Shown in pieces: positions 1-64,000 of a stretch of 64,000 bases of DNA. Position numbers and translations under genes: made by a program. A model generated the notes under the pieces. It was not told where the DNA came from, searched no databases, and saw only the letters and a list, made by a program, of their open reading frames with translations. Source of the DNA: Ceratobasidium sp. AG-K (lineage: Eukaryota > Basidiomycota > Agaricomycetes > Cantharellales > Ceratobasidiaceae); the NCBI GenBank assembly GCA_037039685.1, contig JAWNGF010000006.1, positions 248,001 through 312,000 of the forward strand, given 5' to 3'. Each line of letters starts with the position of its first letter. Within the stretch, counting starts at the first letter, position 1.

Positions 1-1
1 A

Positions 2-449
2 TATGTGACTCCAACTCCAGAATATCGACGCACAGTCCCAACCTATGCGTCTCAACCTACCACCCCTGTCCCCATACGTGCGCGCAATAGCAACACTCGG
101 GCTTTTGCAGCCTATGCAGCCATGGGACCTGGGTCGTACATCGCCCCGGTCCCCACAGACCCGGGTCCATTAACTGCTCCCACGCAATTGACAGGTCGGC
201 TTCAGTTTACCGCCCCCGAGTCGCGAAAGCGGCGCCTCGTATCCGAATCGTCGGGATCACGTTTGTCGTCTACTGCAGAGGGCAGCATCGGACCTGATAG
301 GCATGCAAGACAGAGTACGTCGAACCAAATTGAGAGAAAGGGAAAAGGGAAGGAAAGGACCTTGGTATGCCTTTATGTTATGCATACAGCGAGGGGCGAC
401 TGACATTATTCGGTAGGATGGCGTGCGTTCTACGTATCGAAATATGTAA
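2..449 (+). CDS. C-terminal part of a Pro/Ser/Thr-rich protein, partial at left edge
   Basis: The gene starts before the window. The frame is open from base 2, followed by an intron at 365-416 (GTATGC...GGTAG) and a last exon at 417-449 ending in TAA. The visible part is low-complexity and rich in Pro, Thr and Ser, with a basic patch (SRKRR) and a GKGKE-type tail. The tail matches the end of the gene at 2811-4198: both have GPDR, then GKGKE, an intron at the same place, and a final exon of 10-11 codons ending in a Tyr/Arg-rich peptide. The two are therefore paralogues. By analogy the missing N-terminus may carry an RNase H1 N-terminal domain, which is inference. No function is assigned. Confidence 0.65.
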
Positions 450-2810
450 ACCCAAAATTGTAAGTGAGCATTGAAGTATGAATGTATCGTAGTATGTAGA
501 CTATCGTCTCGGGCTGTCGGACTTGGCTTTAAAGTCACTATTAGGTTGTTAGCTCTGGAACCCTGTTTTCTTGCAACGCTATCCATAGCAATGTTTTCCT
601 ATGTATCCCAGAGACCTCTTGCTCTTTGTCAATGAATCAACTTCATGTGCGCTCTTGTCTGATATTCCAATCTTGTGGTACGGATCAAGAGTTAGCCGGC
701 GCGGTTTGAGCCACGAGAACCGGTATCCACACGGTTAAATATGACTATCGCGATGGCCATATGAGACGAATAACTGGAACATTGTAACAACCGTGCGCAT
801 ACATTTCACAATCGATTTGTTTGTGAAGCCGTCATCCTTATACAAAATAGAATACCTCCCTCTCGAACCAAATCATTTACATGAGATAATTCCAAGTCTT
901 ACTAACGATGGAGCCATCATCTCTACCCCGGGACACATACGAGCAGGAATTTATGATACCACACATAGGGGTTATCAATCAGTCAAAGACGCTTGTGAAA
1001 CGACGATATAATATATAACTAGCTTCAATAATATAACCTCTGATCAAAGGAGCTATGAAAGGTTGGAGCTCCAGCACTGGGCCACAAGGCACAGCCACAG
1101 AGCGCCTCTCACTTGAATGCACGTGGGCTCGATCCCCACCTCCCGGCGATGATGCCCGGCTCAAAAGACACCACAACTCTCTCGGTGCCGACTATCGAAT
1201 GTGCCAACTACATCTCCGACCCTGTGTCTCTGGAACTCGACGGGGTGAGTCTAAATTTCCTAATTTTTCCCGATTCTATTGGGCTGCTGAAATTTTCTTC
1301 GTTAAGCAACATTATCGTCACTAAGAACCTATCCTAAGCTGAGCTTTCAGCATCGACTTCGGTGTCTAGACTTCCTCTGTGCCTGAGCGAATACATTTCG
1401 ATGCTGACTTGAGTGATATACGGTCGTGGCTCTGGCACCAACCCTTACCAATGATGACGAGCTCGGCTCTTCCTTGCCACACATATACAACAATCCTAGC
1501 ATCGCCATAGACGAGAGCGACTTGCTAGCCACGAGAATAATATCTTCCTCACCAATCCCCCTACTTCATATGCTACCCTTAGGCTGCTCGTGCGGGCTCG
1601 CTACGCTCTCTAAGCTAACCCTTCTGTTCCTACCTCGCATTCCGGCTCGCGCCCGCCTAGCTTGTCTCTACTCGGCGTTCAAATTGCTAACGACATGCCC
1701 GCTCCCCCAGATAGCTCATTGCTGTCCGATTATATACACAGACCACTGTACTGTATCCTGGTCACGCCTTCTGGGGAGGGGATCTAGGACTGGCGACCGG
1801 ACTGGGCTACGCCATTAGAGGAGGATTCCATGCTAACTGACTCCTGGATGACGTGTGCAGCTCCTGATCGGGCTGTATTCTCACTAGTGCGACATTCACG
1901 AGCCGTATATGTACGACGATGGCAGGGACGGGTACTCGAATACGTATTACGCGGTATGTCCCAAATTTGGTAACTGATTTGACCTCTATAAATTGTCATC
2001 GTATTTGGCGATTGTCTTTGTCCAGATAGAATTTAGCATACCAATGAGAACGAACAATGTCTAGCCGGCCATGTGAGCCCTGCTACATTTTCTTCGACAT
2101 CATCAGTAGCATAAGCATTATGATGTAACGAATCGCGAAGGGTGTATGTGATCTTTGTTTTCTCTGTAAAGCATGCACAAGTATCTTTCCGCTACTATGG
2201 CATGGCCGTACGAGAGTCGGAAAAGGCGGACTTTGAGAGCATACAATAAGATATTTATTCATAATAGTGCGGACGAGGAATACGGATTGATTTGCGAGGT
2301 GTAGTATAGCTTTACCAGAGCACATCTCCATCGATACTCTCTTTGACCACGTCCTTCAGAACGTGGATGCGATGCACATACGCCGAGTATCACGCCCGAT
2401 TGGGTTAATGAAGATCATCGAGTCATTCTAGAACCCATTCTACTTCATGAAGATCTATTCGGGTACCGATAAGCCTGTAATGGCATGCGCTCAGGTAGCG
2501 CAGGTCCTTTGAGCGAGTGTTCTGCAACGACTGTCCATTGAGAACTTGCCGCGACCACGAGGTGCTGGTGTTGCATTAAATTAGTAATCGGGAGGTGCGC
2601 CCAAAGTGTCGGCAAAACTTGAGTGAAAAACTTCGTTGACCGAGGTTACGACATCATAGCCAGGTAATACGATGGTCATTGTGCGCCAGCGGTCGTTGTT
2701 ATCGGTTGAGGCCGACGCACGCTGCTTACAAAGCTCATTTGAAACTCCCGCTCATGCCCTGACATTTGCTTCCGCCTCTCGTTGTGCCTGCCTTAGCGCG
2801 CTCACCTACA
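450..2810. other. intergenic, no supported gene
   Basis: No open frame here has recognisable content or convincing splice structure. Around 1080-1200 there is a stretch resembling 4480-4600 (both run from a GCACAGCCAC block to CTCGATCC and CCCGGCGA(T/C)GATG), so the sequence downstream of the two paralogous genes is also duplicated. Nothing else stands out. Confidence 0.4.
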
Positions 2811-4198
2811 ATGCCGCCCCCAGTGGTATCGCCCTATCCCGCAGGAAGCTCGTACGCGGTCTACAAGGGATTCAATACGGGTGTTCTGGAGTAGTAAGTT
2901 TGACTCGTGAAAATCGAATCTAACTAATTTCGTAGCCGGCAATTTCGCGCAGCCATCGACGGCTACGTACAATCCAAAGTCCGCTGGGCCGTATTTTCAG
3001 ACGCTAAGGCAGCCGCCCTTTATGCGAAGACGGGCCAATTTCCAGACGGTGTTTCTCCACTCGACATGTCGGGCACTGCCCTTCCCACCCCCGAGACCTC
3101 ACCCGAACTCGAGGCCCCGCCTGCGTCGATACCAAGTTCGAGCCAGGTGGCTAGGCCACATACATTATCTAAATCAGTGCGGCTAACTTCTAGCCAACCT
3201 TCGCGCCCTCCTCCTGCCCCTAAGAAAGCCCTCGCGCCGACCGAATTCGATGACGAGGGCGGTGATACCGAGCCCGAAGACAACGATAATCCCTTTGCAC
3301 CAAAAACTCGAAGTCTTCCCGGCCCTCATCCGCTCGTAAAGGCAACATCGGTCAGTAACGCGTTGCGTCGTGGGTTATCATCTGGGCAGGTGACGGCGCC
3401 CAACATTATCGACGGCCCGTCCCACGTTGGGGCGGGTACATTAAATGCCAAATTAGGCAATTCAACAGTTCCGTTCCCTGTGGCTACGTCCGCGATGACT
3501 CCCTCGCCGGCTCCCGTTGTGGTTCCTGATCCCGCCCCCACACGTGCTCCCAAGCGCAATGCCCGCCCTATAATTCAAACCCAGTCTGTGCCCGCCTCCG
3601 TCGAAATTGTCCCAGCGCCAGCTCCGGTACCTGCGTCTGCCCTCGCTCCGCTCATCCCCGAGCTCAAGGTCAAACCGCGCCCGCCGCATGGATCGTATGC
3701 CATGTGCGACGGATGCCACGGCACAGGCTGGAAGCTTACGCCCAGCGACAATCCTCAATCTCATGCTCCAGCTGCACCCGCGGCACCCGAATCTCGCGCT
3801 CCATTGGCCACCCCAGCACGGCCACCCCAGGCACCACCTGTGTCGGCTTCTGCACCTGCTCCAGCTCATACGACATACAAAACCCCGGGTCCGTCGGTCA
3901 CGCCCGCCCCAGTGCAATTTACCACTCCGGCCAAAGTCCAACGGAGGCGTCGCGCGACCGCATCCGAGTCCGAAAGCTCCACCTCTGGACTGCGCCTGAC
4001 TTCGGTTGGACTTGGCGGTGTCGGACCTGATAGGCGCACAAAGACAATACGCAGTGTGTCCGATCAGGTCGTGAGGCGAGATAAAGGCAAGGGAAAAGAA
4101 ACGACTTCGGTGCGTCATGATGTTACATGTCAAGCCGTGGCTAATATTATTCGGATGTCCAGGACAATATTATTTACCGCCCCTACAAATACCTGTAA
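2811..4198 (+). CDS. RNase H1 N-terminal (viroplasmin-like) domain protein with long disordered tail
   Basis: Three exons, 2811-2893, 2936-4109 and 4163-4198, give about 430 residues. Residues 15-64 read as an RNase H1 N-terminal / caulimovirus viroplasmin-like fold: SYAVYKGFNTGVLEY, then an Ile-Asp-Gly-Tyr segment, WAVFSDAKAA and a final LYAKTG. In RNase H1 this domain binds RNA-DNA hybrids. Fungal genomes also carry it as a stand-alone module of unknown role. The rest is Pro/Ala-rich and probably disordered, with an isolated CDGCHGTGW motif near residue 218 and a basic C-terminus. The 42-nt first intron splits the domain, so the conserved domain spanning the junction decides the model. No RNase H catalytic domain follows, so it is probably a nucleic-acid-binding protein rather than a nuclease. 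Confidence 0.7.
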
Positions 4199-5185
4199 GT
4201 CAAAATACAGAACAAGTCATGCTCGGAACATTGTTGAATCTTGTGTATGTATGTTAGCATATATGCTCTTATCCTGGCTTTATTGCTTCAGTTCGAAGCG
4301 CTATTTAGGTTATTTGCCTGGCTATATCGCTACGCGTGATTATTTGTACGGGCTTGGAACTGTATTCACCGACGTTTTCTTTGTTTCTTCTTGTTATGTA
4401 CTTTCAACTTTCGCATTATGCAATCCATCTGTCTTGTCGTCCAAATAAATCGAACTTCTCAAGGAAGTCGCCGGTCTGCATAGCACAGCCACCTCGTGTT
4501 TGCCACCCACGTGCCCTCGATCCTCATGCCCGGCGACGATGTCCGAGCCTTAAACATAGTCACTCTCTTGCAACTTGCTCCTCTGCCCCAGATGATACAA
4601 GTGGGCCGAAGAATCGGTTGACGTGTATGTATGGTATCTATGCGTATGACCTCGATCGGGTTGATATATTCCATCTTTTTGTCCTTTATCATTCCGACCT
4701 CCCCAGAGCTCCGACTACATTGGCGACACGTATCGCTATTTATTACTTGAGCGCTGGCACTCGCTTCGACCTTATTCTCTGCATCTTGATTAATGCTGGA
4801 GCCGATTTTCCTCACTACTAAACTCACTCGTCCACCATGGCTCCGAGAAACCCTGCGAAACCAATTATCTCCACCGTACAAGCCCTGCTCCCATGATCTC
4901 GACGCATTCGTAAACCGAATACTCCCGAGACCTGAAAAATGACTTACTACCCAACTCTGACGGAATCCAGGAGCTGCTCGACCTCAGTAGCTCACCCGGA
5001 CGTCATCGTACGGGAGCAGAACATCATGTGGAAACACACGCTGTAACTCTAGAGCTGTATGCATTCATGCGCTACGGCAATTACAACAAACTCGTTTATT
5101 CAAACTACATCCTCAACAACTACAAATGGAAATCCCAAACCATACTTGGATAAACTCGATGACCAACGACTGGCCCTTGCCCACA
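4199..5185. other. intergenic, no supported gene
   Basis: This spacer lies between the viroplasmin-like gene and the 3' end of the first P450. It contains the second copy of the duplicated block noted at 1080-1200 (here about 4480-4600). I see no convincing exon. Confidence 0.4.
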
Positions 5186-8100
5186 TCAAGTCGCTGCGTT
5201 CTGCACCTTGGTTACCTTGAGCGGAAGCTTTGGCTTCTTTCCGGGCAGATCACGCTCCTTCATGAGGTACGGGAACGTCAATACAAACGGCTACATAGAC
5301 GCAAGGTGAGTACAGGTCCCGTGCGAATACAACGACAAACACTTGCCTGCCAATAGAATTCTTCCTCCGATGGCTCAAATTTGAACGAGTTGATGAAATG
5401 AGCAATTACGACCTCTGTGCGAAGGCATGTACTTAGTAATTTTTAGTGCCGGAAATGTGGATATGCTTACTGAGCTCCATAACCGCAAAAGCGAACCCGC
5501 TACGTGAAGTAGATCAGTCTGAAATCCGAGAAAGGTTGAGATTGTTGAATATACAGTCTTATACGTAGATATATGCGCATCACGTGATTGCGTTCCACAT
5601 GGTCTCGAGCTTCGGAGAAAGTTTTCCTCAGTTCTCTACTCTCAAGTAGCACGAGCTGAGGTATAGTTTAGATGTTTCTTTTCATTTTCTATTACTTATA
5701 TTACCTGTAGATACACGATTATCTAGGTATATATATACAAGTTCTCTACTCTCAAGTAGCACGAGCTGAGATACACGATTATCTAGCCCGGCACTGCGCA
5801 TATCGCAACAGGTTATGAGCCCTGGTAGCGTCAAAAGTGAAGCAGAAGAGGACCCAGTGAACGCTGTAAACGTTACTACCCCAACAATGGCATCGACCGA
5901 CGCTTACCTTAGTAAGAAAACCTACGAGATTCCGCTCTTGAAGGACGACGGATCCAACTACGATTCGTGGAAATTCCGCCAAACGACGGTCCTACGCATA
6001 CGAGGACTGCTCAAAATCGCTTATGGCACCGAAAGACAGCCTGAACCACTCACCGAGATCGATAAAAAGGACTCTGTCAAAGTGTCAGCCAATAAAACCG
6101 AAATCGAAAACTGGCAGAAACGAGACGATGATGCATTCGCTCAAATTACCTTGAACATGGAAGACGGAGCGATGGCCGACGTGAGGGAGACGACATCGGC
6201 GCACGAGGCGTGGACGAAAGTTGTCGAGCGCTGGGAAGGGAAAGGAATGCAGTCGCTTTCTTTCTGCTATAAGCAACTCATGAGCGCAAAAATCGAGGAG
6301 GAAGAAAACTTATCTGCTGGTTTCAATCGCATCCGATCGATTGCCTCGAAAATGAAGACCCTTGGCGAGCCCGTTACCGACCTACTGCTTGCCCAAGTCT
6401 TCATGAATGCGCTCCCCCCGTCCTATGCGATTGTCAGTACGATCCTCCAGACATCCACCCAGACCGGACTCATTACCTCGGAAATGGTCACAAATGCCGC
6501 CTTTACTGAAGAGGAACGACGGAAGACAGGCGACGGACTCACTGCGATGTATGCTCAAGCTCCCAAGCCGAAATCCAAGAAACCGAGCGATCCGAAAGGG
6601 AAGAAAAAGGCGAAAGGCCCCTTATGCGATAACTGCGCCAAGCCCGGGCACACCAAGAAGGAATGCTGGGCGAAAGGAGGCGGAGCCGAAGGGACTGGAC
6701 CGCACCAAAAGCGACGAGCCGCTAAGTCAAACGAGCCGAAACCAAGCGAATCGAGTACTGCACCTAAAACCGAGTCAGCCAAAGTGGCTCTGACACCCGC
6801 TGAACCCGAGGATATGCCGTCGCTATATGCGATGCCGGCCGTGGACGATCCGTCTGCCCGAGACACGTGGCTGCTCGACTCTGGCGCGTCAAAACATATG
6901 ACTCGAAATCGAGCATGGTTCTCGACTTACCAGCCATTGGTACCACCAATCCCAGTTCGAGTGGGCGACGGGAACCTGACTAATGCGACCGGAATCGGCC
7001 GTGTGCTGCTTACGCTATGCAACGAAGCCCGTCAGGAGACCGAAATGTTCATTGACGGTGTACTACACGTACCGGGACTGCATGCGAGCCTCATGTTGGT
7101 CAAACAGCTTGCCAAAACTGGCACCTTCGTTCTATTTGGCGACAAGGATGCCAGGCTCCTCGAGGACAAGGGCCGTGGACCCGAGATCGGCTATGCACGC
7201 GAGTTAGGTGTCAAGCTTTACCAACTAAATGCGCGAGTTAAACATGCCGAACCGACCGCTCACCTTGCCACTGTCGAGCCGGAGGGCCTGAACAATAAGG
7301 ACGACCTAGAAGCAAACGAGTTCATCGCATATACCGCCAGTCACATCGCTCGAGCCGACCTACATACCTGGCATCGCCGCCTAGGCCACATAAACTACAA
7401 ATACGTGCTGGATATGGTCAGAAAAGGCGCCGTTCAAGGAATGGATATTGTAGGAAGTTGCTTACCGCCGCAATCGAAATGCGAGCCGTGCCTCAAGGGC
7501 AAACAGACTCGTGCCCCGTTTCTGACGTCAACAAATCGAGCGTCCGACGTACTCGAGCTACTCCATAGCGACCTACACGGGCCTGTCGCTGTTCAAGCGA
7601 TTCAAGGCTATCTGTACTTTGCCGTCACGATCGATGATAAGTCCCGCAAAATGTTCGTGCACTTACTTAAGCACAAGAACGAATACGCGATGCACTTCAA
7701 AGAGCTAAAAGCGTCAGCGGAGAATCAAACGGGCAAGCGAATCAAGCACTTACGAACCGATGGCGGAGGCGAATACGCATCGAACGCATTCGAAGCGTGG
7801 CTCAAGTCGCACGGAATCAAACACCAAAAGACCGAGGCGGACTCATCGGCCAGCAATGGCGTTGCAGAGCAAGCGATTCGCACATTAAACGACAGCCAAC
7901 GGACAATGCGAGCAGATGCAGACTTACCCGACAAGTTCTGGGGGTTTGCCATCGTCCATGCCGCATACATCTGGAATGTGACGCCGAAACGGTCGCTTGA
8001 CGGCAAAACCCCGGACGAGGTATTCACGGGCAAGTTACCCGATGTCTCCCGAATCCGAACTTTTGGCTGCAAGGCATGGGTTCGAGTACCCGATGGCCAA

Positions 8101-11100
8101 CGTACCAAGCTGCAGGCAAGATCGCTCGAATGCACTTACCTCGGATTCGCTCCAGGTCGCAAGGCGCACATGCTTATCCAGCGCCCGATTGGTCGCGTAA
8201 TCACCTCACGCGACGTTGTATTCGATGAAGGAGGCGAAACCCGACAGCGAGTGATCATCGAGGACTTTGAGGACGAGTTCCCAGAGCAAGTGGGCGATCA
8301 AGAACGCCAAGAGCCAATGCCTGAGGTCGCTGTCGAGTCAGAAACCGAGCCAGAGCGCCAAGAGTCAGTAAACGAGCAAGAATCCGAGTCCGAGTCCGAG
8401 CCAGAAGAGTCGAATAGCGAGCCCGAGATCGAGCCGGCAAGCGATTCCCCCGTCGTGCCAGAGCCGCCAGTAACTCAGCCCGAGCCTCCACGTCGATCAG
8501 GTCGAGTTACGAGACCGCCGACACGATACGGAGCTGAAGTGGGCGCGCAGAACGAGACTGCCACGCGAGCCAATAAGCCAACGACCGAGAGCGCCATGAA
8601 TGCGCTAATTGAGCATCCCCCCAACACCTATGCCGAAGCGATGGCGCGTCCAGACGCCAATCTATGGCTCGAGGCGATGATCGAGGAGATAAAGTCGATT
8701 ACCAAGCACAAAGTTTGGAAACCGGCCGATAGACCGAGCCACAAGCGAGTTATCAAATGTCGATGGGTGTATGCATACAAGCGCGATGTCGATGGCGAAA
8801 TCCTCAAGTACAAGGCTAGACTCGTCGCCAAGGGATTCCTGCAGGCTCCAGGTGTCGATTATGTCGAGATATCGTCGCCAGTAGCCGCATCGGACGCATA
8901 TAGGGTGCTTTTCAGCATCGTTGCGAGTGAAGACCTCGAGTTACTTCAACTCGACATCAAGACTGCGTTCCTGCATGGCGTTGTCGAGGAGGAGCTCTAT
9001 ATGGAGCAACCCGAGGGGTTTGCCGAAGGCAATCATGTCTGGCAACTCGTTAAGGCGTTATACGGTCTGAAACAAGCCGCCCGAGCGTTTTACCTTCGAC
9101 TTAAAGAGGTTCTTGAGGCAATCGGATTCACACGGACCGAAAGCGATCATGCCGTATTCATTCAACGCGATGGCGATAACTTGGCGATAATTTTAGCTCA
9201 TGTGGACGACATGCTACTCGCTGGTAAACCTCTTTCATTTCTGGAGGAAATCAAGTCGAAAATGCGCAAATCATTCGATATTGTCGATCTAGGCGAGGCA
9301 CGCATATTCGTTGGTGTCGAAATCGAGCGAAATCGCGAAGCTGGCACACTCAAGATTTGTCAAAAGCGATATATTAGCGATATACTAGCTCGATTCAGCA
9401 TGACCAAGGCCAAACCGTGGGACACGCCAATGGCAGAGACCCCAAACCTGCCCAAACTCGATGCTCCTACTGTCAATCGAACGCTTTATCAGCGTGGTGT
9501 CGGATCGCTCATGTATGCGATGATTTCGACCCGTCCCGATATCGCTTTCGCGACCGGTTTGCTTGCCCAACACGCCGCTAATCCTGGCGACGAGCATTGG
9601 TCAGCTTTCAAGCGAGTTTTGCGGTACCTACAAGGCACGAAGGCACTCGGGATCGTATTTGAACGATCGAAATCGTCCGACCCGATCGGATACGTTGACT
9701 CTGACTACGCTGGCGATCCGAATACAAGCCGATCGACTACCGGCTGGATCTTCCAACGTGCCGGAGGGAGCGTCGCTTGGTCATCCCGTAAGCAACCAAC
9801 AGTTTCCTTATCGAGTACCGAGGCCGAATACGTCGCCGCTGCAAGCGCCGCCCGCCAATTGATTTGGCTTCGTCAATTCCTTGATGAACTCGGATTTTTG
9901 TCCAAAGGTCCGACAACCTTGCTTACCGACAATCAATCGAGTATCGCATTGGCCAAAAACCCCGTAAATCATCAAAATACGAAGCATATACGAGTCAAAC
10001 ATCATTTCATTCGAGAAGTGATCGCTCTTCGCGAGGTCGATCTCAAATTTATTCCGACCGACCAACAGGTCGCCGATGCGCTTACCAAACCACTCGGACG
10101 CGTCAAATTCCCCGGCTTCATTGCTGGGATGGGAATGTTTTGAAAATTTCTTTTCATTTTTCGTCTAATCCTGAGTGGGCGTGTTGAATATACAGTCTTA
10201 TACGTAGATATATGCGCATCACGTGATTGCGTTCCACATGGTCTCGAGCTTCGGAGAAAGTTTTCCTCAGTTCTCTACTCTCAAGTAGCACAAGCTGAGG
10301 TATAGTTTAGATGTTTCTTTTCATTTTCTATTACTTATATTACCTGTAGATACACGATTATCTAGGTATATATATACAAGTTCTCTACTCTCAAGTAGCA
10401 CGAGCTGAGATACACGATTATCTAGCCCGGCACTGCGCATATCGCAACAGAGATATACGAGCACGCACATGCAATTACGAGGACCCAACCCAAACGTGAG
10501 CCTATGCTCAATCATGTCAGATAATCAGTCGGAATTTTGAAGGAGCTCTCACATGGAAGAATAGACGCCAGGTAACTGAAGACCCGGTTCAGTGACCTCC
10601 TCCAACTTGGTACCGATCCAACGCTCCGGTAAGAACTCGTCCGCTCGTTCGCCCCAGATTTTTTCGTACCGACCCGACATGGTAAGGCTGACGAATATTC
10701 GGTCACCCTTCCTCACAGGAACACTCGTGATTTCCCCGCTCGGTGTGTCGGTGGGGAATGTGAGTGGAAGAATAGTGTCTTCCTCACATCTGAAAGTGAT
10801 TTTGGATTTAGTAGCTTACTCGTGTTAGTCCCCAGGTCATGAACAACTTACTCTCTAAACATCAAGGAAACCGGACTCCATAGACGAAGCGTTTCCCGAA
10901 CGATTCCATCAAGATATGGGAGCTCAAGTAAGCCATCCTGTTGGGTGACATCCGGATTATCTTTGAAGAATCGAGTTACCTCCCCGCGTAGCCTATCTTG
11001 AACGTTCTGGCGATTGGATAGCTCGGCCAAAAGACGAGCCACGGCGGTACTGATCCGGTTACAAATCTACGTGTTGGAACCTGTTGCTTATTTTTACGGA

Positions 11101-12668
11101 CGACATACCTGGTTGTTTCATGCCCACCCATGATAAGGACGCTGCGGGTGAACATGTTTAAGCGATGCAGACACGTTATATGCTCTCGCACTCACTTCAT
11201 GTGACCTATCATCGCTTGGCGATCAATATAATCCTTTGATTCTGCGGATTCATTGGCCTTCACTAGCGAACCAATGTCTTAGCAGGCTCTATATCCAAAG
11301 GGAACGCCACTTACTCAACAATGTTAGTATGTCCTTTCCACGACCGGCTTGCGAAGTCAAATCATCCCCGGCGCTCAGGCGAGCTTCACGATCCCGAAGC
11401 ACTTCTTCGGCCTGCCGATTTTGAACACCCACTGCGTTGTAGAGCTGCTTGATCGGGGCCCAAGGAGAGTTTCTCATTGCCCAGCGGCGAAGAGACGGAG
11501 TGCCGATATTAGAAACATACGGCAGCAGATTTGCAAAGGGGCTGAGCGTGCTGATGGCTTGACTATGCGAGGCTGAGTTCGAAGCTTGGAGGAGGGAATT
11601 GAATTATATACTTACGTTACGGTTTTCGCTGTGCTCCTGTACTCGTTTCGTTTCCCAGTGAGCGAGTCGAACGAGTAACCGAAACCAGCCTCGCCAACCA
11701 GCTCGAGTGCCACACCAATCGCCCATGGGTAGATGTCAAAGGCTGTCGGGGATTCTGTGCCGAGGCTATTCTGAATACCGTGGCAAGCCTACAAGTCAAC
11801 TACCTTAAGGATTTCTAGGCTTAATAGTGGAAAGAACTTTTTACCTGCTTGGCGACGTCCGCGAATGTTGGCATCTAACATAAGCCGAGCTATTAACGCA
11901 CCCCGGTTCTCGACATAATAAAATTCCATACCACTGCAACGTAGTTAGACAAGATCGAATCTAAAGAAATAGAATATCCTCACTTTCGCGTAAGAACTTC
12001 ATGCCGAAAACCGGGTTCAACATCTGCAATTGAGTTCAGTAACAGTAGTAATAGAAATGATTAGCGCCACAAACCTTGCGATGAATGCGGTGCTCTTCAC
12101 CTTCCAATCCAATAAGACCGCCTCCAAAGATCGAGTTAAACATACTGATAATAATGTTAAGTACAACCCGGGAATGTAGTTACTAGGCACCGCTTACATG
12201 CTCAGGCCTTTCCCGCGATGGAACTTTGCCTTGTCCTTGACAAAAACCGCGTGCACCATAGCGGGGTCGATCGTATATATAATTTCCTCCTGAAGTACGC
12301 CCAGATTAAATAATGAGCTAACCAAGCCGACTATTGATATATAAATATCTACCCTGAAGCTTCCATTGATCCGAATGGTAGTGCCATATGATGCGATAAG
12401 GTCCTTCTGCACTTGAATGCAGTTGATACCCATGAGACTTTTAAAGTGTCCTGCTTTCACTGGGTCAGAACATGAACGACGTAACGGATAAAAGGATGCT
12501 AGGCGGCTGACCGGCAATTAAACTCTCGAAAGGTGGACCGGGCAGCTTAACTAAAAGCTTGCGGCCACGGACCAACGAATGAAGTGCAATGGTTGAACAT
12601 GTCCCAACCACTAACCACAGGGTGAAGGACGAGAAAAGAAGAGTAAAAGGCCCAATCAAGTTACTCAT
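5186..12668 (-). CDS. cytochrome P450 with a Copia element in its heme-loop intron
   Basis: Seventeen exons on the minus strand join into an open 559-residue P450: 12668-12512, 12450-12353, 12289-12198, 12144-12075, 12023-11984, 11933-11932 (2 nt), 11874-11845, 11788-11616, 11562-11315, 11262-11196, 11141-11109, 11049-10852, 10789-10553, 10501-10469, 5499-5471, 5414-5347, 5290-5186. The N-terminus is a membrane anchor, then LPGPP. The I-helix reads GGHETTS (about residue 331), ExxR is ETLR (about 389), then LPERW and the heme loop [10 protein letters not shown] with Cys 492. The exon 14/15 junction falls in the codon after the heme Cys, and that intron (5500-10468) contains the retrotransposon. 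Without the element and one target duplication it would be 57 nt. The first donor is GTCAGC, and intron 5291-5346 has a GC donor. All domains are intact, so the gene may still work if the 4.97-kb intron is removed. Substrate is unknown. Confidence 0.85.
5538..5542. repeat. target-site duplication, left copy
   Basis: GAGAT directly precedes the left LTR and is repeated at 10450-10454 directly after the right LTR. Five bases is the normal duplication length for Copia integration. Confidence 0.9.
5543..5810 (+). repeat. 5' LTR of the Copia element
   Basis: The LTR is 268 bp, from TGTTGAATAT to ATCGCAACA, with TGTTG/CAACA terminal inverted repeats. It differs from the right LTR by one base (GCACGAGCTG here, GCACAAGCTG there). 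Inside it a block TTCTCTACTCTCAAGTAGCA occurs twice, and ATACACGATTATCTAG occurs twice. TATATATATA near 5730 is a possible TATA element. Confidence 0.93.
5811..5824 (+). other. primer-binding site, half-tRNA-iMet type
   Basis: GGTTATGAGCCCTG follows the LTR directly. It is the reverse complement of the anticodon stem-loop of fungal initiator tRNA-Met (CAGGGCTCATAACC), not of a tRNA 3' end. Drosophila copia and yeast Ty5 are known to prime from such an internally cut initiator tRNA. The first ATG of the polyprotein frame (5815) lies inside this site. Confidence 0.8.
5815..10143 (+). CDS. Copia Gag-Pol polyprotein
   Basis: One 1,442-codon frame encodes, in order: a Gag region of the UBN2 type (about residues 25-200), a CCHC zinc knuckle [14 protein letters not shown] (about 271), an aspartic protease with DSGAS (about 354), a GAG-pre-integrase HHCC module (about 518-560), an integrase core with D, D and E residues ([20 protein letters not shown], about 584-682), a reverse transcriptase with the HVDDM catalytic box (about 1129), and an RNase H with [16 protein letters not shown] and LLTDNQS. 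Order INT-RT-RH is diagnostic of Copia. The first ATG is inside the primer-binding site; the ATG at 5887 is an alternative start. No frameshift separates Gag from Pol. Confidence 0.95.
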   Translation: MSPGSVKSEAEEDPVNAVNVTTPTMASTDAYLSKKTYEIPLLKDDGSNYDSWKFRQTTVLRIRGLLKIAYGTERQPEPLTEIDKKDSVKVSANKTEIENWQKRDDDAFAQITLNMEDGAMADVRETTSAHEAWTKVVERWEGKGMQSLSFCYKQLMSAKIEEEENLSAGFNRIRSIASKMKTLGEPVTDLLLAQVFMNALPPSYAIVSTILQTSTQTGLITSEMVTNAAFTEEERRKTGDGLTAMYAQAPKPKSKKPSDPKGKKKAKGPLCDNCAKPGHTKKECWAKGGGAEGTGPHQKRRAAKSNEPKPSESSTAPKTESAKVALTPAEPEDMPSLYAMPAVDDPSARDTWLLDSGASKHMTRNRAWFSTYQPLVPPIPVRVGDGNLTNATGIGRVLLTLCNEARQETEMFIDGVLHVPGLHASLMLVKQLAKTGTFVLFGDKDARLLEDKGRGPEIGYARELGVKLYQLNARVKHAEPTAHLATVEPEGLNNKDDLEANEFIAYTASHIARADLHTWHRRLGHINYKYVLDMVRKGAVQGMDIVGSCLPPQSKCEPCLKGKQTRAPFLTSTNRASDVLELLHSDLHGPVAVQAIQGYLYFAVTIDDKSRKMFVHLLKHKNEYAMHFKELKASAENQTGKRIKHLRTDGGGEYASNAFEAWLKSHGIKHQKTEADSSASNGVAEQAIRTLNDSQRTMRADADLPDKFWGFAIVHAAYIWNVTPKRSLDGKTPDEVFTGKLPDVSRIRTFGCKAWVRVPDGQRTKLQARSLECTYLGFAPGRKAHMLIQRPIGRVITSRDVVFDEGGETRQRVIIEDFEDEFPEQVGDQERQEPMPEVAVESETEPERQESVNEQESESESEPEESNSEPEIEPASDSPVVPEPPVTQPEPPRRSGRVTRPPTRYGAEVGAQNETATRANKPTTESAMNALIEHPPNTYAEAMARPDANLWLEAMIEEIKSITKHKVWKPADRPSHKRVIKCRWVYAYKRDVDGEILKYKARLVAKGFLQAPGVDYVEISSPVAASDAYRVLFSIVASEDLELLQLDIKTAFLHGVVEEELYMEQPEGFAEGNHVWQLVKALYGLKQAARAFYLRLKEVLEAIGFTRTESDHAVFIQRDGDNLAIILAHVDDMLLAGKPLSFLEEIKSKMRKSFDIVDLGEARIFVGVEIERNREAGTLKICQKRYISDILARFSMTKAKPWDTPMAETPNLPKLDAPTVNRTLYQRGVGSLMYAMISTRPDIAFATGLLAQHAANPGDEHWSAFKRVLRYLQGTKALGIVFERSKSSDPIGYVDSDYAGDPNTSRSTTGWIFQRAGGSVAWSSRKQPTVSLSSTEAEYVAAASAARQLIWLRQFLDELGFLSKGPTTLLTDNQSSIALAKNPVNHQNTKHIRVKHHFIREVIALREVDLKFIPTDQQVADALTKPLGRVKFPGFIAGMGMF
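10182..10449 (+). repeat. 3' LTR of the Copia element
   Basis: This 268-bp LTR is identical to the left one apart from one base. It is preceded by TGAGTGGGCG, the likely polypurine tract, and followed by the second GAGAT. Confidence 0.93.
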
Positions 12669-14300
12669 TGTTGGGGGTTGGTATAAGCAAAAAGGGCTCA
12701 GGGGAGCTTTTATAGGACATGGACTTTCACCAGCAACAGTAACGTTCCACTTGCTCGGTATATACTATGCTTAGCGCTAGGCGAAGCAAAGAAACTAGAT
12801 CATTTCTCAGGATTTCAAATTTGTCTGGATGCAGACGTTCATCCATCACATGAGGGTTGTACGATCGACATATGGGCAACCACCGCATTGGCAAGAGACT
12901 TTTTAGCTGAGATCTGGAGGAACCCGCCTGCGGATACATTCGTTGATGATATTAGCGTGGCTTCTCGAATGTCCAATGGGTAAATTACCCTACCAACCTT
13001 TTTAAGTTATCTTAGCGCGTATAAACCGGCATAGCACCATTTGTTGGTTTCGAGAAAGTGACGTTCGTCAGGACACCTTGATTGCCATCTCAAATTAGTA
13101 TTACCAACGATAGGATATACTTTGTGGGCTAGTCAAGCAGAAACGCATTTTAAACCAAACCTCCCCGAGCCCTCTAGACCCACATCCGGAAAACGCCAAA
13201 ATGATTGTCAGGTTGTGCAGAATGAAAGTAGTATGATTTATGTATTCGATCTATAACACGTATGTTCAGCTAGCAAGTTACCTTGGTTAGCAAACACTCC
13301 TTCATCGTCGTTGGTATGATATACAAATGCCCAGAATTACTTATGATCTTACCCTTGACAGGAGCTCAGACGGATTCCGAAAGTGATAAGCGGACACTTT
13401 TACGCTTTTGAGTCGCTTCAATTCGGAGGTTTGGTTCAGGGAGTACCAGTGTGAACACCTATTTTGGCCAGGCCTTGAATTGCCAGGGGTAACAACTCCT
13501 AAAAACGCGTTATGAAATGATGTAGCTGGCAGGCTCGGCACCTAATGAACGGGTGTCCGCCAATAATTTAAGTTCCGCTTGAGCGGTGCCGAATCACGGG
13601 TCGATCCGGCGTCCGGGTTGAGCCGGCGTAGTCCGCCGTTGATCCCAAGAATGAGTTTGTTGAGCCACTTAACCTAAAGAGTTTAGCCGCACGGACCGGG
13701 AGTGAATAGGGAATGGGCTGTACCTGATCCACCAAAGTCTCTGAACTACTGGATTGGTCGGGCCACTTCGCACAGTGGTCATGTATTGACTCAACATCAT
13801 AGCAATATAATATCTGCCAGGAGAGAAGCCGCCAATTGTAAGTAAAATGTGCCGGATGAGATCGCTAAGATCAAGCATATGATAAGGGAAATTGGCTCGA
13901 ATGTGGGTTATGACCACTTTCAAATATGACTAATACATCGGCGTTGACGAGTCGGTCACGCGTCCGACAACTAACTAATCGGCATCCATTCCAGTACCAA
14001 GCGAAAACCGTTACTGTCCTTGGAATTTACAGCTCATAGGTACAGAAACCCTAGTTTTACATAGCAACGGACTGTGATGCGTAATCATATACCGTTCGAG
14101 TGGTTTTGTCTAGCTGCGGCCGATTGACCAAAACCGCCTCACCCTCTCCGGAACGGGCACATGCCCTGCATCCCGAAATGCACTGGACATGATCCCACCA
14201 AGTTATAAAGATTCGACACGTTTTGCGGTACAAGCATAACTATATTGATTCACGCAGTAACTAGCTAAGACAGGTGCATCCGACGAACGGATACATAACA
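12669..14300. other. spacer between the two P450 genes
   Basis: Apart from the TATA-like box near 12710 I see nothing I can support. Short frames here show no family match and no consistent splice pattern. Confidence 0.4.
12708..12714 (-). promoter_or_regulatory. TATA-like box of the first P450
   Basis: The minus strand reads TATAAAA about 40 nt upstream of the ATG at 12668. The paralogous P450 has TATATAA at a similar distance (16925-16931), which supports both starts. Confidence 0.4.
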
Positions 14301-16877
14301 TTACAATTCTGTCACTTTAAGTGGAAGTTTCGGAACCTTCGCCGAGAGATCTCGGTCCTTCTTCAGGTATGGAAACGTCATTATAAATGGCTATAGATGT
14401 AATAGGTTAGTTATACGTGGGCTGGATTTGAAGGCGATCATGTGCTCTTACCTGCCAGTAAAACTCCTCCTTGGCAGGCTCGAACTTGAAAGATTTGATA
14501 AGATGAGCAGTGATCACCTCTGATGATAAATACGAGTTGAGCAGTGTCCTAATTGCCAACCTTTAACGGACTTACTGAGCTCCATAACCGCGAACATAAA
14601 CCCACTACATATGCAATGTCAATACACAGGTCGCCAGGTGATATAGATACGCGAATACGTACATGCAGTTATGAGAGCCCGCTCCAAATGTCATCCTATG
14701 ATTGTAAGCATATCAAACGACTATCAAGCGGTTTATACCGAGTAGACTCTCACATTGAGGAGTAGACGCCAGGTAATTGGGCACCCGGTTGGGTGACCTC
14801 GCCCAACTTACTACCAATCCAACGTTCGGGTAAAAATTCATCCGCGTGGTCCCCCCATATCTTCTCGTATTGACCTGACATAGTGATGCTCATAAACACT
14901 CGGTCACCCTTTTTCACTGGAAGACTTGTGATTATGCCAGAAGGAGTATCGACTGGGTACGCGAGAGGCAGAGTGGTATCCTGTCCACATCTACGAATTG
15001 TGTTAGTTCCTTCCGTACCGCTTTTTAGAAAAGATTGGTGGTATAAACCTACTTACTCTCTAAAGAGTAAGGAGATTGGACCATGCAAGCGAAGCGTTTC
15101 GCGTACCACCGCATCTAGATAGGGCAATTCAAGCAAACGGTCATGGTGAACGCCATCCACATTCTCATCGAAATAGTAGTTGACCTCGTCGCGTAACCTA
15201 TTTTGAACGTGTTGGTGAACCGAGAGTTCGTCTAGAATTCGTGCCAAGGCGGTGCTAGTAAAGTTGGGAAGCTGGTGAGTCCTGTGCGCACGTCGTGCGT
15301 TCGAGTCCATACCTTGTTGTTTCGTGCCCAGCCATGATAAAGGCACTACACACCGAGCTTATTTAAGCAGAAAAATAGGTTATATGCATGAACACTTACT
15401 TCATATGTCCAATCATTGCTTGGTGATCGATGTAATCCTTTGATCCCCCCGCTTCATTTGCTTTCACTAATAAGACGTACGCCTTAGCAAAGTAAGTATT
15501 GGCTCCTCGTGCCACTTACTCAACAGCGTTATTATGTCTCTTCCACGACCAGCTTGTGAAGTCAGGTCATTTCCCGCATTTAGCAGGGCTTGACGCTCCC
15601 GAATCACTTCCTCAGCCTGTTGACTTTGAAGACCCACAGTATAATAAAGCTGCCTAATCGGGGCCCATGGTGAATGCTTCATCACCCAAGAACGAAGCGA
15701 CGGGGTACCGATACGAGAAAGATATGGTAGTAGATTTGCGAAAGGACTCAGTGTGCCTACTGCTTGTCTATATGCAACTAGATTAGAAATCTGATGAAAA
15801 CGAATAAATCATAGCTAACGTTACGGTTTTGGCTACTCTACAGTACTCGTTTCATTTTCCGCTAAATGAATCAAACGAGTAACCCAGCCCAGCTTCCCCT
15901 ATCAACTCAAGCGCTGCAGCTGTTACCCATGGGAAGATATCGATAGTCTCGGAAGAACCCTTGCGTGTAACGAGACTACTACGAATACCCTGACATGTCT
16001 ACCAACACGGCATGTGAGTTGCACGAATGTCATAAGGCGAAAAGTCGTATTACCTGTTTGGTGATGTCGGTAAACACTGGCATCTAGCACCAAAGATACA
16101 ACCGTTAGAACGCATAAGTGGTACCTCTGATTGTAATCCGTACCACTGCAACATATTCAGCGAACGATAAAATGGGAAAGACAAGCAGCGCTCACATTCG
16201 CGGAGGACCTTCATGGTAAATACGGGGTTCAACAGCTGGGGGTGGTTTCAGTGTAGTTAGGCGATAGAATCAGAAAATATTGCAACCTTGCGGTGAACAC
16301 GGTGATCTTCACCCTCCAACCCAATGAGCCCTCCCCCAAATACAGAGTTAAACAAGCTGAGCCTATCGTTAGGTGGAACCCCATTTCACAATGGCCACGC
16401 CGTATACTCACAGATTGAGTCCTTTTCCGCGATGAAACTTCGCCTTGTCTTTGACCAAAATTGCGTGCATAATGGCAGGATCGACCGTATAAATATACTC
16501 TTCCTGAGAATCCGAGTCCAATCGTGAGCATAACAATTCAGTTTGAATGATTTTAAAGGCCTACCACAAAACTTCCGTGCAACTGAATGGTAGGGCCGTA
16601 TTTTGCGAGGAGGCTTTTCTGGACATGAACTCCGTTTGTGCTCATAATACTTAGGAAGTGGCCTAGTTTAAAAAATCAAGAGCTTGAACGACACGGAGAA
16701 AAGGGAGCCAGGCTCACCAGTAATCAAGCTCTCAAAAGGCGGACCAGGAAGTCGAACGAGGAGCTTGCGACCACGGATAAACGCGTAGACCGCAAGAGCA
16801 ATACTGCCCCAAAGGAAGAGCCACGGAGTGAAGAGGAAGGGGATGGTATGGATGATTGTATCCTTCGGGCTGTTCAT
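14301..16877 (-). pseudogene. second cytochrome P450, broken by one TGA and a heme-loop change
   Basis: The exon layout is that of the first P450, exon by exon: 16877-16718, 16662-16565, 16503-16412, 16356-16287, 16235-16196, 16145-16144 (2 nt), 16083-16054, 15998-15820, 15767-15520, 15466-15400, 15345-15313, 15254-15057, 14990-14754, 14695-14663, 14604-14576, 14519-14452, 14390-14301. Joined, this gives 557 sense codons but for one TGA at 15852-15854 (codon 213). The paralogue has CGA (Arg) there. The heme loop reads FGAGSHNCIG: the normally conserved Arg is His (14671-14673; CGT in the paralogue). I-helix AGHETTS, ETLR and LPERW are intact. Both the stop and the His are CpG transitions. The gene is probably recently inactive. 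Read-through or a sequencing error are the alternatives. Confidence 0.82.
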
Positions 16878-19283
16878 CGTTGAGATTTCGAAGGCGAAGC
16901 ACCAACAAGAACCTCGAGCAAGTCTTATATAGCTAGGAGCTCTTCCGAGAGATAATCGTACCATACTTGGAACAGTACGTGTCTGCGGGCGTAACACGAA
17001 CCAAGTCAAGGAACCAATGCACTCGCCGAGATTCTATCAAGAACCGGGGAATGATATTTACCCGCCAGATAATCATAGCATAACAAGCACGTACGGATAG
17101 ATGCCGTATTGATGGAAGATCCTCCAAGTTGAAGTGTGAAAGCCACATCTACCTGTGTACCCTACGGGTGGATACGGTTATGACAATGCGTAGACACCTG
17201 AAAATCCAACGAACAAGTCATACTGTCGATGCTCTGAGATATTACAGTCACTGAAACCACGCATTCATCCAATTCTAAGATCCCTGTGGCATCGGTGCTT
17301 AGACTCTCCCATACATTCAAGTCGCTCGTAAGATTTCACAAGGGGGGTTGGGCTCGTCAATTCACGCATGTACTGTAAACGGGGTAGGCTCGGATCAATT
17401 GTACTCCTCACTCAAGTGGCGTGACCTGCTCTCTGTCTGGCCCTCCCTATCTTTTTGTTTTGCGCCGAGGTCAGCCCACTGATCCAAGTTCACTCTCTTA
17501 GGATATTGCCGATGCCATACCTCTACGGCCGCTATACATCCGTGGTGCTAACTGAGATTCGCGAAGCATGAGCAAGTGGGTCAGTTACCCCCCCTGCTAA
17601 TACGGACTAGCATGCCCTGGGTTATGGTAATGTTTGACCTCCATTCACGACAAGTGATCACTTTGAGGGAATTTCCGTAAGAAAACGAGGCCTCGAGCGC
17701 CGACGCCGAGAAGGCTGGGACAAAATGGGCGTGGGTGAGGCACATAACCCACGAATAAAATTTATCCCGAATGTCTGGGAAGCGGACGGTTAGAGGCACT
17801 CATATCTTTCGCGCGTGAAGTCTCTTGGCGTCCTACTCCTATGTCAGTTATTGACTTTTCTCTGTAACTTGGTGTGCCCTGATTGAGCCAAAAGAAAAGC
17901 GACACACTTTAGGGGAGTCGAGAACAGGAGTTTACCTTGTAACGAATACGTCCGTATGTCCAAGTCTTTTGTCGAAGTTCTCTTGCCCAATATTCCAACC
18001 GTTCTCCTCTTGGCAAGTATGGTTGTACGTTTGAAAGTCACCAGAAGGAGATCATTTGAGAGAATAGGCAGGTTTTGGCAAGGTGCTTGTGAGCTAGCTT
18101 ATTGTGAAAGTTTATCCGAAAGCCGAAAACATCGTCGCGCTACTTTGAATTTACTTTTCTAACTTTAGATTGGTCAGCCGTGTGGCGCTATCTTATCAAA
18201 ATACGACCGGAAGCGGATAGTAAGCGGGTGAAGATCTTAGGCTGTCAGCAATGCTAGAAATTATCGAGCCGGGGGGACTGCACATAATTGATTTATCATG
18301 ATTTCATTTGATCTGTAAACGTAGATTTGGCTAGTAACTTATCTGGATCGCGAGAACATCCTTCCGTGATGTGCTCGTTGATGATCCAAAATTGAGCAGT
18401 TTAAATTGGTTCCCGAAGGTTTGCATTAGATCCCAGAGAAGACGCGCATATCGCACGAATTCATATTGCGGGAGTAGATATCACGGAAGTAAGCTGTCCT
18501 GAGGTGACATTGCCGCTTGTGTGATCCAAATAGCTAAACATAAAAGCATTTCCTACTTACCAATAAGGACTGGCCACTCATGGTTTAACATACTATTTTC
18601 GAGAAATAGGGGTACGTTCAACGACCGGCCCGATATGGTTAAGGTCCAACCTGAACTTACCCCCGAAGGCTAGTTCTGCGTTTGATCCTAGTTTGTTTCT
18701 TCAAAACGGATAGAATGAACAGAGTCCAGATTCTTTGGTTTAGATGATGTGGAACTGAGCACAGCATGCTCCAGCACGGTGGGATAAGGTAGGCCTCCGG
18801 CTGTTGTTACAAACCATATTGAGAATCGAATGGAATCGAATCGAATGTACACGTACTACTTACTGAATATGTACGATTGACTGGCTGTATGCTGACTGAT
18901 TATTCTCGTGCTGACTGAGAGTACACGTATTCGTGTTGCTAATTGTTCTTTCACTCTCGTTCTATGTTCTACGTCCACATGTATATAAGGTCGACTGCGT
19001 ATTCGCTATATACATCATCCTGTAGTTCACTTCCACTGCGTGGCTTAGCTAAGAAGCACATTGAGTGCGGAACGTTTCCGGTAATATCTCAATAAACCAC
19101 TTTTAAGCGCCAATCAAATCACGTTACAGGGAGTAACTAGCGCTGATTAGCACCAACTAGCACGTCAGTACCAGTGTCAGCCCCCCCTGTTATTAGCCAC
19201 ACCCCGAGCACATGAGGTGCTAATTACAGGCTGGGATCCGAATTCACGTCGACCCGACCATACTGATCAATTCTAATCTCAGT
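16878..19283. other. intergenic; possible LTR remnant near 18840-19140
   Basis: No gene is supported. Around 18840-19140 there is a GAATCGAATGGAATCGAATC run, then CTGACTGA-rich sequence, a TATATAAGG at about 18981 and AATAAA at about 19091. This could be promoter-like sequence or a solo LTR, but I found no clear terminal repeats or target duplication. Confidence 0.3.
16925..16931 (-). promoter_or_regulatory. TATA-like box of the second P450
   Basis: TATATAA on the minus strand, about 50 nt upstream of the ATG at 16877, matching the position of the box in the first P450. Confidence 0.35.
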
Positions 19284-19839
19284 TTACCGGGCTCCAAAAA
19301 TCGAGAATAGCCCTCCGCCCAAAGGAGCAGATGGCGAACAATTCTGGGTCATGGTTTGAATCTGCTGTTGTGTCAGCTCAATGCTCAAACAAGGCGCGAT
19401 AACATACATTGTGCATAACCGCAGAACATTCGGCGTCAAGTGCTTGTCCTATTATTTCCCCTAGTGATGTGCTCCGGTACATGGCAGAAAACTCGGGGCA
19501 GGATTTGAACACCTCCTGCATCCCGGTGATCACTGTTGTAACATCTTGACGGATTATTTTGGCTGTTGTGTCCCAGCCGGAGCTCGAACACGAGCCTAAT
19601 AAATCAGTGGGAAGGGGTTGGGGTAGCCTGAATGGAATGGACTTACCATCTCTGACAGTCTGAGCAGTTTGACTATTCACAAAGTCGGAAATGACCGTCC
19701 TAAACATGGACGTGCACTCTTCCGTGGTCGATGGGGCAAGCCTGACAACGAACCCATGCTGTGCCCGCTGAGCCGGGGCGGCAAAGAGAGTACAAGTGAA
19801 GTATCCGAGTAATAAGAGGATAGTCAGTACAACTCGCAT
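19284..19839 (-). CDS. small secreted cysteine-containing protein
   Basis: Three exons (19839-19647, 19595-19408, 19364-19284) give about 153 residues. The N-terminus is a clear signal peptide with a hydrophobic core (LTILLLLGYF) and a likely cleavage near AAPAQ. The mature protein has five Cys (EEC, GSC, KSC, AEC, QNC). The first intron (19596-19646, 51 nt) keeps the frame, so an unspliced form would also be open. The second (19365-19407, GTATGT with a CTGAC branch site) replaces a short unspliced ending by the tail NQIQTM...FSIFGAR. No family recognised. Small secreted Cys proteins are often effector candidates in plant-associated fungi, but nothing here proves that role. Confidence 0.6.
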
Positions 19840-22800
19840 GTTGCAGACGAGCGGGGATGGGAATGATACTACTTCCAGCTACAGAGACGGATCTATATGC
19901 GGGTCTTTGGGCCACTTTGACGTATTAGGGTCTTTCCCATGACACAATTCACGCTTTGGCCATGCCACGGCACTCATCCTTGTGTCAAGCTCTGTGATGA
20001 TTAGGTGCTTCTAAGCGAGGTAGCGAGCAAGGTTTAGGTGTGCGACCGACGTCTCTTGGACGACGGAAGCGGGCTTCCGATTTGGGGCGTGCCTCAGAGC
20101 CACTGGCTCGAGGTAAATGGACCAAGTGTCACGCCACTGAGTGCTTGAATTTCAAGTCTACCGTTGGACAATTACGTAAATGTTCAAAGTATTACTATCT
20201 TATGACATATCGAATCACGACCAACAGCACAACTCGGCTCCGACTAAATTGTACGGCTGATATTGCTAATCAAGACGACACATCCGAGGACTACATTTCT
20301 ATGATATGCCGTATATAGTTAGGAAGATCTGACGAGGTCATGTTGAATGCTCAATCAAGGCTTGTATTTCCATTTAATTATCAAATCGGTCTAGATGGCC
20401 GAGAGATTCTGGCCTCGGATCCTCGAGGTCAACCTGTAATTAGGACAATCGTGTATTCTCAGGTCGTTACGATTAGTTATTGAGAATGTTTCAGCTGCAA
20501 ACCTACTCCTGTTCTAACTCTGTTGCTCCAGCACGCGCTGTAATCCAATTCTTCGATCGGAACGCGTTGGCTGTCTCGGTATATGCCTTTGAGTCTGATT
20601 TAAGATTTTGTATCACCCTTTTTTTGCTGTACACGGAAAACGACGTGCGTCCCGGGACGTATTTACGTGGTTGCACGTGGCAGGCTAGTACCAGATTCAA
20701 AATTTTGATTTGGGAATAGGTTCAGGAACTGCGAACTTGTGGATGATGGTGCCCGGTGCAGCTCACGAAAATATTTTACTGGAGGCGCGCACCTTGTCCT
20801 ACACACATACCAGTTTCGTCTTGTTTCTAATGTCACATGATCGCTGGACAACCTGATTTGCAATTGCAATGTCCCACCAACCCCAGTCTCGATAATCCTT
20901 GGACCATCAAACCAACGGAGTACACACATTCCGCAAAAATAGAAACTTACCTGGCATCTAACTCTTGAGGTATTGCTACTAATAACGTCATCCAGCGAGA
21001 CGTGGAACCTATGGATGAGCCCCGGCTGTCCCATCCCCCAACGAGGGTCGCGAATCAGATTAAATGTGGCTCGTAATTGGATCTAAGGAGCTACTCGATG
21101 ATTCTATAAGCTTGTTGTAAGTGGAGAACTCTTTCTCTGTTTGGTGATATGGACGCAGGCTGATTTTTTAGAGCAGTGCACCAGATTATTATGAGTGGGG
21201 TGGATAATCACACGCCAGCTGCGAGTGATCTCGGTGCCGTCTCGCGTGCGCTGCTCATTTAGGTGACTCAGTGGCCCTGTGGCATTGCCCGATTGGCGTG
21301 TTCGTAGAAGGATACCCTTGGACTTCATTTCACCCCAACTCCGAGCTTTCATATGCACCCAGAGTCGGTATCGGCGTATTCGTCGACAAACCGTCTCTGT
21401 GTTTGTCGATTTAGTCACTACTAGACCTGGTCCTTCTCCACTTCCGTTCAACCAACAAAGACAGGCTGACAGCGACCAGGCAAGATACGAAGACAATTGC
21501 AGGGATGATCCATTTATCTGAGTTGACAAAACCCTTCCTTCCACCAGCCCACCATATTGGTTGCCCCACTCTATTACTCAGATATTAGCGTCATCTCGAC
21601 GTTCAAATACATTTACCGATTCACGCCCCCCAGTCAAGCCTTTGGACCAAAACCCTTTAAAGGACCGGACCGATTAGTTCTCCAGCATTTGTCGTGGATT
21701 CGGTAGCTCTCAGGGCCAAATTAATAGCGTCACCCAAGCTTGACAACCGGAGTGCCCCCGCTCCAACCCAACCCGCTTCCTACCTTCACTCCCGTCCAAC
21801 TTGTTCTCGAAATTCAATGTCAGGCTAGCCACCTACTATATGCTACTAGACAGGATCTACTATTCAGCGATCTAAGTGCGTCACAGAAGGTTCCCAATTC
21901 AAAACTGGGGCTCTAGCTCATACGCGCCTCCGATCAGATGGCTTAATTGCGACCACCACACCGCGTATTTACGTCCACCCTCCGGCCCCCAGTCCCCGTC
22001 CAATCAAACTACATATAGCGTATACGAACGGTCATGACCAAGCACCAAAATATCCCCTCTGGACAATGGCCGTATCCAACGACGGAGGATCCGATATATG
22101 ACTCAGGTTCAGCTTAAGCGCCCAAGACGTGGAGGACAGCCACGCCAGTGTGGATAAGAAAAGTGTAAGAAGGAAGGTTTAAGTGAGTCCTGGTCAATTT
22201 ATGTGTCTGTAGCTGACCAAACTTCACCAGGGCGATCATTCAATCCAAATATTGTATTTCCTAGTAAACTGCCCATTAGATGATTGCACAAGGTCCGTAA
22301 GGAGGATTGGCAACCGTGAAACGTACACATAATACCGACCTCCATGCTCTCGTATCTCTCCTGCTGCTCTAGTGCAAAGTGAGATTTGGAACGTTGTTCT
22401 CACAGACCCACTGCTTGTAATTGCGCGCGAGTATTTGTACGCATGTATGGCTAATTATCAATACGTTTCGCCATCGTTTGTAATTCATTTTTATATTTGG
22501 AATTCCTCATGTTTCACGAATTGAGATGAATTGCTCCCCGAAATCGAGTTTGAATTACAGGAAAAATGCAACTCACCTCAAGGTGAACAGCCGCCCGGTG
22601 TTTATAGTCTACTCACGTGGCCTTGATTCTTCCTCTTGATGACGATGCCCATCCCCTGAGACGTGGCTTGCTCTCTCCCTGTAGACACAAGACGCTCCAT
22701 TGAGAACCAACACTTGGGCATGTGATGACCACTATGCTCTTGACGTTTTTGGCATGGCGGTTCTCTGCCATCTCTACTCTCATGCTAGGTTTTTTTTCTA

Positions 22801-24010
22801 TTGCGCAGGGTTAGAACCTAGTAGACCAACTCCTGGCAAGCGGCACGTCAGTAGCGACGCTTGGAATTCTTGGATAAGCGTATGACCTGCGAATCGGTGC
22901 ATATTACCACTCGACAGTCCGCACCGACTCATTCCTATCGGCCCCGGCTCGCTTGATATTGCATGGCTTAGTCGCTTTGGCTTGGAATGCGTACATGAGC
23001 GTCGTAGTCCACTCATGAATTTTCACTTGGCAACTCTACTCGGCTCCTTGGTTCGGTTGTCCGCTCGCCCGACCACCCGCTGATATTACCTGGTAGGCGA
23101 TACTCCCTTAGCCGAATTTCGGATAATCCAAAACTTGGGCGTCAGGCTTGATCTACCTGTTTGTCGTCATGATGCGCTTAGGTGACCCTTTAATGTGGGT
23201 CTGGTAAACCAACTGGAGGTTCCAAATAGCCTGTACTAGAATCTCACCAGCACTTACACACATTGGCTTCTACACCAGCCGCCATTATGGAAGGCGCGTT
23301 GCGCCTGGAAAAGATTAGGTAAGTCTCATAATTGACTTTGGACTAATGAACGACATAGATCGTCAATATGTTCAATTAGCTCCACACTCGAGCTGGATGG
23401 GGGTTGAGTGTGATGAGAGCAAGAAGCTGATAATGAATATGTATATTTGCAGAATGTCTGCCTCTTGACACAACTGTGGCTTGAATACAATAATAAAATT
23501 CGATGACCACTTCCAGGTTGAGAGCGCATTTCGGAGCCGGGTTGGGGAGGGCTCAGCTGCACACATGTGGGACTATGGAATAGGTAAAGAAATATTTGTG
23601 TGCAGCAAACTTGGTCGCCTACAGTCCAAATCGTCTCCTGCGGTGAGTGGCTGGTCTGAACGCCTGTTTAGTTGCGACATGGGATTTGTTGTGCCGGCCC
23701 GAAGGAATTCGGTGTTGGGGTATGCCGTAATATATGCAACCACCCGCTTCGCAACTCGGTCACAATGTTGTTCAAAACGGAAAACCGATACCAGATGGAC
23801 CAAACGGGTAGTATCAACGGCGAACAGTTCTAACATCTAGCGAGGGCAGGCTTATGGCCCATTGCAACAAAGGAACAAGTTGTGGCCTGTTTGATCCGTA
23901 TTCAGCTAGGGCGGATCTAACCGGCGGTTGGCCACCGTCCCTTGATTATTTGATCGCAATTGCGTCCCCGCTAGCTCCGTTTTTTCCACAACACACTGGG
24001 CGCCTTCACT
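19840..24010. other. long intergenic region, no supported gene
   Basis: Several short open frames occur on both strands (for example near 20040-20320, 21280-21520 and 22700-22885), but none shows a recognisable domain, a clear signal peptide or a credible splice pattern. It could hold decayed sequence or a non-coding RNA. I cannot support either. Confidence 0.35.
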
Positions 24011-25256
24011 ATGTCTGTCCAGCCCTTTTGCGATCCCGACACAGGAAGCCTTATATATCATGTAGTACCCACGTATCAAACTGAATCAGTATCCGAAATC
24101 GTAACCGAGACTGAGTCTGCCATATCCACAACGACAATCGAGTCAGGTGACGTGTCAGGTACTCTCCAAGGCCCTAACTTGCGCTTTCCCACTCAACGTT
24201 TTGACTAGAATACTTCGTCACACATCATGGGCGGTTACAACCCGCGAGCGAAAACGTCTTCCGCTGGTTACCCCTGGATAACACCAGGCGGGATATACTA
24301 CGTCATGTTGTGGAGAAGTATCTTTTCGGCGATAACTATATAGGTCCAGTACGGGAAATACTTAGCTCCGATCCCGGTCCGGGTCGCCAACACCGAGTAT
24401 TGGAGATAGGAACGAGAGGTGGCTCCTGGTAAGTCATTGCTGAAATTGTTTTATAATCGCCGCCTTGACCCGGTATAGGGCTCAAGAGATGGCGGTCGAG
24501 TTCCCACGTGTCCGTTTTACAAGCGTAGATGTTGCACCGCTTGTTCCGCACGTACCACGGTCAAATATTTCCTTTGAGGTGTATGATATCTCCCAAGGGC
24601 TGTTGGCTGAGGACACCTCCCAGGATATTGTGTTTGTCAACGGCGGCCGGGAAATGGTTCGTGTCGGTCCCAAATGAACTAAAATATAAAACTCATAACA
24701 TGCCCAGGTGATGAACTATCAAGCACTCCTGCTTGAAGTTCACCGTATACTTCGGCCTGGTGGCCTAATCCACATACGCGAATACGGCCCAGGCCTTTGG
24801 GACTCGAAAGATAGCTCAAAGCCTGCCCGAGAAACTAATCCCAAAGGATGCGAGGCGTTTGACCTCGTCCTCGCGGCGGTTGCAAGCATGGGTGCCGACC
24901 CTGACGTTTGTGCGAAAATCCCTCAGTGGCTGTCTCCCGATTCCGAGCTATGGAAAGGTTCCAAGCATCCGAGGGGGTTTGAGCAAATATATCCTACAGT
25001 CAAGTTGATCCCACCTCACCCGCACGATGGTTATCCTTGCTCGTCTAACATAGATCCCCGCATGGTGCCGCTGATTCGCCATTATAACCTTGCATGCGTG
25101 CGGGACGGAGTTGGTTTACTGTGCGATAGCGGGTTGACTATGGAGAACGCCGAGTCGCTGATCGAAGCGATGGCTGAGGAATATAAGTATCCAGAAAAGT
25201 GTCCACTGCTCAAGTGGCACACTGTTTATGCGACAAAAAGGAGCGGTGCCCTTTGA
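24011..25256 (+). CDS. SAM-dependent methyltransferase (UMTA-like)
   Basis: Four exons, 24011-24158, 24209-24428, 24479-24656 and 24708-25256, give about 364 residues. The class I methyltransferase core is clear: motif I VLEIGTRGGSW (the intron at 24429-24478 splits the Trp codon), FTSVDVAPLVP for motif II, SQDIVFVNGG, then LLEVHRILRPGGLIHIREY for the post-II/III region. This matches the UMTA/LaeA-like fungal methyltransferases that use S-adenosylmethionine. Targets vary widely and cannot be told from sequence. The last intron uses a GTTCGT donor and phase decides it. No biosynthetic cluster surrounds it, so a role in secondary metabolism is not supported here. Confidence 0.8.
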
Positions 25257-26129
25257 AGCGGGGATGTTGCTTGGAGGCCGTTGATGTAGTAGTTAGCAAC
25301 GTTTTTTCTGTGACGTTTAGGGTATTTGCATGTGCATTGCTGAACCGCATTGAGATAGATGGTGTTGGTTTCTCTCCTCTGCTGCGTTGGAATGCCAATG
25401 GATGGCAAATAATCCTACGCATGGCGACACATTAGTACAATCGCTAGGGAAACCTCAATCTAAACAATGTAGGGGTAATACCACAAGTGAGAATCAGCAT
25501 AATCATGGTGGGTAGCCAAGCGATAAACCAGGACATCAACAGGAATTGGTACAAAAAATTCAATGGTAGTCCGGGTCTAGAGCAGAACCGAGCGACGCAG
25601 TGATCGTGCAGCGCATATACTGCGCATACACGATATAGCTTTGAAATTATCTCGCTAAGATGACATACGCGCCAAGCGATACTATCTACAGCCCCTTGAA
25701 AGCCACAAAATAATATCTGGTACAGGTGTCGGCCATTGTGACCCCACATCAGCTGCATTAATATGAGTGACCTCTTCCGGGGACATCGACACCGTGACAA
25801 TATACTCCCTTTCCGCCTAATGTTTGGCACAATTTGCATCAAATTTATTCCATGCAAAGCCGCCAGAGGAACATTCAGCGGTGTGCCACTTTCCCACGCC
25901 ACTATCGCTCACAGGGAGGTGGCGGAGCTAGCCAAATCTTGGTAGGGTGTGATAAGACATTGATTGCGCTGGATACGTATCGGATAATATTGGGATACAT
26001 CAGATCCGCCAATATCTGACATCAGACGACCCCAGCTGTCGGTCCCGACGGGTAGCCACGACATCCCTTCGGATTGCCACTACATCAACCAGCATTTCTG
26101 TGTCTTTATGCATCAAAGGCAGTAAGATA
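25257..26129. other. intergenic, upstream of the poly(A)-polymerase array
   Basis: A minus-strand frame at 25444-25902 is hydrophobic toward its end but unrecognised. Sequence at about 25890-26020 (CCGTGC/GTGCC...CACGCC...CACAG) resembles the region about 32720-32870 upstream of the third array copy, so part of the 5' flank was duplicated with the genes. Confidence 0.35.
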
Positions 26130-28383
<2,254 letters not shown>

Positions 28384-29549
28384 GAAGCTCAATAAAGTTT
28401 TAAGGATTGTCTGGCGGCGCTCCTTGGTTGCTGTAAACTTATCTACTGAAAAATGAAATTAGAGCGCAGCGATGCAGCGATATATGCGTTCCAATAGCTA
28501 CGTGCGTTGGAGAGGGGGTTGGAAGGCGTCATACGGCACTCCTATGTGTTACATAAGTTGTCTAGTCTGGAAAAGTGGCGCATGGTTCCCTGGCCGCGGA
28601 AACGGTTCTCGTAGTTTATGCATGAAATGACAGCGGGGTACAATGTTTAGAATCCGGAAAATACTGAGGGTACATAATATATAGGCACACATTTAGGGTG
28701 AATATACAAATTTCCCACAGACACCAGTCGTAATATTTGCTCCGGAAGCTCATCGCTTCGCCCGATAATCCTTCGCCCTCTGATATAGTGAAATAGAACG
28801 CCACCAATCCCCTCGTAATTCCTCGATTTTGCGAAGCCAGGTTATCTGTAACTATCGGCCGTATTACGGAGCTCGCATACTTGATAAACTCGTGCGTCGG
28901 CAAAACCCGATAGCTCCTGGCGCTTTGTAACGAATCTGGAGAGCGCTGGGGCCCGATTGGGATCCTGTTGACTTACTATCATATATTGAATTCAGTATTT
29001 TTGTGCCCCCAGTGTACTGATGGGTTATTTTCGATGCAGGATGGAGATTGAGGGGATTGTGGCATCGTTGGCACAACGAACCCGGGTTATTCAAACTCGT
29101 GCGGCCACCGGAGTGCCACCGGTCCGTCACGTGAGCGGGCGGTGACCCACGCGTTGACGCCGACCTTGCTTCGTTTGGTTAGAGCACAATTTACAGTATC
29201 TTCGTCATCCTCCTTAGAACCTTCCGCTGGTATAGCCCTCTCATGGTTACGGACGGGAAGCCCTACCAATCATGTACTACTGTATGGTCACGACACTTAG
29301 CCGCCATCCCACACTTCGTGAATGGTACTCACAGTAAGAGTGCGTGAAGTTTGGTATGGCCGGCAAACACGGGAACACACATTCGTACGATACGATCAGA
29401 TACCGATTACGCCAATACTTATTGAGTACTATTGGGGAGCATTGGATCTATCAGCTCATCACATAGCAAGCAGCCGTAGCCACTGGTCACAGGAGACCAC
29501 AATACCAACCAGTACTCTGATAACATTGCCGGACTACAGATTTTAAGCC
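28384..29549. other. spacer between array copies 1 and 2
   Basis: No supported gene. The last ~230 bases before the next copy share short blocks with the flank of copy 3 (GATTACGCCAATACTTATTGAG here, GATTGCGCCATATATATATCG at about 32823), suggesting a duplicated promoter region. Confidence 0.35.
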
Positions 29550-31789
29550 ATGGAGACAAACTTAGGGTACGTCTTGCTCAATTATCTTCTCGAAATACTT
29601 GCCTACGGGCATTGAGCAGGTACCTCGGGGTCAGCCCTCCCATTTCAATATCTGGTCCATCCAAGCTTGAAGAAGCTGCAACGGAAAAGTTAATGAAGGA
29701 GTTGAAGCTGCAGGGTGCGTTTGAATCGGAAGAGATTTCTCTTAGAAGGTATGCTATCGCTTTGGATATATGTATCCTGGTTCCGACCTTAGTCCCCTTC
29801 AACTTGCAGGGAAAAAATTTTGAGAATGGTCAATAGCCTAGTCAAGTCTCTCGTTCGACGTGCCTCGCTAAACATTGGGATGTCCGAGCAAGCAGCCGGA
29901 GAGGCGGGCGGAAAAATATTTCCTTTCGGATCTTATCGCCTGGGCGTCCACGGACCAAAGTCCGATCTCAACATACTTTGCGTGGCCCCTCAGCATGTTA
30001 CATATACCGATTTCTTCTGGACGTTCGAGCCCATGTTAAAAGAGTCGGAAGGCGTATCTGAGGTTGTGGTACGTGTAAATGGACACGGGGTTATGCATAC
30101 AACGCGCTGATCCTGGGTTTTAGGGAGTCCCTGACGCCCACGTCCCGATCATTAAAGCCGAAATATACGGCATAACCATTCACTTCTCGTTTGCTAGCCT
30201 AAATCAACCAAATATTTCAGAAGACCTCGAGCTTGATGACGACCGGATCCTCGCTGGCCTGGACGAGCGTTTTGTTCGAAGTTTAGGCGGTACATGTTCG
30301 CTCAGCATATAGCGTTTGAATGATTCTTATGTCTGGCGTCTTTCTGCAGGAACACGAGTAGGCAATGAAATCCTCCGACTAGTTCCTAACCAGGCGGTCT
30401 TTCGCGATTCATTGAGATGCATAAGACTATGGGCACAACGTAAGTTATAAAAACCTGTTTCGTTGGGTTTGCAGCTTACTACTTTGCATAGGACGAGCGA
30501 TCTATTCCAGCGTGAATAGATTCTTGGGAGGCATTGACTGGGCGATCCTCGTGGCGCAGATATGTCAATTGTATCCTAATCTCAATGCTGCGGCGACTAT
30601 TCACAGGTTCTTCAATATCATGCTGCAATGGTGTGTAAGGACCTGTGTATTATGCGAGGCCTGAGACAAAATATGATTCCAGGGAATGGCCGCAGCCTGT
30701 ACTTTTGCGGCAGATTGAGGGGTGTATGGCACATGTTAACCACGGACAGCGGCCGAATCTCCGAGTTTGGGATCCCAGGGTAAGTGCATTCTCATGCGAC
30801 AGTTGGGTGCGACTGCATCACTGATTAAGCAATTTTCAGCTCTACCCGGCCGACCGGAAGAATCTCATGCCCATCATCACCCCCGCGTATCCCTCCGCGT
30901 GCTCAGCTCGCGGGGTTACTCGGTCGACATTGTCAGTGATGAAAGACGAGTTTCTCCGGGGTGAGTGCGATGCTGCGGTGCGAAATTTCTCACTGAGAGC
31001 GATACAATATCTACTAGGGTCTCAGATTGTAGAAATGATAGTGACAAGGCGTGCTCAGTGGTCCGAGCTTTTTGCGGAGCATGACTTCTTCCAAAAGTAT
31101 CGAAATTATGTTCAGGTTATCGCCTCCTCGCGTACACACCATAATCAACTGAGGTGGTACGTGATCCAGACTGTGTATTTGGTAACAAAGTTCAATGTCG
31201 TTTAGGTCCGGTACGGTCGAATCGAAACTGCGGCAGCTCGCAATGAAACTGGAACGTGTAGATCAGCTTGAGGTCGTTCACCCTTTCATCACGGGGTTTC
31301 ATCAAAAATACTACTGCGTAGATGAGGTTGAAGCGCGAGCTATAGCACAAGGCGAAGTCCCATCAGGAGTAGCCAAGCGCAAAGAGGAAGACGTGAAGAT
31401 TATTCCCGGAGTTAGTGTAGTCCATACATCGACCTTTTACATCGGCATAAAATTTGCGGGCAGGACAGGTGTGTATGCCGATCTGAGAAATTGATATGTT
31501 ATCACATGGACTGCTGGGATGGACTTCGGCAGGTACCGCAGGCCCAGGACTGGTCGACATATCATATCTGACCACCGAGTTTGTCACGCAAGTCAAAGAG
31601 TGGCACGAGTACCAGGAGGAGATCTATGGAATAGTTGTCCGCAATATCGAGAGGTGTGTTCTGCTTCTCAATCAGTCCTAAGTGAGCTTATGAGTATATG
31701 GATATAGTTCCACTCTGCCTGATTATGTGTTTGATGCAGGCATGCGACCACTTTTCACCGACTTGCATAACCGCAATGAATCGCATTAA
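29550..31789 (+). CDS. poly(A)-polymerase paralogue, copy 2, open but catalytically altered
   Basis: Twelve exons beginning with ATG GAG ACA AAC TTA GG at 29550 can be joined without a stop to TAA at 31787-31789. The order is that of canonical nuclear poly(A) polymerase: nucleotidyltransferase core (GSYRLGVHGPKSDLN), middle domain (GTRVGNEILRLVPNQ, FLGGIDWAILVAQ), the [16 protein letters not shown] segment and the C-terminal RNA-binding domain ending near DYVFDAGMRP. The enzyme family needs three Asp for Mg2+ (yeast Pap1 D100, D102, D154). Here the first is kept (29964-29966), the second is Asn (29970-29972) and the third is His (30181-30183, in ITIHFSF). Adenylyl transfer is therefore unlikely. 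It may bind RNA or partner factors as a pseudoenzyme, or be an early pseudogene. Confidence 0.8.
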
Positions 31790-31899
31790 GCAACTAAAGG
31801 AGCATCCAATCGAATCGCTCTATAGTGTTCTGTAGTTGAGCTTTTTGCTAGGAATTGAATGTCACATATGATAAGCCCCATTCTTGCCAGTATATTCCG
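31790..31899. other. short spacer after copy 2
   Basis: No feature seen. Confidence 0.4.
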
Positions 31900-32430
31900 C
31901 CACCGAAACTCGTATACATGCGTTTCGCTGGTATCTTTACAGGCATTGATATTTCACATCCTCCTTGGAAACCAAAGAGTTTGAATTGGGGAGTTTTGAG
32001 AACATAGGTTGGTGGATTAAGAATAGTACCGACACGCGTTGCAGGAAGGTCCATGAAAAGCGAGGTGAGGAAGGAATAGGAGAAGTGGGCGGGTGGGGCG
32101 TATTGCGCAAATACTTATGCGTGCGTACGATCATTGAAAGTGCCACAGGCTATACAGTTATCTCGCATGAAGGAATCTCGTTGCCGTAGCCATGATCATG
32201 CATCAAAATGAATAAATCGAATTAATGCTTGTGGGGCAGTCTGTCTACCCCGTTGATGCACTAGTGCCACGGGTCCCTCTCCCGATGCATATCAATTGGC
32301 CAATCCGGTTCCAAAACTACCTATATCGGTGGGATACGTGAATTATGATCGGGCGAAAAGCGCTTACTAGCTGGGAGCGGGTTCTGAAGCGATGAAGGGC
32401 CGCCAGGCTGAAAACGACGGGTGTTAATTA
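31900..32430 (-). pseudogene. remnant of the phosphodiesterase gene 3' end
   Basis: Plus-strand blocks here align with 35755-36130 inside the intact phosphodiesterase gene: GGTCC(A/G)TGAAAAGCG, GGCGTATTGCGC(A/G)AA, ACTGGCTAT-like, CTCTCCCGATGC, and AATTATGATC(G/A)GGCGAAAAG. On the minus strand these correspond to its last exons, including the SPT(S)P.PSS.RFS segment. The remnant is short, with indels and stops, and cannot encode a protein. It lies directly downstream of array copy 2, as the intact gene lies downstream of copy 3, so a block of polymerase plus phosphodiesterase end was duplicated. Confidence 0.7.
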
Positions 32431-32978
32431 CAACGCCGCCCAATCTTTCCATGCATCTTCCCGGATACACCGCTCACGGCGGTTACAATAACTAATAGTA
32501 AAGCGACCGCGTCGTCGTTGCACGCAAGAGCTTGGGATTTCAAATTCGTAATTGGAGGCTTGACCGGCCGTCACATGGCAATCCGCGCTTTGACGCCCAT
32601 CTCGCTTTTTTGACTCGGAGAACAAAGGTAGGGTTTCCTACCACTGACATGACCTCCCCTCGGATACACAAGGTTGCCTATATTATACTAGAGGAGTCAC
32701 TGGAGATTCACCACGACTTGTCAGCCGTGCCGTTATCTCACGCCGTTATTCCACACAGCAGCGCTTGGACTTGGTGTGGGTGGCGAAGCTTGTAATACTT
32801 AAACAGGATGCAATCAGATATCGATTGCGCCATATATATATCGCGGAATATTGGGGACGGGTTTGGTATATCGTGATTTCAGTATTGAGTAACCCCTGGC
32901 TGGTCCCATGTGAACCAGCACTATACACCAACCACACCGCAACCGTTCATTTATCTTTGCGTTAAAAATACTGAGCTA
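32431..32978. other. flank of array copy 3
   Basis: No gene is supported. It contains the duplicated 5' flank blocks described for 25890-26020 and 29400-29440. Confidence 0.35.
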
Positions 32979-35277
32979 ATGAGACCAACCACAGGGTATG
33001 TCTAGCCTAGTTATTATCTTGATGTACCTGTTCTCACGTAGTTGATCAGGTACCTCGGCGTCACTCCTCCCATTACTACCTCTGGCCCATCCAAGCTTGA
33101 AGAGAACGCTAATGAAGAACTATTGAAGGAGATGAGGGCACAAAACATCTTTGAATCGGCGGAGTATGCTCGAAAAAGGTATGTTGTTGACTCAAGACCA
33201 CGTAGCCCTCTCCTAAGTTGGTACCATTGTTCCTTGGGACTTGCAGGGAACAAGTTTTGGAAATGGTCTACGACCTTGTCAGGTCATTCGTCCGACGCAT
33301 CTCGCTAAGCATCGGTCTGTCCGAGCCAGAATCCAAGGCAGCTGGTGGAAAGATATTCACATACGGGTCCTACCGCCTGGGTGTCCATGGACCAGGATCC
33401 GATATCAACGTACTTTGCGTAGTCCCCAAGCACGTTACGTACGTCGACATTTTCAACACTTTGGAGCCCATGCTAAAAGAGACGGAGGGTGTATCTGGGG
33501 TTGTGGTATGCGTTGATGAACTTACGCCTTACCCATACAATTGGCTAATCCTGGGTTTTAGGGAGTTCCTGGCGCTTACGTCCCCATCATTGGAGCCAAT
33601 ATACATGGCATACCGATGCACATTTCGTTTGGTAGTCTAAATCAATCAAATATCCCCGAAGACCTTGAGCTGGAGGATGACATGGTCCTGGCCGGTATTG
33701 ACGAGCGCTTCGTTCGAAGTGTAGGAGGTGCGGGACGATTCTGCACATAGCATTCAAATAATAATCATGCCCCTCGTTTATCTTCAGGACCACGAGCAAC
33801 AGCCGACATCCTGCAGTTGGTCCCTGACGTAGCGGTCTTTCGTGATTCGCTCAGGTGCATTAGACTATGGGCGCAACGTGAGCCATAGCACCGTACCATC
33901 GTACCCCAAACTTACCACCCAAATAGGAAGAGCAATATATTCCAGCTTGAACGGATTCTTTGGAGGCGTAGACTGGGCCATCCTCGTAGCGCGAGTATGT
34001 CAGTTGTATCCCAAACTTAATGCCGCGGCAATTGTCCACAGGTTCTTCATTCTCATGATGCAATGGCAAGCACAGTTTTGTATACCCTGTGGTGTCTCAC
34101 TCAGCATGCCATTATAGGAAATGGCCACAGCCTATTCTTTTGCGGAAGATTGTGGAAGATGTAAAGGACGTTGACTCCACGAAGCGATTGAATTTCCGGG
34201 TTTGGAATCCGAGGGTAAGCCAGCGTCTCGTAAGACAGTTGGTTCCGATAGCATATCCAGTAAACGATTTCCAGCTGTATCCTGCGGACCGAAATCGTCT
34301 CATGCCTATCATAACTCCTGCCTATCCCTCTACGTTCTCGTCTCACAGGGTTACTCGATCAGCGATGTCGGTAATGAGAGATGAGCTCCTACGAGGTAGG
34401 CATATCTTCTCAGCCTGATTTGGCTTTGACGCTGATCGTCTACAGGGTCCCAGGTTGTAGAAAGGATAGTGACAAAGCGTGCACAGTGGTCTGAGCTCTT
34501 CGCAAAGCACGATTTCTTCCAAAAGTATCGCTATTATCTCCAAATTATTGCCTCGTCAGGCAAATCGGATGATCAGCTGAGATGGTGAGCAATCCGAGTT
34601 GGATGTCGGGTATCGAGGTTCAATGTCATTCAGGTCTAGCATGATCCAGTCGAAGCTGCAGCAGCTTGTCATAAAGCTAGAACTTGTAGATCAGCTCGAG
34701 CTTGCTCATCTTTATACGCAAGGGTTTCACCACAAGTATTATTGTCTAGATCACACCGAGGTGCGGGCTGTTTCACAAGGTGATGTCTCACCTGCAATAG
34801 CGAGGCGCAAAGAGGAAGATATGAAAGATCTTCCTGGAGTCAATGAAACGTACACGTCAGCCTTTTACATTGGCATGAAGGTTGCGGATAAGAAGGGTAC
34901 GTGTGCATGCCTAGCTGGTCGTTTTGATGTCGTATGGACTCAGCGGATGGATTTCAGCTGGTACTTCGGGCCCAAGAAAGCTGGATATATCGCACCCGAC
35001 CACCGAGTTTACAAAGCAAGTCAAGCAATGGAATCAGTATAATCAGGATACGCATGGAATAGTCATTCGCCATATCAAGAGGTATGATCCACTTCTCAAG
35101 TAAAGTAAAGCGAGATCACGGATTTTTGCGTTTAGTTCTGCGTTGCCCGACCATGTATTTGATGGGGGTGTACGACCACATGTCCCTAAGCAGCTTAAAC
35201 GCTCCCGCAAAAATCGCACCGAGGGGCTCGGCGAACTTCAAGATCAATTAGGTCGTCTGACTCTATCCACTAGTTAA
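32979..35277 (+). CDS. poly(A)-polymerase paralogue, copy 3, open but catalytically altered
   Basis: Twelve exons join without interruption into 561 residues, close to yeast Pap1 (568): 32979-32995, 33050-33178, 33247-33505, 33562-33727, 33788-33877, 33927-34065, 34118-34214, 34275-34395, 34446-34584, 34634-34896, 34958-35081, 35136-35277. Domains follow nuclear poly(A) polymerase: [77 protein letters not shown] and the C-terminal RNA-binding part. The second catalytic Asp is Asn (33407-33409) and the third is His (33619-33621, in IPMHISF). The intron after exon 6 starts with GC instead of GT. The C-terminus is longer than in copy 2 and basic. The frame is conserved while catalytic residues are lost, which suggests a retained non-catalytic role; that is inference. 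Confidence 0.85.
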
Positions 35278-35550
35278 GCCATTCGCTGAGAGTTGGAAAT
35301 CTTCCTTTCACCGCATTCTCGCCTCTCTGTATACTACCACCGAATCAATATATGCGCTCAAGTCTAAATCGTGGGCATTGATGTAAATTACCAACCTCGC
35401 AAGGCTAGAGAAGTTTACAACTATCGCCTGCTTTAATTCACCCGCCCATCCTCTGGGTCTCGTACGTCATAGTAAAGCGTATCGCCCAACAGCGACAAAA
35501 ACGTAAATATCCAAAGCACATATATAACGACAAAACAGATCCAAACATCC

Positions 35551-37910
35551 TCACTCTCGATCAAACCACGCATCCCAGAACCCCTCAGTCCCATTCCCCG
35601 CCGCCGTCCACGCCCGAATTCCAAGCATGCGCATCACAAGTCCGTACACCTCGACGTTCTCAAAGTGCTCAATCAGCACCGGTCCGCCTCCACCATGTCG
35701 ACCTTTGGGAGGAACGTAAATGGGCGGTTTGGTAGTCGCATTGAGGTCCGTTGCGGGTGAGGTCCGTGAAAAGCGGGTCGAAGATGGGGTGGGAGAGGTG
35801 GATGGATGGGAGGCGTATTGCGCGAATGCTTGCGCGCGCACGCGGTCTGTGAATGGGCCACTGGCTATAAACATGGCTCGCATGAGGGGGTTCTCGTTAT
35901 CGTAGCCGTGGTCCTATGGCGGAATTAATCAGTAGCACTAAAGGTTCTGAGATGATTGCTTACCCCGTTGGCGTACCACGGATCCTTCTCCCGATGCGTC
36001 GTGACCGACCAGCCCAGGTTGGGAACCACATAAACGGGCGGAATGCGGGAATTATGATCAGGCGAAAAGTGTTTACGGGACGGGAACGGGTTCTGCAGCG
36101 ACGGAGGGATATCGACCTAGAGCGACGGGCGTCAGTTGGAATACTACTCAATCGACTCGCATACTCACCCCCTTGTACACTCCCTCCCAGACATCACTCG
36201 TCGCAGTATACACCTTGAAGTTATACGGCGGGCGAGCTGCAGCCTTGTGCAACCTCTCCAAATGGCGAGTTACGTTCGCGCCCGGTTTGAACCACAGTCC
36301 AGCGCTTGGTTGGCCTATCCCGAAACATCAGTCCAGGAACCAACCAGAACGAGGTCACTGACCGAGCTTCCATGCAATCTCATCTGCGCCTTCCTCCCCC
36401 AATATGTCATCCAAATATATCCATTTTCGGTCGTGCGTGGGTGCCATGCCGTGGTCGCTAAGGAATATCACATCGACGATCGAGGAGAGGTTGCGTTGGC
36501 TCAGACCGGTTCGGACGGCGTGCGCAAAGACGTCAATGTTCATGAGCGCGTCCTTTGGGCAAAGTCAGCTGACGTCACTTTTTACAAACGGTCCAGACTC
36601 ACAGTCATCTCAGGTGAGTCTGGGCCGTGCCAATGTCCCGTGTCGTCGATCAAAGGCTCGTACACTGCTCGCAAGTTAAATATAGCTCAATATTCGGATC
36701 TGTAACTCACTCGTAATAAGCTGTGGGCGATCGTCAAACGGCATGTCAATCCAGTTGAGGATTTGGTTGGCCTTGTCTTGTAGCGTTATATTGTGTTTCT
36801 GATATTAAATGGTCAGTACAGGCCATAGTGCAGGGTAAATGACGCACTCGGAAGGGAATGAAATATGTGGGCTTGTTGCCATTACGAGTGACAGGCGGAC
36901 CCGGCCTAGTTACGTCCGATGTTATTTACTTGACTTTGGAATGGAAATCGAGTGCATACCACATGAGGTTCCCCGCCTTCAGCCCAGCCTTGACTGCCGT
37001 CTCCCACATCTATTCCAACCCCCATGTTCAGCTTACTGATTCCACGAACATAGTCGATCAACGCACCGGCTCGCCACCCCACCAACTCGCATTCCAGCTT
37101 TCATCCGGGTGTTGGTAGAAGAAATGAGCATTTGTCTCTGGATCTATGAATTCGTTGGCGATGATCCCGTGTGACTCGGGGTACAGTCCTGTCCTGTTGG
37201 AATCATGAAGAGTGTTGCTGCGCAGGTTTCGAAACAACTTACATGATAGACCAGTGGTTGCTGCGCCGAGTGAAATAAGAATCGGCTAATTTTTATAACG
37301 CTTTTGGAGGTTCTACTCACGGGAAGGTCAAGGCCTAGGAAGATGATAATGAGCTTCAAAAATCGATTGGGAGAGATGGTGGTGGCTTACAGGGTAGGAC
37401 GGCTGCAACCAGCGAGCACGGAGCCCATTATCACCTGTCGCAAGGAGATGGGGCGTAAGACCTCGCTGGAGATAGTCGGCGCTGACGGAGGATCAACATG
37501 AGCTCTCACGCGGAAGTTTAATGGAAAACTCACCGAAAGCCGTCAAACGAAATAACAACCACCGTCTTTCGAAAGTCATGTGTTCCATTACTCATAAATA
37601 CGCTTTGCCTTCGCTTCCAGATGGGATCAATAAATATAGCAGAGACGAGCAAGACGATCATCATCCCCATAAAAGCAAGGAACACCGCAATATAACGACG
37701 AGGGAGCCATAGTGGAATAGAAATGCCTAGGAACCGGTGGTCAACCGTGGATTGTTGAGAGGCAAGCAGGGGAGTCAATTCGTTTTCCGTACTACCCGAA
37801 GCCCGGGCTTCCTCCTCTCGAGATATACTCCGCGCCGACGTGGGCCGTGAGGAACTTGCAGTCATCCCCAGTTGGTGGTCGTTGTTCGGCGATGACAGCA
37901 CGGAGCTCAT
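35551..37910 (-). CDS. type II membrane nucleotide pyrophosphatase/phosphodiesterase (NPP/alkaline-phosphatase superfamily)
   Basis: About 13 minus-strand exons from ATG at 37910 to TGA at 35551. The N-terminus is a Ser-rich cytoplasmic tail, then one transmembrane helix (about residues 72-95, FLAFMGMMIVLLVSAIF), which makes it type II. The lumenal part has the first metal ligand [34 protein letters not shown] (this segment holds the catalytic residue: here Ala-Leu-Thr, with Thr the usual nucleophile), SDHGM and the late HFSPDHNSR segment. It ends NGTEGFWDAWF. The family hydrolyses phosphodiester or pyrophosphate bonds of nucleotides. Exons include very small ones (GCC TTG ACC TTC CC and a 17-nt one with NHWS). 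It lies tail to tail with polymerase copy 3, and its 3' end was copied to 31900-32430. Confidence 0.85.
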
Positions 37911-38692
37911 GCCTTACGTAACGCTCAGGGCCATAACAAATAATACCCTCACAGTCAAACAACCCAACTTGGATGGCCGATGAGCTCAGAGCACTGTCAC
38001 CAGTTGCACGCCGTGTATCGTCCTGCCTCAGTAAGGTGTTTTCTCGACCCAACGCTTCAGAGTGTATCGGACAGGTATAAATGCGCGTCCGTCTCAAATG
38101 TCATCAGAAATCGAATGCGGGTGAAGATTGCGCCCCCACCTACCGAACACGCCACGTGAAATCCTCCTGGGCGGGCTGATACCTATTTCTCTCGAGCCGC
38201 TAATCTCATGCGAGCCCCGACGAGCTCCACCGTGCGTAGTCGTTCTGGACCAATAAGGTAATAGGGGCGGTCTCTATTTGCTGACTGATCGCGGGCTCTG
38301 GATCGAGCCGACACCGAGACTCCTGACTTATACACCGGCCAATAATTAGTTGGTTGGACTCGAGCTGCATACTAGCAACAACGCTTCCATTGCTAATCGA
38401 TACGAATATACATTTCTGAGCGAGGAGTTATATCCATACGCAGAGAGGAAGAAACATTGGGCGCGGAATATTGCGGTCATAAGCGTTAATGCAGTAATCA
38501 AAGTAGTCGGGATCGAGTAGTATGCGGCCGGTTGGCGTGGACACGGGTACCGCACACCAGTTCAGACCCATCCCAACTCTCCTGTTATCCAGCCGTTCGT
38601 ATCGCAAGTGTCATTCTCTCGCTCCCATCAAGACCACCCCAGAAACCCTAATGTCGGCAGACTAAGCAAGTGTCTGGCAGATTCTCCAACGA
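37911..38692. other. intergenic
   Basis: Promoter region of the phosphodiesterase gene on the left and the 3' flank of the DUF6593-like gene on the right. No supported gene. Confidence 0.4.
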
Positions 38693-39445
38693 CTAGCGTG
38701 GTGTGGGGACCGCATTCGTGAGATTCCGAGCTTTATACACCTCAACGATTGATTTATCCACACCTGTGAGGGGGATCAGGTCCATGGCAAGGAGCACAAC
38801 GGTCACGTCGGGCTACCGGAACAATCCTACTCCAAAACGCCAATTTTTTCAACTATGTAAATGCAAGTGACTTACCTTGGCAGTGACCAACACAGTCCCG
38901 GCCTTGGGAAAATTGGTCATTGGTGCGAACTCCACACCAACCAGTTCGAATTCACTCCATATTCGAAGGGTTGATTGGCTTAACCAGTGATATTCTATTG
39001 AATCGAGTGTAACGGAATTGGGTGGAGTTAGGTATAGTTATCGTAAGACAAACGCCAAAAAGCAGTGCGAGGCAACGAGGGGTGCCTGTTCTTTTATTGG
39101 GCTAATCGTTGTCATTGTTGCGAACAGACCACACGCCAAAGCAGGATACCATGAATTCGCGATACCTTCTATCTAGTGATGGTTGATAGAGGCTCGGTGG
39201 CGTGCGCCCATTTGATGGCTGTATGAGATGACCACGGATTATCGCGCCTTTGGCACCCTCGCGTACCACTGACCTCTCTCATTGAAACGAAAGTTCCATC
39301 CAAACGAAAACATTGCATTGGTGCCGAGATGCAAGTAGGATGTCATGTTGTTGGCCGTGGGGTTCCTTCCCATTGAGACCATATCGAGAACTGGCTTTAC
39401 TCTGGCAAGTCGATGGTAACGATCATAAGGCGGGATTCTATCCAA
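38693..39445 (-). CDS. DUF6593-like (tubby C-terminal-like) small protein
   Basis: Three exons, 39445-39274, 38994-38876 and 38812-38693, join in phase to about 136 residues. The joined sequence has the pattern of the DUF6593 family common in Agaricomycetes: a basic start (RLARVKPVLDMV), FSFGWNFRFNEREYHW, EFELVGVEFAP, and a final hydrophobic strand pair TVVLLAMDLIPLTGVDKS. The exon 1/2 intron is long (279 nt) with a GTCAGT donor, and the conserved F-x-F-x-x-R-E-Y-x-W block spans the junction, which supports it. The ATG at 39445 is the first in frame; internal Met residues are possible starts. No function is known for the family. Confidence 0.55.
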
Positions 39446-39458
39446 ACCCTATCTTAAT

Positions 39459-39830
39459 CTACTCGTCCTGGAGTAGTATTACGTCTACGTTATCGTGAGC
39501 ACCTTGCAACAGCATCTGTCCCTCAAACGTCAAAACCCCTTTCCGCTTCGCGGCGCGTAGGGTACCATTGAGGGCCTCGACTGGATAACCAGGATGAGTT
39601 ATATCGGTTATGGTAAGGCCTCCCACTGGTATCTCACATATATTACTGCATCTATCATCCTTCACAATCTTTCCAAACTTGACTACAGCGATTCCTGGTT
39701 GGCCTGCCGGGGGCTTTTCTCCCAGTCTTTTGATCTCCTCCTGAAGTAACCATATTAGATCCACTCAGTTATTGAAAAACAATAATGGACCCACTTTGAG
39801 TTGCTCAATCTCTTTGTCGATGTTGGCCAT
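39459..39830 (-). CDS. Costars-domain protein (ABRACL-like)
   Basis: Three exons, 39830-39795, 39740-39638 and 39580-39459, give 86 residues, the size typical of the family. The whole protein is one Costars domain: EEIKRLGEK, AVVKFGKIVKDDRCSNIFEAL (reading across the intron 39581-39637), GTLRAAKRKG, and LLQGAHDNVDVILLQDE. Costars/ABRACL proteins are small relatives of the actin-binding C-terminus of STARS and influence actin dynamics and motility; the fungal role is unstudied as far as I know. The second intron keeps the frame, so an unspliced read-through would still look open. Its removal restores the conserved SNIFEALNGTL. Confidence 0.85.
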
Positions 39831-40559
39831 GATGGTAACTAATGAAATGGATTGCCAAAGCCACTGTTTGGGAGACTGCACGTGACTAACCGACGGCATT
39901 TATGGAGATGCCATTCATTGCGCATCGCCCGATGAACCTCACGTACTATCAATGATTTGCGTTAGAATCATAGGAATTGCATAGCACTTCAAATGCTAGA
40001 GAGATGAGTTTTTGAAGAGGAATCCCTGGTGGTATACCCGGGAAAACAGCCTTTGCATCTATAATAGCCTCGGGAGCCAAGGTATTATCCGTAGTTATCG
40101 TAGCCAAGCAAGAAGATCAGAATTCGCAGTACATAGATATTTGAATTTATAATATCCACGAGACCCCAGCCAGCTCAGTAATATACAAAACCCTTGATAT
40201 GTATACACTCTGGTGTCAGTACGGAGACACGATGTATGATTTATTCCATGAGTGTTCACGGGCACTCAATCCATAGGAGGGCGTGAATTTTGAGTGGCCA
40301 GAACCAACCCTAGGCTTACTCAATATGCTTGAGCTGATAGACCGACGCGATTCTTCACCAACGTGGAGACAGCTATTCCCGCATTGCAGCTCCGACACCA
40401 CCAGTCCCTCTTTGCTTCGGTGAGCACAGCCTCACACATATCTCTACAGTGGCTACCTTTCACGTTCAAAATTCCCTTTCATTCTCACACTGCATCCGAT
40501 ACAACAATCACTGAGCGAGGTTACCCTCTGCTTCACTCGGTTTCGATGTGCCCCGTAAA
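39831..40559. other. intergenic
   Basis: No gene or repeat that I can support. Confidence 0.4.
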
Positions 40560-43500
40560 TTAGTTTTCCCCCTGCCTTGCCAGAATAATCCTTGCCATCT
40601 GCTCCGTTTAACAGTCATGTACCCTCCGAGTCTAAGGAAATACTCACTCTGTCTCGTACCTCAGCAGAGGTCGGGCGATCTTCTGGTGTACGAGTCCAGC
40701 AGCTTACGAGAAGTGCCCACAAAAGGTCTCCGTGATTGACCTGCGACGGTATATGCTCGTATGGTCGTTTGGGATGTGCACCCGTTATTATCTTCGTAAC
40801 AATAATGGGCTCGCGCATCCCAGCGTATGGTATCGATCCCGAGATCACTTCCTATAATGGGGTCAGTTCTCCTCGTGTACCTTACTCCTCCTGAAGCGTA
40901 CATAAATTGTCTGTAAGATGTAGTTTCAGTTGATATAGCTCTGTTTTACGGCTGCGGACTTACCATCCCGAGTGAGTACACGTCGGCCTCAGCGGTCAAA
41001 GTGGAATCCTCATCGAGCATCTCTGGAGCCTACGCTTTCTTTATTATCATTCAATCCTAAAATCAAATGAAGAATTCGTACCACCCAATTCAGAGACGTA
41101 GCGGCCCGGCTGGTGGTGGTCGAAAACTGCAATGTATAATGTCTCAAGGTTGCGTTCCCAAAGTCGGTTAGTTTGGGTATGAAATCGTCTGAAATCAGAA
41201 CGTTGTCCTAGCGTAATGCACAAGGAGTTAGCGCTAGGAGTTGTTATAAGATGTTGTTGAAATGGCCATACGCCCTTGAGATCTCCATGAACCTGACCGT
41301 AATATTTGAGTTCAAGGCTGCCAATATATCATGTGGGCAAGAAGTGACTTACCACGCCAACGCTATGAAGATACGCAACTCCATCGGCGATTTGCATGCA
41401 CTTTTCATTCTGGATTAGCCTATCACAGCCTCGCATTGGAAATGACGCACCAATCCATAGCGGTCGGTATTGGGCTCGACATCCAATAAACGCCGCACAT
41501 TTCCAAAGCCCATCCATGGAGAGATCATTGCGAGTTGGTCTCGGTGTTGGCCGACCCCAATCAGGCCCAAAACATTGGGGTGGCTGCACTTCGACCACAC
41601 ATACAGCTCCCGGGCAGCGTGCTATGCGTGACATTAGAAGTGCATATAGGTGAGTAAAACACTAACTTTAAGCTTCTTATCTGTAGCCTCGCTTGGTTCC
41701 ACATGTAATCTAAGGCACTTGACGGCGACCAGGTTCCCGTCACGTAGCGTACCGCGATACACATCGCCAAATCCTCCTGATGATATCGGGTACTCACTAA
41801 AGTTGGACACGTCAAGCTGATCTGTCATATCTTTGCAGCCGTGTTGATCGAGATGTTCGAGGATAACAGCTATGGGCTGGCAGAGAAGGTGAATGTGGTT
41901 TAACACGGAGGGTATATAAAGTGCTTCTGGGGCACATCACCATTTGACGCGTGATTTTGGCATAGCTGGTGATGTTTGCTACATTCAGAGTACCACCTAG
42001 TTAGGCACGCTATTAATCTTACCGGGGGACGAGTTTAGTTCGATCCTGCAAAACCAAGGAGCGGTCAGGCTCTGCGAGAACATATAGCTTCAAGCACGGA
42101 GGGGTAACTCGTGTTCGGCGTCAATTGCCCCAAAAAACGACGAGCAAAGAAGGGATTGCAAAAGCGGGTGTACTGATATCTGACACATGCATATACCAAC
42201 CTCGCTCATCTCCATGCTTTTGTTTTTCTCGAGGAACTGACGATTTTGAACTGAATGAGTAATGGTGGGTATCAACATGTACAGATGTACTTACGTGCTA
42301 TCAAGTATTAGATATAGTGTTATGTAGTCAGTTTCGCGCAGAATTAATGCACCACAAAAGTGCTGACTTTCTACCGGTGTAGGATGGTTTAGTTGAAACA
42401 TTAATATAGTCAGTACAGGGGGTATATAGCTTACCACCTGTTATAGACACCCCCTGTAGTCAGTCGCGGGAAACCATTTTCTCGAGAGCATTGAAAGAAC
42501 GTACCGCCTGAGAACGAGTAGTAGTTTATAACATATGAGTCTAAACCTATAAGAGGCAGGTAGAGTGCGTACACGCTAGAGGTAAGCACGTTAGCGGAAG
42601 GTTGGGTGAGGTGCCGTCGTAGTGTGAAATGACATACGTCCTGAGGTGAAGAGTGTGAGTAGCTGAATTGACGAACTGATTATCAAAGTTATGCCTTTAG
42701 CCCACTTACTTTCTGAGTGCAGATGGTGCGTGTTGTGAACGCAAAAACAAATCAATAAAGAGGAAAGGCATACAGCCTGGCGGCAAACAGGTTGGATCGC
42801 ATATAGGACAGTTACGGCGGCCGAACTCACTTGCTAATGTATAATCCCATTCCGGCTAAATCAGGATTTCCTTACTAAAACAAGATACCCGAATACTCAC
42901 GTCCTTGGTGAAGCAACCGAAGAGGAGGTAATGAGGCAGTGGGTCATATGATACCATCGCATGAATTGAAGTAGTGCTAACCAACTATATATCGACCGCA
43001 AATAGTCAGACAAGTTAGTAGCAAGACTCGTATCGCAATGCAAGACGCACGTTTTCAATTGGCGATGGCTATTTTAGGCAAAGTTGAGCTAGCTAATGAG
43101 GAGGGGAAAAACAACATACGTCCTGAAGTACGAGGGGCAAAAGCAAGCCGTTACAGAGGTCAACTCAATCGGATGAATGCGGTAGAACTGACCCACTGGG
43201 GATGCGCTAGTCAGTCCCGTGATTTTAGCGCTTATTTTGTACATACCAGCTAAACCCACGCAGTAATACCAAGTTAAGGTGACAACAATGAGTGGATTAA
43301 GTAGACAATGCATCAGTCGGAATTTTCTTTGCTCCCCTTCTAACTTAGTTTGGACGTACCCCCTAGAGCCACGTTGTAATTTCCAGAATAAGCAGAAAGG
43401 TTGTAGATCGTAAAATCAATAATTAATCCTTGAGTAAAACGCATGAATCTCACGTACCAACTAAAGGTTTGTAGTGTTTTTGATGATAATAGCGATGGGC

Positions 43501-46089
43501 GAGCGCATACAATTACCGCATCAATTTCAGCTGTATTTGGTTTGCGTGTAGGGCAATACGCACCGACTATAATCGTATAGTAGCGCCAGGTGGTGTTAAC
43601 GAAATAGGTTGGGAGGTGGGCACGTTAGCTGTCGTTATTAATTCTCTCGAGGAGTTGTACATACCCACTGGAGTTGCGGACCGATACCAGATCGCAGCGA
43701 GCAGAAAAAAATATCAGTGGTTAACATCCAACATCTCGTGTGTTCGATACTTACGCCCTAAATTCGCGTAGTATTGCGGGGTAATGGTGGTGTCAACGAG
43801 CCAGTTTTGGCAAACATTGTATCGTTAGCATGCTATCTACATGAAGCACGGTTTCTTGTACATACCACCTAGTGGTGTGGGTACCATGAGGCGGGTTGAA
43901 TTACAAGCGAAAGTAGAGGTGCAGGTTTGGTTATTAATAGATCTTCCCTGATGTGCGTGGTTACACTCACCGGCTAGAGCCGCGCCGCATCATCCAGGAA
44001 TGGGAAAACGATGGATGCGTGGAGGCGCATTGTATTAGTCAAACATCCCCTCTTCCCATTTCTGTTGTACAAACCTCCTATGTTCATGGTTGCAAAACAA
44101 TAACAACAACAGCAGAATGATGGATGATAAATGGCAGCCTGGTAAGTTCCCCCCAGACCGATAGATCGCTCGCACGCACATACTGGTCCAGACAACATAC
44201 ATTGTTCGGTGGTTAACAACGTCAAATATGTTTGAAAAAGAGTCGCCTGAGTTAGTACTCCTCAATCCTTGTGGAGGTATGATCATACGTACAATCTGTA
44301 GTTTCATTGAAGTTCCAGATCAGAGCAACGACGGCGCCAAGCACAGATGATATTCTTGTTAGTTATAATTATCCCGATCCTGGATGTATCCGATGCGTAC
44401 CCACTGAAGAAACGCAAAGCAGTGCCGGATGGGAGCAGTGATAACAGCGAAAAGGCGCAGGCGAGTGTCGGGTCAGCTGGGCTACTACCCTCGTCTCTTG
44501 TGTAATTCGTACACACCCACTGAAAGTGCATAGTGGTTGCATGGGCATATCCGAGTGATGAAAAAAAGTACATTCAAATGCCACATTTGTTAGTCACACC
44601 ACGATGCGTATGTTTTGTACGCACCTCCTGGGTTCATAAACCAGCACCAAATGAAAACAACGATGATGAGAAGTTGCAGAAACCCGTTTTACACAACGAT
44701 CAGCGTTCTGTTTGTTACATAGGCATTTCATACGCACTCTCTAGAGTCGTGTGACAGCGCCGAGAACCACCGATAAAAACGACGCGCGGGTGAATAAAAC
44801 GAATATATATATACGAATGGCTCAGACGTACTCCCTGCCTCTACATCATGGCGTTCGATTCAAGTAGAATTCGTCCATGTGATATCGCACCTGATGTCAA
44901 CTGTATGCTTTTAACTATCTCACATTCTACTCACACGCTATTTACCAGTTCCAGAAAGGTCTCGGTCTTTCAGATCTTAATAAAGATCTTTGCAAACCCG
45001 ACTCACGATCTATGGTTACAGTAAGGTTACCATCAGCCCTCGTTCCCTCTACGGATGGTTCGTATACTCGCCTCCTAAGCCACCGTTGCGAAGTATTGAT
45101 AAGTGCCTGTCGCTAGCCGGCGGTTTTTCTCAACTTACATACTATGATCCCATGAAATGAGTTTCGAAAACAAACCAATGCCGACTCTAGCCTAAGTTAC
45201 ATGCCCCATGAACCCAATATCACTTACACCCTAAATTTTCAGAGATAGGAAAAACCATAGCCACAATTAGATGGATCTTTTCACGGGCGTAAGACGATAT
45301 GACCACTTACTTGCTATATGCAAGTCGATCAATCAAGGGGTCCAACCTCATTGTCAGTACGGATATCGTTCAAACGAGCACAGATAGACCTACCCACTGA
45401 AATCGTGAAAATTGCTTCTGAGTGAGCCGATCTCACGCAAAGAGTTTGATGCAACTTACAGTCTAGAGTCAGGGCATTGGGGTGTCATCAGCGGGTTTCT
45501 TTCTGAACGACTAGGAGACTACTGACCCACTGCAGGACGCGTAGTGAACGACACAATTTCAAGTTGATGTTGGTCATGTGTGGCCGGTGTGCGAATCACA
45601 GAAGCGGCAGTTAGTTCCGATTTGTTCTTTCAAGGGAGCTTCACGTACAGTCTGAGGTAAAAAAAAAAAGGCGGCAGGAGCCAAAAACAAAACAGTCAAG
45701 TGCGCGTTAGCGAACCATGCACCTATCTGTACCGGCCTGCGCCTGTCAATCCGGTACGCACTTGCTGATCGTGGAGTCGCCATGCAGTAAGCCCACCCGA
45801 CAACCGAAATAAGAACGATCCGATCAGCGATGGTCCAGTCCACGACTCATTAATACGCACGTGCTGGGTTCATTCCAGCCCGTAGTAGGAGAAAGGTTCA
45901 ATAGGGAAAGTGTCGAACATGTCAGCGCCGCGATGATAGAATACTGTATAGAGATACATACATCCGGACCCTACACATACATTCGATATACATTCGATCG
46001 TCAAGGCGTCGAAAGTTCCAAATGTTGCAGAGTATATCAGCGAGTCGATTGAGTAGAGAGTAGGCATGACGCACCTGATCCCCAGACAT
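40560..46089 (-). CDS. TKL-type protein kinase with an N-terminus built from 40 single-codon exons
   Basis: Proposed model of about 373 residues. Start ATG TCT GGG GAT CAG at 46089-46075, then a 9-nt exon at 45970-45962, then 40 exons of exactly 3 nt (positions under the array feature), then ordinary exons 42236-42201, 42045-42023, 41965-41941, 41876-41667, 41621-41451, 41400-41353, 41292-41272, 41207-41082, 41029-40964, 40910-40902 (9 nt), 40851-40648 and 40598-40560. The kinase domain reads LDQHGCKDMTDQLDV, a Gly loop SSGGFGDVYRG, AVKCLRL (Lys), ELYVWSKCSHPNVLGL, HGDLKGDNVL (catalytic Asp), TDFGNA, APEML and ADVYSLGMTIYEVISG. All catalytic residues are present. The kinase exon at 41876 has no good ATG of its own: conserved sequence continues upstream of the first Met, so upstream exons are required, and the tiny-exon chain reaches it in phase. 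The kinase part is sure; the array part is inference. Confidence 0.68.
42295..46089 (-). other. array of 40 consecutive 3-nt microexons (AG-NNN-GT)
   Basis: On the minus strand, an acceptor AG, three bases, then a donor occur at (plus-strand start of each triplet): 45861, 45762, 45649, 45527, 45460, 45394, 45311, 45228, 45139, 45072, 44935, 44832, 44738, 44625, 44517, 44401, 44293, 44180, 44075, 43971, 43866, 43755, 43665, 43564, 43458, 43360, 43247, 43193, 43120, 42982, 42901, 42831, 42774, 42710, 42638, 42573, 42505, 42435, 42368, 42295. Introns between them are 51-135 nt. Typical units read CTTTCAG-TGG-GTGTGT, CTCCAG-TGG-GTATGT, CCTCAG-ACT-GTACGT, CATAG-TAT-GTAAGT. One donor is GC (GCGAGT at 45071). 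In frame 0 the triplets contain no stop and are rich in Trp (six), Gly, Asp and Glu, with segments such as QTWTWQGYERG and EPVGWSLGLWD. Confidence 0.7.
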
Positions 46090-47417
46090 GATAACATTAG
46101 TTCGTAGTTTAGTTGTTTAGTACCAGCGAGTTGCATCAATAGTCAGTACCGTGCTTGGCGAAGTGGATGTAATGCAGGTACGTACGAACTAATGTTATAT
46201 CGCGGCATACCGCCAGAAAGGTTCATCAGCTCAGCTATAACAGGCAATCGGGTCGATTTATACTCACATCTGTCTCTTTCTCAGCCTGAGGGGGCGCGCG
46301 GTGGACGGTGAATCAGCACTTATTGGAGGACGAGATATATCGTACGTACCCACTAGTGGATGGATTCTTAGCGCTGGGGATGAAATAATTAGTTGCATAC
46401 ATACAATTAGCTCGATTTCCATGATAAGATAGTCGTTTGGATCTGGCTCTTGCGTATGCTGCCCTTTGCGCGATACGGATAGTCGTTGTCACGGGGCGAA
46501 CACCCGATATCCCATCGTAGAAATTCATAAGCGCCAATTACATAACATCCCGTTTAACTCTCGGCAGTGGAATCAACTCCGAGTATTCACAGAATTACCT
46601 GGCGGCCGCTTAGCTTGGGTATCCGTGGCTCCTCGCTTATGAGACTCGGATGACATGGTTTGCACTGTTATGAGGGATAGGCATAGTGAGGCTGTGGCAC
46701 TCAACATTAGATTCCTGGGAGACGAGGATAGGTATCGTTTGATGGAGTCGAGGCCTTAGTGCGGTCATCACCCCGTATTTAGTATTTCGCGTCAAAATTT
46801 GGCCACGATAGCCTTGCCGTCATATCTGGTGTTGTTTTGGGGGTGTAATATATGCAAACAAGCGTTCATAGGGGCGATTCTCGTCGAATCCAGCCCACAA
46901 ATACGGCACCATTCACGGACAGATAAGCCCAGATGCCTCAACTAGATCCTATCATGCTAGAATGTTGCGCCTTGAGCTAGTCATTCTTCCTGAATGGAGT
47001 CAGTTTTAGACCGCAAAGTCCCTCAAGCTAATAGGTTAACAGATTATATTATCAAGTCTGGCAAAGAAAAGTGAAGGTCGGGCTTCACACTACACTTGTA
47101 TGGTCTACGTACACTTTTTTTTGCCCGGCGGAGAGTCTGGGTGACTTTGTACTGGTGAAGTTCACGGACAATCGATATTTAGTCAGTCGACTGGAGCTGA
47201 GCATAAAAAATTATAACGTAGTAGTGCTCCGGCATTGACACTGCTATAACGTTAATCACGTTGTGGGCACCTTTTTATATTGGACCATTCGACGGCTTAG
47301 CCACCGCTTGGCAACTTGACGAGCCACCTGTGTTAGGTAAGCGGACGCTTACGCAATGTTTTCGCGTGTGATTCTGCCTAACGACGACCGCGGGTCCTAT
47401 TGCGATCCTTAACCTCT
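46090..47417. other. intergenic; two further AG-NNN-GT units at 46350 and 46186
   Basis: Upstream of the proposed kinase start two more units of the same form occur on the minus strand: CCACTAG-TGG-GTACGTACG (46350-46352) and CATTAG-TTC-GTACGTACC (46186-46188). They may be 5' UTR exons or part of a longer N-terminus. The rest, from about 46400 to 47417, shows nothing I can support. Confidence 0.4.
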
Positions 47418-50400
47418 ATGCGAATCCCAATTCTTCCTTGGCTGATAGCATTTATCTCAAAAGCATGGGTCATGGAAGCAAACGCGAGACAAAACGTATT
47501 TCAAGGCTCGCATCTCCCTTCCATGCAGTGCCAATGGGTGGCTGAAATCCCGAGCGATTTTAAGGTTAGTTTCTTATTTAAAACCGCTTGTCGAATACTC
47601 CCATCAATTCGGAATAAACTGTGCTCACTTCTGGCGTGCGATGCGTGTCCGCATTTAGGTTATTGGACCTTTCCCGCAGTAAGCTCCGGTTCGCTTTGTT
47701 CGTTGCGGAAGGCTTAGGAACCTAATAGAGAAGCTCGTGAACAACACTTTCTGAACCCAGGATACCCTTTCAAATGTAAAGTAAAGTATTGTTCATCTGG
47801 CTCAAGATAACGTGGCCTTGTTACAATAGCTGCAGTGGAATTTCCCTGGGATTTTTCCCAAACCTTCCCATCACATCTGGCAGACGGTGGAGTTATCTAC
47901 TGGAAGAACGAGTCGGTTACTACTGAATTCACTGCTGCGTTGCTTGAATCCAATCGTCCAATCAGCGCACTGGCTTCGGCCCATTACTCGGTATCTTTTC
48001 CTGAGACCCGGTGGGAAAACATTCGCACGACCGAAGGCTGGGCCGGACTCCAGCATCATGCTTTGCTCCATACAAAAATCAGACTCATTCCGCCTCAGTA
48101 TTCCATTGGCTCAATATGTCCAGTACCGACCTACCTCAAAATCTCAGCCTCTCAATGTTCTTTCATCGCTATCCTAGATTCTCGCTACAGGGCATCCAGC
48201 ACCCCTCATTGGCACGCCTGCAATATCTATGCGTATTCTGGTGCTCCTTTTATTCGAATCCCAATTAACTTTGGATACATCTCAAGCAACAACTTCACCG
48301 AATCTGAAACCCCCCAAGCCGCGACGCCCATGCACGCCTTTGCAATCAATGCCGGAGAGGGAGAGATCAGCGAGCTGGACATATTAATAAGCTTGGACTA
48401 CGAGATAAGGCTTTTCGGAGACCCTACTGTATCCTCCAACTTTACCATGCCAACAATTCAGGCAGACTTGAGCGTCCACTTGGAGTCAGACTACTCAGCA
48501 AACAGGCCAGAGGAAACGCAGGTGCCTCATCAATCCACTGGTATAGTCAGAGAATTGAGATTCCGCCCTTGCTTCCTGGCTGATAACGCTGGTGCTCATG
48601 TATTTCCCGACTTCGTTGATGGTCAAGCGTTTGGGGGTGCCGCTGGATTTGAAATTACGTCTTGCTCATCAGAAGCATGAGATTGGAGCGCGCAGATATA
48701 TTCCACAACGCAAGCTCACTTAGCGTAAGTAATCCATTTTTAAAATAAGTTACGCCCATTGAAGCCAGCTACATTATTCCCAAATGTAGTACTTACAAAT
48801 AAGAGCTAAAGAGAACACGATCCTTGCTCCATCCCAGACACGTCTTCTTTCGTTTGACTTGATTCAGATAAGCGCATTACCCAGCTCGGCAACAACACTC
48901 AACATTGAGCTTCATCTAACGTCCGCGTTTTCAACGCCTGTTCAGCAAACCTACACCATCCGGGCAACGATTTCTGTAGCGCACCACCAATCACTCTCAA
49001 AACTCATGGGTGGCTCTGACGGGATCCTTATGACCTACCTCACGGTATCGGGTGCTGCCGCCTCAGCCGTGTTAATCCCTCCTTCCAGCCTTGACGAACA
49101 GGAAGTCACTCACAAGACCCGAATACTGCTCGCGATGCATGGTGCTGGTGTAATGCATACATCCCCATTTTGGCTCTCGGCACTTCCGCGCCCCGCTCAC
49201 GCCTGGCTGTTAGTTGTACAAGGACTCACACCATGGGGGCTCGATTGGCGAGCAGCATCTCGAGCAGACGTATGCTCCGCGTTGAGAGCATTAGTTTTAT
49301 TGATACGGCTTCCCGGCTACTGGTCCGAAGAGAATTATTGTACTGCAAATGATGGGCGCCAGTCGCACAGTATATACGCCTACGACTCAGACCTCGGGGA
49401 GAAACCCATCCCAGTGATTGCTATTGGCCATTCAAACGGCGGACAAGGGGCTCTACAACTTGCATCGCTGTTTCCAGACAACATTCCTGCGTTGATACCA
49501 GCTGCCGGGTATACTAGTGCCCGACTTTACATTTCCACCCAACATTCTCGAGGGTCCCTGTTTGCGGATGCGACTCTACAAGGGATTATGAGAGCAAGTC
49601 TGCAAGGACAAGACGGAGATTTAGTAGCTGGAAATCTAGTGCTATGTCGAGGTGAGGGAATTATAACTTATTTCTTGTGTGTGTTGCGGAATTTTGAAAT
49701 ATTCAATAGTTCGCCTGGTTCACGGTGGCGATGACGAAAACGTACCTGTATGGCACTCGCGCGAAAGAATGACGCTAGTTCAAACCTGGAATTCACGTGC
49801 CGACATAAAGTAAGAGGAGTCAATATATGTCGACCGCAGCCATTTGAAATCCTTCCTTCCCTAGTTTAACTGAAGTCCCTGGCAAACCACATTTCTGGGA
49901 TACTGTGTTTCACGACGAACCGGTTCTCAGTGCTATCAATGATCTCGTTGAATCTCCGCATGCGATTTTGAGTGGCCCTGAGGTAGATTTTACATTCACC
50001 GTTGTTTGGCCCTCCGAATCAGGAGCGATGCATGGGTGGCGAGTGAGGGAGCTCACCATCCCTGGACGGTGAGCACCTTTCTTGTTTCGCCACTCCATGC
50101 TAATATTCACGTCAGGATATCGCGGATTCGTGTAAAGGGAGATAGGGTCAAGACCACCAATGTGCATGGTTTATCGGTCAGACTCTTCAAGGCTGAACTA
50201 ACCCCAGGGAAAACGGTCAATATCGATGGGCAAGACTTTACAGTACCCAACCAATCTCACTTTTGGCTTCGCCGTGGAGAAGATTCCCAATGGAAAGTGA
50301 GTCGAATTGGCCTGTACCTGCATATCGTGAGCATGACATCCTACCAGCTCACTCGTCCGTTTACTCCACGCTCTTCGGGGCCGCTATCCAGCATATTCAT

Positions 50401-51013
50401 CACACCGAAACCCATTGTGATCGTAATCCCAACCCAATTCGCGGATTACTACCAAAGCATCTCACTCCGCATAGCACACAACCTCTACACCTATCTCAAG
50501 ATAGATTGCACCATCCTGTCCGACGACGAAGCACAAGCAAATGCTCTCAAAGATCGTAATATAGTGGTAGTGGGTGCACGTCATAACAAGTATGGACTTT
50601 GTGCTCGTCAACGCTCCGCTTCCCCGCTCCAAGTCAACCAGGAAGGTGCAATTACGGTCTCAGGAATGACGTATGGTGAGCCGGGTACTGCCGCGCTCTC
50701 CCTTTACGATGTGAGCAGAAAGCACCTCATATGCGTGGGCGAAACTTAGTTTGTTCTAGGGGCATTTATATATGGACGCGGTGGATGAGAGTGGATACGA
50801 ACGAGCGCTACGTATGTTCCCACTACGGACTGGCGTGCCAGAGCCAGAATGGATGGTAGTTGGCGAGGAATGCGACGAGAAGGGTTATGCGGGGGTACTC
50901 GCTGCTGGGTAAGCCCCATGTTCTTATGACTCCCTGCTGTACTGGACTGATCATTGCTTAGATTCTGGAGCCGCACTGGCGAAATAAGTCCACAAATGTC
51001 TTACTTTACCTAG
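47418..51013 (+). CDS. secreted S9-type serine hydrolase (prolyl-oligopeptidase-like)
   Basis: Exons: 47418-47564, 47659-47678, 47729-47775, 47836-about 48677, about 48814-49651, 49710-49809, 49865-50068, 50116-50296, 50348-50710, 50760-50908, 50962-51013. The start has a hydrophobic leader (ILPWLIAFIS). Conserved stretches are VIGPFPQEAREQHF, LADGGVIYW, LAMHGAGV, LTPWGLDW, the nucleophile elbow AIGHSNGGQGA (Ser), VHGGDDENVPVWHSRE (Asp) and VPGKPHFWD (His), then a C-terminal domain ending ALRMFPLRTGVPEPEW and FWSRTGE. This is a large alpha/beta hydrolase annotated as peptidase S9 in Agaricomycetes. The substrate is not known. The junction near 48600-48860 does not resolve cleanly: the frame meets TGA at 48678-48680 and the next exon needs a different phase, so there may be a lesion or an intron I cannot place. 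Confidence 0.72.
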
Positions 51014-51180
51014 ATAACCCACTTGGAGCTCAGAGCTATCACTCACCAGTCCCTGTTATCAGTTTGAGTATGATAGGTGTAAATCAAATCAAAGTGAGCG
51101 TTATCAAGGCTAAATTAAAGTGACGCAGAGGTGTGCTACAAGTACAATCTATAAAACATACAAATACACTCTACAGAGCT

Positions 51181-54014
51181 CTAATCGCTTGCATCCACGG
51201 GAATTCCCATCGGACCCACCCTTCCAGACTGAACAGCTGCCATCACGACCGGATCCTCGGCTTCAGGCGAAGACACAAATAACGGGGTCGCATCCTCATC
51301 CTCGCCCCCATCCTCGTCCTCAACGGGATCAGCAACGGCGAGCTTGGGAGCAGGACCAGAATGCGTATCATGGTACGCCAACATGATCGGATGCGCACTA
51401 TCAGCTTGATCTTCAGGCGGAACAGGCGCTGAACGGCCCGAATCACCAAAGTACGCGACGTTAACCACAGGTTTAGGAATCGGCGCGTCATCCTCGAGCT
51501 CGTCCACTGCGTCCCAGTGCGCAAGTTTCTTGGCGCCTGGTTTGGCGAGTCCGACGTCTTGGTGCGCTTTCAGTGCCTTTTCGCGGTTCGTAAGTGTGTC
51601 CACGTCTTCTTTGGTTCGGCGCCAGGTCTTGGCATCGAGTGTTGAGCGGAAGACCATGATGACACCCATGTCCTCGCTGGAGGTTGCCTTGGCGTCGGAG
51701 CCACCGACGATGAGCGCGCCATGAATTTTGTTGGCGAGCTCGGAAGGGGTCGCACTGGCGGTTGAGGTTGAGGTCGGAGTAGGGTCCTCGGCGGCAGTGG
51801 CGTTCATCCCGGGGATGTGAGCCGCATGGGGGTCCAACATTGACGAGGAAGACATGGCCATTGGATAGGTCGAGTTCGAACTAGATATGGAGGAGGTCGG
51901 TTCCAACGAGCTCCCGTGCCCGTATCCAGTCGAGTTCGAGGGCAGGTCGGATAGTTCACCGGTGTGCGGATCCAAGTTGTACACTTCAGTATCATTCCAC
52001 CTTCGCTTGTCCATCTGAGCGATCCGGTCGTTGACAGCCGCAAGCATAATCTTCTCACGTTCTCCACCAGCTCCATAAAAAGGCTTGAGGATTCCAGTAT
52101 TGGCCGAATACCTAAACGCTTGGCTCATCCTCCGATCGTTTAACGCCGCGTCCTGGTCCATGCACAGCGCGAGTCCAAAGCTCTGCACGTCTGGCTCGAG
52201 AGGGTTAAATGTCGCACACATCTTCTGAGCTTGAGCCGGTTGCGCCTCTGGGTCGGTCATATTGGGCGTATAGGGAACTTCCAGCGCGACGAGAAGATCG
52301 CGTACGGCTTGGGTCGCGGGATACTCAGCGTCCAGGAGGGACTGATCCTCAAACTCGTGAACGTGGAATGTCGTCTGCTCAATGAGGTGTGGAGTAGAGT
52401 CGATCAAGAGGGCGAGGGTGGTCGAGTTGTGGATCGATCCAGCGTCGGTTTCGTTGGATGGGAAGTCTGAAATGCTCAGCCCGCCGAGCTTTTCTCCGTC
52501 GGGCGAGCCGCGCATTAGGTCGATTACGCCGGGGGTTCCACTGAGAGTTTCGTTGTTGTTTTGGTCGAATGGCGAGGCCATCTGATCGGACTCCTACAAA
52601 ACTTGGGTTAGAGGCGTATTGGAGATATATATTAGGGACATTACCTTGGTCGCCGAGGATGCAGTGGTAACATTCTGCTCACTCGACCGCTCATTCGAAT
52701 CCGCCCGAGATATGCTCCCCTGTTTGGCGTACGTTAACACCCCGACGTAGAAGGTGGATCAAAATACCTTACCTCGTCTCGCTTATACCATTCCTTCTCA
52801 TCTTCATCGTCACTGTCACTTTCATCCTCGTCCCACCTTGAGGCTTTGTCCTCCTTGTCTTTCCGCCCTACCTGGCTCTTTGCATGCACCATCTCCTTTC
52901 CATCCTTACTCACACTCGTCAACTTGTCTGCATCCTTGGACTTGGACTTGGGGGCCTGATTCGCAACGACGGGGCGAGCCGAGAGTGGAGCGATGAATGT
53001 GTCGTCCGAATGACCGGGCTCTTCGAGTCGGTTGGGACGAGAGCGCTTTCCATGATGATGGTGGTGGTGGTGATGATGACCATGATGACCGTGATGATGG
53101 TGGTGCCCGTGGTGGTGGTGATGGTGCCCATGGTGGTGCGACTCGGCCTTTAAACCATGATGCTCGAACCAGTGATCCGAATGACCTCCCTTGGAGTGGT
53201 CATCTGGGTGATGATGGTGGCCTCGCTTGTGCGAATGAGAATGGACATGGTTTCCGTCGCCAGAGATGACAAGTGGGCTATCGGCCATTACAACGGTCTT
53301 GTGATCGTGATGTCCATGACCATGGTGGTGGTGTCCATGATGATGCCCATGGTGGTCCCCGTGATGATGGCCATGATGGTGATAATGTCCCTTGTGCGAG
53401 TGAGTGTGAATATGGTTGTTGTCGCCCGTAATTACGACTTCTTCCGTTTTGCGCTTGTGCGAATGCGAGTGAACGTGATTATGGTCGCCGGAAATAACCA
53501 GAGCGTCGTCTCCGTGGAGGTGAACATGTTCGTGACCATGCTTGTGATCACGATGATGACCATGTCCGTGATGGTGGTGGTGGTGATGTCCGTGGTGATG
53601 ATGATGATGATGTCTATGGTCGCGCTTGACCTCCCTCAACTCGGTGTCATCGTCATCCACTAGACCCATATCCCGAGCTTCACGGATACGCCGTTCCTCT
53701 GCGTGCGCGAGACGACTCGCCTCAAACAAGACAGCCTAGATTTAGTGAATCCTCAGTTCCCGCCCGAAGACTCAATTACTCCAACTCACTGCTTCAACTT
53801 GCCTCGCCATCCTCGCTCTCGACGCAGCGCTTCCTCCATTGCCGCGGTTCATAAGCGGTGCCTTGACAGCTATATCAATATCGGGTGGAAGCTCGACAGT
53901 CACTAGGTCTTGCTCTGTCTCGAGCTGGGGTAGCGCATCGACACTGGAGGCTACCACGAGGGCAATAGCGACCAACTTGAGGAGACGGTTGAACCGAGTG
54001 TTGATCTGAACCAT
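51181..54014 (-). CDS. secreted histidine-rich protein, possibly metal-binding
   Basis: Four exons, 54014-53790, 53735-52773, 52719-52645 and 52593-51181, all joined in phase 0, give about 891 residues. Residues 1-27 form a signal peptide (LLKLVAIALVVASSVDA). A charged stretch follows (AEERRIREARDM), then about 150 residues in which His runs (HHHHHHHG, GHHHGDHHGH) dominate. Three times they are interrupted by a VVISGD/ITGD-NH(V/I)H(S/T)HSHK unit. The C-terminal 470 residues are Ser/Thr/Glu-rich with patches such as FHVHEFEDQSLLDAEYP and LAHWDAVDELEDD. I do not recognise the family. Long His tracts commonly bind Zn, Cu or Ni, so extracellular metal binding is a reasonable guess and no more. 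The His tract DNA is repetitive (CATGATGG-like), so length may vary between isolates. Confidence 0.7.
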
Positions 54015-54700
54015 GATGTACTGAAATGAAGCTGTCTGGGAATAAGTTAGTCGGGTACGAGGGAAGGACGAGGGAACTTGCCTATCTGTGGATGGCGGTT
54101 GAGATGCAGAGGGAGCTCTCCGACCCCTCCATTATATATCCTTCACTGGACCATTGCGTAGCAACATGATTAAACAAAAAACAAACGAGTATGACGAGAG
54201 TCGGTGGTGGTAAATTACTAGATCAGGCAATCTCGAATTTGTTGTGAGATTACACGTGACTTCCTGTAACTCACGTGACGTGACGCGGTCATAGATACGC
54301 GTAGCATTTTACCAAATGCAGTAATGTTAATTTCTAGATTTAGTAACCCGCGCAGACCACAAGGTGAATCGCTCCAGGCCAATCGCAAGGGTGAGAAGAC
54401 TCGCTTTTCATCACGCGTTCTTGAGGAGCTTAACGCTGTTCCCCATTACTACAAGTTGTTCGACAAGATGGCAATTCCTTCGCTTAGGTCAAAATAAAGC
54501 ATTAGGCTAAGCGCGCGGTCGGGCACTCAGGTGCAAGCATGGTATCATGAATGTCACGCTGGTTGAGATATACGTAGCTTCAAATGCCTGATTGGGTAGT
54601 TATGTGAGGACTGTAAATCTCCTCCAAAAGAGGAGGTAGGCTGGCCGGTTTTCAACTTCAACAGGCCACAGACTGTCAACTAGCAAACCGAGGGCAAAAA
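54015..54700. other. divergent promoter region
   Basis: It separates the His-rich gene (minus) from the first MYND gene (plus). ATTATATATCC near 54133 is a TATA-like element on either strand. Nothing else supported. Confidence 0.35.
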
Positions 54701-56280
54701 ATGACCACTAGCACTCACCCTCACTGGGGCCCTCCACTGGAGTCTTACACCAACTTGTATAACTTCGCGTCCGCCAAACAGCGAGCGACTATCGATTCCC
54801 TACAAGAGGTAATAGCCACCGCAGCGACGCTCGCCATCTAATCGTGTCGACCCAGGACGCCAAAACGCCCTTGACCTTACTATGGGAAGACCGGACGATG
54901 TTCTTAGAAGCGTTCATGAGGACATATTCACCTGGATTGACCCCCATTACGTTTGTCTTTTGGCGGTATCTCTGTCACGAGCAGTGAGTGCAGAAAAATT
55001 CAGAACCACCATCTCAGACACTCAACCCTCATCTCAGCTCAGTAGGGCAGCAACATAACGCAGAGTCTCTAGTAGTGTTTTATGAGTTTCAATGGCGATA
55101 CCTCCTTGTCGCAACCTCTGACCAAGATTGCACAATGCAGGTAATCGATCTGCAACTCAAGGAGGGATCAAGCACATGGGATGAGAGTCCAAAAAATGCA
55201 ACCGTCGAGGACACGCGAGTGATTTTGCACGCGTTTTGCCGTCGCCTCGCGCCAGCCAGCTCCCATATGTACCTACCAATGAGGGTGCCAAATATTACCT
55301 GGGCTCTCAAGTTGGTAGATCGGCATTTGGTTCGTGGAACGGAAGATCTCTTACCCAGATTATTCGGACTAATAATTCGTGGACTGTGGTCTGCTCTATC
55401 GAGTACACGACAATACGTATTCGTCGATTGTACAGGATATGCATTCATTTACTTCGGGTGGGTTCCAATCTCTCGGAATGGATGCATACTGACAGGTGCT
55501 CCCGCTACCAGGAAGATACTTCATTATTCAAAACATGCTCGTGTGTCCAACACTTTACTCGTCGAGATCGTCGAAGAAATAGTCAACAACGACTTTCTGG
55601 ATCTCATCACTCGTACCTTGCTTATATTTATGTTCTATTCAACTAAAAGGTCGGACCGTGAAGGTGCGTGCGGTAACCCAATACGTCCCTGCTTGAGATT
55701 TTAAGCAAGCTTACCATTGCATTATAGAACGCAGGGCCCGTTTTCGATCATGTGCGATAACTATGTTTGACGAGCTGGCCAAACTAATTCCGAGAGATAT
55801 TTTGGAAACATATTTTCGGAGTTACGTTCCGGATTGGTTGAGATTTCGGGAGCAACTACGGACTCTGCCTAGCTGCCAATCATCGCTTCCTTCGTGCGGT
55901 CCTTCGTGCGGACGCTCACACGTAGTGCATGGTAATGCATGTATCAAAATTCGGGGGGCAACCGGTCGTGCTCTGGGCCAGCAGGAAAGCATCCGTCATT
56001 CAAGCCACGAGTGGGCGGACTGTGTCTACGAAAGATGTCCGTTTCCATCGTTGCGGCCGAGTACTAGTGCCGAGGTCCTGTGTTGCTCCAGGTGTGCTTC
56101 AGTATATTGCAGTACGTTGTGCCAAGCTAGGTGCGTTGTATTTCAAGCGTTTAGCTCTTTACTGAATGTGCTCCAAGGGATTGGGAAACCCATGGAGGGA
56201 CCAAGCCACACAAACAGCGGTGCCACGGATATGTAGCGCCACTTGCCCTGATACGATTTCCGGGCCAGTCCCCGAAATAG
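54701..56280 (+). CDS. MYND zinc-finger protein, copy 1
   Basis: Five exons, 54701-54808, 54856-54983, 55038-55663, 55728-56130 and 56178-56280, join in phase to about 455 residues. The start MTTSTHPHWGPPLESYTNLYNF matches the start of copy 2. The chain then goes straight to LLWEDRTMFLEAFM, so roughly 200 residues present in copy 2 (including its repeat) are absent. Helical middle parts follow (RYLLVATSDQD, LLPRLFGLII, EIVEEIVNNDFLDLI). The C-terminus is a MYND finger: CVYERCPF, CCSRCASVYCSTLCQ, then across the last intron RDWETHGGTKPHKQRCHGY. MYND fingers mediate protein contacts. No catalytic domain is present. Confidence 0.72.
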
Positions 56281-56610
56281 ACACCATGTCTTGACGTAGC
56301 CCGAGAATCCCTACACCTTCATACTCCTTTACGATTGGTGTCTCCTAGAGTATTGAGATTGAGCTTAGTCGAGAATAGTGGTTATTATAAGCACAAGGTT
56401 TAAAATACTACCATCAACTCACTGAAGAATCAGTAGCCAACACAAGCCCACCGAATGCATACGGTATATTTTAGTCTAACCTTATATGTCTGCGGAGAGG
56501 CACAAACGGTACTATGCCGTTATGTAAGAAACACGCAGTGTCCGTGGCGCTTCTCGTGTGTTTTCACCCACGACGGTATACGTTTGCTGCCTTATTGGAG
56601 ACACTCCTGA
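56281..56610. other. spacer between MYND copies
   Basis: Contains the putative promoter of copy 2. No other feature. Confidence 0.4.
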
Positions 56611-58910
56611 ATGGATTCTCAGGCGCATATCCGCTGGGGGGAGCCCTTAGGAACCTATGTCAAATTCTATAACCTGGATGCGGCGAAACGGCGGGGCACG
56701 CTAACTCGAGACGCGCAAGACGAAGCGGTAGTAGCCATCCAGAAAATATGCGGGCTAGTGGATATCACGGGGTCTAGTACCGACTCCTCGGTCCACGCGG
56801 CAGGTGGTATCACCCTATCGACACTCAAGTGCATATCCAATCTTTTTGTCGATCCAAACAGTCTTCATCATCTTGGACGTCCGTACCTCGTGAGCGGATT
56901 TATCAGACTGATGCAAGAAGTAACGTCGACTGAAAAAATATCTGTGAGCATTTATCAATTAATGCTGTCTCAACTTTTAATGTTTTCCCAGTTGTTCAGA
57001 TTTGAGTATGGGTATCTTTGTTTTCGAATTATGACGGTCGCGCTTGGTGTGTGTTTCCTAGATCGCGCAGGTCATCTCGACAAAGCTATCAGTAGAATGC
57101 TTTCCGACACTGACACTGACACTGACACTGACACTGACACTGACACTGACACTGACACTGACACTGACACTGACACTGACACTGACACTGACACTGACAC
57201 TGACACTGACACTGACACTGACACTGACACTGACACTGACACTGACACTGAGCTACTCCTCGATTTATCTGGATATGTTTCTGGTACGATCTCGAACTCC
57301 AACGAACGCACCGAGGGCGATAGTCCAGACCTACGTAATTGGGTTCTCGGGTGGACAAGCTCCGCCGCACCCAAATTCCTGTACACGCATCGTTTTCCTC
57401 AGCTTGTCTCGCCGGAAGAGGCGGGAATCCTACTGAATCTTCTCTGGGAGGATCGGAAACTATTCTTAGAAGCATTCATGTCTACATACTCGCCAGGCTT
57501 ATCAGGAGTAATGTTCCTACTTTGGCGATACGTTCATCTCGAACGGTGCGTGAACTGCTGGTCAGAAACCGATAGCGCCATGTTATTGACCTTTTCTGAT
57601 AGATCCCGCCAAGCACACCCCGACCCTGATCCTTACCGATTACTTGTGCCTTTCCGGGAAATACTGTGGCGGTACTGGTTCGTTGCAACATCAGAGCAAG
57701 ACGCTCCAATTCTGCACATTGTAAACGATATCGATATTCTGTTGCACGAGTGGGACGAACGTCTTTGGCTTGTGGATCTTGAGGATCTACGCACAATTTT
57801 GAAAGCTTGTTGCAAGCGACTCGCACCAACAAATACACGAATTAACACCCCGCTCGAGCCGTTATTAATCGGCTTGTTTCTAAACTTTGTAGTTCCTCAC
57901 TTGAAAGCTGGTTGTGAGGACCTTCTACCCCAACTCTTCCAACTTGTTATTCCCCGGATGTGGGATGCCTCGTGTGATGCTGATGTATCCAATGAGGAGC
58001 TTGTTGAGCTAACAGTGATGATATTTGGCCGCTTCTCGTAAGTCTTTAGTTAGATGCTCATTGGGATGGTAATTTTGCAGGGTATTGACATTACCCGCCC
58101 TACCAGCATGATACTTAATCACATTCGATTACCGGATATCAGTACAAACCAGTTCCACCTATCTCTCCTATCGGACATTGTCGATGCCATGATTAAACAT
58201 GACCTACTGGATTTTGTTGCCCAGGCAATGCTAAAGCTTGAGCCGGCTACTGGAGGGAAATCGAATTCAATTGGTGATTCTGTCTTGTCTCTTGATAACC
58301 GCCCTTTAGGCTGAGTTTTTGAGTCTAGAGCGGAGCCCAGTCTTTCATGTCGTCACTCAACAATTGTTTGACGACCTAGCTGAAACATCGCCTGAAGGGT
58401 TTTTAGAAAGATGTTTTCAGAACCATGCCCGTGACTTGCTGAAAGTCAAAGCGCACCTGGCTACAGTCGCAATGTCTATGCAAGATCTCTCGCTAAACAA
58501 AGGTGGCGACTCACATTTCCTTCACTATCGCGCATGTCTCGAAACTTGGGTCATGGTATCCGGATCCCTCGATCAGACACTCAACACCCACCGAGCTGAA
58601 CGACGGTTATTTAGATGCAATTCCCAGAGATGTGCTACTATAGTTGAAGCAAAACTTTGGGCACTATTTAGCTGTGACGCGTGCGTTTCAGTCGCTTATT
58701 GTAGTGCACGTTGTCAAATCTGGTAAGGTTTAATGTGTAGACTGTAGAGCACAATGCTCACATTATTTGCTTCTCCTTCTAAGGGACTGGAGCTGTGGTG
58801 GCGGGTCTCTACCGCACAAAAGCCAGTGCCACCAATACGTCAAACTTAGTCATATTCCTGGTACGGTGAGAAAACTATCCCAGATGGTCCAGCCGGAACC
58901 CGCATTGTAA
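56611..58910 (+). CDS. MYND zinc-finger protein, copy 2, with an Asp-Thr repeat
   Basis: The first exon (56611 to about 58030) is the longest of the family: MDSQAHIRWGEPLGTYVKFYNLDAAKRR, a Ser/Leu-rich middle, then 24 Asp-Thr pairs, then LLWEDRKLFLEAFMSTYSPGL and helical repeats. Later exons carry FHLSLLSDIVDAMIKHDLLDF, FHVVTQQLFDDLAE and the MYND finger (CNSQRCA, FSCDACVSVAYCSARCQIWDWSCGGGSLPHKSQCHQY), ending with TAA at 58908-58910. The intron near 58031-58080 is unclear. The donor used by the other copies (phase 2, GTAAGT) would put the next exon out of frame, as if one base were missing. A GTGATG donor 39 nt earlier would keep the frame. The gene may thus be intact with a shifted donor, or newly frameshifted. 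Confidence 0.65.
57106..57249 (+). repeat. (GACACT)24 in-frame hexanucleotide repeat
   Basis: Twenty-four perfect GACACT units, 144 bp, coding for alternating Asp-Thr in the MYND copy 2 frame. The hexamer keeps the frame whatever the unit number. Neither other copy has it. Confidence 0.95.
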
Positions 58911-59243
58911 TTTCAAGCTTCGTTCTATGACATGCTGACAGCTGATCGACAAAAGCTTCTCTAGTTAGTGTACATGTACTATTAGGGTTTGTGTTAGGAA
59001 ATGGAATACGGAGTTATTGAGGCAAGAAAGCAAGGGAGACCGGCGAACTTTTAGAGACTCCCAAGGATGACTGAAACCAAATGTGCATGCGGGAGGTAAA
59101 CTTGAACTAGCGGATTTGATCGGTTTCCGAATATAATCGTGCATAGTTTGTATGTGTCTGCCTCACAAGTTAGTGTTGGCGTGATAGTGCCGATACCAAC
59201 GTAACACTGTAAGTTCGCTGCTGCTGACTTACGTGACTATAGA
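58911..59243. other. spacer
   Basis: No feature seen. The N-terminal part expected for a third MYND copy is missing here. Confidence 0.35.
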
Positions 59244-59951
59244 ATGTGTACTCGTTACTACAAGACATATGAATTAGCGGTGAGGAAAATTACCACCTTT
59301 CGGGCGCATCAGCGCTCGACATCAGACCAGAATTACCCCCTCGCGCAAATAGGCAACTGTCTTTCCGAACTGTCCCGGATCGGGAACAATAGTGTGAAGA
59401 TCGTGGAACTTGAGGACACGCGAACCATATTGAAGGCGTACCTGGGACAGCTCTCGCCAACGGACACACGACTTTATGCACCGTTGGACCTTTCAGTGCC
59501 ACCGCTACTTCTAAGCTCTGCGGTACCTCACCTGGTCGCCGGCTTGGAGGATCTAGTACCCCGGGTGTTCGAGTTAATCTTCGCCAGATTATGGGAGATT
59601 TTGTTGAATGAAGATACATGTATATCTAACCACACATTCATCGGATGCACTAGAATTACATACGACTACCTTGAGTGAGTCTTTACCACTTCTCCATACT
59701 CTCAAGATACTTACTAGTTCATTATTATGATTAGGATGGTTCCCAATTACCCTTCACACGCCCCGGGCTCGCATCGGCTGATTCTACTTGAGATCGTAAA
59801 CGCAATAACCAACAATGACTTTTTGGATCTTGTTGCACGTATCAGGCTCAAGTTGAACCAACTATTTGGGTACCATCAGACGCCCGCGGTGAATTGGCAC
59901 GATTCCTTTAAACGTGGACATACAACTCCTCTGCTTGTTATTCAGAAATGA
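59244..59951 (+). pseudogene. MYND-family copy 3, truncated
   Basis: Two stretches match the middle of the family: VELEDTRTILKAYLGQLSPTDTRLYAPL...VPHLVAGLEDLVPRVFELIFARLWE (59395-59600), and after an intron (about 59674-59736, GTGAGT...GATTAG) a segment HRLILLEIVNAITNNDFLDLVARIRLKLN (59775-59870). The family N-terminus and the whole C-terminal MYND finger are missing, and a decayed trace of the following exon (LTRPTLEKPFRGYAPEW-like) is visible near 60010-60060 in another frame. It is most likely a dead fragment from the same tandem duplication. Confidence 0.65.
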
Positions 59952-60735
59952 ACTGTAATTAATGGAAGGCAATTGAGTGTTTTTTTTTGAGAAGCTCGCT
60001 AAGTTACTAACTCGACCAACCTTGGAGAAACCTTTTCGGGGTTATGCTCCAGAATGGCTAAATTAAAAGCGGCACTTATTCATCAATTTTCATATGGCTT
60101 GTATTTATCAGCCTGAATAAGGGAAGGAGGGATAATAACTCTCAGCGCCCATCCCTGCTTCTGCACGACTGATCCATGCCAAGAAAAATCAGAGCTTTGT
60201 AGATAGGGCACAATGAACAAGCATCGCTCTTACGTGCGCCTATGGCCCCTATTCCACGATAAAGTCCCCTATATCGGCGCATACATCAACTACAATGTGT
60301 CGTTTTGATCAGGTCGCATTGGTCAGTGTATTGGGCATGACGCCCTATGGTGAGCTATGCTGGATGCAGACCAGCCCAAGTCCGGACAAAGCGGAACCAA
60401 GCAGGGAACAAGAGGTGTAGGACTGTAGGCCGAAACACTGCGATGTTCACTCATTTTCACAGCAGCTTTCCCGCTTTTATCTCTCAAGGATATAGGTATT
60501 TGATGTCCAAAAGTGTTCGCAGGGCGTTCGATTTCATTATTACAGTACAAGTCCTGCCTGAATAGCGTATTCCGGATGATGGATGATACTTTGGGCATAT
60601 ACGCGTCCCATCAGATTGCAAAACGTGTGATCCAATATCAGGCACCTGAACTAAGCCTCTATCAAGACGTCGAACTATACTCCGTGCCTAAAACAGGCGC
60701 GTTGAATACTCCGCTTCAACGAACATGAGCATAGC
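59952..60735. other. intergenic
   Basis: Apart from the trace of MYND copy 3 near 60010-60060 nothing is supported. Confidence 0.35.
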
Positions 60736-61327
60736 TTACCACTTCAAGTACCCTATCTTCCACCTTCCGTCTACCTTCCTTAGGCGATATGTATAGTATC
60801 CTGCTGCGCGATGATGATCCTTAATGGCCTGACCTTCGCTTGCAATCGTTGTCACTGCACTCGTTCGTGCGTTGGCACTCATCCCGTCGTCCGAGACGTC
60901 AATGAGAGTGTTGGACGTAACCATCTGCATACCAACGATACTTCCTTGACTCGATAATACGCTTCAACCGACAATTGAGCTCTTGGAAATACTCATGCCG
61001 ACAGTTTAACCGACCTACCTCCGGACCCATTCCGCCTTCCCAACTTTCGTCGTGTGCACGCCAAACCTACCGGAGAACTCTAAGTCTTTTCCTATGCTAA
61101 CAACTAGGCACTCACGCATCGCAGACGCCGTCATCTGTAAAAAATTCCTCAAATTTTGCATCCAATTCGTCCGACTGGCGAGAGAGGGGAGAGAACGCCG
61201 CATCATGTACGTAGATGTATTCGTTCAATAGTCACGCCACGTCCCGTTCGTTTTTGAGTAGCTCAATTTCGCGTTTTAGGGACGAGAGTTCGGCGCGGAG
61301 ATCATTTGCTTGCTCATCGAGTACCAT
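60736..61327 (-). pseudogene. SnoaL-like (NTF2-fold) protein with an in-frame TGA
   Basis: The minus strand from ATG at 61327 encodes a coiled start (DLRAELSSLKREIELLKNERDVA), then TGA at 61232-61234, then continues in the same frame LLNEYIYVHDAAFSP...DELDAKFEEFFTDDGVCDA. After an intron (GTGAGT...CCGGTAG) comes FGVHTTKVGKAEWVRR, and after another SQGSIVGMQMVTSNTLIDVSDDG to GRWKIGYLKW and TAA. This is a SnoaL/NTF2-like domain of the type common in fungi (polyketide cyclase-like fold, varied roles). DV-A-R-LL is usual at the TGA position, so CGA to TGA is the likely change. Everything after it is preserved, so the loss is recent, or read-through occurs. Whether the ATG at 61438 is used instead cannot be told. 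Confidence 0.68.
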
Positions 61328-61702
61328 GGTTGTAGCGGAGCGAAAAACCGCAAGGACGGGTCGTGGTGGGGTAAGAGGCACGCCCGTTGCTGAGGCTGGA
61401 CTCTGAATAGGCGCCAGGATTGGTAAACCGTGGGTCACAATTTCCTAAAATATTACATCCGTCGATACAAATACAGCCAATGCTCCAATGGCAGTCAAAA
61501 AAACAAGCAGAGAACCAGTGATTAACAAAAACATCTGTCCGCCCTCCGTCCTTTTCCAAAGTGTACAAGAGATTATTGGGCGGGATACCCACCCAGCGAT
61601 CCCAAGTATGTATAGTTCTTCCACCAGTCGTCTAACCCATTCATGACATTTATCCTATCCGAACGAGTTAACAACTTTCTCCAGCTCTCGTGATAAAAAG
61701 CC
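61328..61702. other. spacer
   Basis: No feature supported. Confidence 0.4.
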
Positions 61703-64000
61703 TCACCAATGCGCATCCATCCCATCCAAAGGTGGCATCAACTCGGGCGGGACATAGGCCTGATAATCCGTCCCCTCGAGTGGAAAATCAAGGTCCGGAA
61801 ATAGCGCGTTTGCCACCTACTCGGACGTTAACCTTCGAATTTGGATACGAGCAGAAAGTATCGACATACCGATCCTTGAAGATGGCTATCTTCCCCAAGC
61901 AGGGGAACAGGCGACTTGGAAGCCTCGGAATTTCTTACCAGGTGCTTGAAAAACCTAGCGAAATATGATGGAATATCCTTTTCATTTCGGCTTTGTTTTT
62001 CACACGCATCTACCACGGCTTGGAAGAGGTTTATAATTTCGAGTATCATGGGAGGATCGAATCTACTAAGGTGCTATTCATTCCATCATCAGTCTGGTTC
62101 GAAAGCGCAACGTGAAGGTGACAGACCTTGTATAACCAAACACCAGCATATGCCGTCGCAAACGCGATCCCATCCTGAGTATAGGGAATATATCCCCGGG
62201 GAGCCATATCGTCTACCACATGTCGAAGCACCAGCACGGCAGAATCTTTGCATGCGGTCAAAGCAGCTTGCAGGCGTACAGAGTCTTCTGCTGTATGGGA
62301 AGCGGAAAGAGCCGGAAGAGCGAGCATTTGAAGTTCGTTGATGGATAGCTGACTACTAAAATAATAGAAGCGCATGATGGAGCGGGAGACGGGAGCGAGC
62401 CCAGCCGAGGCATCTGTTATGAGAATTGTGAATTGAGATGGGCGGAACCGGAACGTGAGACCCACCTTCTAAAGTCGCCCAAAACTTTGGGGTTCCATCG
62501 AGCATCTTGAACAAATGCCGGATCGTGGCGTCAAATCCACCACCACCTGGTTTTGAGGACATCATGGATGCGCGGGTGGATTGAATTAGGCGGTAAACCA
62601 TTAGGAAGGAGAATGAGCCAGTTAGTTGGGCATCCGCATCTAGTTGAGTTGGGAGTCAGTGTGTGGGGAGCAGCCAACGGGTGAAGCGGTGCTTACAACA
62701 TGGAAACTACAAAAACACCGGTTGGTTAGAAATTATAATTGGGAGTAGGCGCGTTCTTACCTGCGGGTGATCTCTAACCCAACCCTCGACGTCGGGTAAA
62801 TCGTGATCCGGAACCATATTGGGTTTATTCCTCTGCGACCTACAAGACAAACAATACTGTTAACCCCGAGCGTGACGAAACGAACCCAAAATCACGGTAC
62901 TTACGCCGTCGTAAAATCATATACTATCCGGACAAGGTTAAAACCGCATAGCCGGAGACATAAATCCACTCACAAACAAGCTCTACAAAAACGCTCTCTC
63001 AGTCTCGCGTAGGCAGAAGCAAAGGAACAACTCACGTATCCATGTCCTCTCTCGATTCTATTTAACCCCAGACGTTCTTAGATTCACGACTTGATAAATA
63101 TTTTGAAACTCACCAACTGCTTCCTCGCCTCACCCTCCTCACTACTCAAGGTCGCGCCACCTCTAAACTCGTGCAAGTTCAACTCGTACGCCATTCGGAT
63201 TGCCAATCCGACTTTGCGCCAACTGCTTGCATCGTCTGCGTCCTTGTAAAACGTACTCAGCGAGAGCGCTTGGATATACTCTATGTTGCACATGTCGGCG
63301 GCCAGAGCCCGACCAATGAGGGATTGGCTCAGGGCATGACAGGATGCGTGCACACGCGGGAGGAAGAATTTCGAGGACACGGATATAATTGTTGTGTATA
63401 GGACTGTGGAGCGGTGACGCACATAGGGTGCGGTGTGGAGCCGAGGGTCGAGTAAACCGATTATCGGGTTGAGGTGAGCAAAATATCTAACCAACGGATT
63501 AGATCTTCGGAAATAGCTCAAAAACGGAGTAATGAAACGTACGAATAAAACAACGAATCAACCTCGGATTCGTTGACGTACTCCGCCTGGACCGGGTCTT
63601 CGAAACGGTCAACTGGAGAGAGGCCAAACATGTAGGTGGTGAGACTTGGGTTGGGTGGAGCAGGAGAGTGGGTATCGGACATGATGTTGGCGAGGGTATA
63701 CATTTTTACATCGTCCCGCGAGTTTTTGCGCACCAGGTCGCGAAAACTTGCATCACTGGAGCTCACAGTGAGCGAAGGCGAGGCCGCCGTTCCTCCTATG
63801 GAATACCGTTAGTTTTTTCTCAACTAAAAATGCCAAACTGAAAGCACATACCATACGACGGCGTCGATGACGTACCTACGAGCGGTCGGACGGCCCGATG
63901 TTCGATGGGTCGAGGAGCGCGAGTCTCAAGTAAAGATGGAAATTCGGGCTGATCTGTGGGTGTCGGCCGCGTCTGCGGAGTCGTTCGGGGTACTTTGGTC
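61703..64000 (-). CDS. fungal-specific transcription factor (fungal_trans domain), N-terminus outside window
   Basis: Minus-strand multi-exon gene entering from the right edge (exon >64000-63852, then 63795 onward) and ending with TGA at 61703-61705. The fungal transcription factor middle-homology region is clear: FAHLNPIIGLLDPRLHT (joined across an intron whose donor GTACGT follows a TTC codon), TTIISVSSKFFLPRVH, YIQALSLSTFYKDADDASSWRKVGLAIRMAYELNLH, NRERTWI, NKPNMVPDHDLPDVEGWVRDHPQ. The C-terminal half holds helical segments and ends FPLEGTDYQAYVPPELMPPLDGMDAHW. Such proteins normally have an N-terminal Zn2Cys6 DNA-binding domain, which would lie beyond the window and is not seen. Targets are unknown. 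Confidence 0.8.

Follow-up and report, generated by a model that had tools for sequence, protein, structure and literature searches.

The NACHT-ANK (nank) gene family of Tuber melanosporum (Iotti et al. 2012) is described in papers citing that study as containing dozens of 3-bp mini-exons (PMC3689799, PMC4986451, PMC9815663, PMC10197012), and in our literature search these truffle genes were the only earlier arrays of single-codon exons. Given these descriptions, the original prediction that no gene with a chain like the one analysed here had been described does not hold. Fungal NLR genes also carry highly conserved WD, ANK and TPR repeats, for example in the hnwd family of Podospora (PMC4986451, PMC9815663). 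Very short exons (3–81 bp) occur in the micro-exon genes of Schistosoma as well, which differ in their introns of up to 5 kbp and their secreted proteins; the start of that abstract contains no long single-codon runs with tandem introns (PMC10526429). A spliced 3-bp micro-exon is likewise described for Drosophila homothorax, but as one alternatively spliced exon and not a chain (PMC7392893).

We analysed a window of 64,000 nucleotides of Ceratobasidium sp. AG-K (contig JAWNGF010000006.1, positions 248,001 to 312,000). All 40 consecutive AG-NNN-GT units claimed for its minus strand were present, in phase 0 and without a stop codon (Table 1). The lack of stops is weak evidence alone, with (61/64)^42 ≈ 0.13. 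No larger exon is modelled inside the run, as claimed, but the chain extends further upstream, with two more single codons and an 18-nt and a 9-nt exon around them. The region has no long open frame (zero ORFs of at least 150 aa between 36706 and 47810). The spacing is unlikely to arise by chance, as AG-N(k)-GTRNGT was found 31 times at k = 3 and 0–2 times at each other value of k between 0 and 30 (42201–46089). With the strict donor, 33 units at k = 3 were counted in 42201–46440, compared with a mean of 0.37 and a maximum of 4 in 1000 dinucleotide shuffles. Across both strands of the window, the top count for any k other than 3 in any 3-kb stretch was 5, and the k = 3 pattern on the plus strand never exceeded 3 per 3 kb. 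Upstream of the 40 acceptors, the stretch free of AG, a signal independent of how the units were found, had a median length of 63 nt, versus 11 nt for all AGs of the minus strand (20000 resampled medians reached at most 25.5) and 8 nt for the 140 other AGs of the region.

The introns within the 40-codon run are 51–135 nt long and mostly have a GTRNGT donor, an AG-free stretch and a TAG or CAG acceptor, with a branch-like CTRAY in 25 of the 41 candidates. There are also weak points: 9 of 42 donors in the window are not GTRNGT, and a competing AG lies close upstream of some acceptors (at distances of 4 and 11 nt for the two worst among the 40). Two further candidate exons are not in the model. 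A GTG triplet at 42437 fits the loose pattern but was rejected, since its intron would be 13 nt and no paralogue has a matching triplet. The 18-nt PSPIEN, near 43080, formed part of the queries for the relatives, protein, Pfam, solved-structure and composite framework searches; it was later dropped from the model but may still be an exon. The paralogues predict a codon near 43050, and the window has no AG directly before that position; this exon has probably disappeared, leaving the 135-nt intron, or given way to one of 18 nt.

The full model of the window comprises 57 predicted exons, including 42 single codons, and stays in frame for 382 aa, so that the chain leads in phase into the kinase exons as originally proposed. 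The kinase domain scored above the Pfam cut-off (PF07714, 153.3 bits; PF00069, 146.7 bits); kinase-type families alone were assigned to the predicted protein, and a NACHT-ANK NLR was not among them. The named proteins among its best 120 kinase relatives were from Rhizoctonia and Ceratobasidium. The array is N-terminal to the kinase, and not in a C-terminal recognition domain. The exon that closes it is also 36 nt long in three other loci (L006, L008 and L009) and 30 nt in C12. A run of single-codon exons joined in phase to a kinase is thus the supported, best reading of the locus, with splicing predicted from the DNA sequence.

The chain had been thought to begin at an ATG exon (46075–46089), but this start is not conserved: the paralogues C3a, C7b and C12 lack an ATG at that place. 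Gene start is instead predicted at 46422. At the end of the former first exon, five of five genes compared share a zero-base AG|GT in a matching position, 114–119 nt after the previous codon, 94–105 nt before the next exon and preceded by 33–117 nt free of AG. Conserved and acceptor-like upstream, it fits the features of a candidate recursive zero-nucleotide splice site. Such sites have been described as AG|GT inside an intron interval, as here, but in long introns (PMC13149111), whereas the interval here is ~210 nt and leads to a chain of tiny exons.

Table 1 Predicted features of the kinase gene, in window coordinates.
Feature	Position	Strand	Basis or paralogue counterpart
First exon, ATG, MEIELI, donor GTATGT	46405–46422	-	First exons MEIEIV (C3a), MEIKIV (C7b), MEVT (C12)
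Single-codon exon TGG (W)	46350–46352	-	W at same place in window, C3a, C7b, C12
18-nt exon AEKETD	46268–46285	-	VERKNS, VEKTDY, IEKQDN
Single-codon exon TTC (F)	46186–46188	-	Single codons S, K, K
Zero-base splice point CAG|GTGCGT (end of former exon 1)	46074–46075	-	AG|GT, same place, 5/5 genes
Probable 9-nt exon GPD	45962–45970	-	Single codon GGG there in C3a and C7b; in-frame model
40 single-codon exons, HQTWTWQGYIRGREWWIYEPVGWSLGLWDLDQAKDRAGKH	42295–45863	-	Pattern, in-frame model, conserved framework codons
First bases, codons 1–20 of the 40	45863, 45764, 45651, 45529, 45462, 45396, 45313, 45230, 45141, 45009, 44937, 44834, 44740, 44627, 44519, 44403, 44295, 44182, 44077, 43973	-	
First bases, codons 21–40 of the 40	43868, 43757, 43667, 43566, 43460, 43362, 43249, 43195, 43122, 42984, 42903, 42833, 42776, 42712, 42640, 42575, 42507, 42453, 42370, 42297	-	
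Middle of array, introns of ~87–113 nt still alike	43250–44831	-	Pairwise intron scores
36-nt exon FLEKNKSMEMSE closing the array	42201–42236	-	FLRNNPEEMLSE in L007, FLRNNPTMTLSE in L012
Two linker exons, DRTKLVPR...YAKITRQM	42023–42045, 41941–41965	-	In-frame model; resembles DKTRIIPY of L012
Protein kinase domain, nine exons to stop	40560–41876	-	Pfam; C-terminus same as P0001

Related kinase loci were collected by taking 30 of the 179 listed matches, which gave 22 loci. Single-codon chains were found in 13 of these, and the other nine had no chain in the stretch covered. As expected from the original prediction, here with paralogues in place of orthologues, framework codons were kept and introns had drifted to saturation: 5–7 of 11 framework amino acids agreed pairwise between four genes, and the nine introns between them had identities of 0.67–0.73, versus 0.70–0.71 when shuffled. 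Codons were identical between the window and its 99.1% copy, and one expected codon was missing in C3a. A retroelement interrupts another array (C7c), so some members of the family may be dead. This array, the loci without a chain and the weak splice sites are features that would be expected of a noncoding or dying tandem repeat, in which AG-NNN-GT was inherited from copied introns, the codon slot is unselected and the array is left out of the kinase mRNA. We consider this very unlikely, as the framework amino acids agree despite the saturated introns, and as the array of the window holds its phase over 40 diverged units and connects to conserved exons on either side.

In six arrays, the intron was a tandem repeat of 106–109 nt. 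The tandem parts of the five uninterrupted arrays are predicted to contain 17–37 codons each. In all six, calculated from units of modal intron length only (34/36, 14/22, 15/16, 21/23, 21/25 and 9/10), diversity was 0.021–0.098 for the introns and 0.39–0.76 for the codon columns, which ranked 1–6 among the 109–112 columns. One array (C7a) has ten identical 109-nt introns preceding four different codons. The near-identical copies C3a and C3b, with flanks 99.88% identical over 3426 bp, have arrays of 17 and 24 codons that are spelled differently. None of the 138 tandem-array codons was a stop, though these are not independent because the units are copied; with this caveat, it argues further against a noncoding repeat, as does the fact that a neutral slot should not far exceed the surrounding intron in variability. 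Only 22 kinds of codon were used among the 138 (TAT, 32; CGA, 22), as if copied from a small set. This, and the different unit numbers of near-identical copies, would suit a flexible spacer of varying length, whose codons are spliced in and differ through relaxed constraint and biased copying, with no selection for diversity. Such a spacer is improbable, since relaxed constraint predicts codon diversity equal to that of the co-homogenised neutral introns, not at least 7-fold above it, and since identical introns precede different codons. The concentration of the variation on the codon suggests that the peptide is under diversifying selection, as read from column diversity rather than from a codon model.

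Homogenised arrays also gave raised counts of AG-N(k)-GTRNGT at other k (C7a, 19 at k = 8 and 13 at k = 4; C7b, 16 at k = 2; C7c, 13 at k = 2) because fixed repeat letters recur, and the clean spectra of the window and C12 are therefore the better test. Many units of C7a have a competing AG 5 nt upstream. Introns in the middle of the window array had a mean pairwise score of -2.7, versus -6.7 (sd 0.37) for 60 shuffles, all of them mononucleotide shuffles; this part may be a decayed tandem array, and a shared positional make-up of the introns may explain part of the likeness. Introner elements are near-identical introns scattered among unrelated genes. The array introns were not assigned to this class, as matches to the intron unit were clustered, with at least 31 spread over three places within two array loci and at least 128 over nine places; six of the nine are at array loci analysed here, and the remaining three are on C5 at 2.126, 2.155 and 2.292 Mb.

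Protein searches gave no candidate for the window array peptide, and no convincing match to it among the best 120 kinase relatives. A composite of framework peptides matched none of 6775 candidates with E up to 10, in a search made insensitive by a database of 5.8 billion. Two array peptides (window and C7b) had no Pfam match at E up to 1, hence no WD, ANK or TPR repeat, and the best solved-structure match had E = 1. Protein searches with array and framework peptides thus gave no transcript or protein across an array, which also counts in favour of the noncoding repeat. Three relatives are probably cDNA-derived, judging from their short contigs and missing introns. P0006 and P0002 are encoded on contigs of 1539 and 1707 bases and read through the intron places of the array-family genes; P0001 starts inside the kinase. 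P0002, whose own gene is not among the genes compared, starts with M-N-H right before FLDGHPEVTLSE, where array-family genes have three single-codon exons. P0002 and P0006 lend indirect RNA support to the preferred reading given below.

How the exons are combined could also matter. As all units are in phase 0, any subset would stay in frame, and alternative splicing is reported for Tuber by the citing papers; codon exons might therefore be skipped or included in combinations, as in the truffle mini-exons, with diversity residing more in each transcript than between genes. We judge such an RNA-level library somewhat unlikely, since codon variation between units and copies is already large in the DNA and most donors and acceptors look strong, disfavouring systematic skipping.

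Our preferred reading, with a probability of about 0.7, is a kinase gene whose N-terminus would be encoded by 42 predicted single-codon exons, in a family in which such arrays take the form of tandem intron-plus-codon units with a varying codon. Splicing would proceed by intron definition, each single codon being bounded by its own short intron. Because a 3-nt exon has no room for factors on both sides at once, units would be joined one step at a time, with every codon thus added offering the next donor from the sites present in the sequence; the zero-base AG|GT near the start would fit such a scheme. Arrays may grow and shrink through exchanges among intron units that are nearly identical, consistent with the repeats and copy differences. 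As every unit is in phase 0, adding, removing or exchanging a codon would leave the frame intact. Diversifying selection would act on the peptide, which lies between conserved flanks and may serve the kinase as a sensor or docking arm, much as in non-self recognition. The near-identical introns and differing codons of several family members likely let the fungus re-spell this putative recognition peptide residue by residue. A bolder version, to which we give slightly less than even odds, is that these are germline codon-cassette receptors, in which identical introns would be recombination platforms around single codons and the sensor peptide could be re-spelled, lengthened or shortened by single residues with the frame safe, giving an open-ended diversifying recognition repertoire whose shuffling unit is one amino acid. 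If these readings are true, a spliceosome is able to string together dozens of 3-nt exons one after another, and stepwise intron-definition splicing becomes directly testable. They would also point to a route to hypervariable protein regions in which the shuffled unit is a codon wrapped in a near-identical intron; with exchange confined to introns, the frame cannot shift. Genes of this kind escape ordinary annotation; at the sensitivity reached, the searches yielded no database protein that contains an array peptide.

The arrays share with the fungal NLR repeats, as described in part, near-identical tandem units, a small number of hypervariable codons, copy-number change and reshuffling (hypervariable codons in 6/6 arrays; turnover between C3a and C3b), but the NLR unit is a whole protein repeat, whereas here it is one amino acid with its intron. 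Like the Tuber nank genes, as the citing papers describe them, the genes of this family have dozens of 3-bp exons (42 in the window model), belong to an expanded fungal family and have a protein region for which diversification is proposed. By the same descriptions, the truffle genes are ascomycete NLRs with a C-terminal recognition domain and reported alternative splicing; the family described here differs in coming from a Rhizoctonia-like basidiomycete, in its N-terminal array on a protein kinase and its conserved zero-base splice point, and in tandem intron-plus-codon units that vary in the DNA at the codon. Codon-sized exons in both a basidiomycete kinase family and a truffle NLR family suggest multiple origins or old age in fungal recognition-type genes. 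Relative to the truffle genes as the citing papers present them, the phylum, the kinase, the N-terminal position and the intron-plus-codon unit are new.

The motif AG-N(k)-GTRNGT occurred 31 times at k = 3 on the minus strand between 42201 and 46089, and only zero to two times at each other spacing from 0 to 30. In 42201-46440 the k = 3 count rose to 33; 1000 dinucleotide shuffles averaged 0.37 and peaked at 4, and across both strands of the window a different k reached at most 5 within 3 kb. A long AG-free run before an acceptor is expected if the splicing machinery scans from the branch point and takes the first AG it meets. The median distance back to the preceding AG was 63 nt for the 40 acceptors, while AGs of the strand as a whole gave 11 nt and 140 other AGs within the region gave 8 nt; this distance played no part in picking the units, and the long runs agree with splicing. 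By raw count, CTRAY was present in 25 of the 41 candidate introns. The spacing specificity and AG-free runs confirm the forty successive single-codon units of the original prediction.

Features of the window
Feature	Position	Strand	Basis
40 units (AG, three bases, donor)	45863 to 42295	minus	pattern count and paralogues
Copia-type LTR retroelement frame, 1457 aa	5770-10143	plus	gag, integrase and reverse-transcriptase families (Pfam)
Open frame, 476 aa	56611-58041		no Pfam match above cut-off
Perfect 6-base repeat GACACT, 24.3 copies, inside the 476-aa frame	57106-57251		

Comparison with paralogues shifted the gene start upstream and completed the model. The resulting model predicts a gene of 57 exons, including 42 single codons, that stays in frame over 382 aa. 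Its N-terminal order is predicted to be MEIELI-W-AEKETD-F-(zero-base AG|GT)-GPD, followed by the 40 single codons HQTWTWQGYIRGREWWIYEPVGWSLGLWDLDQAKDRAGKH, then FLEKNKSMEMSE, a linker and a kinase (Pfam PF07714, 153.3 bits; PF00069, 146.7 bits), whose C-terminal residues are those of database protein P0001 (98% identical, on an 828-base contig). Donors of the single-codon exons were GTRNGT in 33 of 42 cases, and their acceptors were TAG (22), CAG (19) and AAG (1). Six genes (window, L006, L007, L008, L009 and L012) share an array-closing exon length of 36 nt; in the paralogue C12 it is 30 nt. The in-phase run into a kinase was supported, but the ATG exon first proposed as its start was not: it ends at a CAG|GTGCGT where the paralogues show no separate exon. 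AG|GT stood at the matching place in all five genes compared (window, C3a, C7b, C7c and C12), which amount to about four independent cases because C7b and C7c are closely related (kinase ends L007 and L024, 91.8% identical). It lay 114-119 nt past the preceding codon and 94-105 nt ahead of the next exon, and such sites have a background frequency of 0.11 per 210 nt (four of the five sequences).

The kinase family is large, with at least 179 matches in the 53.6-Mb, 17-contig genome (135 scored out of 669 candidates), and the named proteins among its best 120 database relatives were from Rhizoctonia and Ceratobasidium, which marks the fungus as Rhizoctonia-like. The best 30 of the 179 matches were cut out as 22 kinase loci, and single-codon exon chains were found upstream of the kinase at 13. 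Codons were listed at ten (window, its copy, L006, L007, L008, L009, L012, L014, L024 and L029); L010, L013 and L031 were counted on the strength of their spacing spectrum and of being 98.2-99.9% identical to a neighbor with listed codons. At the other nine loci no chain was found in the stretch covered, up to 1.5 kb upstream of the kinase. L029 and L031 (C3, ~594 and ~486 kb) are a more distant pair, 98.4% identical to each other, with about a dozen single-codon units of different spelling, and are perhaps a separate subfamily.

In the middle of six arrays, named by contig, each unit pairs an intron of 106-109 nt with the three bases after it (C7a, C7b, C3a, C3b and C7d, stretches L069, L036, L037, L070 and L072, respectively, and C7c). 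Within arrays, diversity was 0.021-0.098 in introns versus 0.39-0.76 in the codon columns, which took ranks 1 to 6 among 109-112 columns (modal-intron-length units only: 34/36, 14/22, 15/16, 21/23, 21/25 and 9/10). Counts on aligned units gave 0.095 versus 0.66-0.73 in C7b (18 units) and 0.049 versus 0.51-0.71 in C3a (15 units). In C7a, ten identical introns were followed by GGA (5), CGA (3), CTT (1) and GTT (1). The six spans contained no stop among 138 codons (Tyr 32, Arg 23, Gly 17), which are not independent because units were copied. Matches to the first intron unit numbered at least 31, clustered at three places (the C7b and C7c loci), and those to the C3a unit at least 128, grouped at nine places of which six are array-bearing kinase loci. 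The other three (C5, 2.126, 2.155 and 2.292 Mb), which lie outside the kinase loci covered here, are possibly more arrays or orphan pieces. A framework Glu codon of C3a (position 5296 of L037 joined to L012) reads AG|GAG|GCTCGT, with GC instead of GT at the donor, which suggests GC-AG introns inside arrays. The C7c array is interrupted between two tandem units by ~7 kb (C7 ~832.6-839.5 kb; L071 lies within) containing an open frame with reverse transcriptase/RNase H. The window's middle introns scored -2.7 for mutual likeness versus -6.7 (sd 0.37) for mononucleotide shuffles; its array may be an older, decayed tandem array, and shared intron make-up may explain part of the likeness.

C3a and C3b, both on contig C3, show turnover at the unit level. 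Their flanks are 99.88% identical across 3426 bp, and their arrays, YGEYYRV-(204-nt degenerate unit)-RRGEYRYRYR and YGELYRVRLYREYVYVEEYRYRYR, are alike at the ends and differ in unit number and spelling in the middle, presumably through unequal exchange or conversion. Rapid turnover is not universal, however: the whole locus (window 40001-47500) recurs elsewhere on its contig as an inverted copy (C6 ~654749-661999; 99.1% over 7253 aligned bases), and the two arrays have identical codons in the rows listed. A comparison of triplet conservation with intron drift, proposed in the original prediction and run here on paralogues, found codons kept and introns saturated. Four genes shared, pairwise, 5-7 of 11 matched single-codon amino acids (a TWTW block and a K..A..H block), although some selection is built in because positions were picked for being matchable; the nine introns between them had identities of 0.67-0.73, no better than shuffled (0.70-0.71). 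Codons persisting amid wholly replaced surroundings are difficult to account for unless they are coding.

The splice-site grammar, the phase, the repeats, the conserved framework and the concentration of variation on the codons are direct observations; joining of the codons in the mRNA is inferred, and we put the probability that they are spliced and translated at about 0.9. On an exon as short as 3 nt, U1 would be in competition with the 3' splice-site factors, and since exon definition is implausible at that length, stepwise joining by intron definition is the likely route. Two database proteins on short contigs, P0006 and P0002, read through where window-family genes have introns, and P0002 starts M-N-H before FLDGHPEVTLSE, where the genes covered here, its relatives, have three single-codon exons; by this comparison the two proteins give indirect RNA support for splicing. 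Protein searches found no array peptide in database proteins, which counts against spliced codons, less so because such searches are insensitive for pieces this short. Diversification at the codon level is probable. Diversifying selection on the peptide and a putative sensor role are more tentative readings, and for a recognition role the odds are about even.

The literature searched, which covered few subscription journals, yielded no single-codon exon array from a basidiomycete or a kinase, nor one built of tandem intron-plus-codon units. The claim that nothing like it had been described does not hold: a Tuber melanosporum NACHT-ANK family has tens of codon-sized or 3-bp mini-exons that are alternatively spliced, according to papers citing Iotti et al. 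2012 (PMC3689799, PMC4986451, PMC9815663, PMC10197012). This case is little known, as shown by a 2024 paper that calls functional microexons previously undescribed in filamentous fungi (PMC11121469). The closest evolutionary analogue of the arrays is the repeats of fungal NLRs, near-identical save for a few hypervariable positions under selection (PMC4986451, PMC9815663).
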